Positions 1-64,000 of a stretch of 64,000 bases of DNA are shown here, piece after piece. The notes below the pieces were generated by a model. That model ran no database searches. It saw only the letters and a program-made list of their open reading frames with translations, and had not been told where the DNA came from. Origin of the DNA: Terasakiella sp. SH-1 (GTDB lineage: Bacteria; Pseudomonadota; Alphaproteobacteria; Rhodospirillales; Terasakiellaceae); the NCBI RefSeq assembly GCF_004564135.1, contig NZ_CP038255.1:3025501-3089500 (forward strand), read 5' to 3'. The position numbers and the translations under genes are program-made. Positions within the stretch are counted from its first letter, which is position 1. The number at the start of each line of letters is the position of its first letter.

Positions 1-279
1 CGCCTGTCCAAATGCAAAACCATCGTCTGGAACGGCCCGATGGGCGCCTTTGAAATTGCCCCATTTGACAATGGTACAAACGGCGCTGCCCAAGCTGCCG
101 CCGCCCTGACCAAAGAAGGTTCACTTGTTTCTGTTGCCGGTGGTGGTGATACGGTTGCAGCCCTTGAACATGCCGGGGCCAAAGCGGATTTCACCTATAT
201 CTCAACCGCAGGCGGCGCTTTCCTTGAATGGCTGGAAGGCAAGGAACTGCCGGGCGTTGAAGTCTTGCGCGTGAAATAA
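1..279 (+). CDS. pgk: Phosphoglycerate kinase, C-terminal fragment
   Basis: The C-terminal 92 residues of phosphoglycerate kinase, the glycolytic/gluconeogenic enzyme that interconverts 1,3-bisphosphoglycerate + ADP and 3-phosphoglycerate + ATP in the cytoplasm. The frame is open from base 1, so the gene is cut by the window edge. Family signatures are the WNGPMGAFE segment (nucleotide-binding region), the [12 protein letters not shown] glycine-rich loop and the [21 protein letters not shown]-terminal helix region. The stop is followed directly by a strong intrinsic terminator, so pgk ends its transcription unit here. Confidence 0.97.
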
Positions 280-285
280 GCCTCA

Positions 286-319
286 AAAAAGCCCGCAGCC
301 ATATTACTGCGGGCTTTTC
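286..319 (+). terminator. Rho-independent terminator after pgk
   Basis: Perfect 8-bp stem GCCCGCAG (291-298) / CTGCGGGC (307-314) with an 8-base loop, preceded by an A run and followed by TTTT. It lies 11 bases after the pgk stop. Confidence 0.9.
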
Positions 320-375
320 ATAACTGGGTAAGTATCCTATATTTTAGAGATGTAATTAGATATCAGGCGCGTTTC

Positions 376-624
376 ATGTCAAAATCGAATGGTAATTTTT
401 GGTTAATGTTAGCAGGCATCGGTTTGTTCGCTTATGCTGCCAAAAAAATCATGGATGCCCAAAAAAGAAAAACCGACAATGATTTTGCCAATGCAAAAGA
501 AATGCTGGGCCATGACAACCTTTATGAACTTGTTTCCTTACCCAACGGCACACAAGAAAAGCATTTACGTCACGACATAATTCAATCCGCCCTGAATACT
601 GTTAAAGCTCATCGGTCTCATTAA
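376..624 (+). CDS. Small single-pass membrane protein, unknown function
   Basis: An 82-residue protein I do not recognise. Residues about 8-24 form one hydrophobic segment (LMLAGIGLFAYAA) followed by a Lys/Arg-rich stretch (KKIMDAQKRK), consistent with an N-out or re-entrant anchor with a cytoplasmic basic side; the rest is hydrophilic and probably helical. It is separated by only 2 bases from the next gene, which in turn overlaps mmcB, so the three are likely co-transcribed. Codon use resembles neighbouring genes. No catalytic motif is visible. Confidence 0.7.
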   Translation: MSKSNGNFWLMLAGIGLFAYAAKKIMDAQKRKTDNDFANAKEMLGHDNLYELVSLPNGTQEKHLRHDIIQSALNTVKAHRSH

Positions 625-626
625 TC

Positions 627-1049
627 ATGAATGAGTTTCAGGATAAGAATAAATACGCCTACGACTTACTCGTGCATGAGCATGGCGACCTGGTCGGATA
701 TGTTGCGTACGGATTTTATAAAAAAAGTAAACGGGAATGGCTGATGTCATCCCACCGCTCAGATGAAGAACGCGCCAAATATTATGAAATGCTCACCCCT
801 CAATTGGTAGAAACATATAGAAGCGATGCCGAACACGTTTTAGAAGAATATGCCAAGGCTGCTATTGAAGCCGCTAAACCGAGCATTGAAAGCCGGGCAA
901 AGGATGCTCGTGTTGTACAAATTATAAATAGGAAAAGCGGCTTCTGGTCACAGGTTTGGGCTGGTTTCACAGCTTCTGTCATCGTTCTATTTGTCACAGC
1001 CATGATCGCCTTTGCTTTAAAAAATGACATCATGTCATTCATCAAATGA
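627..1049 (+). CDS. Tail-anchored membrane protein, unknown function
   Basis: A 140-residue protein with a soluble helical N-terminal part (about residues 1-105, rich in Glu, Lys and Ala) and a single hydrophobic segment near the C-terminus (about 112-132, VWAGFTASVIVLFVTAMIAFAL). Similar proteins with a soluble part and a C-terminal anchor occur beside small membrane proteins in bacteria, but I cannot assign a family. The stop overlaps the mmcB start (ATGA at 1046-1049), suggesting translational coupling with mmcB. The paired upstream gene also encodes a one-span membrane protein, so the two might interact; that is inference. Confidence 0.7.
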   Translation: MNEFQDKNKYAYDLLVHEHGDLVGYVAYGFYKKSKREWLMSSHRSDEERAKYYEMLTPQLVETYRSDAEHVLEEYAKAAIEAAKPSIESRAKDARVVQIINRKSGFWSQVWAGFTASVIVLFVTAMIAFALKNDIMSFIK

Positions 1050-1456
1050 CAAAAACCGCTGAGATCACCCAAGGTACACAGCTTCTTTTACAAAATATGG
1101 GCTATGCCTGCCTAAACGAAGTCACCCTGCCCAATGATCGCCGCGCCGACCTGATGGGCCTCAACAAAAAAGGTCAGATTTTTATCGTTGAAGTCAAATC
1201 GAGCCTTGAAGATTTCCGCAGTGACCTGAAATGGCAAGACTATCTAGACTATTGTGATTTCTTTGCCTTTAGTGTTGATGAAGACTTCCCTAAAGATATC
1301 CTGCCAGCAGAACATGGCTTGATCATTGCTGATAAATTTGAAGGCTATCTGCACCGCCATAGCCCTGAACACAAACTCAATGGGGCACGACGTAAAAGCC
1401 TGACCTTAAGTTTTGCCCGGACAGCGGCAAAGCGGCTGGAAAAAGATCAGGTTTAA
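1046..1456 (+). CDS. mmcB: MmcB family DNA repair protein
   Basis: A 136-residue protein matching the MmcB family, which in Caulobacter is linked to DNA damage repair and has a PD-(D/E)XK nuclease-like fold. The visible core is R-A-D-L (residues 31-34, RRADLMGL), then the strand FIVEVKSS (about 47-54) that supplies the E-x-K element, followed by DFRSDLKWQDYLDYCDFF, a hallmark of the family. Full family length. The start overlaps the stop of the upstream membrane-protein gene by 4 bases. I found no SOS box (GTTC-N7-GTTC) in front of the three-gene unit, so damage induction is not supported by the sequence seen here. Confidence 0.88.
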   Translation: MTKTAEITQGTQLLLQNMGYACLNEVTLPNDRRADLMGLNKKGQIFIVEVKSSLEDFRSDLKWQDYLDYCDFFAFSVDEDFPKDILPAEHGLIIADKFEGYLHRHSPEHKLNGARRKSLTLSFARTAAKRLEKDQV

Positions 1457-1516
1457 ATTTTCTCAAAACACCGTATAGTTCGACACATCGACTTTCCCTA
1501 TTTGAGGCACGCAACC

Positions 1517-2938
1517 ATGCAACAGAACCTTTCCCTTCAACAAGCCCTGCAAGTGGCCATGCAACAAATCAATGCGAACCAGTTGCCACAGGCTCAAGAC
1601 TTGCTGTCTCAAATTCTCAAACAAATCCCCAAACATTCCGATGCACGCAATCTTTTGGGCGTTACCTATCTAAAACAAGACAGATTTGACGACGCATATA
1701 GCGAAATCAAAAAATCCCTGCAAGGCAACCCGAAGTTCGCCTTGGCCCATTACAATATGGGCCTGACCCTATTGGGGATGAACGAACCGGACAAAGCCAT
1801 TAAATCCTTTAAAAAAGCGATCAAGATCAAACCAGATTATTTTGCCGCCAAGCGCCATTTATGTGATGCGCTGTTTATCGCTGAAAAATTTGAAGAGGCT
1901 GAACAGAATTTCCGCGCATTAATAGACCAAGCCCCCCAGGATATCGCCCTGATTGTCACACTGGCAGATATGGTCGATACACAAGGCAAATGGGATGATG
2001 CAGAAACCCTTTATAAACAGGCCATTGACCTGGCCCCGAAAGAGGCCGTGCTTTACACCAAACTCGCAAACACCTTAAATCAGGCAGGCAAACCGCAAGA
2101 AGCCGAAGAGATCATCTTAAAAGCGTTGGAACTGAAACCAGACTTCCATTCTGCCCATATGGCCCATTCCTATATTATGCTCAGCCAAAATAAACCCAAG
2201 GAAGGTTTGGCCGCTGCAGAAAAAGCTTTGGAAATCTTCCCCGGTGAAACCACAGCTGTAGCCTGGAAGCTCACCGCCCTTGATCAGCTGGGCGGCGGGG
2301 AAGAATATGATCGTTATATGGATTTTGACACTTTCGTTAAACCTGAATGGGTCGATGTGCCAAATGGTTATAAGGATATTGATGACTTTAACGCAGCTCT
2401 GGTCAAACATGTGGAGAACCACCCAAAGCTCTTCTCCTTTGACCATTATGAGGTCACACGTTACGGCAAGGAAGTTAAAGATATCTATTCCGAACCTATG
2501 GGACCGGTAAAACATCTCAAGGCTGCTATGGAAAAACAGGTCGCAAATTATATTGCCAACCTGCCCGATGATCCAGACAACCAGTTTGTGGCAACGGCCC
2601 CGAAAAAATGGCGGATTAAATCCTGGGCCAATATACTGTCCGGACCGGGTCGCCAGATTGCCCATATCCATGGCGAAGCCTGGATGAGTGGCTGCTATTA
2701 CGTACGCCTGCCTGATGTGATGAAATCAGAAGATAACCCCAATAACGCAGGCTATATCGAATTTGGGCAAATCAATGATGAATTCCCCAATCTGACAACC
2801 GAACGCCTGAAATTCCTGCAACCACAAGAGGGGCTGGTCGCACTGTTCCCTTCTTATCTTTATCACTCCACCGTGCCGACAGAAAGCACCCAGCCACGCA
2901 TTGCCATTGCCTTTGATGTGGTGCCTGTTCGTGACTAA
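1517..2938 (+). CDS. TPR protein with C-terminal 2OG-Fe(II) oxygenase domain
   Basis: A 473-residue protein with two parts. Residues about 10-270 are tandem tetratricopeptide repeats (for example NPKFALAHYNMGLTLLG and KPDYFAAKRHLCDALF). The C-terminal about 110 residues match the putative 2OG-Fe(II) oxygenase family often fused to TPRs: an H-I-H-G-E-A-W segment near residue 383, the SGCYYVRLP strand, then a distal LYHSTVP histidine near 448 and a P-R-I-A-I-A-F arginine strand that would bind 2-oxoglutarate. Expected activity is Fe(II)/2OG-dependent hydroxylation of an unknown substrate. The ATG at 1517 is preferred over the in-frame TTG at 1502 because a TGAGG ribosome site lies 9 bases before it. 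It heads the glycosyltransferase/FkbM group, so its substrate may be a glycan or glycoprotein. Confidence 0.85.
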   Translation: MQQNLSLQQALQVAMQQINANQLPQAQDLLSQILKQIPKHSDARNLLGVTYLKQDRFDDAYSEIKKSLQGNPKFALAHYNMGLTLLGMNEPDKAIKSFKKAIKIKPDYFAAKRHLCDALFIAEKFEEAEQNFRALIDQAPQDIALIVTLADMVDTQGKWDDAETLYKQAIDLAPKEAVLYTKLANTLNQAGKPQEAEEIILKALELKPDFHSAHMAHSYIMLSQNKPKEGLAAAEKALEIFPGETTAVAWKLTALDQLGGGEEYDRYMDFDTFVKPEWVDVPNGYKDIDDFNAALVKHVENHPKLFSFDHYEVTRYGKEVKDIYSEPMGPVKHLKAAMEKQVANYIANLPDDPDNQFVATAPKKWRIKSWANILSGPGRQIAHIHGEAWMSGCYYVRLPDVMKSEDNPNNAGYIEFGQINDEFPNLTTERLKFLQPQEGLVALFPSYLYHSTVPTESTQPRIAIAFDVVPVRD

Positions 2939-3833
2939 AGTTTCGTATGTCATCACGGTCTATAACAAAGCGCCTTTTCTCCCCGGTGTAATTGATGCCT
3001 TAAAATGCCAACAAGGTGATTTTGAACGTGAATTCATCTTTATCAATGATGGTTCTAGCGATGAGTCGATGCAGGTTGTTAAGCGTGAAACTGCCGGGCT
3101 TGAAAATGTGGTTCTGATTGATCAAAAAAACCAGGGCGTTGCCATTGCCACGAACAATGGGGTAAAGGTTGCACGCGGTGATGTGATCAAGCTTGTAGAT
3201 TCAGATGATATTCTCGCCCCTTTCTGTACAGAACTTCTACTCAAGACTATGAAGGAAACAGAAAGTGATTTTGTCTTCGGTATTTCAGGGGAATATGAAA
3301 CGGAGATTTCCTTTGAAAAACCAGACCAGCCGGAAGTCATTCGTTTTGAAGACCCGCTTTATAGTGTGATTGATCGCGGCTTTGCTCGGGTCAGCCATTG
3401 CCTGTTTAAGAAATCTCTCTTTAAAAAGGCAGGCGGCTGTGATGAACGGGTTTTCTCCCAAGATCATTCCCTATTCATTCGCCTATGTACCCATGGCACG
3501 TTGGCACAAGTGCGACATACGGTCTGCCTGTCACCAAAAGATGAACCGGGGCGCATTATGAACAACAATGCACAGGTCATCCATGATGCGACCATTGCCT
3601 TGGCCTATCACCTGCAAGACCATGACGACCTGAGTGCCAAACATAAAAAGGCAGCACAAAAAAAGATTATTTCGCGGGTATGGAAATGGGCCAAGAAAGA
3701 ACATAAATTCGGTTTTTTCAGTTCTGAATTTCTGCTCTATCTCGCCTCTTCCTGTGGGGTCAGTCTACAAGGCGATCAGTTGGTTTATCTTTGCAGTATT
3801 TTTCGAAAAAACGCTACTGTCAGACTGCCGTAA
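2931..3833 (+). CDS. Family 2 glycosyltransferase
   Basis: A GT-A fold glycosyltransferase of about 300 residues, transferring a sugar from an activated nucleotide donor. Signature elements are the N-terminal VSYVITVYNKAPFL strand, FIFINDGSSDES (nucleotide binding), the VKLVDSDDIL metal-binding D-x-D region near residue 95, and a later FSQDHSLFIRL element resembling the catalytic-base segment. The GTG at 2931 overlaps the stop of the upstream oxygenase gene (2936-2938) and gives the usual short GT2 N-terminus; an ATG at 2916 and a TTG at 2901 are alternatives. It lacks membrane helices, so it works in the cytoplasm or on its inner membrane face. Acceptor unknown. Confidence 0.88.
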   Translation: MTKVSYVITVYNKAPFLPGVIDALKCQQGDFEREFIFINDGSSDESMQVVKRETAGLENVVLIDQKNQGVAIATNNGVKVARGDVIKLVDSDDILAPFCTELLLKTMKETESDFVFGISGEYETEISFEKPDQPEVIRFEDPLYSVIDRGFARVSHCLFKKSLFKKAGGCDERVFSQDHSLFIRLCTHGTLAQVRHTVCLSPKDEPGRIMNNNAQVIHDATIALAYHLQDHDDLSAKHKKAAQKKIISRVWKWAKKEHKFGFFSSEFLLYLASSCGVSLQGDQLVYLCSIFRKNATVRLP

Positions 3834-3878
3834 TTCTGCTACAAGCATCCCATCATCATCTCAATCGGGGTAGGAAGT

Positions 3879-4640
3879 ATGAGCCAGCCGGAAGTTACCT
3901 TTGTTCTGACCAGTTGTGGTCGCGTCGACCTGCTGCAACAGACCATCACAAGTTTCGAAAAATACAACACCTACCCGATCAAACGCGCCATCATCACCGA
4001 AGATTCCTGTGATGATAATGTTTATCAGCAAGTTGAAGAACTGTTTGGGGATCGCTTTGAGATTTGGGCCAATAAAGAAAAAAAGGGCCAGATCAAATCC
4101 ATCGTTGATGCATATGCTACCATCGACACCCCTTATATTTTTCACTGTGAAGATGACTGGGAGTTCACCCGTTCCGGCTTTATTGAAGAATCCTTAAAAA
4201 TTCTGGAAACAGAACCCAAAATCCTCCAGCCTTTTTTGGAAAGCATTGCCGATGCCAATATTGCAACGGAAAGTGTTGAACTGTTTAAAGAAGAAAAAAA
4301 GATTGATATCAATGGAGCCAGCTATCTGACTTTTAGTATTGCAGAAGGCTGGGAATGGGGGTTCTTCTCTTTCAAACCGGGTTTACGCCGCAAAAGCGAT
4401 TATGACCTGATCAAGGGCTATGCCCGCTTCACCAATGAGCTGGATATCGGCTGTTGCTATAAGGAACAGGATTTTTACTGCGTTGTCCTTGACCCACCTG
4501 CGATGATCAATACAGGTCATGAGCGCCATGTCGCCGACCCCACCCGCATCTGGCCCAAACGTCGCAAAGCCGGCAAGGAAAAGGGGCTGAAGCGTCTGCA
4601 AAAACACCTGCGCCGTCTGGTCACTGAAGGAAAATGGTAA
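3879..4640 (+). CDS. Glycosyltransferase, GT-A fold (GT2-like)
   Basis: A 253-residue protein beginning with the GT-A strand VTFVLTSCGRVDLLQQTI and containing IITEDSCDD and an IFHCEDDWEF motif near residues 87-96, the likely metal/nucleotide-binding acidic cluster. It is shorter and more divergent than the preceding glycosyltransferase and ends in a basic tail (RRKAGKEKGLKRLQKHLRR). It is the third gene of the oxygenase-GT-GT-FkbM group; the next gene starts inside its last codons (4634-4640 overlap), implying coupled translation. The sugar and acceptor cannot be inferred. Confidence 0.78.
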   Translation: MSQPEVTFVLTSCGRVDLLQQTITSFEKYNTYPIKRAIITEDSCDDNVYQQVEELFGDRFEIWANKEKKGQIKSIVDAYATIDTPYIFHCEDDWEFTRSGFIEESLKILETEPKILQPFLESIADANIATESVELFKEEKKIDINGASYLTFSIAEGWEWGFFSFKPGLRRKSDYDLIKGYARFTNELDIGCCYKEQDFYCVVLDPPAMINTGHERHVADPTRIWPKRRKAGKEKGLKRLQKHLRRLVTEGKW

Positions 4641-5386
4641 GCGATATGAAACAAGCCGTCTCTGAGTTTAAGGCCAAACATATCAAACATCGCTTTTTAT
4701 ATAAGCTCTACCGCCTCATGAAATTTCGCCCTTTTCAAGCTTATGCCAGTTGGGGCGAAGACCTGATTGTCGCACGCATTTATCGCATTGGGCGTTTTAA
4801 GAAAAAGAATTATCGCGGCACTTTTGTTGATGTGGGCTGTAATCACCCGGTCATCGGCAACACCACCTATCCGCTTTACAAAATGGGTTGGACCGGGCTG
4901 AACATTGACCTGACAGCTGATAATATCATGTTGTGTAATCGCCTTCGCAAAAAAGACAAGAGCATTCAACGCGCGATCACCCAAGAAAGCGGAGAGATTG
5001 AATCTTATATTTTTGATCCCGGCAGTGGCCTGAACACACTGGATAAAAAGGCGGCGGACGAAGGAAGCAAGCTTATTGGAAAGCCCTATTCCATCGAAAA
5101 GATCAAAGCGGACCCTTTAAATACAGTCATTGAAGAACAACTGGGGACAAAAAAAATCGACGTCCTGAATGTGGATGTCGAAGGGCACGAGATGTCTGTT
5201 CTGGGCAGTTTTGATTTCGCCACCTATGCCCCTGACATCATTATCTGTGAAATTCATGCACAAACTGTAGAAGCTGTCACAGAAACGAAAATCTACCAGC
5301 ACATCAAGAAAAATAACTACCACTGTTTTTCATATTGTGGGTCCACGGCCCTGTTTGCCCGCAACGGCTGGGACTACACGTTATAA
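4634..5386 (+). CDS. FkbM family methyltransferase
   Basis: A 250-residue SAM-dependent methyltransferase of the FkbM family, which typically O-methylates sugars or polyketides. Features are ASWGEDLIVARIY near the N-terminus, the SAM-binding strand TFVDVGCNHPVIGNTTYPLY (about 62-81), the acidic D in LNIDLTADN, and the family hallmark KKIDVLNVDVEGHEMSVLGS (about 172-191). Its start overlaps the upstream glycosyltransferase by 7 bases. In this setting it most likely methylates a sugar laid down by the neighbouring transferases. The 3' end overlaps the convergent small membrane-protein gene by 6 bases. Confidence 0.9.
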   Translation: MVSDMKQAVSEFKAKHIKHRFLYKLYRLMKFRPFQAYASWGEDLIVARIYRIGRFKKKNYRGTFVDVGCNHPVIGNTTYPLYKMGWTGLNIDLTADNIMLCNRLRKKDKSIQRAITQESGEIESYIFDPGSGLNTLDKKAADEGSKLIGKPYSIEKIKADPLNTVIEEQLGTKKIDVLNVDVEGHEMSVLGSFDFATYAPDIIICEIHAQTVEAVTETKIYQHIKKNNYHCFSYCGSTALFARNGWDYTL

Positions 5387-5566
5387 AACTTCCTGCGCTT
5401 TCTTTTTATCGGCCTTACCCATACTTAAAAACGTCAAGCGCAGTAAAATCAACATAAAAACAGAAACGCCCAGCCCCATCGTGAGTACCAACATGAACGG
5501 ATCATCAATGGACTGTTTCACCATCTGAACAATTTCGTTATTTTTGATCAGTTCGTCCAAATTCAT
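5381..5566 (-). CDS. Small membrane protein, unknown function
   Basis: A 61-residue protein with one hydrophobic segment (about residues 22-45, DPFMLVLTMGLGVSVFMLILLRL) and a Lys-rich C-terminal tail, so probably a single-pass inner-membrane protein with a basic cytoplasmic end. The start chosen is the ATG at 5566, which overlaps the stop of the upstream GT9 gene as ATGA and has GGAAGAG about 6 bases before it; an upstream in-frame ATG at 5581 lies inside the GT9 gene. The tight coupling suggests a role with the glycosyltransferase, but there is no recognised domain. Confidence 0.7.
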   Translation of the reverse strand: MNLDELIKNNEIVQMVKQSIDDPFMLVLTMGLGVSVFMLILLRLTFLSMGKADKKKAQEVL

Positions 5567-6513
5567 TGCTGCTCTTCCCATAAATTCAAGGCACTGTCAT
5601 AAGCCATATCCACAGACAGACTGTCCATCAGGCTATCGGTTTTCTTATGATCGAAGTTTTCGTCAAACAGGTCAAGGAATGGAGTGGCGGTACGCACCAC
5701 CGCGCAATTTTTCCCCCACGGGCCATAGAGTTTTTCCTGCGTGGGACCAAATAGGCCAAGTGTGGGTATTTGTGCTGCCACAGCCATATGCATCAAGCCG
5801 CTGTCATTACCAATATAAAAATCACAACGTTTCAAACAGGCATAAACAACAGGCAGGCTATATTCCCCGATCAAGTCGGTTTTTTGGTTTTCTGGTAAAC
5901 CGTCAATCAGGGCCTGGGCCTGTTCACGTTCTGAAATATGACCAAACAGCGCCACCTTGGCCCCCTGAAATGGTGCCCCCTCAGATGTTAAGCGCTGTAC
6001 CAGTTCCAAAAAGTTTTCTGCCCGCCACGTTTTACCCCGCCAATTAGCCGTTGGGCCAATGGCAAGAAGTTTCCCCTCAGGCGTCCCAATTAGATCATCT
6101 GCGACTTGCTCATGTTCCTCAGTCGTCCATAACACCGGACCGCGTGGTTCTGACAATTTCAGTAAATCAGAAAACAGTTGAACGCGATGCTTGCTTTTAT
6201 CATCACGCAATAAATGCGTCCCGCGCAAGGTCGGGAATAAATAGGTAATCGGGCCGTTGCGCAGATCAATCACCCTGTGCCACCAGGTCAGGCCGCATTC
6301 TTTCCACAGGTCCACCCAATGCATGGATCGTTTCTTTTTCGTCATCACAATGACACGTTCAACCTGCGGGGTTGCCTCAAATAAAGGGGCCGCGACTGGG
6401 CCGCAAGCAATGGTAAAACGCGCCTGAGGGTGGGCGTCAATCAAATGCTGCAACAAACCCGTTGAAAGTACTGCATCGCCGATACGTGTGGAGGTAATGA
6501 AGAGGATTCTCAC
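5563..6513 (-). CDS. Family 9 glycosyltransferase (heptosyltransferase-like)
   Basis: A 316-residue GT-B enzyme of glycosyltransferase family 9, the family of the lipopolysaccharide-core heptosyltransferases. The N-terminus MRILFITSTRIGDAVLSTG is the typical acceptor-side loop, and the C-terminal half holds the donor-binding segment YIGNDSGLMHMAVAAQIPTL followed by GLFGPT. It acts at the cytoplasmic face of the inner membrane. The exact sugar (heptose or another) and the position in LPS cannot be read from the sequence. It is divergent from NAD-glutamate dehydrogenase and coupled to the small membrane protein downstream. Confidence 0.85.
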   Translation of the reverse strand: MRILFITSTRIGDAVLSTGLLQHLIDAHPQARFTIACGPVAAPLFEATPQVERVIVMTKKKRSMHWVDLWKECGLTWWHRVIDLRNGPITYLFPTLRGTHLLRDDKSKHRVQLFSDLLKLSEPRGPVLWTTEEHEQVADDLIGTPEGKLLAIGPTANWRGKTWRAENFLELVQRLTSEGAPFQGAKVALFGHISEREQAQALIDGLPENQKTDLIGEYSLPVVYACLKRCDFYIGNDSGLMHMAVAAQIPTLGLFGPTQEKLYGPWGKNCAVVRTATPFLDLFDENFDHKKTDSLMDSLSVDMAYDSALNLWEEQQ

Positions 6514-6695
6514 GATGAAAGCCCATAGATAAAGAATACCCCTGTTTTAATCGTCAAACGGGTCGCTGTAAAGATTTTGCCTTTCCCAATTGCTGCGAAT
6601 CGGGAAATCTTCATAATAAATCAATAAAATCCACCTATCCTCTTGTAAATTGGCGATTTTTACCTAGCCTATAAAGATAGGGGAAAAATCCTCAC

Positions 6696-9600
6696 ATGTT
6701 TAACGACCCGAAAAAACGGGCGAGAACAGGGATAAATGGGATGAACAAGACGCTTTCAAAGTCAGAACAACAAAAAGCGGACCTGATTGAAAAGGTCGCC
6801 ACGTTGATTAATGATCGGCTCAATCCAGAAGATGCCTTTGACGCTGCCAAATTTACCAGACAGTTCTTTGCCAAAGTCCCCCCTCATGACCTGATCGGGC
6901 GTGATGAAGAAGAAATTTACGGTTCCGTTCTCGCATTTTGGCGTTTTGCCAGCCACCGTCAAGCTGATGAACGACTGGTGCGGGTCTATAACCCCAATCT
7001 GGAAGAACATGGCTGGCAAACAGACCATACCGTCATTGAAATCTGTGTTGCAGACCGTCCCTTCCTTGTGGATTCCATCACATCGGCTCTGGCAGAACAT
7101 GACATGACCATCTACCTGACCATTCATCCGGTCATGGAATTATGTCGCACTCTGGACGGTAAAATGCTGGCAACCTGCACAGCCGATGAAATGAAGGCTT
7201 GTGAGAAAAGCTGCTCAAAAGAATCCTTTATGCTGTTTCTGGTCAATCGCCATTCAGATCAAAAGCAGCTTCAGACCATCCACGATTCCTTGCGCCACTG
7301 CCTGACAGAAGGTGATGCTGCCGTGCGGGACTGGCGCGACATGCGCCAACTGGCCCAGGACACAGTTAATGAACTGAAAAAGAAACAACCCAAACCCAAA
7401 TCAGAAGAAGCCTGCGAAACCTGTGACTTCCTGCAATGGGTCCATGATGATCATTTCACCTTTCTGGGCAGTTGTGATTTCGAGATTTCAGGCAAAACGG
7501 TTATCCCGTCCATGGATAGCGCTTTGGGCATCTTGTCCAACCCACAATCAGACATTCTGGATGAAATCAGTCAGCTCGCCACCAGCCCCGCCTCTGAAAA
7601 AGGGAAATTCACCGAAGGCCCTTATTCCATCATGCTGGTGAAAACGTCGCATAAATCCATCATTCACCGCCCGGTCTATATGGATGTGATTTGCGTGAAA
7701 CGCTATGGCGCCAAGGGTAAAGTCATTGGTCAACGGGTGTTTGTCGGCCTGTTTACGTCCATTGCCTATAGCCGGGCACCTCATGATATTCCACTCATGC
7801 GCATGAAATTCAATCATGTGATGGAAAAAGCAAATTTTGAACCCTCCAGCCATAACCGCAAGGCGCTTGCCCATATCATCGACACCTTCCCACGCGATGA
7901 ACTTTTCCAGATTTCAGAAGAATCGCTTTATGAAATCTGCATGGGGATTCTTCATTTACAAGAACGCCAGCGCGTCGCCCTGTTTGTGCGTCATGATGAC
8001 TTCCAGCGCTTTGCCTCCTGCCAAATTTTCATTCCCCGCGACAGCATGACAACAGAACTGCGCCATGTCATGCAGGATATTCTGGAACGGGCCTTTAATG
8101 GCGAAGTCATGGCATTTTATACCCAGATCGGTGATGCCCCACTGGCCCGGCTGCATGTGCTGGTGTCTACACCGGATAAACGCAAAAGATCGGTTGATAT
8201 TTTCGAAGTCGAAATGCAATTGATTGAAGCGGCCCGCAACTGGATTGACCAGCTGCGCAACCAGCTTGTCACCAGCCACGGTGAAGAAAAAGGTCTGGAG
8301 CAGTTCCGCCGTTATGCCAATGCCTTTCCCGCAGGCTATATTGAAAGCCATAATGCCGCCGTTGCCGTCTCAGACATTGCCAAGCTTGATGACGTACTGG
8401 ACACAGGAGAGCTGCAACTCAGCCTCTATCGTCCGATTGAAGCCTCAGAAAATGTGGTGCGCTTTAAGCTCTATCACCCTCAAAAAGCCGTGCCCCTTTC
8501 CCATGTTCTGCCTATGTTGGAAAATATGGGACTACAGGTTTTAGACGAACACCCCTATCCGGTTAAGCCCAATCACGATGACATCAATATCATTATGATC
8601 CATGATTTTGGGTTGGAAACTGCCAGTGGTGAAGGCGTTGACCTGTCTGCTATTCGCAAAAGTTTTCAGGAATCTTTCCGCCATGTCTGGAATGGGACAG
8701 TGGAAAATGATGGCTTTAACCGTCTCGTCATTCAGGCCGGGATTGAGCCTTGGCCGGTGATGTTGCTGCGCGCCCTCTGTAAGTATCTACGCCAAGCCAA
8801 TATTCCGTTTTCTCAAACCTATATGCAACGCGCTTTGGCCTATAACCCCCAAGTCACTCGCTTGCTGGTCAATCTTTTCTATGAAAAATTTGATCCCACA
8901 GCTGCCAATGATGCGAAAAAAATTGGAAAAATCCGGGAAGAAATTCTCGATATTCTCGATACCGTCCAAAATGCCGATGAAGACCGGATTTTGCGCCGTT
9001 TCCTCAATATTATTGATTGCACGCTTCGTACCAACTATTTCCAGAAAGACCGCACCACAGGCGAAACAAAACCCTATGTCTCTTTCAAATTCAATTCCAC
9101 TGAAATTGAAGACCTGCCCCTGCCCCGTCCCTGGCGTGAGATTTTTGTCTATAGCCCGCGGATTGAAGGGGTCCATTTGCGCGGTGGCCCGGTTGCACGT
9201 GGGGGCTTGCGATGGTCAGATCGCCGTGAAGATTTCCGCACTGAAATTCTTGGTCTGGTGAAAGCCCAGCAAGTCAAAAATGCCGTCATTGTCCCGGTTG
9301 GTTCCAAAGGTGGCTTTGTCGTCAAACAGCCCCCAAGCGAAGGCGGGCGTGATGCTTTCTTAAATGAAGGTATTCAATGTTACATCACCTTTATTCGCGG
9401 CCTGCTGGATTTAACCGATAATTACATCAGTGGCAAAGTCATCCCGCCGCAACAGGTTGTGCGTCATGATGAAGATGACCCCTATCTGGTGGTTGCAGCT
9501 GATAAGGGGACAGCCACTTTTTCAGACATTGCCAATCGTGTTTCCGAAGAATACGGCCATTGGCTGGGGGATGCCTTTGCCTCTGGCGGGTCGGTGGGCT

Positions 9601-11597
9601 ATGACCATAAGAAAATGGGCATTACAGCCAAAGGCGCATGGGAATCGGTGAAACGCCATTTCCGCGAAATCGGCAAAGATATCCAAAATGACGATTTTAC
9701 CGCCGTCGGGGTTGGCGATATGGGCGGGGATGTGTTCGGTAACGGCATGTTGCTTTCCAAACATACCCGTCTGGTTGCCGCCTTTAACCACCTTCATATT
9801 TTCATTGACCCAAACCCGGATGCCGCATCCTCGTGGGAAGAACGCAAACGCCTGTTTGATGAGGTAAAAGGATGGGGTCATTATGATACGTCCCTAATTT
9901 CCAAAGGGGGAGGCATTTTTGAACGTTCTGCCAAACAGATTGCCATCACGCCTGAAATTCGAAAAGCCCTGAGCCTGCCCAATGGTACAAAGTCCCTATC
10001 CCCCAATAAATTGATCAAGGCAATCTTGAAGTCAGAGGTTGAACTCTTGTGGTTTGGCGGGATCGGGACCTATATCAAGGAAACCCATGAAACCGATGCC
10101 GATACAGGGGATCGGGGGAATGACGCGGTACGCATCAATGCAACCGAGCTGCGCTGCCAAATCATTGGCGAAGGGGCAAACCTTGGCTGTACCCAAAAGG
10201 GCCGGATTGAGTTTGCCCTGCATCATGGGCGCAACAATACCGATGCGATTGATAATTCTGCTGGCGTGGATTGTTCCGACCATGAAGTCAATATCAAAAT
10301 CTTGCTCAATCAGGTTGTGGCTGATGGCGATATGACCATGAAACAGCGCAATAAATTACTGGAAGAAATGACACCGGAAGTCTCTGATCTGGTTTTGCGT
10401 GACAATTATCTGCAAAGTCAGGCCATCACCTTGATCCATGAACGGGCCACAGACATTTTAGACCAACAGGCCCGCTTGATGAAATATCTGGAACGTCAGG
10501 GCCGTTTGGATCGGGATGTGGAAGTTCTGCCCAATGATGAGGTTCTGGCCGAACGTCAAGCTGCCAAACGGGGGCTGACCCGTCCGGAAATTTCTGTCCT
10601 GATGCCTTATGCCAAAATCTGGCTTTATGACCAGCTGCTGGCATCCAGCTTGCCCGATGACCCGCGCCTGGAAGAGGACCTGATCCGTTATTTCCCAACG
10701 GCCTTGCAAAGCAAATTCAAAGGGCAGATTAAAAACCATATGCTGCGTCGTGAAATTATTGCGACTCATATTACCAACTCTTTGATTAACCGGGTTGGTG
10801 GTGTTTTTGTCACCCAGACGATGGAAAACACCAATGCCACCCCCGATGACATTGCCAAAGCCTATCTGGTGACACGCGATTCGTTTGGCTTGCGTGAAAC
10901 CTGGGCTGAGATCGAAGCTCTGGATAATAAGATCCCGGCACAGGAACAGGCCCGTATGTTGTTACAAGTCAACCGCCTGATTGATCGTGGCACCAAATGG
11001 TTCCTGCGCAATTGCGAACAACCCCTTGATATTGGCAAAACGGTCGAAGCCTTTTCTGACGGGTTGCAGCAATTAGGCGATCGCCTTGAAGAGGTTCTGC
11101 CGGAAAATGTGCTGAAAGGTCATTTGGAACAAGCCCAGACCTTTATCGACAATGGCGTGCCTGAACAACTGGCGAAAAGTGTTGCGGGCAAAGTCGTGCT
11201 GGTCTCTGGCTGTGATATCGTTGGCATTGCCCATTCACGCAAAATGGATGTGGTCGATGTCTCTAAAATCTATTTTGCCGTTGGGGCGCGTTTTGATCTG
11301 GGCTGGATGCGGGCAACAGGTGAACAGCTCGGGCTGAAAAACCACTGGCAAAAACTGGCTGTTGGGGCCTTAATCGAAGACCTTTACACCTATCAGTCCA
11401 CCCTGACCTACGCTGCCATTGATGAATGTAAATCAGGCTGTGACCCCATCGTTGGTCTGGACCAATGGATTGAAAAAAACCAGACTGTGGTGGATCAAAC
11501 TGACCAGATGCTGGCAGAAATGAAAACCACCCCCGGTGTCGATTTTGCCATGCTGACCGTTGCGGCCAAACAGCTGCGCGATATGATTTCAGGCTAA
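6696..11597 (+). CDS. gdhB: NAD-specific glutamate dehydrogenase (large, 180-kDa class)
   Basis: A 1633-residue enzyme oxidising L-glutamate to 2-oxoglutarate and ammonium with NAD+, the catabolic GDH typical of proteobacteria. The N-terminal half contains regulatory ACT-like regions; the catalytic core begins near residue 826 with GGPVARGGLRWSDRREDFRT and continues into VPVGSKGGFVVK (catalytic Lys region). The NAD-binding loop GVGDMGGDVFGNGM is near residue 1003. Length and motifs are those of intact family members. The ATG at 6696 follows an AGGGGAAA ribosome site; an in-frame ATG at 6741 is an alternative start. It stands alone except for the GNAT gene 56 bases downstream. Confidence 0.96.
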   Translation: MFNDPKKRARTGINGMNKTLSKSEQQKADLIEKVATLINDRLNPEDAFDAAKFTRQFFAKVPPHDLIGRDEEEIYGSVLAFWRFASHRQADERLVRVYNPNLEEHGWQTDHTVIEICVADRPFLVDSITSALAEHDMTIYLTIHPVMELCRTLDGKMLATCTADEMKACEKSCSKESFMLFLVNRHSDQKQLQTIHDSLRHCLTEGDAAVRDWRDMRQLAQDTVNELKKKQPKPKSEEACETCDFLQWVHDDHFTFLGSCDFEISGKTVIPSMDSALGILSNPQSDILDEISQLATSPASEKGKFTEGPYSIMLVKTSHKSIIHRPVYMDVICVKRYGAKGKVIGQRVFVGLFTSIAYSRAPHDIPLMRMKFNHVMEKANFEPSSHNRKALAHIIDTFPRDELFQISEESLYEICMGILHLQERQRVALFVRHDDFQRFASCQIFIPRDSMTTELRHVMQDILERAFNGEVMAFYTQIGDAPLARLHVLVSTPDKRKRSVDIFEVEMQLIEAARNWIDQLRNQLVTSHGEEKGLEQFRRYANAFPAGYIESHNAAVAVSDIAKLDDVLDTGELQLSLYRPIEASENVVRFKLYHPQKAVPLSHVLPMLENMGLQVLDEHPYPVKPNHDDINIIMIHDFGLETASGEGVDLSAIRKSFQESFRHVWNGTVENDGFNRLVIQAGIEPWPVMLLRALCKYLRQANIPFSQTYMQRALAYNPQVTRLLVNLFYEKFDPTAANDAKKIGKIREEILDILDTVQNADEDRILRRFLNIIDCTLRTNYFQKDRTTGETKPYVSFKFNSTEIEDLPLPRPWREIFVYSPRIEGVHLRGGPVARGGLRWSDRREDFRTEILGLVKAQQVKNAVIVPVGSKGGFVVKQPPSEGGRDAFLNEGIQCYITFIRGLLDLTDNYISGKVIPPQQVVRHDEDDPYLVVAADKGTATFSDIANRVSEEYGHWLGDAFASGGSVGYDHKKMGITAKGAWESVKRHFREIGKDIQNDDFTAVGVGDMGGDVFGNGMLLSKHTRLVAAFNHLHIFIDPNPDAASSWEERKRLFDEVKGWGHYDTSLISKGGGIFERSAKQIAITPEIRKALSLPNGTKSLSPNKLIKAILKSEVELLWFGGIGTYIKETHETDADTGDRGNDAVRINATELRCQIIGEGANLGCTQKGRIEFALHHGRNNTDAIDNSAGVDCSDHEVNIKILLNQVVADGDMTMKQRNKLLEEMTPEVSDLVLRDNYLQSQAITLIHERATDILDQQARLMKYLERQGRLDRDVEVLPNDEVLAERQAAKRGLTRPEISVLMPYAKIWLYDQLLASSLPDDPRLEEDLIRYFPTALQSKFKGQIKNHMLRREIIATHITNSLINRVGGVFVTQTMENTNATPDDIAKAYLVTRDSFGLRETWAEIEALDNKIPAQEQARMLLQVNRLIDRGTKWFLRNCEQPLDIGKTVEAFSDGLQQLGDRLEEVLPENVLKGHLEQAQTFIDNGVPEQLAKSVAGKVVLVSGCDIVGIAHSRKMDVVDVSKIYFAVGARFDLGWMRATGEQLGLKNHWQKLAVGALIEDLYTYQSTLTYAAIDECKSGCDPIVGLDQWIEKNQTVVDQTDQMLAEMKTTPGVDFAMLTVAAKQLRDMISG

Positions 11598-11618
11598 AAG
11601 AAAAAGCCTCACGGCCTT

Positions 11619-11657
11619 CCATAACAACGTCCATGAACTTATGGAGGATTGTTATGG
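11619..11657 (+). promoter_or_regulatory. Hairpin enclosing the start of the GNAT gene
   Basis: Perfect 9-bp inverted repeat CCATAACAA (11619-11627) / TTGTTATGG (11649-11657), with an inner CCAT/ATGG stem (11631-11634 / 11641-11644). The GNAT start codon (11654-11656) is in the outer stem and the GGAGGA ribosome site (11643-11648) is partly paired, so the structure could hold translation off. Confidence 0.5.
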
Positions 11658-12148
11658 AAATCGTGCGGGCCCGTCTTGAAGATGCAAAACAGCTGGTAGA
11701 GCTACATACCACCTTGTCACAACAACACCCTTTCGTCCCAACGATTGTGGAAACTATGGAATTGCGACAGGAATGGATGGATTATTATCTGCGTGAAAAT
11801 CGTGAGTATCACGAGGTCATCCTGGCCAAAGAAAAAGACCAGATCATCGGCAATATCTGGATTGGTCATATGGATGACACCGAACGCGCCCATCACGGCG
11901 GATTTGGCATCGCCATTTTGAAAGAACACCTCAATCAAAAGATCGGCACCGCCCTGCTGGAAAAGGCCGAAGAATGGGCACATAAAAAGCAACTTCGCAA
12001 AATCAGGGCAAAAGTTGTGAATGATAACCTTGGTGCTGTTTTCTTCTTTCTGAAACGCGGCTTTCAATTTGAAGGAACTAAACGGGAAAGTTATGCTTAT
12101 GAAGGCACCTTCCATGATGAATATATTTTGGCAAAAGATTTAACCTGA
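11654..12148 (+). CDS. GNAT family N-acetyltransferase
   Basis: A 164-residue acetyl-CoA-dependent acyltransferase. It starts MEIVRARLEDAKQLVELH, has the central strands EVILAKEKDQIIGNIWIGHM, the acetyl-CoA pyrophosphate loop region around EHLNQKIGTALLEKAEEWA (motif A, here with a less typical Q-x-x-G-T/A pattern), and KKLRKIRAKVVNDNLGAVFFFLKRGFQFEG (motif B), which is standard for RimI/YhhY-like GNATs. The ATG at 11654 is chosen because GGAGGA sits 5 bases before it; the in-frame ATG at 11633 has none. Substrate is unknown. The start lies inside a hairpin. Confidence 0.85.
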   Translation: MEIVRARLEDAKQLVELHTTLSQQHPFVPTIVETMELRQEWMDYYLRENREYHEVILAKEKDQIIGNIWIGHMDDTERAHHGGFGIAILKEHLNQKIGTALLEKAEEWAHKKQLRKIRAKVVNDNLGAVFFFLKRGFQFEGTKRESYAYEGTFHDEYILAKDLT

Positions 12149-12155
12149 TGACACA

Positions 12156-12191
12156 GAAAAAGCCCCTGCACAATGTACGGGGGCTTTCTTG
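12156..12191. terminator. Bidirectional terminator between GNAT and grpE
   Basis: Stem AAAGCCCC (12159-12166) / GGGGCTTT (12180-12187), with A residues on the left and T residues on the right, so it can serve both the plus-strand GNAT gene and the minus-strand grpE. Confidence 0.8.
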
Positions 12192-12223
12192 TCACCAAGT
12201 TTCCCAATCAAGTTGGGAATGAC
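12191..12223. repeat. Dispersed palindromic repeat, short copy
   Basis: GTCACC...TTCCCAATCAAGTTGGGAATGAC: the half-unit TTCCCAA/TTGGGAA with terminal GTC/GAC, one member of the intergenic palindrome family also seen near 17.2, 31.8, 35.5, 36.0, 49.9, 51.6 and 58.7 kb. Confidence 0.65.
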
Positions 12224-12232
12224 AAAGTAAAA

Positions 12233-12958
12233 TTAAGTTTCCTGATTGAGCTGCTCACCAGAATCAGCCCCTGCTTTTTCATAAGCATCCGTTGCAGCGG
12301 CGGCTTCTTCGGCAGGTTTGTCTTCAGCAGTATTTTCTTCACTACCCGCTTCATATTTCGGACCACCTTTGGTCACGCCGACCATGGCTGGGCGCAACAG
12401 ACGATCATGGATGACATAGCCATCCTGCATGACCTGCCCAACAATCCCGGCTGGCTGGCTTGGGTCCTGAATTTCAAACATGGCCTGGTGCAGATTGTGG
12501 TCAAAGGGCTGACCCGCAGCTTCAATACGTTTGATACCCGCCTTGTTAAAGGCGTTTTGCAACTCACGCTCCGTCATTTCAACACCTTTGATCACATCGG
12601 TGTCTTTCATATCATCTGGGGCACTGTCCATAGCGCGGCGCAGGTTATCAGCCACAGAAACCATTTCACGGGCAAAGTTCGTCACACCGTATTTCAACGC
12701 ATCCTGTTTTTCACGTTCAGCCCGGCGGCGCACATTTTGTTCATCAGCAACAGCGCGCATCCATTTGCTTTTCATTTCTTCCAGTTCAGCTTCCAGCTCC
12801 CCCACACGATCACCAGATTTTTTATCATCTGCAAACCCTTGTGCGTCTGCTTGCAGGGTTTCTTCTGCCTCTGTGGGAGCAGCTTGTGCTTCTGTCGCCG
12901 TTTCAGGAGCTGCGTTTTGTGTTTCTTCAGGAGTTGCCTGTGTATTTTCGCCTGACAT
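12233..12958 (-). CDS. grpE: GrpE, nucleotide exchange factor for DnaK
   Basis: A 241-residue GrpE, which releases ADP from the Hsp70 chaperone DnaK. After an acidic Ala/Glu/Thr-rich extension (about 1-50) comes the long helix VGELEAELEEMKSKWMRAVADEQN (coiled-coil dimer), then RRRAEREKQDALKYG and the C-terminal beta domain with NHNLHQAMF-like FDHNLHQAMFEIQ, VGQVMQDGYVIHDRLLRPAMVGV, all diagnostic. A second low-complexity Ala/Glu tail follows. It lies 21 bases downstream of hrcA on the same strand, so both are probably co-transcribed and their heat-shock regulation shared. Confidence 0.96.
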   Translation of the reverse strand: MSGENTQATPEETQNAAPETATEAQAAPTEAEETLQADAQGFADDKKSGDRVGELEAELEEMKSKWMRAVADEQNVRRRAEREKQDALKYGVTNFAREMVSVADNLRRAMDSAPDDMKDTDVIKGVEMTERELQNAFNKAGIKRIEAAGQPFDHNLHQAMFEIQDPSQPAGIVGQVMQDGYVIHDRLLRPAMVGVTKGGPKYEAGSEENTAEDKPAEEAAAATDAYEKAGADSGEQLNQET

Positions 12959-12979
12959 GTCGTCTTCTCTTTAACTCGG

Positions 12980-14017
12980 TTAACCAATCAATCGGCCGAT
13001 CACCTTGGAGGTATAATCGACCATGGGAATAATGCGCGCATAGTTGATCCGGGTAGGCCCGATCACGCCAATTGCGCCGACGATTTTCTGATGACCGTCA
13101 TGAAATGGGGCCACCACCATAGAACAGCCGGACACATTAAACAACGGATTGTCCGAGCCGATAAAAATTTGCACACCTTGCGCGTTATCTGCAAGGCGCA
13201 GAAGCTTTAGCAAAGTTTCCTTCGTTTCCAAAGCCTCAAATAACGAACGGATACGTTCCAGATCCCCAATGGCAGAAATATCATCCAGCAAATGGGCCTG
13301 TCCACGCACAATTAAGGAACCTGAATCCTCGCCGCCACCGGCCCATTGGGCCAACCCTGCGGCAACCACCTTGTTAGTCAGCTCATCCAGCTGGGTCTTA
13401 TGGGTTTGAAGTTCCTGATTAATTTCATCCGCACCGCCAGAAACCGTCTTGCCCACCAGCTTGGCACCCAGATAATTACTGGCCTGAACCAGCGCACTGG
13501 CCGGAATATCGGGCGGAGTTTCAATCACCCGGTTTTCCACCAACCCGTTTTCCATCACCATAATCACCAGCGTGCGCCCTGGTGAAAGATTGACAAATTC
13601 GATATGTTTTAAAGGCGAATCCGCCTTGGGCGCAAAGACAAGGGAAGCACAGCCCGACAGGCCGGAGATCATGCCCGAAGCCTCATTCATCACATCGTCA
13701 AAACGCCGTCCCTTGGCCGCACATTCCACATCAATGGCTTGGCGATCATTTTCTGACAGATCACCGATTTCCATCACCCCGTCGATAAACAGGCGCAAAC
13801 CTTCTTCCGTTGGCATACGTCCCGCCGAGGTATGGGGCGAATGGAGCAAGCCCATATCTTCCAGATCAGCCATCACATTGCGAATAGAGGCCGGTGACAA
13901 GGAATTTTCCAACAGCTTGGACACCGTGCGCGAGCCCACAGGTTCCCCGGTTGCCATATAGGCATCAACAATGCGGCGAAAGATATCGCGCGATCTCTCA
14001 TTCAAATTACTTAACAT
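12980..14017 (-). CDS. hrcA: HrcA, heat-inducible transcription repressor
   Basis: A 345-residue repressor that binds CIRCE operators of groE/dnaK operons and depends on GroEL for activity. The N-terminal winged helix is seen in LNERSRDIFRRIVDAYMATGEPVGSRT and SPASIRNVMADLEDMGLLHSPHTSAGR (about 30-75), the DNA-binding signature; the GAF-like dimerisation domain follows, ending GAIGVIGPTRINYARIIPMVDYTSKVIG. Start ATG at 14017 lacks a good ribosome site. No CIRCE repeat (TTAGCACTC-N9-GAGTGCTAA) is visible upstream, so autoregulation through a local CIRCE is not supported. Confidence 0.96.
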   Translation of the reverse strand: MLSNLNERSRDIFRRIVDAYMATGEPVGSRTVSKLLENSLSPASIRNVMADLEDMGLLHSPHTSAGRMPTEEGLRLFIDGVMEIGDLSENDRQAIDVECAAKGRRFDDVMNEASGMISGLSGCASLVFAPKADSPLKHIEFVNLSPGRTLVIMVMENGLVENRVIETPPDIPASALVQASNYLGAKLVGKTVSGGADEINQELQTHKTQLDELTNKVVAAGLAQWAGGGEDSGSLIVRGQAHLLDDISAIGDLERIRSLFEALETKETLLKLLRLADNAQGVQIFIGSDNPLFNVSGCSMVVAPFHDGHQKIVGAIGVIGPTRINYARIIPMVDYTSKVIGRLIG

Positions 14018-14049
14018 GAAAACGAATTTAGTTCGCCATCAGCGATGCG

Positions 14050-14838
14050 TCAATTCTTCACCTTCGTTTGGGCAAATTGCGACCAGCGTTTCACATATTG
14101 CTGCAACAAGGCAACCGCTTCCCCACTGGCGATCATTTCCTGATAGCGACGCGACACATAGGGCAGAAACATGTTACAGGGCGACCCTTTGGTAAAGCCG
14201 CTGTGAATAACGCCTTCATTAATATTTTGCGCCAACGCGACCACCTGATCACCTTCCTTGATCGTGGCAAAATGTGCCAGACCGACGTAACGCCCGTGGA
14301 TAAAATAATCAATTCGCCCATTGATCAGTTTTTTGACATTACTGGCCGTCGAAAAGCCATCTTCCAGTTCCAGATATTTCCGGGCAAAGCTATCAAATGG
14401 TTCTCCATATCGGTCCCCGGCATTTTTGCCCCCTCGTTTAGGCAACAGGTCCTTCCATTGGGTATAATCAAACGGACGGGTCACTTTGACAAAGACAGCA
14501 AAAGGGTTGGGGAAAATCGGGGACGTGGTGTAGTTGAGAAACTTGCTGCGTTCTTCTGTTTTTTTCAAGGCAAGAACCATATCCACATGATTGGCCTGGG
14601 CATTTGCCAGCACCCGTTTCCAAGGGCCTTCATAGCGGGCTTCAACCTCGACCCCCAATTCTTTGAAAATCTTTTCAGTCAACGCTACACTGGCCCCAAC
14701 GATTTTACCGTCTTCATGCCAATGATAGGGGGGGTATTCCGGATGGGCCGTCACAACAACCTTGGTACAATCATGGGCCCGCGCAGGCACAACCATGCCC
14801 AACAGCAGAAAGAAAAAAACAGCCAGTTGTCTTTTCAT
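14050..14838 (-). CDS. Periplasmic substrate-binding protein (SBP_bac_3 type)
   Basis: A 262-residue secreted protein with a signal peptide (MKRQLAVFFFLLLGMVVPARA, cleavage after about residue 21) and the family 3 binding-protein fold: VVVTAHPEYPPYHWHEDGKIVGASVALTEKIF resembles the ligand-binding first lobe of amino-acid-binding proteins. No permease or ATPase is nearby. Proteins of this shape without transporter partners often serve as sensors or are of unknown function. It sits 32 bases upstream of hrcA on the same strand, splitting the usual hrcA-rph head-to-head arrangement. Ligand unknown. Confidence 0.82.
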   Translation of the reverse strand: MKRQLAVFFFLLLGMVVPARAHDCTKVVVTAHPEYPPYHWHEDGKIVGASVALTEKIFKELGVEVEARYEGPWKRVLANAQANHVDMVLALKKTEERSKFLNYTTSPIFPNPFAVFVKVTRPFDYTQWKDLLPKRGGKNAGDRYGEPFDSFARKYLELEDGFSTASNVKKLINGRIDYFIHGRYVGLAHFATIKEGDQVVALAQNINEGVIHSGFTKGSPCNMFLPYVSRRYQEMIASGEAVALLQQYVKRWSQFAQTKVKN

Positions 14839-14999
14839 GCATACCCCATCATTAGTGGAAGAAACTATAGCATAAAAAACGCGATTTTCCTCCCTTGAAA
14901 TTCCATTCTGGAAAATTCACACGCTTAACTGTTGTCCAATGCCAGACCCCTATGGTACACCCGAAGAAACTCAACTTTTCGCATAATGGAACCCACCTC

Positions 15000-15215
15000 A
15001 TGATCACGATGGAAGAAATCCAAAAAGTTACAACGCATCTGCGCAAAACCTTCGGCAATGACAAGATTCGTATCCAGCCGCCCAAAAAGCCGGAACACCC
15101 GGTTGAAGTCTATATTCTGGATGAATTTATCGGCGTTTTACACCGTGATGAAGACGAAGGCGAAGTGTCTTATGATCTGAATATTTCCATCATCGAAGAA
15201 GATTTGATCGACTAA
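15000..15215 (+). CDS. DUF3126 family protein
   Basis: A 71-residue protein of the alphaproteobacterial DUF3126 family. The diagnostic stretch is [17 protein letters not shown], followed by [20 protein letters not shown] and [13 protein letters not shown]; function is unknown. The ATG at 15000 gives the usual family length (about 65-75 residues); an upstream in-frame ATG at 14895 would add an uncharacteristic leader, and the ATG at 15009 is a close alternative. The stop overlaps the rph start (TAATG), so it is translationally coupled to RNase PH, suggesting a link with RNA processing that is not proven. Confidence 0.88.
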
Positions 15216-15937
15216 TGACACGACCATCAGGGCGCGCAGCCGATCAATTGCGTGAAATCAGCTTTGAGATGGGTTTCTCCAAATATGCCGAAGGCTCCTG
15301 TCTGATCAAATTTGGCGACACCCACGTGCTATGTACAGCCACAGTGGAAGAAAAAGTTCCCGGCTGGATGCGCGGCAGTGGCGAAGGCTGGGTCACAGCG
15401 GAATATGGCATGTTGCCCCGTTCCACCCACGGCCGTATGCGCCGCGAAGCTTCCAGTGGTAAACAATCTGGTCGCACGCAGGAAATTCAACGCTTGATCG
15501 GGCGTTCTTTACGTGCGGTTTGTGATTTGAAAGCCATGGGCGAAATTCAGGTCCGTGTGGATTGCGATGTCATTCAGGCTGATGGCGGCACCCGTACAGC
15601 TTCCATCACCGGGGCCTATGTCGCCATGTATGCGGCTTTTCAAAAAATGCTTGAAGAAGGCAAGCTGGAAACCATTCCACTTTCTTCTGAAGTTGCAGCC
15701 ATTTCCTGTGGTATTTTTGAAGGAACACCTGTGCTTGATCTGGATTATGATGAAGACAGCTCCGCCCAGGCCGATGCCAATTTTGTGCTAACCGGCAAAG
15801 AAGGCATTGTGGAAATTCAAGGCACCGCCGAAGAAGACCCGTTCAGCCAAGATGAATTTATGCAGTTGCTCAGCCTTGCACAAAAAGGGGTGAGTGAACT
15901 GGTTGTCAAACAACGTGAAGCTTTAGGTCTGGAGTAA
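15215..15937 (+). CDS. rph: Ribonuclease PH
   Basis: A 240-residue phosphorolytic 3'-5' exoribonuclease that trims tRNA precursors down to the mature CCA region. It has the full family pattern: [63 protein letters not shown] and [20 protein letters not shown] (phosphate/active site), ending near the usual 238-240 residues. It shares one base with the upstream DUF3126 stop and is 6 bases from rdgB, a standard alphaproteobacterial pair. Confidence 0.98.
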
Positions 15938-15943
15938 TCATCC

Positions 15944-16555
15944 ATGCGCAAACTGGAAGCCGGAAAACTTGTGATTGCCAGCCATAATGCGGGCAAGGTT
16001 CGTGAAATTCAGGACTTGCTTGCCCCCTTTGGCATGGAAGTCATTTCCGCAGGTGATTTAAACCTGCCTGAACCGGATGAAACCGGGGAAACGTTCATTG
16101 AAAATTCCCTGATTAAATCCGTGGCGGCGGCCAAAGCTTCCGGTCTTCCTGCACTGGCTGATGATTCCGGTCTCAGTGTGACGATTTTGGGTGGAGCACC
16201 CGGCATTTATTCCGCCCGTTGGGCTGGCCCGCGCAAAGATTTTGATCGCGCCCAAAAGAAAGTCGCCGATGCGGTGGCTGAATATGACACGATTGAACAA
16301 AAGGCGGATCGTTCAGCCGCCTTTATCTGTGCGCTGTCCATTGCCTGGCCTGATGGTCACACCGAAGCATTTGAAGGGCGCGTTGACGGTGAAATGGTCT
16401 GGCCAGCACGTGGGGAGAAAGGGTTTGGGTATGACCCGACTTTCAAGCCTGCGGGTTACGACATCACATTTGCTGAAATGGACCCGCAAGCCAAACATCA
16501 AATCAGCCACCGTGCTGATGCTTTCAAACAATTGGTTGAAGCTTGTTTTTCTTAA
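15944..16555 (+). CDS. rdgB: RdgB/HAM1 non-canonical purine NTP pyrophosphatase
   Basis: A 203-residue enzyme hydrolysing dITP, ITP and XTP to monophosphates, keeping deaminated purines out of DNA and RNA. Diagnostic motifs are [18 protein letters not shown] (N-terminal, S-H-N-x-G-K), ADDSGL near residue 66 and [13 protein letters not shown] near 158-170. It follows rph by 6 bases. The coproporphyrinogen dehydrogenase-like gene hemW, which often comes next in related genomes, is absent here; a DUF924 gene takes that place. Confidence 0.97.
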
Positions 16556-16575
16556 ACTACAAAAGGGCCTGAGCT

Positions 16576-17142
16576 ATGAGTGTTGAGATCAATCACATCC
16601 TGAAATTCTGGTTTGGGAGCCTGAACCCGGCTGAAATGCTGAGCCACCGTGAAGAATGGTGGATGAAAAACGAAGAATTCGATAAACAGATCGAAGAACA
16701 ATTTTCAGAAATCTACGAACAGGCCGCCCTGCAAAAACTGGAAAACTGGAAAAGCTCACCTCTGGGCTGTGTTGCCCTTGTCATCTTGCTGGATCAATTT
16801 CCGCGCAATATGTTTCGCAACAGCTTCAAAGCCTTTGCCACCGATACACTGGCGCGCAATGTCACCCACCATGCGGTGCAAATGGGATTTGATCAGGTCC
16901 TGCCCATGGGGCCACGCCTGTTTCTTTACATGCCCTTAGAACATAGTGAAAGCCGTCAGGAACAAAAAGCCAGTGTCGAGCTAATCAGCCGTTTGGGTGA
17001 TGATAACTATACCGACTATGCCATCAAGCACCAGCTCGTCATCGACAAGTTCGGCCGTTTTCCCCATCGCAATAAAATTTTGGGCCGTGACAGCACGGAT
17101 GAGGAAATCACCTTCCTCAACCAACCTGGTTCCCGGTTTTAA
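16576..17142 (+). CDS. DUF924 family protein
   Basis: A 188-residue protein of the DUF924 family, an all-helical TPR-like fold of unknown function. Seen motifs are ILKFWFG near the N-terminus, EWWMKNEEFDKQI, LGCVALVILLDQFPRNMFR (the family hallmark, about 72-90) and FLYMPLEHSES with a later HRNKILGRDSTDEE. Length is normal for the family. It is 20 bases after rdgB with a weak AGGGCC ribosome site, so probably the last gene of the DUF3126-rph-rdgB unit. Confidence 0.9.
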   Translation: MSVEINHILKFWFGSLNPAEMLSHREEWWMKNEEFDKQIEEQFSEIYEQAALQKLENWKSSPLGCVALVILLDQFPRNMFRNSFKAFATDTLARNVTHHAVQMGFDQVLPMGPRLFLYMPLEHSESRQEQKASVELISRLGDDNYTDYAIKHQLVIDKFGRFPHRNKILGRDSTDEEITFLNQPGSRF

Positions 17143-17152
17143 GTGACAAACC

Positions 17153-17219
17153 TTCATCCTCGCGCAGGTGAAGGCTCTATCTCATGGAAAAAGATCCCCG
17201 ATCAAAGTCGGGGATGACA
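17153..17219. repeat. Dispersed palindromic repeat
   Basis: About 67 bp: TTCATCCTCGCG...GGTGAAGG, then GATCCCCGATC AAA GTCGGGGATGAC, a perfect CCCCGA/TCGGGG stem closing the element. It lies in the convergent gap between the DUF924 gene and the IalB-like gene and may act as a terminator-like barrier. Confidence 0.75.
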
Positions 17220-17227
17220 TGTGTTCG

Positions 17228-17734
17228 TTACTTGGAACACGCCTTGCGCATGGCCTTATAGGCAGCAGAAATCCCTTTCAGGGAATAGGTATCAGTCGTA
17301 TTGGTCCCGCGTGTTGACACGCCCTTGACTGTCATGGTTGACCCCGCCCGCATCATTTTGACCAAGGCCATATCGTCTTTGGCCTCATAGGTCCAGCCTG
17401 TTTCCCCAGAACCAAACAGCTTGAAGCTTCGTTTCCCAACACTGACACGCAGGTCTTTCTTCTTTTTCAAGGGATAGCCCTGGTGAAAGCTCACCACATC
17501 CTTGAAGCCTTCATTTCTGCGCAACGTAACCAATACATAGATTTCACTGCGCTTTTTCTTATGGCTCGCCTTGGTCGGAACAGAGGCAATATAGCACACA
17601 TTTGCCTTTTTCTTCTTATCGGCAAATACGTCCCAATCGCCATGGGGACCTAAAAACTCAAAACCAGCCGCACCTGCCCCTGAAGACAGGACCAGTGCTG
17701 TTATAAAAGTAAGAATATATGTCATGCGTCTCAT
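17228..17734 (-). CDS. IalB-like secreted protein (invasion-associated locus B family)
   Basis: A 168-residue exported protein with a signal peptide (MRRMTYILTFITALVLSSGAGA, cleavage about residue 22-23). The mature part resembles the alphaproteobacterial invasion-associated locus B family in having a strand pattern around DWDVFADKKKKANVCYIASVP, a run of short strands, and a C-terminal SLKGISAAYKAMRKACSK helix whose Cys may pair with the NVCYI Cys. Members are widespread in free-living species, where the role is unknown; the name does not imply virulence. No operon partner. Confidence 0.72.
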   Translation of the reverse strand: MRRMTYILTFITALVLSSGAGAAGFEFLGPHGDWDVFADKKKKANVCYIASVPTKASHKKKRSEIYVLVTLRRNEGFKDVVSFHQGYPLKKKKDLRVSVGKRSFKLFGSGETGWTYEAKDDMALVKMMRAGSTMTVKGVSTRGTNTTDTYSLKGISAAYKAMRKACSK

Positions 17735-17778
17735 AATAGTTTTAGTTCTATCAGAAGAGTTTTAACAAATGATGAAAT

Positions 17779-17819
17779 GAAAAAGCCCCTGCAAGATTTC
17801 TCTTACAGGGGCTTTAAAA
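17779..17819 (-). terminator. Terminator after the outer-membrane protein gene
   Basis: Stem AAAGCCCCTG (17782-17791) / CAGGGGCTTT (17806-17815) with a T run on the minus strand, 18 bases beyond the stop of the beta-barrel gene. Confidence 0.85.
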
Positions 17820-17836
17820 ATCAAAATCCTATAGGA

Positions 17837-18517
17837 TTAGAAGCTATAAGACAAACCAACCTTCAGATTGGTAATTCTCAGCTTACTATCGCTCTGATAA
17901 TTATTGTAATCTGCAATGTTCTTATCAGTGGCGTAGATCGTATGTGAGCCTTCCCCGAAGATAGAGATATTATCCGTCAAACGGTAGCTTGCCCCCAATG
18001 CAAAAAGGCCACCCGTATGTTGCTCCTTTGCATAGCCATCACTAAAAATTACATTATTGCCATTTGCAAACGTGTAATCCACTTTGGCAGTTGCAGCACC
18101 AAGGGCTGCATACAGAAAAGTGCTATCTTCAAATGCTGTCACACCGGCCTTTGCCCGTAAAGATGCTGTATATTTAACATCTGTCGTCACGTTATAGCCA
18201 GCGCTTCCATTACTTCTATATTGACGCGTTACTTCCTTCCGACCTGTTGAACGGTCATAAACCCCTTCAAGCCCAACAATAACACCATTAGAAAGCTGTG
18301 TGTTGTAGCCAATAGAAGCGCTATAAGCCATATCGCTGGAGTTCGCATCCGTAGAATATCTGCTAGACCCTGCATTGGCATTATATTCTTGCAGCAAGTT
18401 GCTGTCTTTTTGAACACCAACAGCTACGCTTACATAAGGTCCGACAAAAGGACCATCAGCCAACGCTGCTGTTGAAACACTCATCAAAGCCGCAGCCATT
18501 AAAGAAATTTTTTTCAC
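17837..18517 (-). CDS. Outer-membrane beta-barrel protein
   Basis: A 226-residue protein with a signal peptide (VKKISLMAAALMSVSTAALA, cleavage about residue 20) and an eight-strand-barrel pattern: alternating polar/apolar strands such as AYSASIGYNTQLSNGVIVGLEG, and a terminal strand NLKVGLSYSF ending in Phe, the recognition mark for BAM insertion. It belongs with the Omp25/OmpA-like porin-family barrels. The start is GTG at 18517 with AAGGGG 5 bases before it. A good promoter with an overlapping palindrome lies upstream. Monocistronic. Confidence 0.85.
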   Translation of the reverse strand: MKKISLMAAALMSVSTAALADGPFVGPYVSVAVGVQKDSNLLQEYNANAGSSRYSTDANSSDMAYSASIGYNTQLSNGVIVGLEGVYDRSTGRKEVTRQYRSNGSAGYNVTTDVKYTASLRAKAGVTAFEDSTFLYAALGAATAKVDYTFANGNNVIFSDGYAKEQHTGGLFALGASYRLTDNISIFGEGSHTIYATDKNIADYNNYQSDSKLRITNLKVGLSYSF

Positions 18518-18556
18518 GTCTACCCCTTAGTACACAAAAATTAAAACCAAATTTTG

Positions 18557-18591
18557 CCTGTTATATACCATCCATATAAACAGGATGTAAA
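18557..18591 (-). promoter_or_regulatory. Promoter with palindrome upstream of the beta-barrel gene
   Basis: Reading the minus strand: -35 TTTACA (18591-18586), 18-base spacer, -10 TATATA (18567-18562). An interrupted inverted repeat CCTGTT...AACAGG (18584-18557) spans the spacer and -10, a likely operator position. Confidence 0.5.
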
Positions 18592-18609
18592 CAGACTGCT
18601 TTTTTTTAC

Positions 18610-18981
18610 CTAATTCTGCGCAGGATATTGGATCAGAGTAAATACATTATTGGCCGGGTCGCGAAAATGCACCATGGCCCCGCCCCAATCTTCCATCTCT
18701 GGCTTACTTTCAAATTTCACCCCTTTGGACTTTAGCTCCTTATAAGTGGCCTGAATATCGTCAACCGCAAAAGAAACCCCTGTGAAACGCCCTGCCATGC
18801 CCGCAGCATCGGCATCACTTAAGTCCAGCTCTTCCAAAATCAGTTTGGTCCCTGCCAAATCATAAACACACACACCTTCGCCTTCAAACCCAATGGTAAA
18901 GCCCAGCGCTTTAACGAAGAAGTTCTTGGTTTCTTCAAAATCACCGGAAAAAATTCGAATTGCATCAATTGCGTTCAGCAT
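18610..18981 (-). CDS. VOC family (glyoxalase/bleomycin-resistance fold) protein
   Basis: A 123-residue vicinal-oxygen-chelate fold protein. It has paired beta-alpha-beta-beta-beta modules: IRIFSGDFEETKNFFVKALGF with KLILEELDL, then GVSFAVDDIQATYKELKSKGVKF and VHFRDPANNVFTLIQYP at the end. The C-terminal glutamate-type metal ligand is replaced by Thr/Leu in this simple reading, so catalysis is uncertain. It stands alone, divergent from the hydrolase gene. Confidence 0.85.
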   Translation of the reverse strand: MLNAIDAIRIFSGDFEETKNFFVKALGFTIGFEGEGVCVYDLAGTKLILEELDLSDADAAGMAGRFTGVSFAVDDIQATYKELKSKGVKFESKPEMEDWGGAMVHFRDPANNVFTLIQYPAQN

Positions 18982-19043
18982 GACTTGCGTACCCTCTCAA
19001 TTAAGTCCATATAGTTTCATACTGTATCAAAGGGAAAAACACC

Positions 19044-19685
19044 ATGGACTATCTTTATAGCGGACCGGAAAATTCTGACATCACCTTTGTCTATGCCCAT
19101 GGCGCAGGCGCACATATGGACAGCACCTTTATGGAACGCTTTGCCCAAGGTTTGGGAGAACAGGGGATCCGCGTGGTGCGATTTGAATTTCCCTACATGC
19201 AGAAACGCCGCGAAACGGGTAAAAAACGCCCACCGGATCGCACACCCAAGCTGCTTACCGCCTGGCGCGAAGTCATTGCCGATTTAGGGGGGGCGCAAAA
19301 TCTTTTTATTGGTGGCAAGTCTTTGGGTGGACGCATGGCAACCATGATTGCGCAAGAACTGGAAGTCGAAGAAACCCCGGTACGTGGTGTACTGGTTACA
19401 GGCTACCCTTTCCACCCGCTGGGTAAATCGGAAAAAGAATATCTGCGCGTAGAACATCTGATGGAAATGAAAACCCCCACCCTGATTTGCCAAGGTGCGC
19501 GTGACAGTTTTGGCTGGTGGGATGAGGTTGTGACCTACAACCTGCCTGAAACCATTGACTTTCACTGGGCCGATGACGGGGACCATGACCTCAAACCCCG
19601 CGTTCTGTCCGGGCGTACCATGAAAGAAAATCAAAACGAAGCCATTGACGCCATGGCCGCATGGATGAAGGCCAAAACCACATGA
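19044..19685 (+). CDS. Alpha/beta hydrolase (Tex30/KANL3-like)
   Basis: A 213-residue alpha/beta hydrolase of the dienelactone-hydrolase-like Tex30/KANL3 type. ITFVYAHGAGAHMDSTFMERFA contains the oxyanion loop HGAGA; the nucleophile elbow is GGKSLGGRMA (Ser near residue 95) and the C-terminal HWADDGDHDLKP supplies the His. Its substrate is unknown. The downstream LysE-type gene begins at the stop codon (ATGA, 19682-19685), so the two are translated together. Confidence 0.87.
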   Translation: MDYLYSGPENSDITFVYAHGAGAHMDSTFMERFAQGLGEQGIRVVRFEFPYMQKRRETGKKRPPDRTPKLLTAWREVIADLGGAQNLFIGGKSLGGRMATMIAQELEVEETPVRGVLVTGYPFHPLGKSEKEYLRVEHLMEMKTPTLICQGARDSFGWWDEVVTYNLPETIDFHWADDGDHDLKPRVLSGRTMKENQNEAIDAMAAWMKAKTT

Positions 19686-20317
19686 TTGTGGATAGCGCCA
19701 CCCTCATTGCCTATGCCCTGACGGCAGGCGCGATTGTGTTATCGCCGGGCCCTGATACCGTTCTGATTTTGCGCTATGCTCTAAATTCCGGGCGCAGCGT
19801 TGGGCTGGCCACCGTCTTTGGCGTTCAAATCGGATTGATCGGTCATACGCTGCTGGCGATTTTCGGTATCTCCATGATCATTGCCAACAGCCCCATTGCC
19901 TTTAAACTGGTTGCTATTGCCGGGTCCGCCTATCTTGCCTGGATCGGCATTCAGGGCTTTCGCGGGACCACCTTAAAATTTGATGGGGACGGCCCCAGCA
20001 TCACCTGGAAAAAGGCCATGATTGATGCCATGGTCTGTAATCTGCTCAATCCCAAGGTCATCATCCTGTTCTTGGCCCTGTTGCCCAACTTCGTTGACCC
20101 GGCCAAAGGGCAAGTCCCCTTGCAGCTGGTCATTTTATCGCTGGTCCTTGTTGTTCTCAATGTCACATGGCAGGCACCATTGGCCTTTGCCGCTGATGCT
20201 ATTCGCGGCTGGCTATCACGCCCACGCGTGCAAAAAACCGTCAATGCCAGCACAGGCGCTTTCCTGTTATTTTTTGCCGCCATGATGCTGTGGGAACATC
20301 TGATTAAAGGATCGTAG
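19682..20317 (+). CDS. LysE/RhtB family amino-acid exporter
   Basis: A 211-residue inner-membrane protein with about six hydrophobic segments. The N-terminal signature TLIAYALTAGAIVLSPGPDTVLIL (S-P-G-P-D) is diagnostic for the LysE/RhtB translocators, which export amino acids such as homoserine, threonine or lysine. NLLNPKVIILFLALLPNFV is the second conserved block. The ATG at 19682 is coupled to the upstream hydrolase; a longer in-frame start lies inside that gene. The 3' end overlaps the convergent rquA gene by 14 bases. Confidence 0.92.
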   Translation: MIVDSATLIAYALTAGAIVLSPGPDTVLILRYALNSGRSVGLATVFGVQIGLIGHTLLAIFGISMIIANSPIAFKLVAIAGSAYLAWIGIQGFRGTTLKFDGDGPSITWKKAMIDAMVCNLLNPKVIILFLALLPNFVDPAKGQVPLQLVILSLVLVVLNVTWQAPLAFAADAIRGWLSRPRVQKTVNASTGAFLLFFAAMMLWEHLIKGS

Positions 20318-21014
20318 CCACCACTTTTTGATAAAGCCCGCCAAACAGGGTTTCCTTATGCCATGAAATCATCATGCCATCAGGGGCAAAGGCATTGATC
20401 TCTTTTTCCCACAACCCTTTGGCATAAGGTTCCAGCCAGTCAAAGATGCGACTCATCACCGGTTTGAGCGGGTGAAAAGAAGATGGTTTGTGATAATCGA
20501 CAAACACCACCTTGCCACCTTTTTTCACTGATGACAGTAAGGCGTGAACAATCTGTGTCTTCACCTCATCAGGGACTTCATGCAGCAAAAAGAAACAGAC
20601 CACCGTATCATAAGTCCTTTGTTGAACGATCGCTGCATCCCCTAAGGCCACATGCACATGCGACTGGGCACCAACACGCTTTCGGGTCGTTTCAACCTGA
20701 ATGGGGGCTATATCAATAATATCCAGCTGCCCTGTCGGCCCCACAGCATCGGCCAGATATGTTGAAAAAGGACCATAAACGGCTGCGGCCTGTAAAACCG
20801 TTTCCCCGGCTTCAACCTCCATCGTTGCACGTTTGATCAGCCGCCCTGCATTGCCCCATAAAATCAGGGATACCACCGGGCTGGAACTTAAAATTGGAAC
20901 GGTTTTCGGATTGAGATAAGCCCAGCTGTAGGTCTGTTGCAAATAGGTTGGCAAGCTGTGCGACGATACTTCTGCCTCATCCTTTTCCTTTTGCTCTTTG
21001 CCAACAAGCCCCAT
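20304..21014 (-). CDS. rquA: RquA, rhodoquinone biosynthesis protein
   Basis: A 236-residue protein matching RquA, the methyltransferase-fold enzyme that converts ubiquinone to rhodoquinone (the amino group comes from SAM in published work). Diagnostic parts are YLQQTYSWAYLNPKTV (about 24-39), VVSLILWGNAGRL (47-59) and, in place of the glycine-rich SAM motif of ordinary methyltransferases, LQAAAVYGPFSTYLA (74-88) followed by DIIDIAPIQVETTRKRV. Rhodoquinone feeds reverse succinate dehydrogenase (fumarate reduction) under low oxygen. It begins 3 bases after the LysR gene ends, with GGAGAAGGG as ribosome site, so the two form an operon. A generic class I methyltransferase is the alternative, less likely given the atypical motif I. 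Confidence 0.85.
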   Translation of the reverse strand: MGLVGKEQKEKDEAEVSSHSLPTYLQQTYSWAYLNPKTVPILSSSPVVSLILWGNAGRLIKRATMEVEAGETVLQAAAVYGPFSTYLADAVGPTGQLDIIDIAPIQVETTRKRVGAQSHVHVALGDAAIVQQRTYDTVVCFFLLHEVPDEVKTQIVHALLSSVKKGGKVVFVDYHKPSSFHPLKPVMSRIFDWLEPYAKGLWEKEINAFAPDGMMISWHKETLFGGLYQKVVATIL

Positions 21015-21017
21015 TAT

Positions 21018-21941
21018 TCACCCTTCTCCTTTCATGGCCGCTTCTTCCAGTACCCACTGGCGAAACAGCGACACTTTGGGCACATCACCGCGTCCTTGCG
21101 GATAACTGAGATAATAGCCATCATGTTGATCCGGTAAATCCGGGGCAGCAAAAGGAATGATCAAGCGCCCACGATCCAGCTCATCCTGTACGGCTGTTTT
21201 ACCTTCCAAAGCCACCCCCAACCCATTAATCGCGGCATCAATGGCAAGGGTGGCCCGATTAAAATGCAAGCCCTTGGCCGGCTTAATCCCTCGTACTCCG
21301 GCGTTTTCCAGCCACATGGCCCAAGTCACCAGACGGGCTTCACTATGGATCAGGGTGTGGTGGACCAGATCTTCTGCACAATCCAGTGCCGATTGATACT
21401 GGATCAAGGCAGGTGAACAAACAGGCACCATGGTTTCGGGAAACAACATGACTGCCACCTGCCCCGGCCAGTTTCCCCGGCCATACATTAACCCGACATC
21501 ATAATCCCCATACAGGCTATCGGTTGGGTTCAGCGTGGAATTCACCCGGATATCCACATCCGGGTAACGGTTCACAAAACGATGCAGGCGCGGCATTAAC
21601 CAGCTTTTGGCAAAAATCGGTGCAGTTGCCACGGTCAGAATATCCCCGGCCCCTTGTGCCATCACAGAGACCACGGCCTCTTCAATTTCATCAAAAGAAC
21701 GCATCAAGGTCGGCAACAGAACTTGCCCTGCATCACTAAGCACCAACGCCTTATCCCGGCGTTTCCCACTGCTAAGACGATGAAACAGTTTCACCCCAAG
21801 ATAATCTTCCAGTGACTGAACCGCATGGGAGACCGCAGACGGGGTAACATGCAAGTTTTCCGCAGCTTTCTTGAAACTTAACAGACGTGCAGCTGCTTCA
21901 AAAGAGCGTAACTGAGCAAGGGGTGGAAGATGTCGGGCCAT
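21018..21941 (-). CDS. LysR family transcriptional regulator (GcvA-like)
   Basis: A 307-residue LysR-type regulator. The winged helix spans residues about 1-62 (LRSFEAAARLLSFKKAAENLHVTPSAVSHAVQSLEDYLGVKLFHR); the rest is the periplasmic-binding-fold effector domain of the GcvA/AmpR type (VATAPIFAKSWLMPRLHRF). It is directly upstream of rquA on the same strand and probably controls it, though target genes are not shown by sequence. A perfect palindrome with a T-N11-A core lies 9 bases before its start and could be its own binding site. Confidence 0.9.
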   Translation of the reverse strand: MARHLPPLAQLRSFEAAARLLSFKKAAENLHVTPSAVSHAVQSLEDYLGVKLFHRLSSGKRRDKALVLSDAGQVLLPTLMRSFDEIEEAVVSVMAQGAGDILTVATAPIFAKSWLMPRLHRFVNRYPDVDIRVNSTLNPTDSLYGDYDVGLMYGRGNWPGQVAVMLFPETMVPVCSPALIQYQSALDCAEDLVHHTLIHSEARLVTWAMWLENAGVRGIKPAKGLHFNRATLAIDAAINGLGVALEGKTAVQDELDRGRLIIPFAAPDLPDQHDGYYLSYPQGRGDVPKVSLFRQWVLEEAAMKGEG

Positions 21942-21949
21942 ATCATTAC

Positions 21950-21964
21950 ATGAATTAAATTCAT
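21950..21964. promoter_or_regulatory. Perfect palindrome, candidate LysR operator
   Basis: ATGAATTAAATTCAT is a perfect 15-bp palindrome carrying the T-N11-A core typical of LysR-type regulator sites. It begins 9 bases upstream of the LysR start codon. Confidence 0.5.
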
Positions 21965-22085
21965 CTTATTGATGAAATCTTATCGTTTGTTCCCAAAAAA
22001 GAAAACACTTAAATCTACAGCCCACAAAGAAAAACAAGGCCAATAAGGCCAATCACTCAAAACTTTTACAGGGAAGACCTCACAG

Positions 22086-22367
22086 ATGATGACCCAGGAC
22101 GCACAAGCCGTTAATATGTATTGGGAAAACCGTGGAATGACTGTACCTCTCATGACCGAAAAACTCTCTTTACGAAAACGTTCTGTAACGATTGCCGGTC
22201 ACGGCACCAGCGTCTCGCTGGAAAATGCTTTCTGGGATGCTTTAAAAGATTTGGCAGAAGAACGCGGCATTTCCCTGAACGCCATGATCACTGAAATTGA
22301 TAAAGAGCGCACAGGCAACCTGTCCAGCGCCATTCGCGTTTATGTTCTGGAACATATGCGTCGTTGA
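22086..22367 (+). CDS. Ribbon-helix-helix (RHH_4) protein
   Basis: A 93-residue protein of the alphaproteobacterial ribbon-helix-helix type. After a short leader, LRKRSVTIAGHGTSVSLENAFWDALKDLAEERGISLNAMITEID is the RHH domain (strand RSVTIAGHGTSVSL, then two helices), followed by SAIRVYVLEHMRR. It presumably binds DNA as a dimer; targets are unknown. It is followed by a strong terminator and is monocistronic, divergent from the LysR-rquA operon, so the two could be regulated from the shared 144-base gap. Confidence 0.88.
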   Translation: MMTQDAQAVNMYWENRGMTVPLMTEKLSLRKRSVTIAGHGTSVSLENAFWDALKDLAEERGISLNAMITEIDKERTGNLSSAIRVYVLEHMRR

Positions 22368-22390
22368 TCCACCCACCCCAACGACGACGA

Positions 22391-22426
22391 AAAAGGCCAC
22401 ACCCTGCAAAGAGTGTGGCCTTTTGT
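22391..22426. terminator. Bidirectional terminator between RHH gene and yeeE-type gene
   Basis: Stem AAGGCCACAC (22393-22402) / GTGTGGCCTT (22413-22422) with A residues before and TTTT after. Confidence 0.85.
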
Positions 22427-22448
22427 TTATCTTACAGCTTTATCCGAT

Positions 22449-23537
22449 TTATTCAGCCGCAGCCAATTTTGCCTCAACACTGGCTGCTTGGCGCTGCATA
22501 ATCACATGGCCGATACGAGAGCCGACAATGATGGCGCTCAAACTAATGATCGAGGAAAAACCAAGTGTGCTGATCCCGGACAGGCCCTGACCGATCGAAC
22601 AGCCAATCGCCATCACAGCCCCGCTGCCCATCAAGGCCCCGCCTAACAGGTAACGTAACATTTCATGGGGCTGGGAAAAACTTTGCAGCTTAAGTTCACG
22701 ACGCAGCAAGGCACTGGTGAACGACCCCGCGATCACCCCACCAATCAACATAATACCGAAATTGGCTGTTGCACCTGTATAGATCATCAAGAACTGCATG
22801 GCATTACCGCCCGGTGCAACAAAAGTCAGTGACTCAAGACGCTGGGGTTCAAACTCGTCATATCCAATAACGCCGGTTACATACCAGCCGCCAACAACGA
22901 CAGAACCAATAATCATGGCTGCAATGGTCAGGAAAATATTTTCACGCAGGATGAAAGTACGCGCAATCAGCACCACAGCCAACAGCGCTGCCACAACAAT
23001 CGCACCCAGACGCATGGTTTCAGCCTCAGCCCCAAACAGGCTGCTGACGCCCTGAACCACATCCGGACTATCCAGTCCCATCTGCCATAGCCCTTCGACC
23101 TGTTGGCGAACAGGGGCAAACAAGCCACGCATGGTCATATAACCTGTCAAGGCAATCGTCATAATAACGATCAAGGAACGCAAATTCCCTGTTGCCGCCA
23201 AAACCACCTGACGCCCTGCACAGCCACGTGCCAACATCATGCCAATACCGAACATGACACCCCCGGCGACCAAAGACAGCACAGGCAGGCTTTCAACCCA
23301 GTACGCACTTTCCATCAGATCAATTTCAAAAGCAGGGATTAAGGCTTGTGTCCCGGCAATCGCAATCAATGTGGCAATCAGCCAACCACGGAGCTGGCCT
23401 GCACGTTTGCCTTCAAAACTTTCAGCCACAGCTTGGCGAAAACAAAAACGGCTGGATTGACCCAAAAGGCCAAATGTCAGCCCGATCAAGCCCCCACCGA
23501 TTAACATAATGTCAGCTGGTTCCAATTCTTCAAACAT
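22449..23537 (-). CDS. YeeE/YedE family sulfur transporter
   Basis: A 362-residue polytopic membrane protein of the YeeE/YedE family, members of which import thiosulfate or other sulfur species. It shows about nine or ten hydrophobic segments and the conserved cysteine-bearing loops SRFCFRQAV, ARGCAGRQVVLA and AIGCSIGQGLSG, thought to relay sulfur. The ATG at 23537 is chosen because GGAGA lies 8 bases before it; a TTG at 23552 is possible. It is downstream of an FKBP-rhodanese gene on the same strand (108-base gap), fitting a sulfur-handling role, possibly thiosulfate. A palindrome and a hairpin lie in that gap. Confidence 0.9.
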   Translation of the reverse strand: MFEELEPADIMLIGGGLIGLTFGLLGQSSRFCFRQAVAESFEGKRAGQLRGWLIATLIAIAGTQALIPAFEIDLMESAYWVESLPVLSLVAGGVMFGIGMMLARGCAGRQVVLAATGNLRSLIVIMTIALTGYMTMRGLFAPVRQQVEGLWQMGLDSPDVVQGVSSLFGAEAETMRLGAIVVAALLAVVLIARTFILRENIFLTIAAMIIGSVVVGGWYVTGVIGYDEFEPQRLESLTFVAPGGNAMQFLMIYTGATANFGIMLIGGVIAGSFTSALLRRELKLQSFSQPHEMLRYLLGGALMGSGAVMAIGCSIGQGLSGISTLGFSSIISLSAIIVGSRIGHVIMQRQAASVEAKLAAAE

Positions 23538-23562
23538 CAATGCGATCTCCAATACACAAGCG

Positions 23563-23588
23563 AAAGCGCTTTTGCCTGTGCGCTTTCT
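23563..23588 (-). promoter_or_regulatory. Hairpin in the yeeE-type leader
   Basis: Perfect 8-bp inverted repeat GAAAGCGC (23563-23570) / GCGCTTTC (23581-23588) with a 10-base loop and no following T run, so more likely a leader structure than a terminator. Confidence 0.4.
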
Positions 23589-23596
23589 CTCATATT

Positions 23597-23609
23597 AGAT
23601 TTAATAAAT
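23597..23609. promoter_or_regulatory. AT-rich palindrome upstream of the yeeE-type gene
   Basis: GATTTA-A-TAAATC, a 13-bp palindrome flanked by ATAT-rich half-sites, 60 bases before the YeeE/YedE start. Its shape fits an ArsR-type sulfide/sulfane-sulfur repressor site, but no such regulator is encoded nearby. Confidence 0.4.
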
Positions 23610-23645
23610 CAATATTTTTCTTATTTTATGTGTTATTAATCACAA

Positions 23646-24422
23646 TCAACACAAAGAACACGTATTTTTCAACATATCCATTTTCGGGGCAACAGTCGGA
23701 TTCTTTTCGCGCATCCAATATGTTATCCCATGACGCACGTTATATACGTTTTCATAACCAAACCGTGTTACCAGAATTTCAGAAGCCATGCGGGTACGAT
23801 TTCCTGTGCGACAAATCAACATGAATTTCTCATTTTTATTGACGATTCGCGCCATATCCTCAGGAAATTTTGGATTAAGCCGTCCATTGGGCATTCTAAA
23901 AGGTAACAAGATGCTGCCTTCAACAACACCTGTTTTTTTCCATTCTGCTGGTGTGCGGACATCAATAATTTTCACCCCCTCTTTTAACAGGGCTTTGACT
24001 TCTCCATTATTGATATTTTTAAAAGGTGGCTCCACCACAGCCAGCAATTCCACCTCAAAACGCAATGTGGCATTGGGGGGAATAACCCCACCTGCACCAC
24101 GTGGACCATAGGCCAGTTCCGGTGGGATAATCAGCTCACGCACGCCCCCCACACGCATGCCCTGCACCCCTTGATCCCAACCTGGGATCACTTGGCGCGC
24201 ACCCAGCATAAATTCAAAGGGCTGATTACGGTCTTTACTGGAATCAAATTTACGCCCATTCATCAGCCACCCTGTGTAATGGACTTTCACCTGCTTTTCA
24301 CTTACAGCCACATCACCTGTACCGACTTTGATATCTTTCACCTGAAGTGCGCCCGCTGATAGCGGAGACACCAAAGCAATCATTGTTAAAACAAACAGAA
24401 AAACTGTCCATACAGGTTTCAT
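23646..24422 (-). CDS. Exported FKBP prolyl isomerase fused to a rhodanese domain
   Basis: A 258-residue protein with a signal peptide or anchor ([24 protein letters not shown]). Residues about 27-130 are an FKBP-type peptidyl-prolyl isomerase ([63 protein letters not shown]). Residues about 138-245 form a rhodanese domain ([12 protein letters not shown]) with the catalytic loop C-R-T-G-N-R-T, Cys204 being the sulfur carrier. A C-terminal CSLC adds a CxxC pair. The fusion would combine proline isomerisation and sulfane-sulfur transfer in the periplasm. It is upstream of the YeeE/YedE gene; together they suggest a sulfur uptake or handling locus, which is inference. Confidence 0.88.
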
Positions 24423-24614
24423 AATCCCGCGTTCCTTATATTTGCGATTAGGCGACTGGAGTATACATTATTGCAACCTGATATGAAGGGAATGTTCCTG
24501 AAAAACACACAAAACTTTTGCGATGAGAGCTATTCTTATATATAGCTTGAATCTTGGGCACAGGCTTTGGCACAATAGATTCACGAACCAATTGGTACAA
24601 AGGGTATCGGCAGT

Positions 24615-25625
24615 ATGGCAACTGACTCGAGCGAAGACTTCTTTCAGGCAATCCGCGAAGCGGTCGGCCATACATTGGAAATGGCCGAAGCAGATGCCAA
24701 AATCTCAGATGAAACCAAAGACCTTCTCTCCCAACTGATTTTAACCCGTCGTGGCGATGGTGAAATTGTTTTGGACATGAGCGCCCACCAACGCATGAAA
24801 GCCGGCGAAAACAGCTGGGTGAATAAAGAACGCACCGAACAGGACCGTTTTGTAAACCCAACCCGTCTGCCCCAACTGGTTCCCGGTCTTTCTGGGCTAA
24901 CATCCGGGCAATATCTTGCCTATGTTCAACGCCCGCTTGACCGCAATGGCGACAATGCCCCTTTCTTATTAAAAGAAACCCTGCGCCTGTGCCGGGGGTA
25001 TCACCCAAAAGAAAAAGCAGCCGAACGCAATAAACTCTTTGGGCAAATCCAGCGCTATGTCGCCAAAACCCTGATTGACCAGATTTTATCTGATGAACAT
25101 AAAATTAATGATCAGGCAGAACTCGATAAACTGCGCACAGCCACTTCGCCCCAACAACAATTTGAAATGGCGTCCAGTGTTTTGAACATTCCAACAGCAG
25201 AAGTGATGAACCGAATGTTCAAATATGCGGTCGCGATCCACAATATAGATCGGATCAAGGCCAAGGCCATTCAGATTAAAAAAGCTCAGGAAAAGTTTGA
25301 ACTGCTCTTGCGCAAGCTAGCCAACAGTGACAGCGGGCCATCGGCCACAACGCGGGTCAAAGAAATTTTCCTCGGCTTTAAAAAAGAACTGGCTCTGATG
25401 GATAAACAAGTTGCCTACCTTGGTGGACAGTGCCTGCAACCGATCATCACCAAGATGCATCGCGACAGTTTTGATGAACAGTTCCTTGAACTGCACCGCC
25501 ATGGGGCACGTCTGGATGCCATGGCATCTCGTTGGGTTATTATTTTTAACGAAGCCAACAATCAAGACAATATCCGCAATACCGTTGAGCGAATCAAAGG
25601 CATGCATAAAGTCTTCACAAACTGA
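24615..25625 (+). CDS. Conserved-looking helical protein of unknown function
   Basis: A 336-residue protein I do not recognise. It has no signal peptide or membrane segment. Prediction by eye gives mostly helix: an acidic N-terminus (MATDSSEDFFQAIREAVGHTLEMAE), a middle segment with GQYLAYVQRPLDRNGDNAPFLLKETLRLCRGYHPKEKAA, and long amphipathic helices around ATTRVKEIFLGFKKELALMDKQ and DAMASRWVIIFNEANNQDN that may form coiled coils. AAGGG before the ATG is a plausible ribosome site. It stands alone, divergent from the FKBP-rhodanese gene and upstream of the candidate small RNA. No function is proposed. Confidence 0.7.
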   Translation: MATDSSEDFFQAIREAVGHTLEMAEADAKISDETKDLLSQLILTRRGDGEIVLDMSAHQRMKAGENSWVNKERTEQDRFVNPTRLPQLVPGLSGLTSGQYLAYVQRPLDRNGDNAPFLLKETLRLCRGYHPKEKAAERNKLFGQIQRYVAKTLIDQILSDEHKINDQAELDKLRTATSPQQQFEMASSVLNIPTAEVMNRMFKYAVAIHNIDRIKAKAIQIKKAQEKFELLLRKLANSDSGPSATTRVKEIFLGFKKELALMDKQVAYLGGQCLQPIITKMHRDSFDEQFLELHRHGARLDAMASRWVIIFNEANNQDNIRNTVERIKGMHKVFTN

Positions 25626-25782
25626 TAATACCTTCAACCTGCGTTATACATTTATCAGGGCCTTTTATCCTTTCATCCGCTCACCAGATGGTTGTGTTAT
25701 CTATGGCGATAAGAAAAAAGCATAACCCCCTAAGGAATGATACGTAACATTTTTTTATAGAAAAATCAGTGGGTTCGGTTAT

Positions 25783-25788
25783 TATACT
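25783..25788 (+). promoter_or_regulatory. Possible -10 box of a small RNA gene
   Basis: TATACT at 25783-25788, 5 of 6 matches to the sigma-70 -10 consensus, just before the series of hairpins. No convincing -35 box lies 16-18 bases upstream, so this is tentative. Confidence 0.3.
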
Positions 25789-25794
25789 AGACAT

Positions 25795-25950
25795 CTATTC
25801 CGCCGATCTCATCGGTTCTAAAATTGAAATCTTAGATTGAAATTTTGAGCCGATACCTTTTTCGGGCTTTGCCCGAATCAGAGCGCCTAGAAGCTAGAGA
25901 TAGCTTCTAACTAACTTTCAAGCCGATCCTTGTGATCGGCTTCTTTTTTG
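25795..25950 (+). ncRNA. Candidate structured small RNA, unassigned
   Basis: About 155 bases with no open frame of use, holding four successive stem-loops and ending in an intrinsic terminator. H1 (25811-25854) pairs ATCGGTTCTAAAATT with AATTTTGAGCCGAT, with one bulge and a small inner AATC/GATT stem. H2 is TTCGGGC/GCCCGAA (25861-25877). H3 is TAGAAGCTA/TAGCTTCTA (25888-25909). H4 is the terminator GCCGATC/GATCGGC (25922-25940) plus TTCTTTTTT. An alternative short stem CCGAT/ATCGG (25803-25815) competes with H1. It does not resemble 6S, tmRNA, SRP or RNase P RNA. A 3'-UTR-derived fragment of the upstream gene is an alternative origin. Confidence 0.55.
25920..25949 (+). terminator. Terminator of the candidate small RNA
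   Basis: GCCGATC (25922-25928) / GATCGGC (25934-25940), loop CTTGT, followed by TTCTTTTTT. Points away from the ccm operon, on the plus strand. Confidence 0.85.
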
Positions 25951-25958
25951 CCTATTTC

Positions 25959-26000
25959 CAAAAAACAAAGGCCCCTCCCAATAATATAAGAGGAGCCTTC
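25959..26000 (-). terminator. Terminator of the ccm operon
   Basis: Minus strand: AAGGCTCCTC ... GAGGGGCCTT (25999-25990 / 25977-25968, one mismatch) followed by TGTTTTTT. It lies 37 bases after the ccmI stop. Confidence 0.8.
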
Positions 26001-26036
26001 TTGCTCAGAACAGTTAAAGGGGAATCAGCCCTTCAT

Positions 26037-27221
26037 TTATTGGCCTTCCAGCTTTTTCACCATATTGCGTGCTTCAATGGCTTTGTCTTTCTCGCCCAGC
26101 ACCATATAGACCTGTGCCAGACGCTTCCACCCAGCCAAATCATCTGGATTATCCTTTAAACGATTGGCAAGACGTTCCACCATAGAGCGGATCATGGCTG
26201 TACGTTCTTCCTGTGTCATCTCCTGTGCGGCATCAACCTGTTCCTGGGTTGGCCCTGTGGCTTGGCTTGGCTGTGCTGAGGCAGGCTTTTCCGCTTCCCA
26301 TTCCAGGGCAAACTGTTTCGCCATCACACGGGCTTGCGCACTGGGTTTGAAATCTGCTGCATTTAAACCACTGGCGTCTGCGGCCATGGAAATTTGCTGA
26401 CGGACTTGCCCCAACCATTCGGCTTGCGGCGGAGCCATAGCCATCAAGTCTGTCCAGGTCTGGATCGCTTCTTTAAAGGCTTCTTGCTTGGCCTGTGTAT
26501 AACCAAGATAAAAACGCGCCTTAAGCTGCATCGGGTCTGACTGAATGGCCTCTTTCAAAACCTTGAGCGTTTCCTCATCCACACCCCCTTGATTGGCATA
26601 AATGCGGGCTTCGGCATAATCTGCCAGCACACTGGGGTGACGTTCAGACTCTTTTACCGCCCCTTTAAAGGCGTCAACAGATTCCCCCATACGGCCCACG
26701 GTACGCAGGCTATGGGCCAAGAGCATCCAGGCATCAATATCTTTAGGGTCAGCCGCAATGCGTTTTTTCAAGTTGGCGATTTCAGCACTCATGTCTTTGC
26801 CGCCATTGCTCGCCATTTGCTGTTCGCGTTCAATATCACGCGCAGCATAAGGCACATCCTGATAGCCAGGCATCCCCAGCTGTAAATACAGCCCAAGCGA
26901 CCCTGCAAACACAGCCAGACCGATGAAGGAACTCAAAACCAACGTGCGCTTACTCAGCCCTGTTGCTTTCTGTGTCCCTTTCGTGCGTTGTTCATCCGCA
27001 GCCAAAAGACGGCGTTGGATTTCAATGCGTGCCGTTTCAGCTTCGTCTTCACTGATCAAGCCGCGCTCAAGATCTTTGTCCAATTCCTTGAGCTGATCTT
27101 TAAAGACACTCAAATCATACTCGGCGCGTTCTGCTCCCTCTTCAGATTTACGCCAAACCGGTGCGGCCAAAAGAAAAAGGGTAATGGCGCTCAGAACAAC
27201 AACCGCAATCCAAAAAATCAT
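26037..27221 (-). CDS. ccmI: CcmI (CycH), cytochrome c maturation
   Basis: A 394-residue inner-membrane protein that brings apocytochrome c to the CcmF/H haem ligation complex. Two membrane segments near residues 2-22 and 92-112 flank a cytoplasmic loop with the family stretch YDLSVFKDQLKELDKDLERGLISEDEAETARIEIQRRLL. The periplasmic part carries TPR repeats (DPKDIDAWMLLAHSLRTVGR and later NPDDLAGWKRLAQVYMVLG). It overlaps ccmH by 4 bases and is the last ccm gene before a terminator. Confidence 0.94.
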   Translation of the reverse strand: MIFWIAVVVLSAITLFLLAAPVWRKSEEGAERAEYDLSVFKDQLKELDKDLERGLISEDEAETARIEIQRRLLAADEQRTKGTQKATGLSKRTLVLSSFIGLAVFAGSLGLYLQLGMPGYQDVPYAARDIEREQQMASNGGKDMSAEIANLKKRIAADPKDIDAWMLLAHSLRTVGRMGESVDAFKGAVKESERHPSVLADYAEARIYANQGGVDEETLKVLKEAIQSDPMQLKARFYLGYTQAKQEAFKEAIQTWTDLMAMAPPQAEWLGQVRQQISMAADASGLNAADFKPSAQARVMAKQFALEWEAEKPASAQPSQATGPTQEQVDAAQEMTQEERTAMIRSMVERLANRLKDNPDDLAGWKRLAQVYMVLGEKDKAIEARNMVKKLEGQ

Positions 27222-27700
27222 GAGTTTGTTCCTTCTTCTTTTAACAAAGCCTCAAGACGGGCTTTTTCTTTTGCACTTAAGGGTGCAGCCCCGGTTGTAG
27301 AGGCTGTTTGTTTGGCACGACGGCGATAATAAAACATAATCCCGATCAAGCCGATCGCCACCATAATGGCCGGCCCAAACCACAAAACCATGGTCTTGGC
27401 TTTGACAGGGGGTTTGAGCAACACAAAATCACCATAACGCGAAACCAGGTAATCCTTAACTTCCTGATTGCTGTCCCCCTTGGCAATTCGGTCACGTACC
27501 AAAACACGCATCTTTTTGGCAATGCCAGAGTTAGAGTCATCAATGGACTGGTTCTGACAAACAACGCAGCGCAAATCTTTGGATACTTCACGCGCACGCG
27601 CTTCCAAGGCCGGGTCTTTCATAATTTCGTCAGGTTCAACCGCATCAGCAACAAAGGGCAGAACCATAAGTGCTGCTAAAATAACCAGAAGCTTTTTCAT
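27218..27700 (-). CDS. ccmH: CcmH, apocytochrome thioreductase
   Basis: A 160-residue protein with a signal peptide, a periplasmic domain containing the redox motif L-R-C-V-V-C-Q-N-Q-S near residue 42, and one C-terminal membrane segment (MVLWFGPAIMVAIGLIGIMFYY). It reduces the CxxCH motif of apocytochrome c so haem can be attached. The start overlaps the ccmG stop by 4 bases and its stop overlaps the ccmI start, giving tight coupling. Confidence 0.95.
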   Translation of the reverse strand: MKKLLVILAALMVLPFVADAVEPDEIMKDPALEARAREVSKDLRCVVCQNQSIDDSNSGIAKKMRVLVRDRIAKGDSNQEVKDYLVSRYGDFVLLKPPVKAKTMVLWFGPAIMVAIGLIGIMFYYRRRAKQTASTTGAAPLSAKEKARLEALLKEEGTNS

Positions 27701-28239
27701 TGTTTGCGCAGCTCCTGAATCAAGGGCCAGAGGATATTATCCCACGAACGTTGGCTAATCGGCCCCAAGTGCTTATAACGGATGATCCCTTGTTTATCGA
27801 CCACAAAGGTTTCCGGTGCACCCGTAATGCCCCAATCAATGATGGTCTCGCCCGTGGTATCCACCCCGATCTTGGTATAAGGGTCGCCATGACGTGCCAA
27901 CCAGCGCACCACGTCTTGCGGGTTCTTTTCATCCCAATCCACGCCATAAACCGGGATCACATTATTGGCGCGCAGTTTCAGCAAAAAGGGATGCTCCTGC
28001 AAACAGGCCACACACCAGGACCCAAAGAAATTCACCAGCGAGACTTGGCCTTTGACATCATCAATGCTCAAACCTTCGCTACGCCCAGCCACCGGGATGA
28101 GGTTGAAGTTCCCCATGGGTTGATTGGTCAACACATCGGTATCAAGCTTGGAGGGGTCTTTGGTCAGGCCAATGGCAAAATAGATCGCCAGCACCACAAA
28201 AACCGCCAGTGGAATCATAAAGAAGAGACGTGAATTCAT
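27697..28239 (-). CDS. ccmG: CcmG (DsbE), thiol:disulfide interchange protein
   Basis: A 180-residue membrane-anchored thioredoxin-like protein in the periplasm that passes electrons to CcmH and apocytochrome c. After an N-terminal anchor (FFMIPLAVFVVLAIYFAIGL) the active site is F-G-S-W-C-V-A-C, and the family-specific GVDWDEKNPQDVVRWLARHGDPY and TGAPETFVVDKQGIIRYKH are present. DsbD-type reductase at 60.1 kb is a plausible electron source. Overlaps ccmF and ccmH by 4 bases each. Confidence 0.95.
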   Translation of the reverse strand: MNSRLFFMIPLAVFVVLAIYFAIGLTKDPSKLDTDVLTNQPMGNFNLIPVAGRSEGLSIDDVKGQVSLVNFFGSWCVACLQEHPFLLKLRANNVIPVYGVDWDEKNPQDVVRWLARHGDPYTKIGVDTTGETIIDWGITGAPETFVVDKQGIIRYKHLGPISQRSWDNILWPLIQELRKQ

Positions 28240-30224
28240 GCTTGGGCTCCCACGGCTTGGGCTGAAGGTTTGGCTTTGGAACGTTTCGGTGCGCCAACAC
28301 GGTGACGACGATCAGACAGGCTAACCAACCCGCCAAGGGTGAGCAAGGCACTGCCGCCCCACAACCATGCCACCAATGGGTTCCAATACAGACGTGTGAC
28401 ATAGCCATCGCCGGACTTATCCCCAACCACAGCATAAAGATCGCCGAGGAACATGGTGTAAATCGCAGCTTCCGTTGTCGGCATCCCGCCTGTGTCATAT
28501 TCACGTTTTTCTGCACGCAAGGTGGTGATAAATTCATCGCCTTGATGGACGGAGAATGTACCTTCCAGCGCATCATAGTTCGGCCCGCGCACATCACTGA
28601 CACCTTCAAACGTATAGGTATATCCGGCCACATCCAGCTTATCGCCGAAATTCATCACTTGAATTTTTTCAACTTTCCAGTTTCCAGCCCCCGTCATACC
28701 CGCAATGGTCACGGCCAGACCAAAGTGCGCAATGGTCATGCCCCATGTGGAACGCGGCTGACGTTTCAGGCGTTTCATACTGTCGGCAAACGGTATTTTA
28801 CCCAGCTTGATGCGGTCTGCCACATCCCACAGCACACCCGTTGCCAGCCATGTGGCTAAGCCCATCCCCAGGTATCCGCCCCAGCCTTCTTCCCCTTTCA
28901 GGATAAAGGTCAGCACCACGGCCACCAAGGTTGCGCCATAAACGATATAAAGGCGTGATAAGATACCTGTGGCATCCGCACGCTTCCATGACATCAACGG
29001 CCCCAAGGCCATGAGAATGACCAGCGGCGTCATAATCGGAATAAAGACCCGGTTATAAAACGGTGCCCCAACAGAGACTTTGCCCGCCCCGATCACATCA
29101 ATGAACAGCGGATAAAGAGTCCCCAACAGCACAACACCTGTCGCTGTGGTCAAAATCCAGTTATTAAACAGTAAGGAGCCTTCACGCGACACAGGTTTAA
29201 ACAGCCCACCGCCCACAAGGCTTGGACCACGTAAAGCGTAGAGGAAGAACGACCCGCCAATCGCAATACAGAGCAAAATGAGGATAAACACCCCGCGTTC
29301 CGGATCAGTGGCAAAAGCATGAACCGAGGTCAGAACGCCTGAACGCACGAGGAATGTCCCCAGCAAAGACAGACCAAAGGCAATGATCGCCAAGAAGATC
29401 GTCCAGCTTTTCAACGCATCGCGTTTTTCCACCACAATGGCAGAATGGAGCAAGGCTGTTCCAGCCAACCACGGCATAAAAGACGCATTTTCCACCGGGT
29501 CCCAGAACCACCAGCCGCCCCAGCCGAGTTCGTAATACGCCCACCATGACCCAAGGGCGATTCCGATGGTCAAAAAGACCCAAGCCGCCAAAGTCCAGGG
29601 GCGCACCCAGCGTGCCCAGCTGGCATCAACCCGCCCCTCAATCAGGGCGGCGATGGCAAAACTATAGGCAATGGAGAACCCTACATAACCGAGATACAAG
29701 AACGGCGGGTGGAAGGCCAAGCCCGGATCTTGTAACAGCGGGTTCAGGCTTTGCCCGTTCAGCGGCACATTGATCAGGCGCTCAAACGGGTTGGAGGTAA
29801 AGAGGATAAACAGCAAAAAGCCGACTGTGATCAAGGACTGAACCGCAAGCGTACGGTTTTTCAGCCCTGCAGGCAGATTACGCCCAAAAACCTCAACAGC
29901 ACAGCCAAAGGTCGCCAAAATCAGAACCCATAACAACATGGACCCTTCATGGTTCCCCCATACCCCGGAGACTTTATAAAGCATCGGCTTATCGGTATGA
30001 GAGTTTTTCGCCACATTCAACACAGAAAAGTCAGATGTGACAAAGGCATGGGTCAACGCAGCAAAAGCCACAGCGATCAAAATAAACTGGGCAATAGAAG
30101 CTGGCCCCGCAATCCCCATCCAGCGTTTTTGGCTGGGACCGGAAGCGGCCAGCGGCACGACACCCTGAACCACCGCAACAAACAGCGCCATAATCAGGGC
30201 AAAATGACCGATTTCTGCATACAT
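28236..30224 (-). CDS. ccmF: CcmF, haem lyase subunit
   Basis: A 662-residue polytopic membrane protein that attaches haem to apocytochrome c. The haem-handling WWD domain is plain near residue 233 (GWGGWWFWDPVENASFMPWL), and many hydrophobic segments run through the protein. Conserved stretches KVSGVWGNHEGSMLLWVLIL and GGWYLGM-like YLGMGLATW support full length. It overlaps ccmG by 4 bases and is 3 bases from ccmE. Confidence 0.97.
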   Translation of the reverse strand: MYAEIGHFALIMALFVAVVQGVVPLAASGPSQKRWMGIAGPASIAQFILIAVAFAALTHAFVTSDFSVLNVAKNSHTDKPMLYKVSGVWGNHEGSMLLWVLILATFGCAVEVFGRNLPAGLKNRTLAVQSLITVGFLLFILFTSNPFERLINVPLNGQSLNPLLQDPGLAFHPPFLYLGYVGFSIAYSFAIAALIEGRVDASWARWVRPWTLAAWVFLTIGIALGSWWAYYELGWGGWWFWDPVENASFMPWLAGTALLHSAIVVEKRDALKSWTIFLAIIAFGLSLLGTFLVRSGVLTSVHAFATDPERGVFILILLCIAIGGSFFLYALRGPSLVGGGLFKPVSREGSLLFNNWILTTATGVVLLGTLYPLFIDVIGAGKVSVGAPFYNRVFIPIMTPLVILMALGPLMSWKRADATGILSRLYIVYGATLVAVVLTFILKGEEGWGGYLGMGLATWLATGVLWDVADRIKLGKIPFADSMKRLKRQPRSTWGMTIAHFGLAVTIAGMTGAGNWKVEKIQVMNFGDKLDVAGYTYTFEGVSDVRGPNYDALEGTFSVHQGDEFITTLRAEKREYDTGGMPTTEAAIYTMFLGDLYAVVGDKSGDGYVTRLYWNPLVAWLWGGSALLTLGGLVSLSDRRHRVGAPKRSKAKPSAQAVGAQA

Positions 30225-30227
30225 GTC

Positions 30228-30722
30228 TTATTTGCCTTTCTGCTCGTCCGGAACATGACCTTGTTTCAGTGCCTCACTGATGGGCTGGCCTTCTTCCCAT
30301 TTACCGGATTTTTTCAGCGCATCTGCGACTTCCGGCGGCATGTAATTTTCATCGTGTTTGGCAAGGACCTCATCAGCGATCAAGACTTTACCCTTGAAAT
30401 ACCCTTCCGTCACAACGCCTTGACCTTCACGAAACAGATCAGGCAAGATGCCTTTATATTCAACACGAATGGTGTTCGCCATGTCCGTCACATGAAAGAT
30501 ATTCGTCACCCCGTCAGATGCTTTGGTAACAGACCCTGCCTCAACCAGACCACCGATGCGGATGCGTTGATCGGCACGGATTTTATCTTTTTCCATAATC
30601 TCGGTTGGGCTAAAGAAAAAGACGATATCGTCTTCCAGTGCCGCGAGAACAAGGGCGGCAACAGCCCCTAATGCACATAGCCCCACAAGGGCAAGATATA
30701 AGCGACGTGTTTTCTTTTTCAT
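30228..30722 (-). CDS. ccmE: CcmE, periplasmic haem chaperone
   Basis: A 164-residue protein with an N-terminal membrane anchor ([22 protein letters not shown]) and an OB-fold domain. It binds haem covalently through the histidine in [12 protein letters not shown] (about residue 122-133, H-x-x-x-Y motif) and delivers it to CcmF. The VEAGSV and [20 protein letters not shown]-like stretches are typical. It is 3 bases after ccmD. Confidence 0.96.
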   Translation of the reverse strand: [164 protein letters not shown]

Positions 30723-30725
30723 AGG

Positions 30726-30887
30726 TTATTCCGCCTCTTTCAACTGTTCCATAATGGACAGGTCTTTTTTGCTTTTAGATAAGGATTTCAGACTGGTTAG
30801 CAACAGGGACACCAACAAGACAAAGGCAAGGCCATAACAAGGCCAGATATAGATGCCGTGACCGCCCATATCAAAAAATTCATTCAT
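30726..30887 (-). CDS. ccmD: CcmD, small haem-exporter subunit
   Basis: A 53-codon gene filling the gap between ccmC and ccmE. The product starts MNEFFDMGGHGIYIWPCYGL, the CcmD pattern (a G-G-H/Y-W block before a single membrane helix), then AFVLLVSLLLTSLKSLSKSK and a charged tail ending KEAE. GGGAAAAAGAAG directly precedes the ATG at 30887. CcmD joins CcmC and CcmE in releasing holo-CcmE. It is too short for length-limited gene finding but its position and sequence are convincing. Confidence 0.9.
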   Translation of the reverse strand: MNEFFDMGGHGIYIWPCYGLAFVLLVSLLLTSLKSLSKSKKDLSIMEQLKEAE

Positions 30888-30899
30888 CTTCTTTTTCCC

Positions 30900-31631
30900 T
30901 TAACCATGAACCTGACGCAGGCGTAATGCGCGTACTTTGGATGCAATAATCTCTCCGCGCATGCGGATAAACAGCACCAATGTGAAATAACCAGTGAAGG
31001 CTAGAAACATCAGCCCCAGCGGCAAGAGCATATCCGGATGAATGGCTGGACCACCTGATTTCACGATGGAGGCTGGCTGATGAAGCGTATTCCACCAATC
31101 CACAGAAAATTTAATAATGGGAATATTAATGACGCCCACAAGGCACAGGATACCTGCCGATTTCGTGCCACGTGCAGGATCATCAAAGGCATTCATCAAG
31201 GCCATATGACCAAGATAAAGGAACAGCAACAAGAGTTCTGATGTCAGACGTGCATCCCACACCCACCAGGTGCCCCACATGGGCTTGCCCCAGAACGATC
31301 CGGTAAAAAGTGCCAAAAAGGTAAAAGCCGCGCCAATCGGGGACATGCATTTTGCCGCCAGATCAGACAGTGGATGTTTCCAGATCAACCCCATGGCCGA
31401 TGCGATCGCCATAGAGACATAAATAATCATGGACATGCTGGCCGCTGGCACATGGACGTACATAATGCGCACTGTTTCGCCCTGTTGATAATCTGTTGGC
31501 GAATCAAAAAGGGCAAAATAAAGCCCCGCCAATGTGGAGATCACCGTAATGGCAATGACCCATGGCATCAAAAGGCCACTGAGCCACATAAAGCGCTTGG
31601 GGTTTGCAAATGCATTAATGTTAAAAGCCAT
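30900..31631 (-). CDS. ccmC: CcmC, haem exporter protein
   Basis: A 243-residue six-span membrane protein that presents haem to CcmE. The WWD motif is in WGKPMWGTWWVWDARLTSELLL (near residues 120-141), with the flanking histidine-bearing YVHVPAASMSM and VDWWNTLHQP. It is first in the ccmCDEFGHI unit. ccmA and ccmB, the ATPase and permease, are not next to it in this window. Confidence 0.97.
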   Translation of the reverse strand: MAFNINAFANPKRFMWLSGLLMPWVIAITVISTLAGLYFALFDSPTDYQQGETVRIMYVHVPAASMSMIIYVSMAIASAMGLIWKHPLSDLAAKCMSPIGAAFTFLALFTGSFWGKPMWGTWWVWDARLTSELLLLFLYLGHMALMNAFDDPARGTKSAGILCLVGVINIPIIKFSVDWWNTLHQPASIVKSGGPAIHPDMLLPLGLMFLAFTGYFTLVLFIRMRGEIIASKVRALRLRQVHG

Positions 31632-31742
31632 CGTTCCTCTAGCCTATATCCACGTCTTTCTCGCATTGCACGCTTTATGAAAGGTAAGTTAGGCACCAAT
31701 AAGGCAAAGGTGGGGGAGGAGGAGATTGTGAGACAAATTCTT

Positions 31743-31803
31743 CAGATCAAATCGGAGGATGACAAAGGTCAGAATGTCATTCCCAACTTGATAGGAGGAT
31801 CCA
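31743..31803. repeat. Degenerate copies of the dispersed palindromic repeat
   Basis: Fragments TCAAATCGGAGGATGAC and GTCATTCCCAACTTGAT, each a half-unit of the intergenic palindrome family, in the 237-base gap between ccmC and the pnp terminator. No other structure or gene is seen in that gap. Confidence 0.45.
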
Positions 31804-31811
31804 ACAGGCAA

Positions 31812-31854
31812 CAAAAAACCCCTTGGCACAACCATTACCAAGGGGTTTTTATTT
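31812..31854. terminator. Terminator after pnp
   Basis: Stem AACCCCTTGG (31818-31827) / CCAAGGGGTT (31838-31847) with A residues before and TTTTT after, usable in both directions; it ends the nusA-pnp operon on the minus strand. Confidence 0.88.
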
Positions 31855-31868
31855 AGTCAGAAAAAACC

Positions 31869-34079
31869 TTAGTCTTCGCGACGACGCGGTTTGCGTGGCC
31901 CGCGTGGTTTGCGCGGGCGGTCTTCGCCATCGTCATCAGAACGCGGGCGCTTATCGCCAACTTCTTCCGTGATGTCTTCGCCAGACTCCTGATCAACAAC
32001 GCGCATGGAAAGTTTAACCTTACCACGATCATCAATACCAATCAGTTTCGCCCAAACTTCGTCACCTTCGTTCACAACGTCAGAAACTTGTGCAACACGC
32101 TCGTTTTTCAGTTCAGAAATGTGAACCAGACCGTCACGTGTGCCCATGTAGTTCACGAATGCACCGAAGTCCATTACCTTCACGACTTTACCGCGATAGA
32201 TTTTGCCAACTTCCGGCTCAGCCACAATGCCCTGGATCCAGTCAATGGCTTTCTGGCCTGATTCACCGTCAACCGCAGCAACACGGATGGTACCGTCGTC
32301 TTCGATGTCGATCTTTGCACCCGTTTCTTCGGTAATTTGACGGATCACTTTACCGCCAGTACCAATCACATCACGGATCTTGTCCTTGTTGATCTGGAAA
32401 GCAGTGATCTTCGGTGCGTTGTTGGACACTTCTTCACGACCGGATGTGATGGCATTTGCCATTTCACCCAGGATGTGAACACGACCGTCTTTAGCTTGGC
32501 CCAGTGCAATTTCCATGATTTCCGGTGTGATGGATGTGATTTTGATATCCATCTGCAAAGACGTGATACCTTCTTCTGTACCCGCCACTTTAAAGTCCAT
32601 GTCGCCCAGGTGATCTTCATCACCAAGGATGTCAGACAGAACAGCAAAGCCATCGTCTTCCTTGATCAGGCCCATGGCAATACCCGCAACCGGGCGTGCC
32701 AGTGGAACACCTGCGTCCATCAAAGAAAGGGACGTACCACAAACTGTCGCCATAGAAGAAGAACCGTTAGATTCTGTCACTTCAGAAACAACACGAACTG
32801 TGTAAGGGAAATCTTCCTTGGACGGCATCAGTGGGCGAATGGCACGCCATGCCAGTTTACCATGGCCGATTTCACGACGACCCGGTGATTTCAGGAAGGA
32901 GGCTTCACCCACAGAATAGGGGGGGAAGTTATAGTGCAGCATAAAGTTTTCACGATATTCGCCTTCAAGCTGATCTACAATTTGTTCGTCCTGACCTGTA
33001 CCCAATGTACAAACAGCCATGGCCTGTGTTTCACCACGTGTGAACAGGGCAGAACCATGTGCACGCGGCAGCAAGCCAACTTGTGCATCAATGCCACGAA
33101 CTGTTTTTGTGTCACGACCATCGATACGAGACTGTGTCGCAATGATGTCACGACGAACGATGTCTTTTTCAAGATTCTTGAGAACACCGCCAACAACAAC
33201 GCCGGAAACTTCACCAGATTCAATGGCATCTGCGTAGAATTCAGTAACTTTTGTTTTGGCTTCAGAAACCGCCGCCACGCGCTCTTGCTTATCAACGATT
33301 TTGTAAGCGGCGCGCAGGTCAGCTTCAGCCAGTTCAGCAGCCTTTGCTTCAACGTCACCAAGATACTCAACCGGTTGCGGCAGATCCCAAGGTTCTTTAG
33401 CACACGCTTCTGCCAAATCAATGATGGCTTCGATCACAGCCTGGAATTCTTTGTGACCATAAGCCACGGCACCCAGCATGATTTCTTCAGACAGTTCTTG
33501 CGCTTCTGATTCAACCATCAAAACGCCTTCTGTCGTTCCGGCAACAGCCAGATCAAGAACGGAGTCTTTCAGTTCTTCCAGTGTCGGGTTGAGCACATAT
33601 TCACCATCGATATAACCCACACGCGCCGCACCAATCGGGCCCATGAACGGCATGCCAGACAGTGTCAGCGCCGCAGAGGCACCAACCATGGCAACGATAT
33701 CCGGATCGTTTTCCAGATCGTGGGCAACAACCGTACAAATAACTTGTGTTTCGTTTTTATAACCCGGTGCAAATAACGGGCGGATCGGACGGTCGATCAG
33801 GCGAGACGTCAATGTCTCTTTCTCAGAAGGGCGACCTTCACGTTTGAAGAAGCCACCGGGGATTTTACCCGCAGCAAAAGCTTTTTCCTGATAGTTAACC
33901 GTCAGCGGAAAGAAATCGATATCAGCACGGGCCTGTTTTTGACCAACAGCGGTACAAAGAACCTTTGTCTCGCCATATGTCACCATCACAGCACCGTCAG
34001 CTTGACGTGCAATTTTACCAGTTTCGAATACAAGCGGACGGCCGCCCCATTCGATTTCTTTACGGAATTCTTTAAACAT
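31869..34079 (-). CDS. pnp: Polynucleotide phosphorylase
   Basis: A 736-residue phosphorolytic 3'-5' exoribonuclease and degradosome partner. Two RNase PH domains are evident ([21 protein letters not shown] and the second near [15 protein letters not shown]), with the catalytic D in the [20 protein letters not shown] block. The KH domain is at [22 protein letters not shown] and the S1 domain at [20 protein letters not shown] basic Arg/Lys/Pro-rich tail ends the protein. It lies 188 bases after rpsO, with a leader hairpin in between. Confidence 0.98.
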
Positions 34080-34109
34080 ATATCTTCCTTACATACGTAC
34101 AATGACCGC

Positions 34110-34128
34110 TTAAGGGACCTTCCCTTAA
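34110..34128 (-). promoter_or_regulatory. Hairpin in the pnp leader
   Basis: TTAAGGGA/TCCCTTAA with a 3-base loop, 31 bases before the pnp start. E. coli pnp is autoregulated through an RNase III-cleaved leader stem, so this hairpin is a candidate for the same type of control. Confidence 0.45.
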
Positions 34129-34215
34129 ATATTCACCTACGGTCGCTCGCCAATCTACACCACCTCGACCAACAATGGTTTGACGAATATGTGACACTGT
34201 CACACAGGTCGAAAA

Positions 34216-34250
34216 TGAAAAAAGGCGCAGCCCTGTGTAGAGTGCGCCCT
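34216..34250 (-). terminator. Terminator after rpsO
   Basis: Minus strand: GGCGCA ... TGCGCC stem (34247-34242 / 34228-34223) followed by TTTTTT. It is 18 bases beyond the rpsO stop; read-through would be needed for pnp. Confidence 0.75.
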
Positions 34251-34267
34251 CTTTCGAAATCTTTGTC

Positions 34268-34537
34268 TTAGCGACGCAGACCCAAGCGTTCGATGATGCT
34301 CTGGTAACGAGCAACGTCTTTTTTCTTGGTGTAGTCCAAGAGGCGACGACGTTGACCAACCATTTGCAACAGACCGCGACGAGAGTGGAAGTCTTTTTTA
34401 TGAGTCTTCAAGTGCTCTGTCAGGTTTGCAATACGCTTTGAAAGAATGGCAACCTGTACTTCCGGTGAACCCGTGTCACCTTCTTTTGTTGCAAATTCTT
34501 TGATAACTTCAGCTTTTTCAGCAGCAGTAATCGACAT
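34268..34537 (-). CDS. rpsO: 30S ribosomal protein S15
   Basis: An 89-residue ribosomal protein that binds 16S rRNA early in 30S assembly. The sequence has the full family pattern: [67 protein letters not shown] and [12 protein letters not shown]. It lies between truB and pnp, the standard order. Confidence 0.99.
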
Positions 34538-34558
34538 CGGTATACTCCATCTTAGGGG

Positions 34559-35455
34559 TTAATAATTGAAGACCCTGAACGGTTTGATCAAACCATTTTC
34601 GACCTGAGCCAAAGCCACAAGCTTTCCCTCAGACATCAACCGGATGGTTTCTGTATCGGCCATATCCTTTTTCAAAGACATGCCCTGTCGAATTTTCCGG
34701 GTCTCTTCTTCACCCAAGGCCAGCGCCGAGATGTCGTCCAGCACGGTCTCAATGGCAAGAAGGCTTTCAAAAAGCGCGTCACTATGCACAATCTCTTCTA
34801 CAGAATCCAGTGAAATCGCGCTTTTCTCATCAAATGGGCCGACTTTTGTGCGCCGCAAGATGGAAATATATCCAACGGTGCCCAGTTTCAGCGCAATATC
34901 GCGCCCAAGGCTACGCACATAGGTGCCTTTACCACAATCGACTTCAAACACCGCCCGATTCGCATCAGGGCATTCAATCAGTTCAAGTCGATTAATCTGT
35001 ACTGTGCGGGGCTTAATTTCCACATCCTGATCTTCACGCGCCAGCTTGTAAGCGCGTTGTCCATTAATCTTGATGGCAGAGTATTTCGGCGGTACCTGTT
35101 CAATGGCGCCAACAAAGTTAGAAAGAACAGCCCTGATGTCTTCTTCTGTGGGGCGCACGTCCGATGTGGCGCTCACTTCACCTTCAGCGTCATCCGTGGT
35201 GCGGCTTTCGCCCCAGGTGACTTCAAAACGATAAGTCTTGGTGCCATCCATGACATAAGAGACCGTCTTGGTCGCTTCACCAAAGGCCAAGGGCAAGATG
35301 CCAGAGGCTAACGGGTCAAGGGTTCCGCCATGGCCGACTTTCTGTGCCTTGGTCAACCAACGCACTTTACCCACCACATTATTTGATGAAATCTCCAGCG
35401 GCTTATCAATAATCAGCCAGCCGTGAATGGGAATGCCTTTTTTCTTTCTGCCCAT
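34559..35455 (-). CDS. truB: tRNA pseudouridine(55) synthase
   Basis: A 298-residue TruB that makes pseudouridine 55 in the T-loop of tRNAs. The catalytic aspartate is in GHGGTLDPLASGILPLAFGEATK (near residue 44); GWLIIDKP and PPKYSAIKINGQRAYKLAR are further signatures, and the PUA-like tail is short. It follows the rbfA gene through a 79-base gap filled by a palindromic repeat. Confidence 0.97.
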   Translation of the reverse strand: MGRKKKGIPIHGWLIIDKPLEISSNNVVGKVRWLTKAQKVGHGGTLDPLASGILPLAFGEATKTVSYVMDGTKTYRFEVTWGESRTTDDAEGEVSATSDVRPTEEDIRAVLSNFVGAIEQVPPKYSAIKINGQRAYKLAREDQDVEIKPRTVQINRLELIECPDANRAVFEVDCGKGTYVRSLGRDIALKLGTVGYISILRRTKVGPFDEKSAISLDSVEEIVHSDALFESLLAIETVLDDISALALGEEETRKIRQGMSLKKDMADTETIRLMSEGKLVALAQVENGLIKPFRVFNY

Positions 35456-35460
35456 TACTT

Positions 35461-35523
35461 GTCATCCTCGCGAAGCGGGGATCTCCATCCGCCTGAAAAG
35501 GTCCCCACAGACGCGAGGACGAC
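35461..35523. repeat. Dispersed palindromic repeat between rbfA and truB
   Basis: GTCATCCTCGCGAAGCGGGG...CCCC...ACGCGAGGACGAC: about 63 bp, arms GTCATCCTCGCG / CGCGAGGACGAC and inner GGGGATC / GGTCCCC. It lies within the nusA-pnp operon. Confidence 0.85.
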
Positions 35524-35534
35524 GTTCTTTCTAT

Positions 35535-35936
35535 TTATTCGTCTTCATCTTCGTGATGCAAGTCCGCCTGAACTTTTGGGTCTTGAAGAAGCTTGTTGAT
35601 CTTCAATGCCTCATCCAAAGCATCATCACGTTTGAATTTAAACTTTGGAATATATTTTGTCGTGGATACACGGGAATATTCACGACGGATATGACCGCTG
35701 GCCCGATTAAGACCAGCCACAACCGCATCCGTATTGCCGCCACCAAGATCAGAAACAAACACTGTTGCGTTGCGTAAATCAGGGCTAACACGGACTTCTG
35801 AAACAGAAATAGAAGCATCAATCAAATCGGGATCACGAAAATCAGCCCGTGCGATAATTTCTGCCAAGGCATGACGAATTTCTTCACCCACGCGCAACTG
35901 ACGCTGGGTTGGTGCTTTACCGGAACGTCTGGTCAT
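35535..35936 (-). CDS. rbfA: 30S ribosome-binding factor A
   Basis: A 133-residue maturation factor for the 30S subunit, with the KH-type fold visible in RVGEEIRHALAEIIARADFRDP and ISVSEVRVSPDLRNATVFVSDLGG. ATG at 35936 (MTRRSGKAPTQRQ) has AAGGAT 6 bases upstream; the longer reading from 35984 enters the palindromic repeat and is rejected. The acidic tail HHEDEDE is a minor oddity. Next to infB, as in most bacteria. Confidence 0.96.
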   Translation of the reverse strand: MTRRSGKAPTQRQLRVGEEIRHALAEIIARADFRDPDLIDASISVSEVRVSPDLRNATVFVSDLGGGNTDAVVAGLNRASGHIRREYSRVSTTKYIPKFKFKRDDALDEALKINKLLQDPKVQADLHHEDEDE

Positions 35937-35951
35937 TTTTGAATCCTTATC

Positions 35952-36020
35952 GTCATCCTCGCAAAACGCAGGGATCTCCATCAAAAAAGGAAAGAGGTCC
36001 CCGCCTTGCGCGAGGACGAC
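35952..36020. repeat. Dispersed palindromic repeat between infB and rbfA
   Basis: GTCATCCTCGCAAAACGCAGGGATCT...AGGTCCCCGCCTTGCGCGAGGACGAC, about 69 bp, same family as the copy at 35461-35523. It fills most of the 95-base gap between infB and rbfA inside the operon. Confidence 0.85.
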
Positions 36021-36031
36021 ACCTAAGTTAT

Positions 36032-38578
36032 TTAAATCTCTTGTTCGATTTGTTCCATCTCAAAGCATTCGATCATATCGCCCACTTTGAGATCATTGTA
36101 GTTTTCAAAAGACATACCGCATTCAAAACCGGATTTAACTTCTTTAACGTCATCTTTGAAACGCTTAAGCTGACCGAGCTGACCGTCATGGACAACAACG
36201 TTGTCACGCAGCAAGCGAACCTTGGCACCACGTTTCACGACACCTTCTGTTACCATACAACCTGCAATCGTACCGATTTTGGAGATGTTAAAGGTTTCAC
36301 GAATTTCAGCGTAACCAATGAACTTCTCTTGATAAACCGGATCAAGCAGACCGGACATCATGCGTTTCACGTCATCAGCCGCATCATAGATGATGGAATA
36401 ATAACGAATATCCACGCCGTCACGTTTGGCCAGTTCACGCGCTTGTGGGTTGGCACGAACGTTAAAGCCGATGATCAGTGCATTAGAGGCACGCGCCAAT
36501 GTGATATCAGATTCGTTAATAGCACCGACCGCCCCGTGCAGGACTTTCACCTTCACATCGTCACGGCCCAGTTTGTCGAATGTGCCTTGCAGGGCTTCGA
36601 TCGACCCTTGTACGTCACCTTTAATCAGAACGGGAAGCTCTTTCACTTCACCAGCGGCGATTTGGCTGAACAATTCTTCCAACGTACCGCGACCAGAGGC
36701 AGCAGCTTTCGCAGCCTTATCCTTGTTGGTACGATATTCAGAAACTTCACGGGCCTTGGCTTCAGATTCAACCACGATCAGCTGATCACCCGCAGCCGGT
36801 GTGCCTTGCAGACCAAGAACCTCAACCGGAGTTGCCGGACCAGAAGATTTCACGTGATGACCGTGATCGTTCACCAAGGCACGAACACGACCCCATTCAG
36901 AACCGACAACGAAGATATCACCGATATTCAATGTCCCGCGCTGTACCATCACGGTTGCGATGTTACCACGGCCACGTTCTTGCTTGGCTTCCACAACCAC
37001 GCCTTCAGCAGCGCGATTCGGGTTGGCTTTCAGTTCAAGAACTTCGGCTTGCAGCAAGATCGTTTCTTCAAGGTTTTCAAGGTTGAGACGCTGTTTCGCA
37101 GAAACTTCTACGTCCATCACGTCACCGCCCATGCTTTCAACCTGAATTTCATGTTGCAGCAATTCTGTACGCACACGCGTTGGGTCTGCACCCGGCTTAT
37201 CAATTTTGTTGATCGCCACAATAATCGGCACTTCCGCAGCCTTGGCGTGACGGATCGCTTCAATGGTTTGCGGCATCACACCGTCATCGGCAGCCACCAC
37301 CAGAATAACAATATCTGTCAGTTCCGCACCACGCGCACGCATGGCGGTAAAGGCTTCGTGACCCGGTGTATCCACAAACGAAATCTTCGCACCAGAGGCC
37401 ATGGTTACCTGATAGGCACCGATATGCTGGGTGATACCACCGGCTTCTTTATCCACCACGTCTGTTTCACGAAGCGCATCAAGCAGGGATGTTTTACCAT
37501 GGTCAACGTGACCCATAACCGTTACGATCGGTGCACGCGGGATCATGTCTGCATCATCATCATCCGGACCAGTCAGATCCACCTCGACATCCGCATCAGA
37601 CACACGTTTCACCACGTGGCCCAGTTCTTCCACAACAATTTGCGCTGTATCGGCATCAATGGTTTGGTTGATGGTTACCATGGTGCCCATCTGCATCAGG
37701 GTTTTAACAACCACAGCAGCTTTTTCTGACATACGGTTGGCCAGTTCCTGAACCGTAATGTGATCTGGCAATGTGACTTCACGTTTTTGTTTGTTCTGGT
37801 CTGACTGACCACCGCCTTCCTGGCGTTTCTGTTTTTGACGCGCACGTTTTACAGAAGCCAATGAACGTTGGCGCTGTTCTTCACCGAAATTCGCAACAGA
37901 CAACTTACCCTTGCCGCGACGACGATCGTCACGCTTGTTGTTATCCTGTTTCTTGACCTCTTTCTTCTTCGGCTTGGGTGCAGGCTTGGCTTCAGGCTTT
38001 TTCGCAGCCGGTGCAGAAGAAGATTTCTCAGCACGTTGCGCAGCCATCTGAGCTTTCTCAGCCTGACGACGTGCATCTTCTTGAACTTTTTTCTTTTCAG
38101 CGGCTTCTTTTTCAGCCTTGGCTTTTGCTTCTGCCTTGGCACGACGCTCTTCGTCAGCCTTTTCCTTGGCACGGCGTTCCGCATCCGCCTTTTCGCGTTT
38201 GGCACGCGCTTCGGCATCTTTCTGGGCTTCGCGTGCCGCTTCTTCTTCCGCCTTCTTGGCGTTTTGCAGAACTTGCGCACGCTTTGCCATCTCATCGTTG
38301 GTCAGATGCTGATCACCGGCTTCCACCTGAGGGGCAGCTTCTTGTTGCACAGGGGCCTGTTCAGCCGCAGCTTTTTCACCACCGCGCACTTCTGACATGC
38401 GACCACTTTGGCCTTGAACGAATGTTCGTTTCTTGCGCACCTCGACAGCCACAGACTTGCTGCGCCCATGGGAGAAGCTTTGCTTGACTTGACCTGCGTC
38501 CACTGTCTTTTTCAGTTCAAGTTTGCCAGGTTTATTGAGGCTGAGCTTTTTGCCGTCGTCGCCTTTTTTATCTGTCAT
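36032..38578 (-). CDS. infB: Translation initiation factor IF-2
   Basis: An 848-residue GTPase that places initiator tRNA on the 30S subunit. The N-terminal third is highly charged Ala/Lys/Glu/Arg-rich low-complexity helix (about 110-250). The G domain has [31 protein letters not shown] and the NKID signature, followed by IF2 domains II-IV ([20 protein letters not shown] and the C-terminal [23 protein letters not shown]). It begins 55 bases after ylxR. Confidence 0.98.
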
Positions 38579-38633
38579 ATCGAGCTGTGCCTGTCTTTCT
38601 TAACAATCGCATCCTCTTTTACAAGAAGATGCC

Positions 38634-39230
38634 TCATTCCATTACATTCGTCTTCTCGCGAAATCCTTGCAAACGCAAAGCTTCCACTTGGAAGCGCTTG
38701 GCCATCTGACCCGGCGCAAATCCCATATGGACCAAATGGTCCCGCCCCACTGCGCCGCCCAGTTCCTCTGAATCGAACAGTTCGATCAAAGGCAGGTCGC
38801 CACTCAGGGCCTTAATCTTTGCCCGCCCATCGTCAGCACCATCACGTGCTGCCAACACAACGATACATTTACCGTCTTTGAGCCAGCCTCGGGTTTTTTC
38901 AAACCCGTAAATCACCCCACCGCTGCGTTTCATCATGCCAATCAGAGAAAGGCAACGTTGCACCAGCAAGGCTTCAATTCGATCCGCCAAACCGTCCATC
39001 GGTTTGACCTTTTGGCGCGCAGCACGCGAAAATGCGTTTTTTGCGCACGCTGTGTTTACCACATCCCGCGCCGCAGACAACCATAAACCGCGTCCCGGCA
39101 GCTTTCCATCCACATCCGGAACGACCAGACCGTCTGGAGAAACCACACACCGGATCAATTTTTCCTTCGGTAAAACCGATCCGGTTACAATGCAGCGGCG
39201 TTCAGGACAGTCCTGTTTACGCGTTTTCAT
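38634..39230 (-). CDS. YlxR-type RNA-binding protein with L7Ae-like domain
   Basis: A 198-residue protein of the RNA-binding family between nusA and infB in alphaproteobacteria. The N-terminal part is the YlxR (DUF448) domain: CPERRCIVTGSVLPKEKLIRCVVSPDGLVVPDVDGKLPGRGLWLSA, with GRGLW hallmark. The C-terminal half (RCLSLIGMMKRSGGVIYGFEKT...) is a L7Ae-like fold. ATG at 39230 overlaps the nusA end by 14 bases. The role is modulation of transcription/ribosome RNA binding, not settled. Confidence 0.9.
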   Translation of the reverse strand: MKTRKQDCPERRCIVTGSVLPKEKLIRCVVSPDGLVVPDVDGKLPGRGLWLSAARDVVNTACAKNAFSRAARQKVKPMDGLADRIEALLVQRCLSLIGMMKRSGGVIYGFEKTRGWLKDGKCIVVLAARDGADDGRAKIKALSGDLPLIELFDSEELGGAVGRDHLVHMGFAPGQMAKRFQVEALRLQGFREKTNVME

Positions 39231-40731
39231 CTTCGAACCAATGTGCACGTGCCGCCATGATAATATCATTAGCAGCCGTTTCACCCAGGTTCCGTTCACC
39301 AACGAATTCACGCAGCTCGTCACCAGCCAGGTCAGCCAGATCGTCCAGTGTCTTCACACCATTTTCACCCAAGGCCACAACCATGGCTGCGCTTAGACCT
39401 TCAACAGCGGATAATTCGTCACTTACACCCAGTTCTTTACGCTTTTCGTCCAGAACCTTGTCTTGTTCTTCAAGATAGTTCAATGCACGGGCACGCAGCT
39501 CTTCGGCCACATCCATATCAAAGCCTTCGATCTCAGCCAGCTCCGCACGCGGAACATAAGCGACTTCTTCGATGGTAGAGAAGCCTTCTGTTACCAACAG
39601 GTGCGCAATCACATCATCCACATCCAATGCTTCGATGAACTGGTTGGAACGGGCCTTGAACTCTTCCTGGCGACGCTCAGACTCTTCTGCTTCGGTCAGG
39701 ATATCAATATCCCAGCTTGTCAGTTGAGAGGCCAAACGCACATTCTGACCACGACGACCAATTGCCAAAGACAGCTGATCATCAGGAACCACAACTTCGA
39801 TACGGTTTGTTTCTTCATCCAGAACGACTTTTGCCACTTCAGCCGGGGCTAACGCGTTTACGATGAAAGTTGCCGGATCAGCAGACCATTGAATAATGTC
39901 GATTTTCTCGCCTTGCAGTTCAGAGACAACGGCCTGAACGCGTGAACCACGCATACCAACACATGCCCCAACCGGATCAATAGACCCGTCAGAAGACTGA
40001 ACCGCAATTTTTGCACGAGAACCGGCATCACGGGCTGTGGATTTAATTTCAATAATACCGTCGTAAATTTCCGGTACTTCCTGTGTGAACAATTTCGCCA
40101 TAAATTGCGGGTGAGAACGCGACAAGAAGATTTGCGGCCCCCGGTTTTCACGACGCACATCAAAGATGTAAGCACGGATACGATCACCGTTTTTCACATG
40201 TTCGCGCGGAATACATTCGTCACGGCGCAACAGGGCTTCGGTACGGCCCAGATCGACAACTACATTGCCGAATTCTACACGTTTGACCAAACCGTTGACG
40301 ACTTCGCCCACGCGATCTTTATATTCGTCATACTGGCGATCACGTTCAGCATCGCGGACTTTTTGAACGATAACCTGTTTTGCCGTTTGTGCAGCAATAC
40401 GACCAAAATCAATCGGCGGAAGCGGATCAACCAGAAACTCACCCAGCACGGCATCAGCTTTGCGACCACGGGCCTGATCAACAGTCATCTGCATATGTTC
40501 GTCTTCGATCTCTTCGACGACTTCGATATAACGTGCCAGTTTGATCTCGCCTGTTTTGCGGTCAATATGGGCACGAATATCGTGTTCCTGACCATATTTG
40601 GAACGACCTGCCTTTTGAATGGCTTGTTCCATGGCTTCAAAAACCTGATCGCGTTCAATCCCTTTATCACGTGCGACCGCATCGGCTACGGCCAGCAATT
40701 CCGGGCGAGGCATTCCGCTAGATTGTTCCAT
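39217..40731 (-). CDS. nusA: Transcription termination/antitermination factor NusA
   Basis: A 504-residue factor bound to RNA polymerase. The N-terminal domain (ELLAVADAVARDKGIERDQVFEAMEQAIQKAG) is followed by the S1 domain, then KH1/KH2 around IGRRGQNVRLASQLTSWDID and KIDIIQWSADPATFIVNALAPAEV. The C-terminal helical repeat region (VEGLSAAMVVALGENGVKTLDDLADLAG) with acidic end is typical of alphaproteobacterial NusA. It is 6 bases after rimP; ylxR starts before it ends. Confidence 0.98.
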   Translation of the reverse strand: MEQSSGMPRPELLAVADAVARDKGIERDQVFEAMEQAIQKAGRSKYGQEHDIRAHIDRKTGEIKLARYIEVVEEIEDEHMQMTVDQARGRKADAVLGEFLVDPLPPIDFGRIAAQTAKQVIVQKVRDAERDRQYDEYKDRVGEVVNGLVKRVEFGNVVVDLGRTEALLRRDECIPREHVKNGDRIRAYIFDVRRENRGPQIFLSRSHPQFMAKLFTQEVPEIYDGIIEIKSTARDAGSRAKIAVQSSDGSIDPVGACVGMRGSRVQAVVSELQGEKIDIIQWSADPATFIVNALAPAEVAKVVLDEETNRIEVVVPDDQLSLAIGRRGQNVRLASQLTSWDIDILTEAEESERRQEEFKARSNQFIEALDVDDVIAHLLVTEGFSTIEEVAYVPRAELAEIEGFDMDVAEELRARALNYLEEQDKVLDEKRKELGVSDELSAVEGLSAAMVVALGENGVKTLDDLADLAGDELREFVGERNLGETAANDIIMAARAHWFEDENA

Positions 40732-40737
40732 CTTTCC

Positions 40738-41232
40738 TTACAATCCTTGTTCTTTCGACGCTGCTGCAAGCAGGTCATCGGTGAGGACCAATTTGGCTTT
40801 GACAATATCTTCAAACGGAAGATCTTGAGCCACACCGTCCACGAGAATTTGCACATTTCCATCCACAAGCCCCACAAGGCGACCTGTGAAACGTTTACGT
40901 CCGTCCATGAGATAGGCCATTTCAACCTTAGCCTCAAACCCGGCAAAACGTTCAAAATCTTCTGCCCGCACCAGCGGACGATCTACACCTGGAGAACTCA
41001 CTTCCAAAGAGTAGGCTTCCTCAATCGGGTCATCCACATCCAAAAGCGGCGAAATAGCCCGGCTGATTGCAGCACAATCTTCCACATCCATCACCTTGCG
41101 GTCCAGACGTTCAGCCATGATCTGCAATGTCGGATGGCGATCGCCCTGCATCTGCAGGCGCACAACCGCATACCCCAAATCCGTCAGGGTCGGCGTAATA
41201 ATTTCTTCGATACGTTTCATCGCAGAAGACAT
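40738..41232 (-). CDS. rimP: Ribosome maturation factor RimP
   Basis: A 164-residue 30S-assembly factor, first gene of the nusA operon. The N-terminal alpha/beta part is MKRIEEIITPTLTDLGYAVVRLQMQGDRHPTLQIM, then DVEDCAAISRAISPLLDVDDPIEEAYSLEVSSPGVDRPL (the S-S-P-G hallmark) and an SH3-like C-terminus. ATG at 41232 or 41220 could be the start. A promoter and a short attenuator-like leader lie upstream. Confidence 0.96.
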   Translation of the reverse strand: MSSAMKRIEEIITPTLTDLGYAVVRLQMQGDRHPTLQIMAERLDRKVMDVEDCAAISRAISPLLDVDDPIEEAYSLEVSSPGVDRPLVRAEDFERFAGFEAKVEMAYLMDGRKRFTGRLVGLVDGNVQILVDGVAQDLPFEDIVKAKLVLTDDLLAAASKEQGL

Positions 41233-41280
41233 AACAGCGTTCCCTTTCCTTTAACTTTCGAATCCCTTGGACCCATGAAC

Positions 41281-41303
41281 AAAAAAAGCGGACCAAAGGG
41301 CCC
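41281..41303 (-). terminator. Attenuator-like hairpin in the rimP leader
   Basis: Minus strand: GGGCC (41303-41299) loop CTTT, GGTCC (41294-41290) with one G-U pair, followed by GC then seven T residues (41287-41281). It sits about 49 bases before the rimP start, inside the transcript predicted from the promoter at 41348-41375. Confidence 0.5.
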
Positions 41304-41347
41304 ACTTCAATCAAATCCACTAAAGTGGCTATGTATTGAGTGGCCCC

Positions 41348-41375
41348 TTTATACGCTGATTTGCTACAAATGCAA
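41348..41375 (-). promoter_or_regulatory. Promoter of the rimP-nusA operon
   Basis: Minus strand: -35 TTGCAT (41375-41370), 16-base spacer, -10 TATAAA (41353-41348). Transcription would begin near 41340, giving a leader of about 110 bases before rimP. Confidence 0.6.
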
Positions 41376-41386
41376 GTAAAAAGAAG

Positions 41387-42178
41387 TCAAAAGGCCCACT
41401 GCCTTAGAATACCGTATTTTTCAAGCAAGGCCCTGAATTCATCCTGATGCTTAATACGGCCCAACAACTCTTCAAAACGCCCAATTGTAATCGGCCCATT
41501 GTTGCGAGCCAAAGCCTTAAGACGATAAATCTGGGCAAACTTCTGCGATACCAGATAAGGGGAGATTTCTTCGGGGTAACGATTAAAAAAACCTTTTAAA
41601 AAAGAAAGCGTCACGACCCCAACCTCAACTTTGGAATATCTAACCCATTCCAAAATCGTGCGATGCCTGCTGGCAAAACTGATTTTAAAATGCTTTTCCA
41701 GCCAAGCCTTATCGGAAATGTAATTGGCAAAGGCATAATGGTAGCCATCATAGACACCAAGGTGCCTGTCTTTCACATGGTCAAAATAGGATTGTCCACG
41801 CCCTTCACGGCGCTTGGCAATATAAACTTCCCCACCCTTCATCAAGAGCTTTGAGAATGTCACATATTCTTGTTTGTCCTGCCACTCCCATTGCGGCATT
41901 TCAAACAGGATCAGATCCTGACGGCCAAACATAATATTATGGTAACGCGCCTGCGGGGCAACCGGATGAATTTCAAAATGGAACTCAACCTGCGCAGCAT
42001 TCAACAGGCTGACAATTTCGGGAGTAATCCCGCTTTTCAGGTCTTCATTGAAAAAAGGGGGGAACGGATATGCCAGAACACGTACTTTCACAGGCTCTGC
42101 AGACTGGGCACTCTGGAAGCCTGCGCTACAGACCCCAAAGAAAATCAGAAGGATAACCACTCCATAAAACCGACGCAT
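41387..42178 (-). CDS. Periplasmic substrate-binding protein (SBP_bac_3-like)
   Basis: A 263-residue exported protein: signal peptide MRRFYGVVILLIFFGVCSAG (cleavage about residues 20-27, AQSAE), then VKVRVLAYPFPPFFNEDLKSGITPEIVSLLN, a family 3 binding-protein-like first lobe. Aromatic residues replace typical amino-acid ligands, so the ligand is unknown. The ATG at 42178 matches a signal peptide; the reading from 42226 would prepend a non-signal sequence. No permease lies nearby; it occupies the gap between trmB and rimP, on the same strand. Confidence 0.78.
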   Translation of the reverse strand: MRRFYGVVILLIFFGVCSAGFQSAQSAEPVKVRVLAYPFPPFFNEDLKSGITPEIVSLLNAAQVEFHFEIHPVAPQARYHNIMFGRQDLILFEMPQWEWQDKQEYVTFSKLLMKGGEVYIAKRREGRGQSYFDHVKDRHLGVYDGYHYAFANYISDKAWLEKHFKISFASRHRTILEWVRYSKVEVGVVTLSFLKGFFNRYPEEISPYLVSQKFAQIYRLKALARNNGPITIGRFEELLGRIKHQDEFRALLEKYGILRQWAF

Positions 42179-42244
42179 TCTCGTGCTTTCTATGTTTTTA
42201 CTTTGGAACAGTATAACAGAAAACACACGTAATATGACGAGTTT

Positions 42245-42949
42245 TTACTTCCTTCTAAAGCGAAGGTAAACGCATGCCTTGCCCTGCTTCAACGCCTTTT
42301 GTTCATAGCGTGTTGGTGGCCAGTCATCCGGGCGCACCCGCCAGTCTTGCGCCCCTTCACACACCCATTCAAAATCCAGATGACGCGTCATATGCTCCAA
42401 TGTCCAGTCGATATAAGGCATATGATCACTGCCGACCCTGAATTCCGCACCGCTTTTCAACACACGCGAAACCAGTTCTAAATTTTCGTCCCCAATAAAA
42501 CGGCGCTTGGCATGGCGTTTTTTGCGCCATGGGTCCGGGAAAAGAAGAAACAAACGATCCAGACTGTTATCGGGCATAACATCAAGCAAGGAACGCGCAT
42601 CATCATCCAAAACCCGGATTCTGTCCGTCAGACCACGTTGTTCCACATGGGACAGCAAGCTTGCCACCCCATTGATAAAGGGCTCACAGGCAATCATGCC
42701 GATATCCGGATTATTTTCCACCTGGGCAGCGGCATGTTCCCCACCACCAAAACCGACTTCAAACCAGACCTGCTTGACCTCTTTTTTAAACAGCGTACCG
42801 ACATCAATCATCGCCCCATTTTCCGGGGGGCACAAGCGTAACTGAGGCAAAAGATTATCGACCAAAGCCTGATGGCTGGCGCGCAACGTATGACCGTGAC
42901 GACGCCCAAACGTCTTTAAACGGGTGGTATAAAGTTCCGGTTTTGACAT
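42245..42949 (-). CDS. trmB: tRNA (guanine-N7-)-methyltransferase
   Basis: A 234-residue SAM-dependent enzyme making m7G46 in tRNA. Family motifs: FEVGFGGGEHAAAQV (WFEVGFGGGEH, SAM site), IACEPFINGVASLL, RLFLLFPDPWRKKRHAKRRFI (hallmark P-D-P-W-x-K-x-x-H-x-K-R-R) and a C-terminal PTRYEQKALKQGKACVYLRFRR. The ATG at 42949 with GGG about 10 bases before it is preferred; the ATG at 42955 is equally possible. The longer reading from 43000 runs through the metK terminator and is rejected. Confidence 0.95.
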   Translation of the reverse strand: MSKPELYTTRLKTFGRRHGHTLRASHQALVDNLLPQLRLCPPENGAMIDVGTLFKKEVKQVWFEVGFGGGEHAAAQVENNPDIGMIACEPFINGVASLLSHVEQRGLTDRIRVLDDDARSLLDVMPDNSLDRLFLLFPDPWRKKRHAKRRFIGDENLELVSRVLKSGAEFRVGSDHMPYIDWTLEHMTRHLDFEWVCEGAQDWRVRPDDWPPTRYEQKALKQGKACVYLRFRRK

Positions 42950-42959
42950 AATCATTTTA

Positions 42960-43020
42960 CCCAAAAAAGTAAGCCCCTGCGACAATCCGCAGGGGCTCAT
43001 GGATACCTGTGTTTACAGGT
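42960..43020 (-). terminator. Terminator after metK
   Basis: Minus strand: stem AGCCCCTGCG (42997-42988) / CGCAGGGGCT (42981-42972) followed by TACTTTTTT. A second stem ACCTGT/ACAGGT (43005-43020) precedes it, directly after the metK stop. Confidence 0.85.
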
Positions 43021-43040
43021 AATCTCAACTTTTTTTCTAC

Positions 43041-44213
43041 TTAGAACTGGCGTTTCAGTTCGTCAACAAGGTCTGTTTTCTCCCAAGAGAAATGACCTTG
43101 TTCCGTCGGTGTACGACCGAAGTGACCATAAGCAGATGTTTCTTTGTAGATCGGACGATTGAGCTGCAGATGCTCACGAATACCGCGCGGTGACAGATCC
43201 ATGATTTCAGAAGCAATCTTGGCAATTTTTTCTTCATCCACATGGTTTGTGCCTGCTGTATCCACATAAACAGACAGCGGCTTGGAGATACCGATGGCAT
43301 AAGACAGCTGGATCGTACATTTGTCAGACAGGCCAGCAGCCACGATATTTTTCGCCAGATAACGCGCTGCATAAGCCGCAGAACGGTCCACCTTGGTCGG
43401 GTCTTTACCAGAGAATGCACCACCACCGTGTGGGGCTGCACCACCGTATGTATCCACGATGATCTTACGACCTGTCAGGCCCGCATCACCATCAGGACCA
43501 CCGATAACAAAACGCCCTGTCGGGTTGACGTAGATTTCATCGTCAGAGGGCAACCAGCCTTCCGGCAGAACTTCTTCAAAATACGGTAAAACCAGCTCAC
43601 GCACTTCCCCCAAAGACAAGCTTTCATCATGCTGTGTGGAAACAACCAGAGAAGTCGCACGTACCGGCTTGCCACCTTCGTATGCTAGTGTAACCTGAGA
43701 CTTGCTGTCCGGGCCAAAGCCTTTCACTTTACCGGAATGGCGGTCTTCGGCCATACGGCGTAGGATTTGGTGGGAATACATGATCGGAGCTGGCATCAGT
43801 TCCGGTGTTTCATTGGTCGCATAACCAAACATAATCCCCTGATCACCAGCACCCTCTTCGGTGTCTGTTCCTGTGCCTTCATCTACACCTTGGGCAATGT
43901 CTGCCGATTGGGAGTGGATTTGAGAGGTGATTTCACAATCTTTCCAGTGAAAACCACGTTGCTCATACCCGATATCCTTGATGGCTTCGCGAGCAATTTC
44001 CTTGAAGCGATCATGGTTCATTTCATCAGGACCGCGAACTTCACCAGCTAAGGCAACAAAGTTTGTTGTCACCATCGTTTCAACCGCAACGCGTGAAACC
44101 GGATCAAGTTCAAGGAATGCATCAATGATAGAATCGGAAATACGGTCAGCAACCTTATCCGGGTGACCTTCTGAGACAGATTCAGACGTAAAGAGATATT
44201 TGTCGAGAGCCAT
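43041..44213 (-). CDS. metK: S-adenosylmethionine synthase
   Basis: A 390-residue enzyme making SAM from ATP and methionine. Diagnostic motifs are [20 protein letters not shown] (N-terminal ATP/Met site), [21 protein letters not shown] and [25 protein letters not shown]. Full length. It is preceded by a SAM-II riboswitch and its own promoter, giving feedback from its product. It sits between the XRE gene and trmB; the terminator beyond 43041 ends its unit. Confidence 0.98.
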
Positions 44214-44270
44214 TTACAGCGCCTTTCGATCAAAGAGTTAAACCAATGGACCAAGGGCACTATGTATAAA

Positions 44271-44327
44271 GCCCACTTAGCGACATTTTTTCCCATGGGT
44301 GCGCAAGCGATCCAAATCCCCCCATGT
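44271..44327 (-). promoter_or_regulatory. SAM-II riboswitch upstream of metK
   Basis: Minus strand, 57 bases ending 57 bases before the metK start. Stem P1 is CATGGG (44326-44321) / CCCATG (44299-44294). The long loop carries GATTTGG...GCTTGCGCA, matching the conserved loop of the crystallised SAM-II aptamer, and the 3' side carries AAATGTCGCTAAG (44288-44276), identical at all conserved positions of AAAUGU-N-GCUAA. The pseudoknot partners are in the expected places. Which downstream structure it controls is not clear; a GGGC/GCCC hairpin (44255-44274) is adjacent. Confidence 0.87.
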
Positions 44328-44358
44328 TTCGTACGGTTATCCGCAGAAAATAAGCTTT

Positions 44359-44386
44359 CTTCTATCAGAAAAATAACAACGGTCAA
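44359..44386 (-). promoter_or_regulatory. Promoter upstream of the SAM-II riboswitch
   Basis: Minus strand: -35 TTGACC (44386-44381), 16-base spacer, -10 TAGAAG (44364-44359). Transcription would start near 44351, about 25 bases before the aptamer. Confidence 0.5.
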
Positions 44387-44403
44387 GCCCCAAAAAGGCA
44401 GGC

Positions 44404-44865
44404 TTAGCCTTCCGGGCTTTCATCAGCCAGTACTTTTGCCAGTTCAAACAGACGGCGGCGCACCACCGGGTTTGTCACCTTGTAGTAATTACGCACCAGT
44501 TCCAGTGTTTCACGACGGGTTAAATCATCGACCTCAAAGGCGCTGACATCGCTTGAAAGTTGTTCATTTACACTTTTGTATCGGTTTTCGCTAATATCCA
44601 GTGGCATATCTTCGAAAAAATAAGCAATTGATACATCCAAAACGCGACTTAAATCATATAAACGACTCGCACCGATTCTATTGGCACCGCGTTCATATTT
44701 TTGAATTTGTTGGAAAGTGAGTCCAACCGTGTCACCGAGCTTTCCCTGACTCATACCAAGTAAGGTCCGACGCTGGCGCAACCGTGAACCAACGTGAATA
44801 TCTATAGGGTTTGCTTCACCCGGCTTCTTTTTTGGCAAACCTTGGAGCTTTGCAATATTATCCAT
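44404..44865 (-). CDS. XRE family helix-turn-helix regulator
   Basis: A 153-residue DNA-binding protein. The HTH spans about residues 24-78: IHVGSRLRQRRTLLGMSQGKLGDTVGLTFQQIQKYERGANRIGASRLYDLSRVLDVSIAYFFE; the C-terminal part (TLELVRNYYKVTNPVVRRRLFELAKVLAD) is a short helical domain. Proteins of this kind are conserved between lnt and metK in alphaproteobacteria; target unknown. ATG at 44865 (MDNIAKLQ) has GAAGGGAA upstream; a longer reading from 44940 is not supported. Confidence 0.9.
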   Translation of the reverse strand: MDNIAKLQGLPKKKPGEANPIDIHVGSRLRQRRTLLGMSQGKLGDTVGLTFQQIQKYERGANRIGASRLYDLSRVLDVSIAYFFEDMPLDISENRYKSVNEQLSSDVSAFEVDDLTRRETLELVRNYYKVTNPVVRRRLFELAKVLADESPEG

Positions 44866-44997
44866 TTTTCTATTCCCTTCCGAGCATTTGCCTGATCTCA
44901 TATTGGGCAAAATCACGCGCGGGACTATAGCAAATTTCAATACTGAAACACAACTAAAGGACCAAGAAAAACTTAAAAAATAACTCGCAGTAGAACA

Positions 44998-46569
44998 TTA
45001 TCTTTTCCGATAAGAAAACAAGATCGCATGTCCAAGCAAAAGGGATAATATTGATATAAGGCCAAACAATATATCCTGTCGCCCTGCTGCAAATGGAGGA
45101 ACACTCAATGCTTTGGGTAGCGCAACATCAATGAAACCCTCAATTCCATAGGCCAATTGATCACGAATGCGTCCATAACCATCAGTCACAACCGATATGC
45201 CTGTATTGGCGCTGCGCACCAAAGGAATCCCTTCTTCCAGCGCTCTCATCCGTGCACTTATTAAGTGTTGATAGGGGCCTGGACTATTTCCATACCACCC
45301 GTCATTTGTCACATTCAACAACCACTCAGGATAGATTTCTTTACCAGCAACTTCACCTGGAAAGATTACTTCATAACAAATCAAGGGACTGAATGGGGGC
45401 AATCCAGGCACTTTTATAGTCTGTACTGCTGGCCCTGCTGAAAAATCAACACTGCCCGCTGTGATCTTCTGTATGGGGAGAAAATTTCGAAACGGGACAT
45501 ATTCCCCAAAAGGCACCAGATGAAACTTGTCATAGCTGGCCATAATCTGCCCGACCTCATTCACCGCCATTAATGAATTCCACACCTGAAATGGTTTTTG
45601 GCCCCGTGGGCTCATACGCGGCGCACCGGTAATCACACTCCCCCCAGTTGGGGCAACGGACCCGACAGCACGCCTCACATTCACATCTCGATTTAACGGA
45701 AAAGTCACCGCTGTTTCCGGCCAAATAATATGACTGGGGCGAATCCCTGTTGTAGATGGGGCCACACTGAGGTCCAGATGTTTTTGGAAATTACGAACCT
45801 TTAGATCTTTTTGCCATTTTTCTGCCTGAGAAATATTAGGCTGGACCAGACGTAACAAAACGCCATCATGGGTTTTCACCTCTGCATCTGCCAAACGTTG
45901 ATACCCAACACTCCACATACAAGCGGGGATCACCAGCACAGCACAAAAGGCAAAAATCCTTTTTTCCCGAGCTATATAAAAAATAGCTGCGGGCAAAACA
46001 CAGGCCAAGACAGTCACAAAACTCAAACCATAGGCCCCAAGGTAAGCCGCAGGCTGGATCAGTTCATCACTAAATCCCCAAATGGTTCCCATCAGGTTCC
46101 ATGGAAAGCCTGTAAAAATCCAGCCACGCACCCATTCCAGAATCGCCCAGGCCAATGCAAACAGGATCAAACGACCATAAACCTGGGAGGAATTCCCCTG
46201 CCCCCGCCATAACATTTTCGCCAGTAACGCTGTCAACCCGATGAACAAGCCGACCCCGGCTGCTAAGGCTGGAACGGCCACAGGGACCAGCCAGCCATGT
46301 TTATCGGCATGAACAAAAAAGGCATTGGTTAACCAATAAAGCCCGCCGCCAAAAAAACCGATTCCAAAGAACCATCCGGTTAGAAAAGTTTGCTTGGGGT
46401 TCAAGTCCTGATCCAGAAACAAGAAAAGGCCGGACAGCCCAACAAAAGCCAAAGGCCAGATGTGAAAGGGCGGCAATGCCCCTACAACACAAAGCCCCAA
46501 CAGGACCAAATAACCAAACCGCCTGCGCTGATGTGCACAAGCAGCAATATGATCAATCACATTCTGCAA
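44998..46569 (-). CDS. lnt: Apolipoprotein N-acyltransferase
   Basis: A 523-residue inner-membrane enzyme adding the third acyl chain to lipoproteins. Several N-terminal membrane spans precede a nitrilase-like domain with the catalytic triad: Glu in IWPETAVTFPLN, Lys in YDKFHLVPFGEYVPFR and Cys in ICYEVIFPG. NDGWYGNSPGPYQHL and RSANTGISVVTDGYGR are also hallmarks. No ATG lies near the N-terminus; TTG at 46569 (overlapping the upstream gene by 17 bases) or GTG at 46560 is the start. Confidence 0.95.
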   Translation of the reverse strand: MQNVIDHIAACAHQRRRFGYLVLLGLCVVGALPPFHIWPLAFVGLSGLFLFLDQDLNPKQTFLTGWFFGIGFFGGGLYWLTNAFFVHADKHGWLVPVAVPALAAGVGLFIGLTALLAKMLWRGQGNSSQVYGRLILFALAWAILEWVRGWIFTGFPWNLMGTIWGFSDELIQPAAYLGAYGLSFVTVLACVLPAAIFYIAREKRIFAFCAVLVIPACMWSVGYQRLADAEVKTHDGVLLRLVQPNISQAEKWQKDLKVRNFQKHLDLSVAPSTTGIRPSHIIWPETAVTFPLNRDVNVRRAVGSVAPTGGSVITGAPRMSPRGQKPFQVWNSLMAVNEVGQIMASYDKFHLVPFGEYVPFRNFLPIQKITAGSVDFSAGPAVQTIKVPGLPPFSPLICYEVIFPGEVAGKEIYPEWLLNVTNDGWYGNSPGPYQHLISARMRALEEGIPLVRSANTGISVVTDGYGRIRDQLAYGIEGFIDVALPKALSVPPFAAGRQDILFGLISILSLLLGHAILFSYRKR

Positions 46570-47266
46570 AATAACGTTCCGCTACCTCAAGACCTTCCGG
46601 TGTGCCCACATGCAGCCAGTCCCCATCATGGACAATCGCTTGGGCACGTCCCTGCACAATGGCGTCCTGATAGACTTCACGCAAAGACCATTTCCCTGTC
46701 TTGCGCCCATCAAACACCCGGCGCGATAAAATCTGTGTACCGCTAAAGACATAAGGGGCGGATGGAGCTTCCCCGCGAAAGGCTGGTACCTTTTCTTCAT
46801 TCAATGTGAAATCGCCATAGCCTTCATAACCTGTGGCTTTTTCAATAGGGAGCAGCAACAACAAAACATCCAAATCTGCACCCCACTGATCTGCCAATCG
46901 TTGCAAGGTCGGTTGCTCGCCATTCACCAACACCGCATCCCCATTCATGACAAAAAAAGCATCCCCACTCAACATGGGCAGGGCTTTATGCACGCCCCCA
47001 CCTGTTTCCAGCGGCTCGTCTTCTTTGGAAAGCTGGATATCCAAATCTGTGCGCGTGGCAAAATGCGCTTCAATCTGTTCACCAAGATAGCTGATATTGA
47101 GCACAGCTTGCGTTACCCCGGCTTCTTTTAAACGATCCAAGGCCCGGTCCGCCATGGTGCGCCCGGCCACCGGGATCAGGGGTTTCGGGGTTGTCAGGGT
47201 CAAAGGGCGCATACGTGTGCCCAGACCTGCGGCTAGGACCATGCCGGAAGTTATGACATCAGACAT
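46553..47266 (-). CDS. murU: Nucleotidyltransferase, MurU-like
   Basis: A 237-residue sugar-phosphate nucleotidyltransferase. The activation site GMVLAAGLGTRMRPLTLTTPKPLIPVAGRTMADRAL is that of the N-acetylmuramate-1-phosphate uridylyltransferase (MurU) group in alphaproteobacteria, and VMNGDAVLV and the ETGGGVHKALPML loop agree. Its position beside an AmgK-like kinase supports an anhydro-MurNAc/MurNAc recycling route to UDP-MurNAc that bypasses fosfomycin-sensitive MurA. A mannose-1-phosphate guanylyltransferase role is the alternative. Overlaps amgK and lnt. Confidence 0.87.
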   Translation of the reverse strand: MSDVITSGMVLAAGLGTRMRPLTLTTPKPLIPVAGRTMADRALDRLKEAGVTQAVLNISYLGEQIEAHFATRTDLDIQLSKEDEPLETGGGVHKALPMLSGDAFFVMNGDAVLVNGEQPTLQRLADQWGADLDVLLLLLPIEKATGYEGYGDFTLNEEKVPAFRGEAPSAPYVFSGTQILSRRVFDGRKTGKWSLREVYQDAIVQGRAQAIVHDGDWLHVGTPEGLEVAERYFAECD

Positions 47267-48279
47267 GGTGGAATTCCTCTTTTCTCTTTCGCAATATGAG
47301 TTTCAACCCAATCTTTAACCTCTGACAACATAGGGTGCTGCAAGGATCGTTCAAACAAACGCCAGACCCGCGGGATATGTTTAAGATAAATCGGCTTGCC
47401 ATCGCGCATACACAAACGGGCAAAAATACCGATGACCTTGGCATGGCGTTGTGCGCCCAAAATGGCAAAGACCGCATCAAATTCTTCCCGGCTCATGTCA
47501 GGAAAAGCCGAGAGATAGCGCTGTTTCATCTCTTCAATCAAGGCCTCATCAATATCACGGCGGGCATCTTCCAACAGGCTCATCACATCATAAAGGGCAG
47601 ACCCGGCCACCGCGTCCTGGAAATCTAATAAGCCACAGGCTTTCCAATCCTCGCGCCCGTCCAAAACCAGCAGGTTGTCTACATGGTAATCGCGCAAGAC
47701 TAAGACATTTGCTTGTTTTTGCACATAATCAAAAGCAGCTTTCCAAGCCGCCAGATAGCTTTGGGTCATCTCTTCTGTAACATACGTATCATCAAAGGCC
47801 GCTTTCATCCACCATTCCGGCAGAAGCAAACATTCCCGATTAAGCAATGCTTCATCATAAGCAGGCAAGTTATCAGGCAGATCGGTCGCTGTCTTATGCA
47901 GATCGGTCGCTGTCTTATGCAGCTCGATCAACACATCAGTCGCCAGCTCATAAAGGGCTTTTTCATCACTGCCTTGATGCAGCAAGCGGGTATAAGTGTC
48001 ATCGCCCAAATCCTCAATCAGCAAGAAACCGTTTTCCACATCTTGAGCATAGATTTGCGGTGCACTAAAGCCGTGGCTCAACAGAAATTCTGCAATCTGG
48101 ATAAAGGGGCGGACATCTTCTTGCGGCGGTGGCGCATCCATCGAGACCACGCGCTTGTCCCCCCGGATCAGACGGTAATATTTGCGAAATGATGCATCCC
48201 CAGCCAACAGCGGATAATCCACCCCGCCCCAGCCATGGGCTTTCAGGAATTCTTCTCGTAACGTTAAACGATCACTCAC
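47251..48279 (-). CDS. amgK: AmgK-like aminosugar kinase
   Basis: A 342-residue phosphotransferase of the aminoglycoside-kinase fold, probably the anomeric N-acetylmuramate/N-acetylglucosamine kinase paired with MurU. LLAGDASFRKYYRL, MDAPPPQEDVRPFIQIA, VLRDYHVDNLLVL (catalytic D) and GLLDFQDAVAGSALYDVMSLL are family features. The GTG at 48279 overlaps the tsaE stop (GTGA) and has AAGGAG about 8 bases upstream. The protein carries a 7-residue tandem duplication, DLHKTATDLHKTATDLP, from a 21-bp repeat at 47877-47918; it appears intact. Confidence 0.86.
   Translation of the reverse strand: MSDRLTLREEFLKAHGWGGVDYPLLAGDASFRKYYRLIRGDKRVVSMDAPPPQEDVRPFIQIAEFLLSHGFSAPQIYAQDVENGFLLIEDLGDDTYTRLLHQGSDEKALYELATDVLIELHKTATDLHKTATDLPDNLPAYDEALLNRECLLLPEWWMKAAFDDTYVTEEMTQSYLAAWKAAFDYVQKQANVLVLRDYHVDNLLVLDGREDWKACGLLDFQDAVAGSALYDVMSLLEDARRDIDEALIEEMKQRYLSAFPDMSREEFDAVFAILGAQRHAKVIGIFARLCMRDGKPIYLKHIPRVWRLFERSLQHPMLSEVKDWVETHIAKEKRGIPPCLMS
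47877..47918. repeat. 21-bp tandem duplication inside amgK
   Basis: Two perfect copies of GCAGATCGGTCGCTGTCTTAT (47877-47897 and 47898-47918), in frame, doubling residues HKTATDL in the kinase. The third copy diverges at its first codons. Confidence 0.9.
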
Positions 48280-48734
48280 AGGGACAGCTCCTTCACCCGA
48301 TCTTCCCAACGCCCGGCCGATAAAATTTGAAAGGCGCGGGCATTTTCATTACCCTCAATGTGGCTCAATTCAATATTCAGACAATCCCAAGGCAGATAAT
48401 TGCCAATCTTATCCGGCCATTCCACCAAGGACACCCCGTCCATAAAGGCTTCTTCCACCCCCAGTTCCAGACAATCATCCGGGCTATCAAGGCGATACAT
48501 ATCAAAATGATAGAGTTCTGCCACCTCAGCCTCATAAATTTGTACAAGGGTAAAGGTCGGGCTGGGTACTTCTTCATCAACAGAAGTCAAGGCGCGGATG
48601 AAGGCGCGGGCAAAAACGGATTTCCCCACCCCCAGATTCCCGTGTAAGGCAATCACATCACCGGGCATAGCCATGTATGCGAGCTTATGAGCAAGGGCTT
48701 CGGTCTGGGACTGGTCTTGGATTTCTATAATCAT
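48276..48734 (-). CDS. tsaE: TsaE, tRNA t6A37 biosynthesis ATPase
   Basis: A 152-residue ATPase of the t6A tRNA modification complex (TsaBDE). Walker A is ALHGNLGVGKSVFARAFIRAL, followed by SPTFTLVQIYEAEVAELYHFDMYRLD and EEAFMDGVSLVEWPDKIGNYLP, all diagnostic. It is the first gene of the tsaE-amgK-murU-lnt run, a common alphaproteobacterial order in which the kinase usually follows directly. Confidence 0.95.
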   Translation of the reverse strand: MIIEIQDQSQTEALAHKLAYMAMPGDVIALHGNLGVGKSVFARAFIRALTSVDEEVPSPTFTLVQIYEAEVAELYHFDMYRLDSPDDCLELGVEEAFMDGVSLVEWPDKIGNYLPWDCLNIELSHIEGNENARAFQILSAGRWEDRVKELSL

Positions 48735-48752
48735 GGTAACTTAATACTAGAC

Positions 48753-48782
48753 TTGGACAGCTTTTTCATCGCATTTTATGCA
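48753..48782 (+). promoter_or_regulatory. Possible promoter of the ferredoxin-NADP reductase gene
   Basis: TTGGAC (48753-48758), 18-base spacer, TATGCA (48777-48782), 35 bases before the start codon. Confidence 0.35.
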
Positions 48783-48816
48783 CAATGGTTTACCGAATGC
48801 TTAAAGGTTAAAGAGA

Positions 48817-49833
48817 ATGAGTGAAACACAAAAAACCGACGTTGCCGTTATTGGCGCAGGCCCAACCGGACTTTTTTCCGTTTTTGAATGCGGCATGTTG
48901 AAAATGAAATGCCACGTCATTGATGCACTCGATATGATTGGCGGGCAATGTACGGCTCTTTATCCTGAAAAACCGATTTATGATATTCCGGCCCATCCGT
49001 CCATCACGGGTGGCGATTTGATTGCCAAGCTGGAAGAACAAGCTGCCCCGTTTGAACCTGTCTATCACCTGTCCCAACAAGTGACCAAACTGGAAAAACA
49101 GGACGATGGGTCCTTTGGTCTGGAAACCAACAAGGGCACCAAGATCAATGCCAAGGCCGTGATCATTGCTGCAGGTGTCGGTGCCTTTGGCCCGAACCGC
49201 CCACCACTGGAAGGCTTGATGCAATATGAAGGCACGTCTGTTTTCTACATGGTGCGCAAACGTGAAGATTTCCGCGACAAGCGTGTTGTCATCGCCGGTG
49301 GCGGCGATAGTGCGGTGGATTGGGCACTGTCCTTGTCAGATGTGGCAAAATCCGTTCAGGTGGTTCACCGCCGTGCCAAGTTCCGCGCGGCCCCTGAATC
49401 AGTCTCCCAGATGCAACAGCTGGATAAAGACGGCAAAATCGAACTGGTCGTTCCTTATCAGTTGGAAGGGCTCAAGGGTGAAGGTGATCAGATCAGCGCC
49501 GTTGTAGTGAAAGATTTTGACGGCAACACCCGCGATCTGGAAGCCGATATCCTGCTGCCATTCTACGGCCTGTCCCAAAACCTCGGCCCCATTGCGGAAT
49601 GGGGACTGGAGCTTGAGAAAAAACACCTCAGCGTCAACCCGACCACCATGCAAACCTCAGAAGAAGGTATCTTCGGTGTTGGTGACATCATCACTTATGA
49701 GAACAAGCTCAAGCTGATCCTGTGTGGATTCTCCGAAGCGGCCATGGCCGCGCGTGCAGCCCACGCTTATGCCCACCCGGATGAGCAACTGCACTTTGAA
49801 TATTCCACATCCATGGGTGTACCGGGCGAGTAA
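48817..49833 (+). CDS. Ferredoxin-NADP+ reductase, thioredoxin-reductase-like
   Basis: A 338-residue FAD enzyme of the bacterial thioredoxin-reductase-like ferredoxin-NADP reductase group (YumC type). FAD site: VAVIGAGPTGLFSVFECG; then IGGQCTALYPEKPIYDIPAHPSITGGDLI, NADP site VVIAGGGDSAVDWAL, and the C-terminal GVGDIITYENKLKLILCGFSEAAMAARAA. The redox CxxC of true thioredoxin reductase is absent, as expected. Ribosome site AAAGGTTAAAGAG precedes ATG. Role: moving electrons between ferredoxin/flavodoxin and NADPH. Confidence 0.94.
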   Translation: MSETQKTDVAVIGAGPTGLFSVFECGMLKMKCHVIDALDMIGGQCTALYPEKPIYDIPAHPSITGGDLIAKLEEQAAPFEPVYHLSQQVTKLEKQDDGSFGLETNKGTKINAKAVIIAAGVGAFGPNRPPLEGLMQYEGTSVFYMVRKREDFRDKRVVIAGGGDSAVDWALSLSDVAKSVQVVHRRAKFRAAPESVSQMQQLDKDGKIELVVPYQLEGLKGEGDQISAVVVKDFDGNTRDLEADILLPFYGLSQNLGPIAEWGLELEKKHLSVNPTTMQTSEEGIFGVGDIITYENKLKLILCGFSEAAMAARAAHAYAHPDEQLHFEYSTSMGVPGE

Positions 49834-49844
49834 GGAACACATAA

Positions 49845-49910
49845 GTCATCCCCGACTTGATCGGGGATCTTTATCCGCCTGAAAAAGCCCCCCGCATTCG
49901 CGAGGGTGAC
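49845..49910. repeat. Dispersed palindromic repeat
   Basis: GTCATCCCCGACTTGATCGGGGATCT...GCGAGGGTGAC, about 66 bp, in the convergent gap after the reductase gene; CCCCGA/TCGGGG stem in the left arm. Confidence 0.8.
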
Positions 49911-49920
49911 AATGAATAAA

Positions 49921-49958
49921 AAAAGAGCCTTTCCAGACTATATTGGAAAGGCTCTTTT
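49921..49958. terminator. Bidirectional terminator between the reductase gene and cobW
   Basis: Perfect 12-bp stem AAGAGCCTTTCC (49923-49934) / GGAAAGGCTCTT (49944-49955), A residues to the left and T residues to the right. Confidence 0.9.
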
Positions 49959-49962
49959 GTTT

Positions 49963-51036
49963 TTAAGCCGCCAGCGCTTTCTCAATGGCTGCACGGTCCA
50001 AACCGTGTTTGCCAATAATTACCAACTGGCTGGAACGTTCCTCTTCTGAGGCCCAAGGGCGATCAAAATAGCGTTGGAAACGCGGGCCGACCCCTTGCAC
50101 CACATGGCGCATGGGTTTACCCGGAATATTGACAAAGCCTTTGATGCGCAAAATATCGTGGGCATCCACCACTTCCAGAAGCTTGTTCTCCAGTGCCGCC
50201 GGGTCTGCAATGGGTCCCAAGGTGAGGGAGAAGCTTTCAAATTCATCATGACTATGGTCATGATGATGGTCATCTTCGTGATCATGGTCATGATCATCAT
50301 GGTGATGTTCATGATGGGATTTACGACCAGCCAGATCATCTTCAGCCGCCGCATCAAGGCCCAATAGGATTGCCGGATCAACCTGACCATGATCAGTCTT
50401 GATAAATTTCACATGATCACGCACACGTGCGGCCAAATCGGCCTGAATTTCTGCCAGTTTTTCTTCTGCCACCAAATCTGATTTATTCATCAAAACCATG
50501 TCTGCGCAATGGAGCTGATCTTCAAACAATTCTTCCAGCGGGTTGTCGTGATCAAGGTTTTCATCACTTTCGCGTACCTTTTGGATGGTCGCTTCATCAT
50601 CGGCAAAACGGCCCAGTTCCACCGCATGGGTATCAATCACCGTGACCACACCATCCACTGTTACCCGTGTTTTGATTTCCGGCCAGTTAAAGGCTTTCAC
50701 CAAAGGTTTGGGCAGGGCAAGACCAGATGTTTCAATGACAATGTGATCCGGCGGTGTATCGCGTTCCAACAAAGCTTCCATGGTCGGCAAGAATTCATCA
50801 GCCACCGTGCAGCAAATACAACCATTTGCCAGTTCAATGACATTATCTTCGCCATTTTCGCCTTCGCACGCTTCAATCCCGCAGCCTTTGACCATTTCAC
50901 GATCAACACCCAGATCACCGAATTCATTAATCACCAAGGCAATGCGTTTGCCCCCGGCATTTTCCAACATGTGGCGGATCAGGGTGGTTTTGCCGGCCCC
51001 TAAGAAGCCGGTAATGACAGTTGCAGGAATTTTCAT
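49963..51036 (-). CDS. cobW: CobW-family GTP-binding metallochaperone
   Basis: A 357-residue G3E GTPase, implicated in supplying metal for cobalamin biosynthesis. Walker A is VITGFLGAGKTTLIRHML, the C-x-C-C metal site is in IELANGCICCTVADEFLPT, and NKSDLV is the base-recognition element. A His/Asp-rich tract (HHEHHHDDHDHDHEDD..., about residues 242-264) probably binds metal ions, and the C-terminal CobW domain follows. It sits 3 bases after cobU, so the two form a cobalamin pair. Confidence 0.92.
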   Translation of the reverse strand: MKIPATVITGFLGAGKTTLIRHMLENAGGKRIALVINEFGDLGVDREMVKGCGIEACEGENGEDNVIELANGCICCTVADEFLPTMEALLERDTPPDHIVIETSGLALPKPLVKAFNWPEIKTRVTVDGVVTVIDTHAVELGRFADDEATIQKVRESDENLDHDNPLEELFEDQLHCADMVLMNKSDLVAEEKLAEIQADLAARVRDHVKFIKTDHGQVDPAILLGLDAAAEDDLAGRKSHHEHHHDDHDHDHEDDHHHDHSHDEFESFSLTLGPIADPAALENKLLEVVDAHDILRIKGFVNIPGKPMRHVVQGVGPRFQRYFDRPWASEEERSSQLVIIGKHGLDRAAIEKALAA

Positions 51037-51039
51037 GAT

Positions 51040-51540
51040 CTATTCTTTCAAGGTTAGGGGGAGACCTGCGGCGATAAATAGCACACGATCAGCCACTTGC
51101 GCTACTGCTTGATTAAGCCGCCCGGCGTGATCGCGAAATTTTCGCGCCAAGGCATTATCAGGCACAATGCCCAACCCCACCTCGTTCGACACCACAACCA
51201 CATCACATTTTGCTGCACTTAATGCTGCGCACAATTTTTGTGTTTCCAAGGTGATATCGGCCTCTTCATCCATGATATTGGTCAGCCATAAAGTCAAGCA
51301 ATCCACCAACATGGGTTTATCTGTTTTTTCAACCAAATCATGGATGTGAACCGGTTCTTCAATGGTGGTCCACAGCTCATTTCGGCGAGCCTGATGGGTT
51401 TGCACCCGTTCCGCCATTTCCGCATCCCACACGCGCGAGGTCGCGAGATAAAGCCCACCGCCTTGTTCTTCAATCAGTTTTTCTGCATAGGCTGATTTAC
51501 CAGAACGTGCACCGCCAAGGACCAGAGTTACTTTCCCCAT
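51040..51540 (-). CDS. cobU: Adenosylcobinamide kinase / GTP guanylyltransferase
   Basis: A 166-residue CobU/CobP that phosphorylates adenosylcobinamide and transfers GMP to it in the nucleotide-loop assembly of cobalamin. The P-loop GGARSGKSAYAE, the guanylylation-site helix HQARRNELWTTIEEP and VVSNEVGLGIVPDNALAR are clear, as is TDKPMLVDCLTLWL. ATG at 51540 is preferred because the ATG at 51552 lies inside a dispersed repeat. No cobalamin riboswitch is visible upstream. Confidence 0.94.
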   Translation of the reverse strand: MGKVTLVLGGARSGKSAYAEKLIEEQGGGLYLATSRVWDAEMAERVQTHQARRNELWTTIEEPVHIHDLVEKTDKPMLVDCLTLWLTNIMDEEADITLETQKLCAALSAAKCDVVVVSNEVGLGIVPDNALARKFRDHAGRLNQAVAQVADRVLFIAAGLPLTLKE

Positions 51541-51547
51541 TCTATTC

Positions 51548-51614
51548 GTCATCCTCGCGAAGGCGGGGATCTCCCTCTTATCGTTATTAAGGTCCCCGCG
51601 TTCGCGAGGACGAC
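51548..51614. repeat. Dispersed palindromic repeat upstream of cobU
   Basis: GTCATCCTCGCGAAGGCGGGGATCT...AGGTCCCCGCGTTCGCGAGGACGAC, 67 bp, the cleanest copy: left arm and right arm are nearly exact complements. It fills the space between pdxY and cobU and abuts the cobU start. Confidence 0.9.
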
Positions 51615-51627
51615 ATCATACTATAGT

Positions 51628-52479
51628 TTATCCCACCCGCACGGCGTCAAAATGGAAGCTGGGATTGAGATATTCGGCTTGGGCCTCAATCAGGCGCAAC
51701 TCGTCACTGTCATGGCGCACCGTATCATCGATTAAGCCAAACAAGGTGGAGGTAGACAATTCCAAAGCCGTATGGGGCTGTTCACCACGCAAGCGATGGG
51801 CCAAGAAAAGGGCCGCAAACACATCCCCTGTTCCTTTGGCACGCAAGGCCAATTGCGGCACGGTTACCCGCCATGCCCCTTGATCAGTCACCAACACATT
51901 GGACAAGGTTGCCTGATGGCCTTTGCGCCCCTTAACCGAAGTTACCAAAATAATCTTCGGTCCCCGCGCGCGCAACATGTCGGCAGCCAGTAAGGTATCT
52001 TCCAATGTTTCTTGTTTACGCCCGGTGAGATATTCCAGCTCGAAATTATTGGGCACCAAAATATCGGCCAAAGGCACCAGTTCATCACGCACAAATGCGG
52101 CGGCCTCATTGGGGACATACAGTTGACGCGCCACATCACCCACCACCGGATCACAGAAATAAAGGCTGTTGGGGTTATTTTCTTTCACCCGTTTGATGGT
52201 TTCCACCACGAACTGACCGCTTTCCACACTGCCCAAATAGCCAGACAGCACCGCATCACAATGGACAAAATGGTCAAGTTCATCAATGCCATCGACCATG
52301 GCACGCATGGTTTCAATGGGGACAGGTGCGCCTTGATGAGAATCGTAGCCGGGATGGTTGGATAAAAGGACGCTGGGGACCTGCCAAACCTGAAAACCCA
52401 AACGCTGCATAGGAAAAACAGCGGCGGAATTTCCCACATGACCAACGGCCACAGATGATTGAATTGACAGAATACTCAT
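51628..52479 (-). CDS. pdxY: Pyridoxal kinase
   Basis: A 283-residue ribokinase-family enzyme phosphorylating pyridoxal in the vitamin B6 salvage route. It begins MSILSIQSSVAVGHVGNSAAVFPMQRLG, has VWQVPSVLLSNHPGYDSHQG, YFCDPVVGD and the C-terminal anion-hole and catalytic D in RAKGTGDVFAALFLAH. Length matches PdxY. No neighbouring vitamin B6 gene. Confidence 0.95.
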   Translation of the reverse strand: MSILSIQSSVAVGHVGNSAAVFPMQRLGFQVWQVPSVLLSNHPGYDSHQGAPVPIETMRAMVDGIDELDHFVHCDAVLSGYLGSVESGQFVVETIKRVKENNPNSLYFCDPVVGDVARQLYVPNEAAAFVRDELVPLADILVPNNFELEYLTGRKQETLEDTLLAADMLRARGPKIILVTSVKGRKGHQATLSNVLVTDQGAWRVTVPQLALRAKGTGDVFAALFLAHRLRGEQPHTALELSTSTLFGLIDDTVRHDSDELRLIEAQAEYLNPSFHFDAVRVG

Positions 52480-52531
52480 GGGCTTACACTCACAAACATG
52501 TGGAAGAGCACTTATACCCCATCATGCGGGC

Positions 52532-52578
52532 TTGCCAATGAGAAACTTTTGTTTATATTTCTTCGCAATCGCGAAATA
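52532..52578 (+). promoter_or_regulatory. Promoter and inverted repeat of the malyl-CoA lyase-family gene
   Basis: -35 TTGCCA (52532-52537), 16-base spacer, -10 TATATT (52554-52559). Over the start site is an inverted repeat TATTTC (52556-52561) / GAAATA (52573-52578) with an inner TTCGC/GCGAA, a good position for a repressor site. Confidence 0.6.
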
Positions 52579-52610
52579 AGTGAAAACATTATTTAAAAGG
52601 AAATTGTCCC

Positions 52611-53492
52611 ATGGCTGCCACAGCACGTCCTCGTCGTAGTGTCCTTTATATGCCGGGTTCCAACGCCCGCGCACTGGAAAAGGGCCGCACCCTTCCCGCT
52701 GACGGTTTGATCCTCGATCTTGAAGATGCCGTTGCCCCGGATGCCAAAGAAGTTGCCCGCGAACAAATCGTAAGCGCGGTGAAAGAAGGCGGCTATGGCA
52801 TGCGTGAAATCCTGATCCGTACAAACGGCTTGAATACGCCTTGGGGCTATGACGATATTGTGGCTGCATCTACATCCGGTGCCGATGCGATTCTGCTGCC
52901 GAAAGTGGAAAGCGCAGATACGGTTCGCCAGGTTGAAGCCATCATGGATGCATCCGGTGCGCCAGCTGACATGAAAATCTGGTGTATGATGGAAACACCG
53001 CGCGGCATGTTGCACGCAGAAGAAATTGCTGACTCCACAGACCGTATGGGCGGTTTTGTCATGGGTACATCTGATTTGGCGAAAGAACTGCGTTGCGCCC
53101 ACACCATGATGCGCCTGCCGTTCATGATGTCCTTAAACGTTTGTATTCTGGCCGCACGTGCCGCCAATATCGCTATTCTTGATGGTGTTTATCTGGACCT
53201 GTCTGATGACGAAGGTTTTGCAGAACATTGTCAGCAGGGCTTTGAACTTGGTTTTGACGGCAAGACCCTGATCCACCCCAAAACAGTGGGTAAAGCCAAT
53301 GAAATCTTTGGCCCATCCGAGAAAGAAGTGGAATGGTCCAAGAAAATCATCGCAGCGCACGCAGAAGCGGAAAGCGAAGGCAAAGGCGTTGTGGTTGTCG
53401 ATGGCAAGCTGATTGAAAACCTGCATGTGGTCACTGCCAAACAAGTTGTTGCCCAAGCTGAAGCCATTGCAAAAATGGAAGCCGACGGCTAA
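52611..53492 (+). CDS. CoA ester lyase (malyl-CoA lyase/CitE family)
   Basis: A 293-residue HpcH/HpaI-fold protein of the CitE-like lyase group. PRRSVLYMPGSNARALEKG, GLILDLEDAVAPDAKEVAR, IRTNGL, AILLPKVESADTVRQV and MMETPRGMLHAEEIA are typical and include metal- and substrate-binding acidic residues. Family members cleave L-malyl-CoA, beta-methylmalyl-CoA or citramalyl-CoA, or act as (3S)-malyl-CoA thioesterase; length is nearer to the thioesterase Mcl2 than to Mcl1. It is monocistronic with its own promoter and a terminator. Confidence 0.87.
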   Translation: MAATARPRRSVLYMPGSNARALEKGRTLPADGLILDLEDAVAPDAKEVAREQIVSAVKEGGYGMREILIRTNGLNTPWGYDDIVAASTSGADAILLPKVESADTVRQVEAIMDASGAPADMKIWCMMETPRGMLHAEEIADSTDRMGGFVMGTSDLAKELRCAHTMMRLPFMMSLNVCILAARAANIAILDGVYLDLSDDEGFAEHCQQGFELGFDGKTLIHPKTVGKANEIFGPSEKEVEWSKKIIAAHAEAESEGKGVVVVDGKLIENLHVVTAKQVVAQAEAIAKMEADG

Positions 53493-53527
53493 AAACAACC
53501 AATAGGTTGATTTACAGTCATCTTTTT

Positions 53528-53563
53528 TAAAAGAGTCCCTGTCAATGCAGGGGCTCTTTTTGT
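53528..53563 (+). terminator. Terminator after the CoA lyase gene
   Basis: Stem AAGAGTCCCTG (53531-53541) / CAGGGGCTCTT (53548-53558) with one G-U/mismatch, loop TCAATG, then TTTTTG. Confidence 0.85.
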
Positions 53564-53586
53564 TATGATGGTGTCAAAGATATCAC

Positions 53587-55143
53587 ATGGTGGAACAGAA
53601 GACTGTGATAAAAAAAACACTGACACAGGGCGAAGCTCTGGAATATGCGCTTTCATGCATGCGCCATCACAAATGGGATGATGCAGCAAAACTGCTTACG
53701 ATTATGCCAGAAGACGAAAGCGATATTTTGCTCGCAAAAGCCCGCCTTGCCTATGGTCAAAAGGACAATCAAACGGCCTTTGACATCGCAGCCGACCTTC
53801 TCAAAGACCATCCGGCCAATGATTTTGCCATTGCCTTTCTCTGCATGCTTTGGGCTTCAAGCGGAGATATTGGCAAAACCAAGCCCCACCTGATCCGCTT
53901 ACAGGGCGTGGATAATGACGATCCGGGATTTTGGTCTGATCTCTGTATGGTATTTTATCGGGGCAGAAATTATATTTCCGCCCTAAAGGCGTGCAACAAA
54001 GCCCTGTTCCTTGTTCAAAACTGGCTGGACCTTTGGGTGATGAAAGGGCGCATTGAACGCGATATGGGCCGACCGGATCAAGCCGTTCAATCTTTTTTGC
54101 GTGCCTTGTCCCTCAGTCCCAATAACGCACAGATTTACCTCTATTTGCATGTATGTTTTTATGAGCTGTCTGACTATGATAAAGCCATCCATTTCCTGAA
54201 AATTGCCAAAAGCTGTGGCCTCACCATTCCATCGGTTGATCTGGGTGAAGCCCATTGCCTGCTCAAACAAGGCAATCTTGCCAAAGGGTTTCGCAAATAT
54301 CGCGCCCGATATACAGAAAATAAAATTTCCGCAACCAAACCAGAGGCCAACATCCCTTTCTGGAAAGGCCAAAACCTGTCAGGTAAAAAGCTTCTGGTTT
54401 TTTGTGAACAGGGCTACGGCGATGTCATTCAATTCTCCCGCTTTTTGATCGACATTCAAAACAAAGGAGCCGAAATCACCTTTGTCTGTCGCAAGGCCCT
54501 TGTGGAATTGATGCAACACAGCTACCCCAACATCACTATCTGTAGCAAAATCACGGACACATCCGGCTTTGATTTTCAGTCCTATCTGATTGATTTGGCA
54601 ATCTATCTGGATTTAAGCTCACACAATATCCCTCATCGTCGTGGGTATATCCCGGTACCTCACCATTCCCCTTATCATTTCCCCCATGATGGCAAACCTA
54701 AAATCGGTCTGGTTTGGGAAGGTTCCAACCAACATCTGCGCGACCATATTCGCTCGCTGAACACAAGTGATCTCACCTCTTTGTTGGAAGAGAAAAAATT
54801 TGACTGGATTTCCCTGCAACTGGCTCCCAAAACCCCTTTGCCGGAACAAGACAATATTTTTGATTACACAGGGGGCCTTGCCTGTTTTGCCGATACAGCC
54901 AAACTGATTGATCAGCTTGACCTGATTATCACTATTGATACAGCCGTGGCCCATCTGGCTGCCGCTATGGGCAAACCCGTCTGGATCATGCTGGATAAAA
55001 GTGCTGACTGGCGGTGGATGGATGAGCGCACAGACTCATATTGGTACGACACCGTACGCCTGTTTCGCCAACATAAATTTGGCGAATGGCGCGCTGTCAT
55101 CAGGCAAATTGAAAAAGCCCTCAAACAACATTTCCCGGCTTAG
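53587..55143 (+). CDS. TPR protein with GT9/GT41-like glycosyltransferase domain
   Basis: A 518-residue protein joining TPR repeats (about residues 1-230, for example PNNAQIYLYLHVCFYELSDYDKAIHFLKIAK) to a GT-B glycosyltransferase-like C-terminus. The latter has KLLVFCEQGYGDVIQFSRFL, KIGLVWEGSNQHLRDHIRSL and DLIITIDTAVAHLAAAMGKPVWIML, the donor-binding block of heptosyltransferase-type proteins. Such TPR-GT fusions may modify proteins (compare O-GlcNAc transferase architecture) or surface glycans. It is monocistronic. Whether it is active is unknown. Confidence 0.8.
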   Translation: MVEQKTVIKKTLTQGEALEYALSCMRHHKWDDAAKLLTIMPEDESDILLAKARLAYGQKDNQTAFDIAADLLKDHPANDFAIAFLCMLWASSGDIGKTKPHLIRLQGVDNDDPGFWSDLCMVFYRGRNYISALKACNKALFLVQNWLDLWVMKGRIERDMGRPDQAVQSFLRALSLSPNNAQIYLYLHVCFYELSDYDKAIHFLKIAKSCGLTIPSVDLGEAHCLLKQGNLAKGFRKYRARYTENKISATKPEANIPFWKGQNLSGKKLLVFCEQGYGDVIQFSRFLIDIQNKGAEITFVCRKALVELMQHSYPNITICSKITDTSGFDFQSYLIDLAIYLDLSSHNIPHRRGYIPVPHHSPYHFPHDGKPKIGLVWEGSNQHLRDHIRSLNTSDLTSLLEEKKFDWISLQLAPKTPLPEQDNIFDYTGGLACFADTAKLIDQLDLIITIDTAVAHLAAAMGKPVWIMLDKSADWRWMDERTDSYWYDTVRLFRQHKFGEWRAVIRQIEKALKQHFPA

Positions 55144-55151
55144 GGCCTGAA

Positions 55152-56753
55152 TCACTGATTTCCGCTTTGCGCCACGACAAGAGAGATTTTCTTTTTCTTC
55201 TCATATCCAACCAATTTACGAAATTCCTTTTCAATCAGCGGGGATGAAAAATCAGCGAACCGTTCATAAAATTCTTCACGCACCACCCCTTTGCGCTTCA
55301 TAAAGCCTTCAACCAGCACCCCCATAGCCATATAAACCTGCGGGCGGTTTTCACCGGTTTTCATCATCTGGGAAGAATATTCATACAAGGTTTCAGCTTG
55401 TACATCCAAATCCTGAAAATCCCCAAGGTTTTGCTGCAGCCCTTTTAATTCCTTCACCAAAGAGCCGATCTCTTGAGGGGGATAGAGCGACGCAAAAAAT
55501 TCCAACAGATAACGCAGTTTCTTACAGGTTTTACGCAAATCATGCAGCGCTTCTGCCGGGGAAGAAACCGTAATCGCCTTGCCCTCAGTAATGACACGAC
55601 GATATGTTTTCCAAATCCGTTTATCAGCCACAGCGCCGACATCCAACCCGGCAATTGGGGCTGTTGGGCGTTGGGCCAAGGGTTTTTCCAGATAGGTACG
55701 CCAGCGGCTTAGGAAGTCGGTGAACCGTTTACTCTGTAAATCTGTGATCAATTGCACACGGGCAACCTTATGCTGGGCACATAAAAAATCATAAAGGGGC
55801 TGAAGGTTAACCTGTTGTTCCGCAGAAAGTTGCGCCCGATATGTGGGAAAATCCATCATATAGACATCCAGATCGCGCACAGGTGTTGTGATGGAACCAA
55901 TCCATTGTAATTCACGGGCAAAACGCTCCTGCACCGTTATCGGCAACACTCCCTTCATCCGGCTTAAGGCACTGCGTGAACGACGCACCGCAACACGAAG
56001 ATCATGCAGAAATTCCGTATCAATATCCTTGATCGTCCCCTCAATATTGACTTCGATTTTATCCAGCTGGTTCAGCAAAATGGTTTTTAAAGCCTCATCA
56101 CTACGCATCTCACGAGTAAGCATAATGTCAAGCTTACTGGAATAATCCTTCGGCGTCTTTCCCACATGTGTCATCAAGGTGGTAAAATAGTCACCTTGTG
56201 AGGTTGCCTTCAACCCGGCGAAACGGGGCAGCGTCTTGGCAAAATCTTTTTCATAACCAGCTAAACATTCAATGCGCAAACGACAGCCCAGTTCAATCAT
56301 TTTACGACGCGGGGCAGGGCGTTGGAAATTGACCTCAACAATCAAACGGACCCGTTCACGCCCCTTTTTATCTTCCACCGCAACAATGATCTGTTCAGAT
56401 TTTACCTGCGTCAGCTCTATGAAACTGCGCAAGCCGACAAGCTTTGCCAGCTTCTTTCCCAATTTGCTTTCCGGCAGATCAGCAGGCCAGACAGGGGTGT
56501 TGTCAACGGGCAAGGTATCAGGGAACTTCCCCCTTTTACCATCCTGCATCACCCGAATGATCCCCTCTTCTGCCTTTTCAGCAACAAGGGTCATGCCACT
56601 TCGACAAATGGCCCAATCAAACGTATCCAGATAGGTCTGTTCAACCACACGCTCCCCGATTTTGCGACCTTGGGCAAGGGTGGCGACAATGCTGCCCCAC
56701 TCCTGCGCACTATGTTCATCCCCTAAGTGATAATATCTGGTTTCCACGACCAT
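55152..56753 (-). CDS. CYTH and CHAD domain protein
   Basis: A 533-residue protein with an N-terminal CYTH-like triphosphate-tunnel part (EQTYLDTFDWAICRSGMTLVAE, with charged strands such as KKGRERVRLIVEV) and a C-terminal CHAD domain of conserved histidines (FLHDLRVAVRRSRSALSRMKG and ALHDLRKTCKKLRYLLEFFASLY). CHAD domains bind polyphosphate granules or phosphate groups; the CYTH part may hydrolyse triphosphate. A Pho-box-like direct repeat CTGTCAC-AAGA-CTGTAAC is at 56777-56794, just upstream. Confidence 0.85.
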   Translation of the reverse strand: MVVETRYYHLGDEHSAQEWGSIVATLAQGRKIGERVVEQTYLDTFDWAICRSGMTLVAEKAEEGIIRVMQDGKRGKFPDTLPVDNTPVWPADLPESKLGKKLAKLVGLRSFIELTQVKSEQIIVAVEDKKGRERVRLIVEVNFQRPAPRRKMIELGCRLRIECLAGYEKDFAKTLPRFAGLKATSQGDYFTTLMTHVGKTPKDYSSKLDIMLTREMRSDEALKTILLNQLDKIEVNIEGTIKDIDTEFLHDLRVAVRRSRSALSRMKGVLPITVQERFARELQWIGSITTPVRDLDVYMMDFPTYRAQLSAEQQVNLQPLYDFLCAQHKVARVQLITDLQSKRFTDFLSRWRTYLEKPLAQRPTAPIAGLDVGAVADKRIWKTYRRVITEGKAITVSSPAEALHDLRKTCKKLRYLLEFFASLYPPQEIGSLVKELKGLQQNLGDFQDLDVQAETLYEYSSQMMKTGENRPQVYMAMGVLVEGFMKRKGVVREEFYERFADFSSPLIEKEFRKLVGYEKKKKISLVVAQSGNQ

Positions 56754-56776
56754 AAACGTTTGCCTTTTTCAATCCC

Positions 56777-56794
56777 CTGTCACAAGACTGTAAC
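56777..56794. promoter_or_regulatory. Pho-box-like direct repeat upstream of the CHAD gene
   Basis: CTGTCAC (56777-56783), AAGA, CTGTAAC (56788-56794), an 18-bp PhoB-like box starting 24 bases before the CHAD start. The repeats read in the plus direction, opposite to the gene, so the assignment is uncertain. Confidence 0.4.
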
Positions 56795-56845
56795 AGTTTA
56801 TGCGGTTTTTGGGCAAAGTCATGTGACAATTCTGGGTCAATATCC

Positions 56846-58687
56846 CTATTGTGATCGTTTTTGCTGTAAATTTTGATCTTTTTCAGCATCAAGCCACCAA
56901 TAACTCCATGCCGTATAGCCTGGACTATATTTCGGATAGGTTTCCGGCATACCGAATCGGTCCCAGGCAACAATACGAGCCACCTTTAAATGCCAGTTCG
57001 GAATCACATAATGGTTCCACAGCAAAACCCGGTCTAGCGCACGCGTACGCACCACCAATTCATCACGGCTCGGCGCATTGACCACCATCTGGGTCAACTC
57101 ATCAACCACATCATTACTGATACCGATGGAATTGCGACTGCCTTGGCGATCCGCAGAAGTTGAACTCCAGTAATTCAGCTGCTCATTACCCGGTGATTGG
57201 CTTTGTCCAAACACATCAACAATCATGTCATAATCAAAGGTGTCGGTACGCTGCTTATATTGGGAACTGTCAATAATGCGCACACTAACATCAACGCCGA
57301 GACGTGACAGGTTTTTCTTAAAAGGTAAAACAATGCGTTCCCATACAGGTGACGCATTAATGATGATTTCAAAATCCAGATTTTGCCCGGTTTTGGCATG
57401 CACCATCTTTTTATTTTTAATCACATAACCCGCTTGTTTCAGCAGCATGACGGCTTGTTTTAAATTGCCACGAATTTTACCGGACCCATCTGTCTTGGGT
57501 GCCTGATAGGTCTGGGTAAAGGCTTCATCAGGAATACGGCCACGGAATTTTTCCAGAATTTCCAGCTCCCGCCCCTCAGGCAAACCCGTTGAGGCCAGTT
57601 CGGAATTGGAAAAATAGCTGTTGGTGCGGGTATATTCATTATGAAACAGGTTTTTATTGGCCCAATCAAAATCAAAGGCATAAGCCAATGCCTGACGGAC
57701 CAAGGGGTCTTTAAACTTGTCACGACGAATATTAAACACAAACCCCTGCATGCCGGTCCCCACCTGATGGTCAATGCGGTGTTTGTTAATCAAACCATTT
57801 TTAACTTCGGGAATATCGTAAGCCGTCGCCCAGTTTTTTGCGACATTTTCATAGCGATAATCAAAGGCCCCGCCTTTAAATGCTTCGACCGCCACAGTGG
57901 CATCACGGTAATAATCAAAACGGATTTCATCAAAATTATTCTGCCCGGCATTCACCGCCAGGGCGTTGCCCCAATAGTCTTTGACCCGTTCATAAACCAC
58001 ATTGCGCCCGGACTCATAAGATTTCACCCGATAAGGGCCACTGCCCAGCGGCGCCTCTAATGTGGTCTTGGTGAAATCCTTATCCTGCCAATAATGTTTT
58101 GGTAAAATCGGCAACTGCCCCATGATCAGGGCAAGCTCACGGTTTTCATCATTTTTAAAAGTAAATTTGACTGACCGTGCACTCAAAGCTTCCACCTTGG
58201 CAACATCACCGTAATAAAAGCGATAGCGCGGATGACCTTTTTCCATCAGGGTGTTAAAGCTAAACACCACATCGTCCGCCACAACAGGTTTGCCATCCTG
58301 CCATTTAGCCTCCTTGCGCAAATGGAAAGCGACCCAGGAACGATCATCGGGCATTTCAATTGTTTCAGCCAACAGGCCATAGGCGGTAAAAGGCTCATCC
58401 TGAGACTGGACGGTCAATGTCTCATACGCCAAGCCCGCCCCGGTTGCCGATATCCCTTTCAGGGTAAAAGGATTAAACGTATCAAAGGTGGAACCAAGGG
58501 CTGCCAAACGGATCGTCCCCCCCTTCGGGGCCTCAGGATTGGTGTAATCAAAATGGGTAAATCCGGCAGGATATTTGATATCTTCATGCATGGAGACTGC
58601 ATGTTTCTTTTCTGCCGCTGTTGCATTAAAGGCCAAACATACGGCAAACGCACTTGTCAAAACTGCTTTTTTAAAGCCCATTTTCAT
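56846..58687 (-). CDS. Extracellular solute-binding protein (YejA-like, peptide/oligopeptide family)
   Basis: A 613-residue family 5 binding protein for peptides or related solutes. A signal peptide (MKMGFKKAVLTSAFAVCLAFNATA) is followed by KYPAGFTHFDYTNPEAPKGGTIRLAALGSTFDTFNPFTLKG, typical of YejA, and EAKWQDGKPVVADDVVFSFNTLMEKGHPRY with the family PxxDGKPxxADDV pattern. The ATG at 58687 is chosen with AGGA upstream; the reading from 58780 passes through a dispersed repeat. No permease or ATPase genes are nearby. Confidence 0.9.
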   Translation of the reverse strand: MKMGFKKAVLTSAFAVCLAFNATAAEKKHAVSMHEDIKYPAGFTHFDYTNPEAPKGGTIRLAALGSTFDTFNPFTLKGISATGAGLAYETLTVQSQDEPFTAYGLLAETIEMPDDRSWVAFHLRKEAKWQDGKPVVADDVVFSFNTLMEKGHPRYRFYYGDVAKVEALSARSVKFTFKNDENRELALIMGQLPILPKHYWQDKDFTKTTLEAPLGSGPYRVKSYESGRNVVYERVKDYWGNALAVNAGQNNFDEIRFDYYRDATVAVEAFKGGAFDYRYENVAKNWATAYDIPEVKNGLINKHRIDHQVGTGMQGFVFNIRRDKFKDPLVRQALAYAFDFDWANKNLFHNEYTRTNSYFSNSELASTGLPEGRELEILEKFRGRIPDEAFTQTYQAPKTDGSGKIRGNLKQAVMLLKQAGYVIKNKKMVHAKTGQNLDFEIIINASPVWERIVLPFKKNLSRLGVDVSVRIIDSSQYKQRTDTFDYDMIVDVFGQSQSPGNEQLNYWSSTSADRQGSRNSIGISNDVVDELTQMVVNAPSRDELVVRTRALDRVLLWNHYVIPNWHLKVARIVAWDRFGMPETYPKYSPGYTAWSYWWLDAEKDQNLQQKRSQ

Positions 58688-58702
58688 TCCTATAATCCTG
58701 TC

Positions 58703-58760
58703 GTCATTCCCAACTTGATTGGGAATCCAGCTGGACCCTCGTGTCACGCACGAGGATGAC
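58703..58760. repeat. Dispersed palindromic repeat
   Basis: GTCATTCCCAACTTGATTGGGAATCC...GTGTCACGCACGAGGATGAC, about 58 bp, upstream of the YejA-like gene and before the Sel1 gene. Confidence 0.75.
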
Positions 58761-58824
58761 GGTTGATATTTTACTTTCAAATAATATTGGCGGGGATGTA
58801 TGGTTTGTGCAAGAGGTTCAGTCT

Positions 58825-59436
58825 ATGCATTTGATTTTTTTCTTATTCCTCATCTGTTTATCCACCCCTGCCCAGGCAACGATGGAAGAGGCCATTCGCG
58901 CTGTGCAGGCCGGAAATTACCAAGCTGCCTTGGCCGAATTTCACCAATATGCCCGCCACGGCAATCCCGTTGCCGATTACTGGATCGCCACCATGTATAT
59001 GAAGGGGCTAGGCGTTGAAAAAAATATGGATACGGCCCTGACCTATTTCCACAAGTCTGCGCGTCAAGACCACACCCCGGCCATGGTGGTCTTGGGCAAT
59101 ATTCATCTGGAAGGCAAAACCGGAAAGAAAAACATCAATCTTGCACGCGGCTGGTTCAACAAGGCCGCCAAGGCCGGTGATCAATATGCCATGTTACGTA
59201 TGGGGGAAATGTATATTGAAGGGATCGGCGTGGCAGCAAACCCGACCATTGGCATTCGCTATATCAAACAAGCGGCCAAAACCGGCTATCCAAAAGCGCG
59301 CTATATCCTTGGCCTTGCCTATCTTCAGGGAATTGGGGTCGAAGCCGATGAACAAAGGGCTTTATTCTGGCTGAAAAGCGCAGCAGAAAGCGGCTTTCCC
59401 GATGCGATTAAACTGCTAAAACAAGTACAAAACTGA
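58825..59436 (+). CDS. Sel1-repeat protein, exported
   Basis: A 203-residue protein with a signal peptide (MHLIFFLFLICLSTPAQA) and about five Sel1-like repeats (GNPVADYWIATMYMKGLGVEKNMDTALTYFHKSARQ, TPAMVVLGNIHLEG, QYAMLRMGEMYIEGIGVAANPTIG, PKARYILGLAYLQGIGVEADEQRALFWLKSAAES). Such proteins act as protein-protein scaffolds. The ATG at 58825 with AGAGG 9 bases earlier matches a signal peptide; the reading from 58741 crosses the repeat. Target unknown. Confidence 0.85.
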   Translation: MHLIFFLFLICLSTPAQATMEEAIRAVQAGNYQAALAEFHQYARHGNPVADYWIATMYMKGLGVEKNMDTALTYFHKSARQDHTPAMVVLGNIHLEGKTGKKNINLARGWFNKAAKAGDQYAMLRMGEMYIEGIGVAANPTIGIRYIKQAAKTGYPKARYILGLAYLQGIGVEADEQRALFWLKSAAESGFPDAIKLLKQVQN

Positions 59437-59437
59437 T

Positions 59438-60013
59438 TTACGCATGCCCGGCTTCATCTAACAACAAGCGTGGGTCAATGCCCAGCTGGCCCAAGGCGCG
59501 TTCCCATTTGGTATCAAGAATATCATCAAAAACGATACTTTCTTCTGCCGGAACAGTGAGCCAGCCATTGTCCAAAATTTCCTGATCAAGCTGCCCCGGT
59601 CCCCATCCAGCATACCCCAGCGCCAGCATGGTTTTATCGGGGCCAATCCCAACCGCCATATCGCGCAAAATATCCACAGTTGCGGTTAAGGCATAACGCG
59701 CCCCGACCACAACAGTCGAATCCTTGATATAATCAGGGCTATGCAAGACAAAGCCGCGTTCTTCATCCACCGGGCCACCAAGATGCACACGGATTTGGCC
59801 TTCCATACCGTGGCTATCAATATCCAGCTGATTTAACAAATCAGGAAAAGTCAAAGACTGCACAAGGCGGTTCAAAACCAGCCCCATGGCCCCTTCCTCA
59901 CTGTGAGAACAAACGTAAATCACAGTTTTCTCAAAGCGCGGGTCCGGCATACCGGGCATTGCCACCAAGAGCTGGCCAGTAAAATCGGTCGATATGTTTT
60001 TGTTTTCATTCAT
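59438..60013 (-). CDS. YqgE/AlgH family protein
   Basis: A 191-residue protein of the AlgH family. The start STDFTGQLLVAMPGMPDPRFEKTVIYVCSHSEEGAMGLVLNR is the diagnostic block, with the ILGHAGW-like LALGYAGWGPGQLDQEI near residue 130. In Pseudomonas the homologue affects alginate regulation; molecular role unknown. ATG at 60013 (MNENKN) is preferred over GTG at 60022. Convergent with the Sel1 gene, one base apart. Confidence 0.93.
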   Translation of the reverse strand: MNENKNISTDFTGQLLVAMPGMPDPRFEKTVIYVCSHSEEGAMGLVLNRLVQSLTFPDLLNQLDIDSHGMEGQIRVHLGGPVDEERGFVLHSPDYIKDSTVVVGARYALTATVDILRDMAVGIGPDKTMLALGYAGWGPGQLDQEILDNGWLTVPAEESIVFDDILDTKWERALGQLGIDPRLLLDEAGHA

Positions 60014-60107
60014 CTCTATCACATATGACTGATCATGAATTTATGCAAGCTTTGTCCCTAATTCTGACATATTTTTCACCGATACCAAAGATCGAAAGGT
60101 CTAAGAT

Positions 60108-62222
60108 ATGCCACAGATTGCCAGATATATTATCACATTCATATTCTTTCTTCTGCTGACTTGTGCCCAAAATGCTGGCGCACAAACCAGCCCATGGGCC
60201 GGCATTGACAAGACTCAAGTCCGCCTAATCTCCAGCGTTAGCGCCCTTGGAGATCAAAAAACCATCACATTGGGCCTGCATTTTAAAATGCAAAAAAACT
60301 GGAAAGTCTATTGGCGCAGCCCCGGTGATGCGGGTTATCCGCCGGAAATTGACTGGAAAGACAATCCCAATATCGCCCATGCCGATATCCGCTGGCCCTT
60401 ACCAGAACGCTTTGTTGTTTTGGGGCTGGAAACCGTGGGCTATAAGGATGAAGTGGTTTATCCCCTGCACCTTACGCTGAAATCCTCACAAAACCCGCTT
60501 GATATCAACACCCATGTCCGTTTTTTGACCTGTGCAGATATCTGTATCCCCGTTGAAGTTGACCTTGCCTTAAGCGTCCCCACAGGCCCTGCACAAGCCA
60601 GCGAGCATGCCCGGCTGATCAATAAGTTTGAAAGTCAGGTCCCCACAAAGAACAGCACATTTGGGGTTAATCTTTCATCTGCTGTTCTGTACACCCATGA
60701 AAATGGAAAAGAAGGCACCCTGCGCCTGAAACTGTCCAGCCCGACATCTTTTAAGGCACCGGACCTTTTGGTCGAAGGCCCTGTAGAACTGGCTTTTTTC
60801 AAACCGATAATCAAACTGTCCGAAGATCACCAACAGGCCCTGATAGATGTTCCCCTTGATGGGCTGCAATTCCTTGAAAAGCCCATTACGGATCAGAATT
60901 TCACCCTGACCTTCAGCGATCAGCAAACTGCCTTTGAACTGATCAGCAAAGTAAAAACCACCCAAACATCTGTGCCTGTTGAAACCGGCTTTTTCTCTGC
61001 TGCTCAAGAAACAATCGCAGCTCTGCCCTTGTTCGTGGTTCTCGCCATGGCTGTTCTCGGCGGCTTGATCCTTAATTTAATGCCCTGTGTTTTGCCCGTT
61101 CTTTCCTTAAAGGTTTTGGGGCTTGTCAGTCATGGCGGAGGCAATCCCATGACCGTACGCCTTAGCTTTTTAGCCTCCAGTGCGGGCATTATTTTTTCCT
61201 TTTGGGTTTTGGCCGGTGCCCTGATCGCCTTGAAAATCAGCGGTGCTTCCATTGGCTGGGGCATTCAATTTCAACAACCGCTCTTTTTAATTACGCTCAG
61301 CCTGATTGTGATCTTGTTTGCCTGTAACATGTGGGGCCTGTTTGAAATCCACCTGCCAAGTTGGCTCTCTGATGTGGGGGAACGCTCTTCACATGTTCAT
61401 GGCTTAGGTGGACATTTCCTGACCGGGGCTTTTGCCACCTTACTGGCAACCCCTTGTTCCGCCCCTTTTCTGGGGACAGCTGTCGGTTTTGCCCTGTCCC
61501 AAGGCCCACTGGAAATCCTGTTGGTCTTTAGTGCATTAGGTATTGGTCTGGCTCTTCCTTACCTGTTGATTGCCACCTTTCCCCGCCTGGCAACCATGTT
61601 GCCAAAGTCAGGCCAATGGATGATCACCTTGCGCAAAACCCTTGGCCTTGCCTTACTGCTCACCTCTATGTGGTTATTAAGTGTCTTATGGGCACAGGTC
61701 GGACTAAATGCGGTTCTGGTCCTTGCCACCCTGATGAGTGGTATCATTTGTGTCCTGGCCTTTAAAACACGGCTCAAGTCACTCACCGCCCCCTTGATGC
61801 TTGCCCTTTTTGTTGCCGCACTGGCCGTCCCCAGCTTTGCCCAGAAAGAAGATATTGATCAGACACAGGCAGAAAAGCTTTGGGTTCCTTTTGATCTGCC
61901 GACGATTACTAAACAGGTTGAAAAAGGTAATGTCGTTTTTGTGGATGTTACCGCAGAATGGTGCATCACCTGTCAAGTCAATAAAAACCTTGTGCTTTAT
62001 CAGGGTGATGCCTTCAAGACCCTTTCCCAACCCGGTGTCATTGCTATGAAGGCCGACTGGACCAACCCGGATGAAACCATCGCCAGCTATCTTGCCAGTT
62101 TCAAACGCTACGCCATTCCCTTTAATGCCGTCTATGGCCCCGCTGCCCCCAATGGTATTGTCTTACCGGAATTGCTCAGCGAAGAGGATGTTTTGGAAGC
62201 AATTTCAAAAGCAAGGGGTTGA
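60108..62222 (+). CDS. DsbD-family protein-disulfide reductase (ScsB-like)
   Basis: A 704-residue inner-membrane protein carrying electrons from cytoplasmic thioredoxin to periplasmic thiol proteins. After a signal peptide comes an N-terminal domain with Cys pair RFLTCADICIPVEV (about 138-150), a membrane domain with NLMPCVLPVLSLK and LLATPCSAPFLGTAVG cysteines, and a C-terminal thioredoxin domain with W-C-I-T-C near residue 618. All redox cysteines needed for the relay are present. It resembles the ScsB/DsbD type and could feed CcmG. Confidence 0.9.
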   Translation: MPQIARYIITFIFFLLLTCAQNAGAQTSPWAGIDKTQVRLISSVSALGDQKTITLGLHFKMQKNWKVYWRSPGDAGYPPEIDWKDNPNIAHADIRWPLPERFVVLGLETVGYKDEVVYPLHLTLKSSQNPLDINTHVRFLTCADICIPVEVDLALSVPTGPAQASEHARLINKFESQVPTKNSTFGVNLSSAVLYTHENGKEGTLRLKLSSPTSFKAPDLLVEGPVELAFFKPIIKLSEDHQQALIDVPLDGLQFLEKPITDQNFTLTFSDQQTAFELISKVKTTQTSVPVETGFFSAAQETIAALPLFVVLAMAVLGGLILNLMPCVLPVLSLKVLGLVSHGGGNPMTVRLSFLASSAGIIFSFWVLAGALIALKISGASIGWGIQFQQPLFLITLSLIVILFACNMWGLFEIHLPSWLSDVGERSSHVHGLGGHFLTGAFATLLATPCSAPFLGTAVGFALSQGPLEILLVFSALGIGLALPYLLIATFPRLATMLPKSGQWMITLRKTLGLALLLTSMWLLSVLWAQVGLNAVLVLATLMSGIICVLAFKTRLKSLTAPLMLALFVAALAVPSFAQKEDIDQTQAEKLWVPFDLPTITKQVEKGNVVFVDVTAEWCITCQVNKNLVLYQGDAFKTLSQPGVIAMKADWTNPDETIASYLASFKRYAIPFNAVYGPAAPNGIVLPELLSEEDVLEAISKARG

Positions 62223-62297
62223 AAACCAATCGCAACAGCCCTATCTCTATAGAAATAAAGCCATAGGTGATAAAAATATTGCCCGTGAGAAAATAAA

Positions 62298-62325
62298 AGA
62301 GTCCTCAAAAGGGGACTTTTTTTAT
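62298..62325 (+). terminator. Terminator after the DsbD gene
   Basis: Stem AGTCC (62300-62304) / GGACT (62313-62317) followed by TTTTTT, 75 bases after the stop. Confidence 0.7.
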
Positions 62326-62371
62326 TTTAGAAGAAAAATGTCATTCTGGACCTGATCCAGCACCTAAACAA

Positions 62372-62827
62372 TCACATAATCAAACTGTTCTTGATTTTCT
62401 CAACCCCTTCACGGGCCAAGGCATCGGCGCGTTCGTTTTCTTCGTGACCATCATGGCCTTTGACCCAGTGCCATTCCACCTCGTGAGGTTTAAGCGCAGC
62501 TTCCAGTTCCTGCCACAGGTCCGCATTTTTGACAGGCTTCTTCGCAGCTGTTTTCCAGCCGTTTTTCTTCCAGTTAAAAATCCATTTGGTAATGCCGTCT
62601 TTCACATAGGTGCTGTCCGTATAAAGGGCGACTTGCACCGGGCGTTTCAGATTTTGCAGCCCGTTGATCGCAGCCAGAAGCTCCATACGGTTATTGGTGG
62701 TGTTTTCTTCGCCCCCGCAGAATTCTTTTTCCACCCCTTTATAGCGCATCAACACACCCCATCCCCCCGGACCGGGGTTCCCGCTGCACGCGCCATCGGT
62801 ATAGATTTCGACGATATCGTTACTCAT
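62372..62827 (-). CDS. rnhA: Ribonuclease HI
   Basis: A 151-residue enzyme that degrades RNA in RNA-DNA hybrids. Active-site residues sit in [16 protein letters not shown] (Asp), NRMELLAAI (Glu), [14 protein letters not shown] (Asp) and [14 protein letters not shown] (Asp). The ATG overlaps the last base of the thrB stop (TAATG), as in other alphaproteobacteria with ispH-thrB-rnhA. Confidence 0.98.
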
Positions 62828-63789
62828 TATTGCAATCCATATTCACTGCTAAACCGAACCGATTGATGGAACTTCAAAATTTTGAAATATTCCATTGGAT
62901 CTTTTGGTTTGACCATCGCATCTTTCGGTGTATTCACCCAGTCATAAAGGCGGGTCAGCAAGAAGCGCATGGCCGCACCACGGGCAATCAAAGGCAGGGC
63001 ATTGACCTCTTCTGTACTGAAATCACGTACCTTGCGATAATTTGAAAGCAGCATACGCGCCTTGGTCACATTGAAATCACCATCTTTTTCAAAACACCAA
63101 GCATTCATGCAAATTGCCAGATCATAGGCAAAGATATCATGACAGGCGAAATAGAAATCAATCAGCCCACTGCAACTTTCATCCCTGAAAAAGACATTAT
63201 CGGGAAAAGCATCCGCATGAATGATCCCTTTAGGCAAGTCCACAGGCCAGCGCGGTTCCAAGTGGTCCAGTTCCGCCAGTAATATATCACCTAGCCCCGG
63301 TGTCACATCATCGGCATGTTCCAGACACTGGTTCAACAAGCCACGCCAATCTCCAACGCCAAGGTCATTGGACCGCTTCATGGCAAAATCCTGCCCGGCC
63401 ACATGCATCTGTGCCAAGGCTTTTCCCAGTTCCGCACAATGGACAGGCTTGATTTTACGCGGCCACATACCCGCCAAAAAAGTAAAGATCGCAGCCGGGC
63501 GGCCAGCCAAAATCCCTAATGCCTGTCCTTCTGAATCTTTCAAGGGGACCGGACACGTAATCCCTTTATCACTGAGATGTTCCAGCAAATTCAGGAAAAA
63601 CGGCAAATCATCCACATTTACCCGTTTTTCATACAGCGTCAGAATGAAAGGGCCTTGTTCAGTCTGGATCATATAGTTGGAATTTTCCACCCCTTCGGCA
63701 ATCCCCTTAAAGGAAAGGAGCGCCCCAATGGAAAAACGATCCACAAAGGCGGAAAGTTCGTCGTCACTGACTTCGGTATAAACAGCCAT
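62827..63789 (-). CDS. thrB: Homoserine kinase (ThrB type II)
   Basis: A 320-residue APH-fold homoserine kinase found in alphaproteobacteria, different from the GHMP-type enzyme of E. coli. It starts [22 protein letters not shown], includes [24 protein letters not shown] and the kinase catalytic loop [16 protein letters not shown] with the metal site LIDFYFA. It makes O-phosphohomoserine for threonine. It follows ispH by 18 bases and touches rnhA. Confidence 0.95.
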
Positions 63790-63807
63790 GGTCTTTATTT
63801 TTCGCTT

Positions 63808-64000
63808 TTAAGACAACAAGCTGGCAGGCAGCTTGAAGGTTACATTTTCTTCGGTAAAGGTCTCAAACGTCACACGGACATCAAAATGGCCCTTACAGGC
63901 CATGACCACTTCTTCCACCAACACTTCCGGGGCAGAAGCCCCAGCGGTAATACCCAACGTGTTCACACCATCAAACTGACTGAAATCAATTTCACTGGCG
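63808..64000 (-). CDS. ispH: 4-hydroxy-3-methylbut-2-enyl diphosphate reductase, C-terminal fragment
   Basis: The last 63 residues of IspH, the Fe-S enzyme of the final MEP isoprenoid step, cut by the window edge. The frame reads LGITAGASAPEVLVEEVV, the family signature after the third cluster cysteine, then CKGHFDVRVTFETFTEENVTFKLPASLLS and stop. Upstream of thrB and rnhA in the same strand, a common order. Confidence 0.93.
   Translation of the reverse strand, partial: ASEIDFSQFDGVNTLGITAGASAPEVLVEEVVMACKGHFDVRVTFETFTEENVTFKLPASLLS

Follow-up and report, generated by a model that had tools for sequence, protein, structure and literature searches.

A conserved small RNA gene of the genus Terasakiella that most likely represents an undescribed family of trans-acting RNAs

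In small RNAs, a pairing seed at the 5' end is usually recognised by bases that are both conserved and unpaired, and the enterobacterial RybB combines such an end with a divergent middle in a cell that holds Hfq. Other described RNAs are built on different plans: 6S RNA is one long bulged hairpin, and the protein-titrating RNAs of the CsrB/RsmZ kind are defined by several GGA motifs in hairpin loops. Among alphaproteobacterial small RNAs, suhB/mmgR (RF00519) is described by a model with UUUcCUCCC between two helices. Here, we analysed a window of 64,000 nucleotides from Terasakiella sp. SH-1 (contig NZ_CP038255.1), in which a first-pass annotation had proposed a new small RNA with four hairpins and competing folds at 25780-25950. 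The window's RNA gene is conserved in six genomes and most likely represents an undescribed family of trans-acting small RNA, assisted by Hfq.

The RNA reaches the threshold of none of the families that were searched for. With curated thresholds no Rfam family matches anywhere in the window, in line with the earlier impression that it fits no common RNA family. Lax thresholds gave ten matches, and the suhB model was the only one to fall on the RNA with E < 1, at 25.3 bits. This candidate was rejected, as the gathering threshold is 41 and a better locus exists elsewhere in all six genomes; these mmgR-like loci lie above the cut-off in five genomes and just under it, at 39 bits, in the window's own genome (G000). 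The latter locus (L081, G000:C1:2234082-2234158) is likely a true mmgR-like RNA. Several weaker matches of the same model, two of them about 200 bases apart, were noted at G000:C1:2569573-2569932; these are possibly further small RNAs of related kind, but the weak ones may be due to chance, as the suhB model also matched 8 of 14 control genomes. The 6S RNA model (RF00013) was set aside too, its sole match in the genome at E <= 0.001 lying at another locus (65.8 bits). In a literature search that covered few subscription papers, we found no paper that couples Terasakiella with small RNA or sRNA, and none that joins Rhodospirillales, sRNA and Hfq.

The RNA occupies a real gene-free gap of 411 bases (25626-26036), between a gene for a 336-aa protein on the plus strand (24615-25622, stop at 25625) and ccmI on the minus strand (from 26037). 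The run of stems followed by an intrinsic terminator is present there as first described, ahead of the terminator-like hairpin of the convergent ccm genes on the minus strand (hairpin 26000-25967), which marks a boundary outside the RNA. We place the small RNA at 25791-25949 of the plus strand, about 159 nt in length, with a predicted start at 25791 +/- 2. The RNA ends at the terminator T-run, which reaches 25949, and its start fits better at about 25791 than at 25780, because 25780-25789 holds the -10 region. The predicted -10 element, TATACT at 25783-25788 (+), was recognised from sequence and alignment; it reads TATAAT in three of the six species, lacks a good match in G004, and has no recognisable -35 element upstream. 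A promoter scan did not rise clearly above chance (3 found vs 1.5 expected). Further upstream stands a near-palindromic box, ATGATACGTAACAT at 25737-25750 (+) (ATGATACGTATCAT in G004), which is a putative site of a regulator and is preceded by CTAAGG at 25730-25735 (+).

This upstream region is conserved. In the six-species alignment TAAG and TACGTA of the box are invariant, the left half being degenerate in G002, and the stretch from the box to the -10 element is gapless in five species, with a single 1-base gap inside the -10 region of G004. Block identity is 0.77, vs 0.24 in the gapped stretch just upstream. The RNA gene thus appears to have its own promoter as well as its own intrinsic terminator, promoter activity being predicted from sequence. 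The box could be of the CRP/FNR or LacI-family type. Scans of the six genomes with the box patterns CTAAGNNATGATACGTA and CTARGGNNNNATACGTA gave no believable regulon. A recurrent match of CTAAGNNATGATACGTA lies inside a coding sequence that we take, from its translation, to be rpoB; CTARGGNNNNATACGTA found 25 sites vs 17 in the reversed control and was itself drawn partly from matches of CTAAGNNATGATACGTA, so the regulon claim was dropped.

The RNA gene is limited to the genus Terasakiella within these searches. A covariance model found one copy in each of six genomes (G000-G005), which we infer to be Terasakiella, with E-values from 1.8e-34 to 3.4e-31; an extra 21-bit match in G004 is the opposite strand of the same locus. 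Of the 317 genomes searched across the order, eight gave a match at E <= 0.1, namely these six and two judged to be chance (G013, E 0.034, and G159, E 0.046), which both lack the conserved 5' block as well as the CCTAGRAGCTAG block. When the class was sampled evenly, a single one of 385 genomes matched at E <= 0.01, and it was the window's own. No credible copy was therefore seen outside the genus in the 317 order genomes or the 385 class genomes, bearing in mind that covariance-model searches over more than 40 genomes use stricter filters by which weak matches can be lost. Other candidates were discarded as well: a BLAST match in G049 spans 23 bases only, and the three matches beyond the genus of a conserved 17-mer with one mismatch allowed (G010, G143 and G311) stand against more than 25 genomes matched by the reversed-pattern control. 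A genome pattern scan returned four records, from two Terasakiella and two metagenome genomes, and none of the viral contigs holds the most conserved block exactly.

The position of the gene among its neighbours argues for an independent unit. In all six genomes the downstream gene converges on the 3' end of the RNA, yet three different kinds of gene are found there: ccmI in the window genome, what we take from its sequence to be an asd-like gene in G001, and in the other four genomes genes for short, mutually related proteins, three of them 162 aa long and the fourth, in G003, encoded by an ORF of up to 185 aa. On the other side, the 336-aa gene always lies upstream on the same strand (6/6), at a distance of 157-165 nt in three genomes and of 401-418 nt in the other three. 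In three of the six species only, an ORF of 72-73 aa, with RPALRF near its start, separates the 336-aa gene from the RNA (L004, L005 and L006, reverse-complemented, about 1148-1404), and the long distances are those of the genomes where it occurs. Among 120 relatives, the six Terasakiella genomes alone were found to encode the 336-aa protein. It has no Pfam family and no PDB fold match at E <= 0.001; it is predicted to be helical from about residue 110 on, with the N-terminal 90 residues modelled at low confidence.

The constant placement on the same strand downstream of the 336-aa gene would be expected if the RNA were merely the 3' end of that gene's mRNA, as a 3'-UTR-derived RNA or an elaborate terminator. 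We regard this as quite improbable, since the RNA has its own conserved -10 region and upstream box, the gap ranges from 157 to 418 nt and holds another ORF in three species, and the conserved hairpins P2, P3 and P4 (described below) are unnecessary for termination. The convergent neighbour shows that the RNA is not the leader of a neighbouring gene, and the variable upstream distance and the inserted ORF show that it is not just the tail of the 336-aa gene. A small coding gene is probably not at hand either: the window RNA contains no ATG, and no frame of more than 28 codons is closed inside the RNA in any of the six sequences.

The RNA folds into a series of hairpins whose order is an unpaired 5' tail, P2, P3, a six-base linker, P4, a second linker and the intrinsic terminator (all on the plus strand). 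The predicted energy of 25793-25950 is -54.3 kcal/mol (z = -5.4), with none of 200 shuffles as stable, and z ranges from -3.9 to -6.3 across the six species. P2 (25811-25854) has 18 pairs, interrupted by one bulge and one internal loop, and its base reads AUCG/YGAU in the six species. P3 (25857-25881) consists of a 7-bp core and two outer pairs (CU/AG) outside an internal loop, and it is followed by the linker AGCGCC (25882-25887). P4 (25888-25909) is a 9-bp hairpin with a GNRA tetraloop in all six species (GAGA, GUGA, GGGA, GUGA, GAGA and GUAA). The terminator (25920-25949) is made of a 9-bp stem at 25920-25942 and the T-run; its stem is paired in 98.1% of cells across the six species. A simple terminator scan was not clearly beyond chance (3 found vs 1.5 expected).

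Covarying stems in relatives had been proposed as a check on this RNA, and they were found. In the alignment of the six sequences, G000-G005, 98.7% of 232 cells form standard pairs, a proportion that falls to 24-44% when the partners are slid. A double-sided change occurs in 10 of 39 pairs, with both P2 and P3 covarying, and this number was reached by 1 of 500 shuffles; the covariation score was reached by none of 500. The number of further pair types was not exceptional (55 of 500 shuffles reach it). RNAalifold alone arrives at these helices too, and of its 48 pairs 12 have a change on both sides in one sequence or more. Moreover, the structure conservation index is 1.02, vs 0.37 +/- 0.08 and a maximum of 0.60 in 200 column-shuffled alignments, against which the consensus energy has z = -14. 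Covariation says little about P4, where no pair is changed on both sides, or about the outermost three pairs of P2, which are constant. We conclude that the fold is under selection, for which six sequences are good but not deep evidence.

Structure is not the only thing that is kept. The 5' ten bases are invariant in 9 of 10 columns, the next ten likewise (9 of 10) and the linker in 6 of 6, and these parts are thus conserved like the stems or more. The variable parts are the P3 loop (1 of 6 columns invariant), the terminator loop (1 of 5) and the linker ahead of the terminator (0 of 12). Since the 5' tail and the AGCGCC linker are invariant or nearly so though mostly unpaired, while loops vary, the sequence of the RNA seems to be under selection beyond its structure. 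Not only the pairing of P4 but also its sequence is nearly invariant (17 of 22 columns), which is more than pairing alone needs, and this could point to a protein partner instead of mRNA targets. A structured RNA that titrates or guides a protein through the linker and the GNRA-capped P4, with no pairing to mRNA, would agree with the near-invariance of P4, the GNRA loop kept in six of six and the fully invariant linker. We nevertheless consider it unlikely, as the unpaired 5' tail is conserved as well as P4, a repeated GGA loop motif, as in CsrB/RsmZ, was not seen, and the genus-restricted 336-aa neighbour protein has no recognisable fold.

The linker may have a further part in the fold. Through pairing of its GCG with CGC at 25801-25803 it may close a three-way junction; this closure of P2 and P3, which is invariant, appears in the consensus fold, with a probability of 0.16-0.60 in the six sequences. 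One could imagine that the 5' two-thirds of the RNA make a compact junction, in which CGC/GCG (P1) closes P2 and P3, with the invariant strand CGAUCU, the invariant linker and the adjoining GNRA-capped hairpin, and that this domain binds a protein or small ligand and thereby exposes or hides the 5' seed. Such a ligand- or protein-gated trans-acting RNA seems to us very unlikely.

The competing folds of the first proposal were examined in the same alignment. The 5' stem CCGAT/ATCGG had been said to compete with the long stem for the same ATCGG, and GCCGAT to recur three times, as in a switching RNA. The stem is literally present, as an alternative hairpin GCCGAU/AUCGGU at 25802-25816 (+) that competes with P2 and shares AUCGG with it, and its pairs hold in 35 of 36 cells. 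In transcripts stopped at 30 nt it forms as well, six pairs long in five species and four pairs long in G002. In the full-length RNA, however, its probability is 0.00 in G000, 0.00 in G001, 0.08 in G003, 0.01 in G002 and 0.00 in G004, which makes it negligible at equilibrium in five of the six species; in G005 it is 0.41. Forcing it costs 1.4-6.1 kcal/mol in these five species and nothing in the sixth. The sole change that separates the two stems, at column 25 in G002, costs the 5' stem one pair but leaves the long stem intact. The three copies of GCCGAT do occur in G000, but the other five species have one each, and the repeat is private to the window genome.

A riboswitch or another leader acting in cis has a same-strand gene downstream, whereas here the downstream gene is convergent in six of six genomes and there is nothing in cis to switch. 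A riboswitch or attenuator that works by alternation of the 5' stem and the long stem is for these reasons extremely unlikely in our judgement, even with the shared AUCGG, the stem of the partial transcripts and the value in G005 on its side. The small RNA gene itself is supported and the switching is not; the 5' stem, minor or transient in these models, may be a passing folding intermediate.

The mode of action that we consider probable is that of an autonomous trans-acting small RNA of Terasakiella, which pairs with mRNAs through its 5' end with the help of Hfq. The 5' tail ACAUCUAUUC (25791-25800, +), possibly extending to about 25809, is the proposed target-pairing seed. Its ten bases have a mean unpaired probability of 0.88-0.99 in the six sequences, while bases 14-20 (0.36-0.92) and the linker (0.40-0.75) are less accessible; a tail both conserved and unpaired suggests a trans-acting RNA that pairs through its 5' end. 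Hfq is encoded in all six genomes. We infer that the RNA would be transcribed, on some inducing signal, from a promoter with a sigma-70-like -10 element, no recognisable -35 and an upstream palindromic site for a regulator, and that a transcript of about 159 nt would end at the intrinsic terminator. Its 5' end ACAUCUAUUCCGCCGAU, with ten leading bases that are predicted to be unpaired, would then base-pair with target mRNAs near their start sites, perhaps joined by the invariant linker AGCGCC. Bound Hfq would help this pairing, the hairpins would protect and present the RNA, and translation or stability of the targets would change in one direction or the other.

Two limited searches for complements of the seed gave no start site that recurs in orthologous genes. 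The first found 40 sites vs 27 in the control, six of them being the RNA itself; loci were available for 24 of the 34 other sites and 22 were read correctly (L094 and L112 were left out). Among them, the site at L113 (G003) is closely followed by a start codon, and that at L107 (G004) falls in the opening codons of an ORF. The second search found 41 sites vs 23 in the control, of which five were the RNA itself and the 36 others were all read. The complement ends in the ATG of a long ORF at L127 (G001) and at L136 and L153 (G005), in one genome each. The same holds at L152 (G000), where the ORF has 121 codons, but its counterpart L126 in G003 has only 34, and a site repeated in four genomes (L129, L155, L156 and L164) does not fall at a start. 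These sites are not evidence of targets. The start region of the 336-aa gene pairs with the RNA 5' end no better than shuffled sequence, its duplex energy ranking 51, 150, 67, 75, 173 and 84 of 200 shuffles in the six genomes.

Compared with the known systems, the best Rfam similarity is to suhB/mmgR and lies in the 3' half of the RNA (hairpin, linker and terminator), where CUUCUAACU, without CCUCCC, stands in place of the motif between the two helices of the model. 6S RNA has a similar length, but the RNA here is a series of hairpins. In contrast to CsrB/RsmZ, the window RNA has UUA, UUU and GAGA as its P2, P3 and P4 loops, and among the six P4 loops GGA is contained only in GGGA of G003. By description, the RNA resembles the enterobacterial OmrA/OmrB and RybB, in the conserved 5' end proposed as seed, the divergent middle and the presence of Hfq in the cell; with 159 nt, however, the RNA is about twice as long as OmrB (82 nt), and it has three hairpins ahead of the terminator. 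Within these searches the RNA is restricted to one genus and its 336-aa neighbour gene, among 120 relatives, to those six genomes; together these limits make the RNA useful for studying how small RNAs originate and are fixed. It is most likely an ordinary small regulatory RNA and no new kind of system, and it adds to Terasakiella a well-supported small RNA family with a concrete promoter, seed and structure to test.
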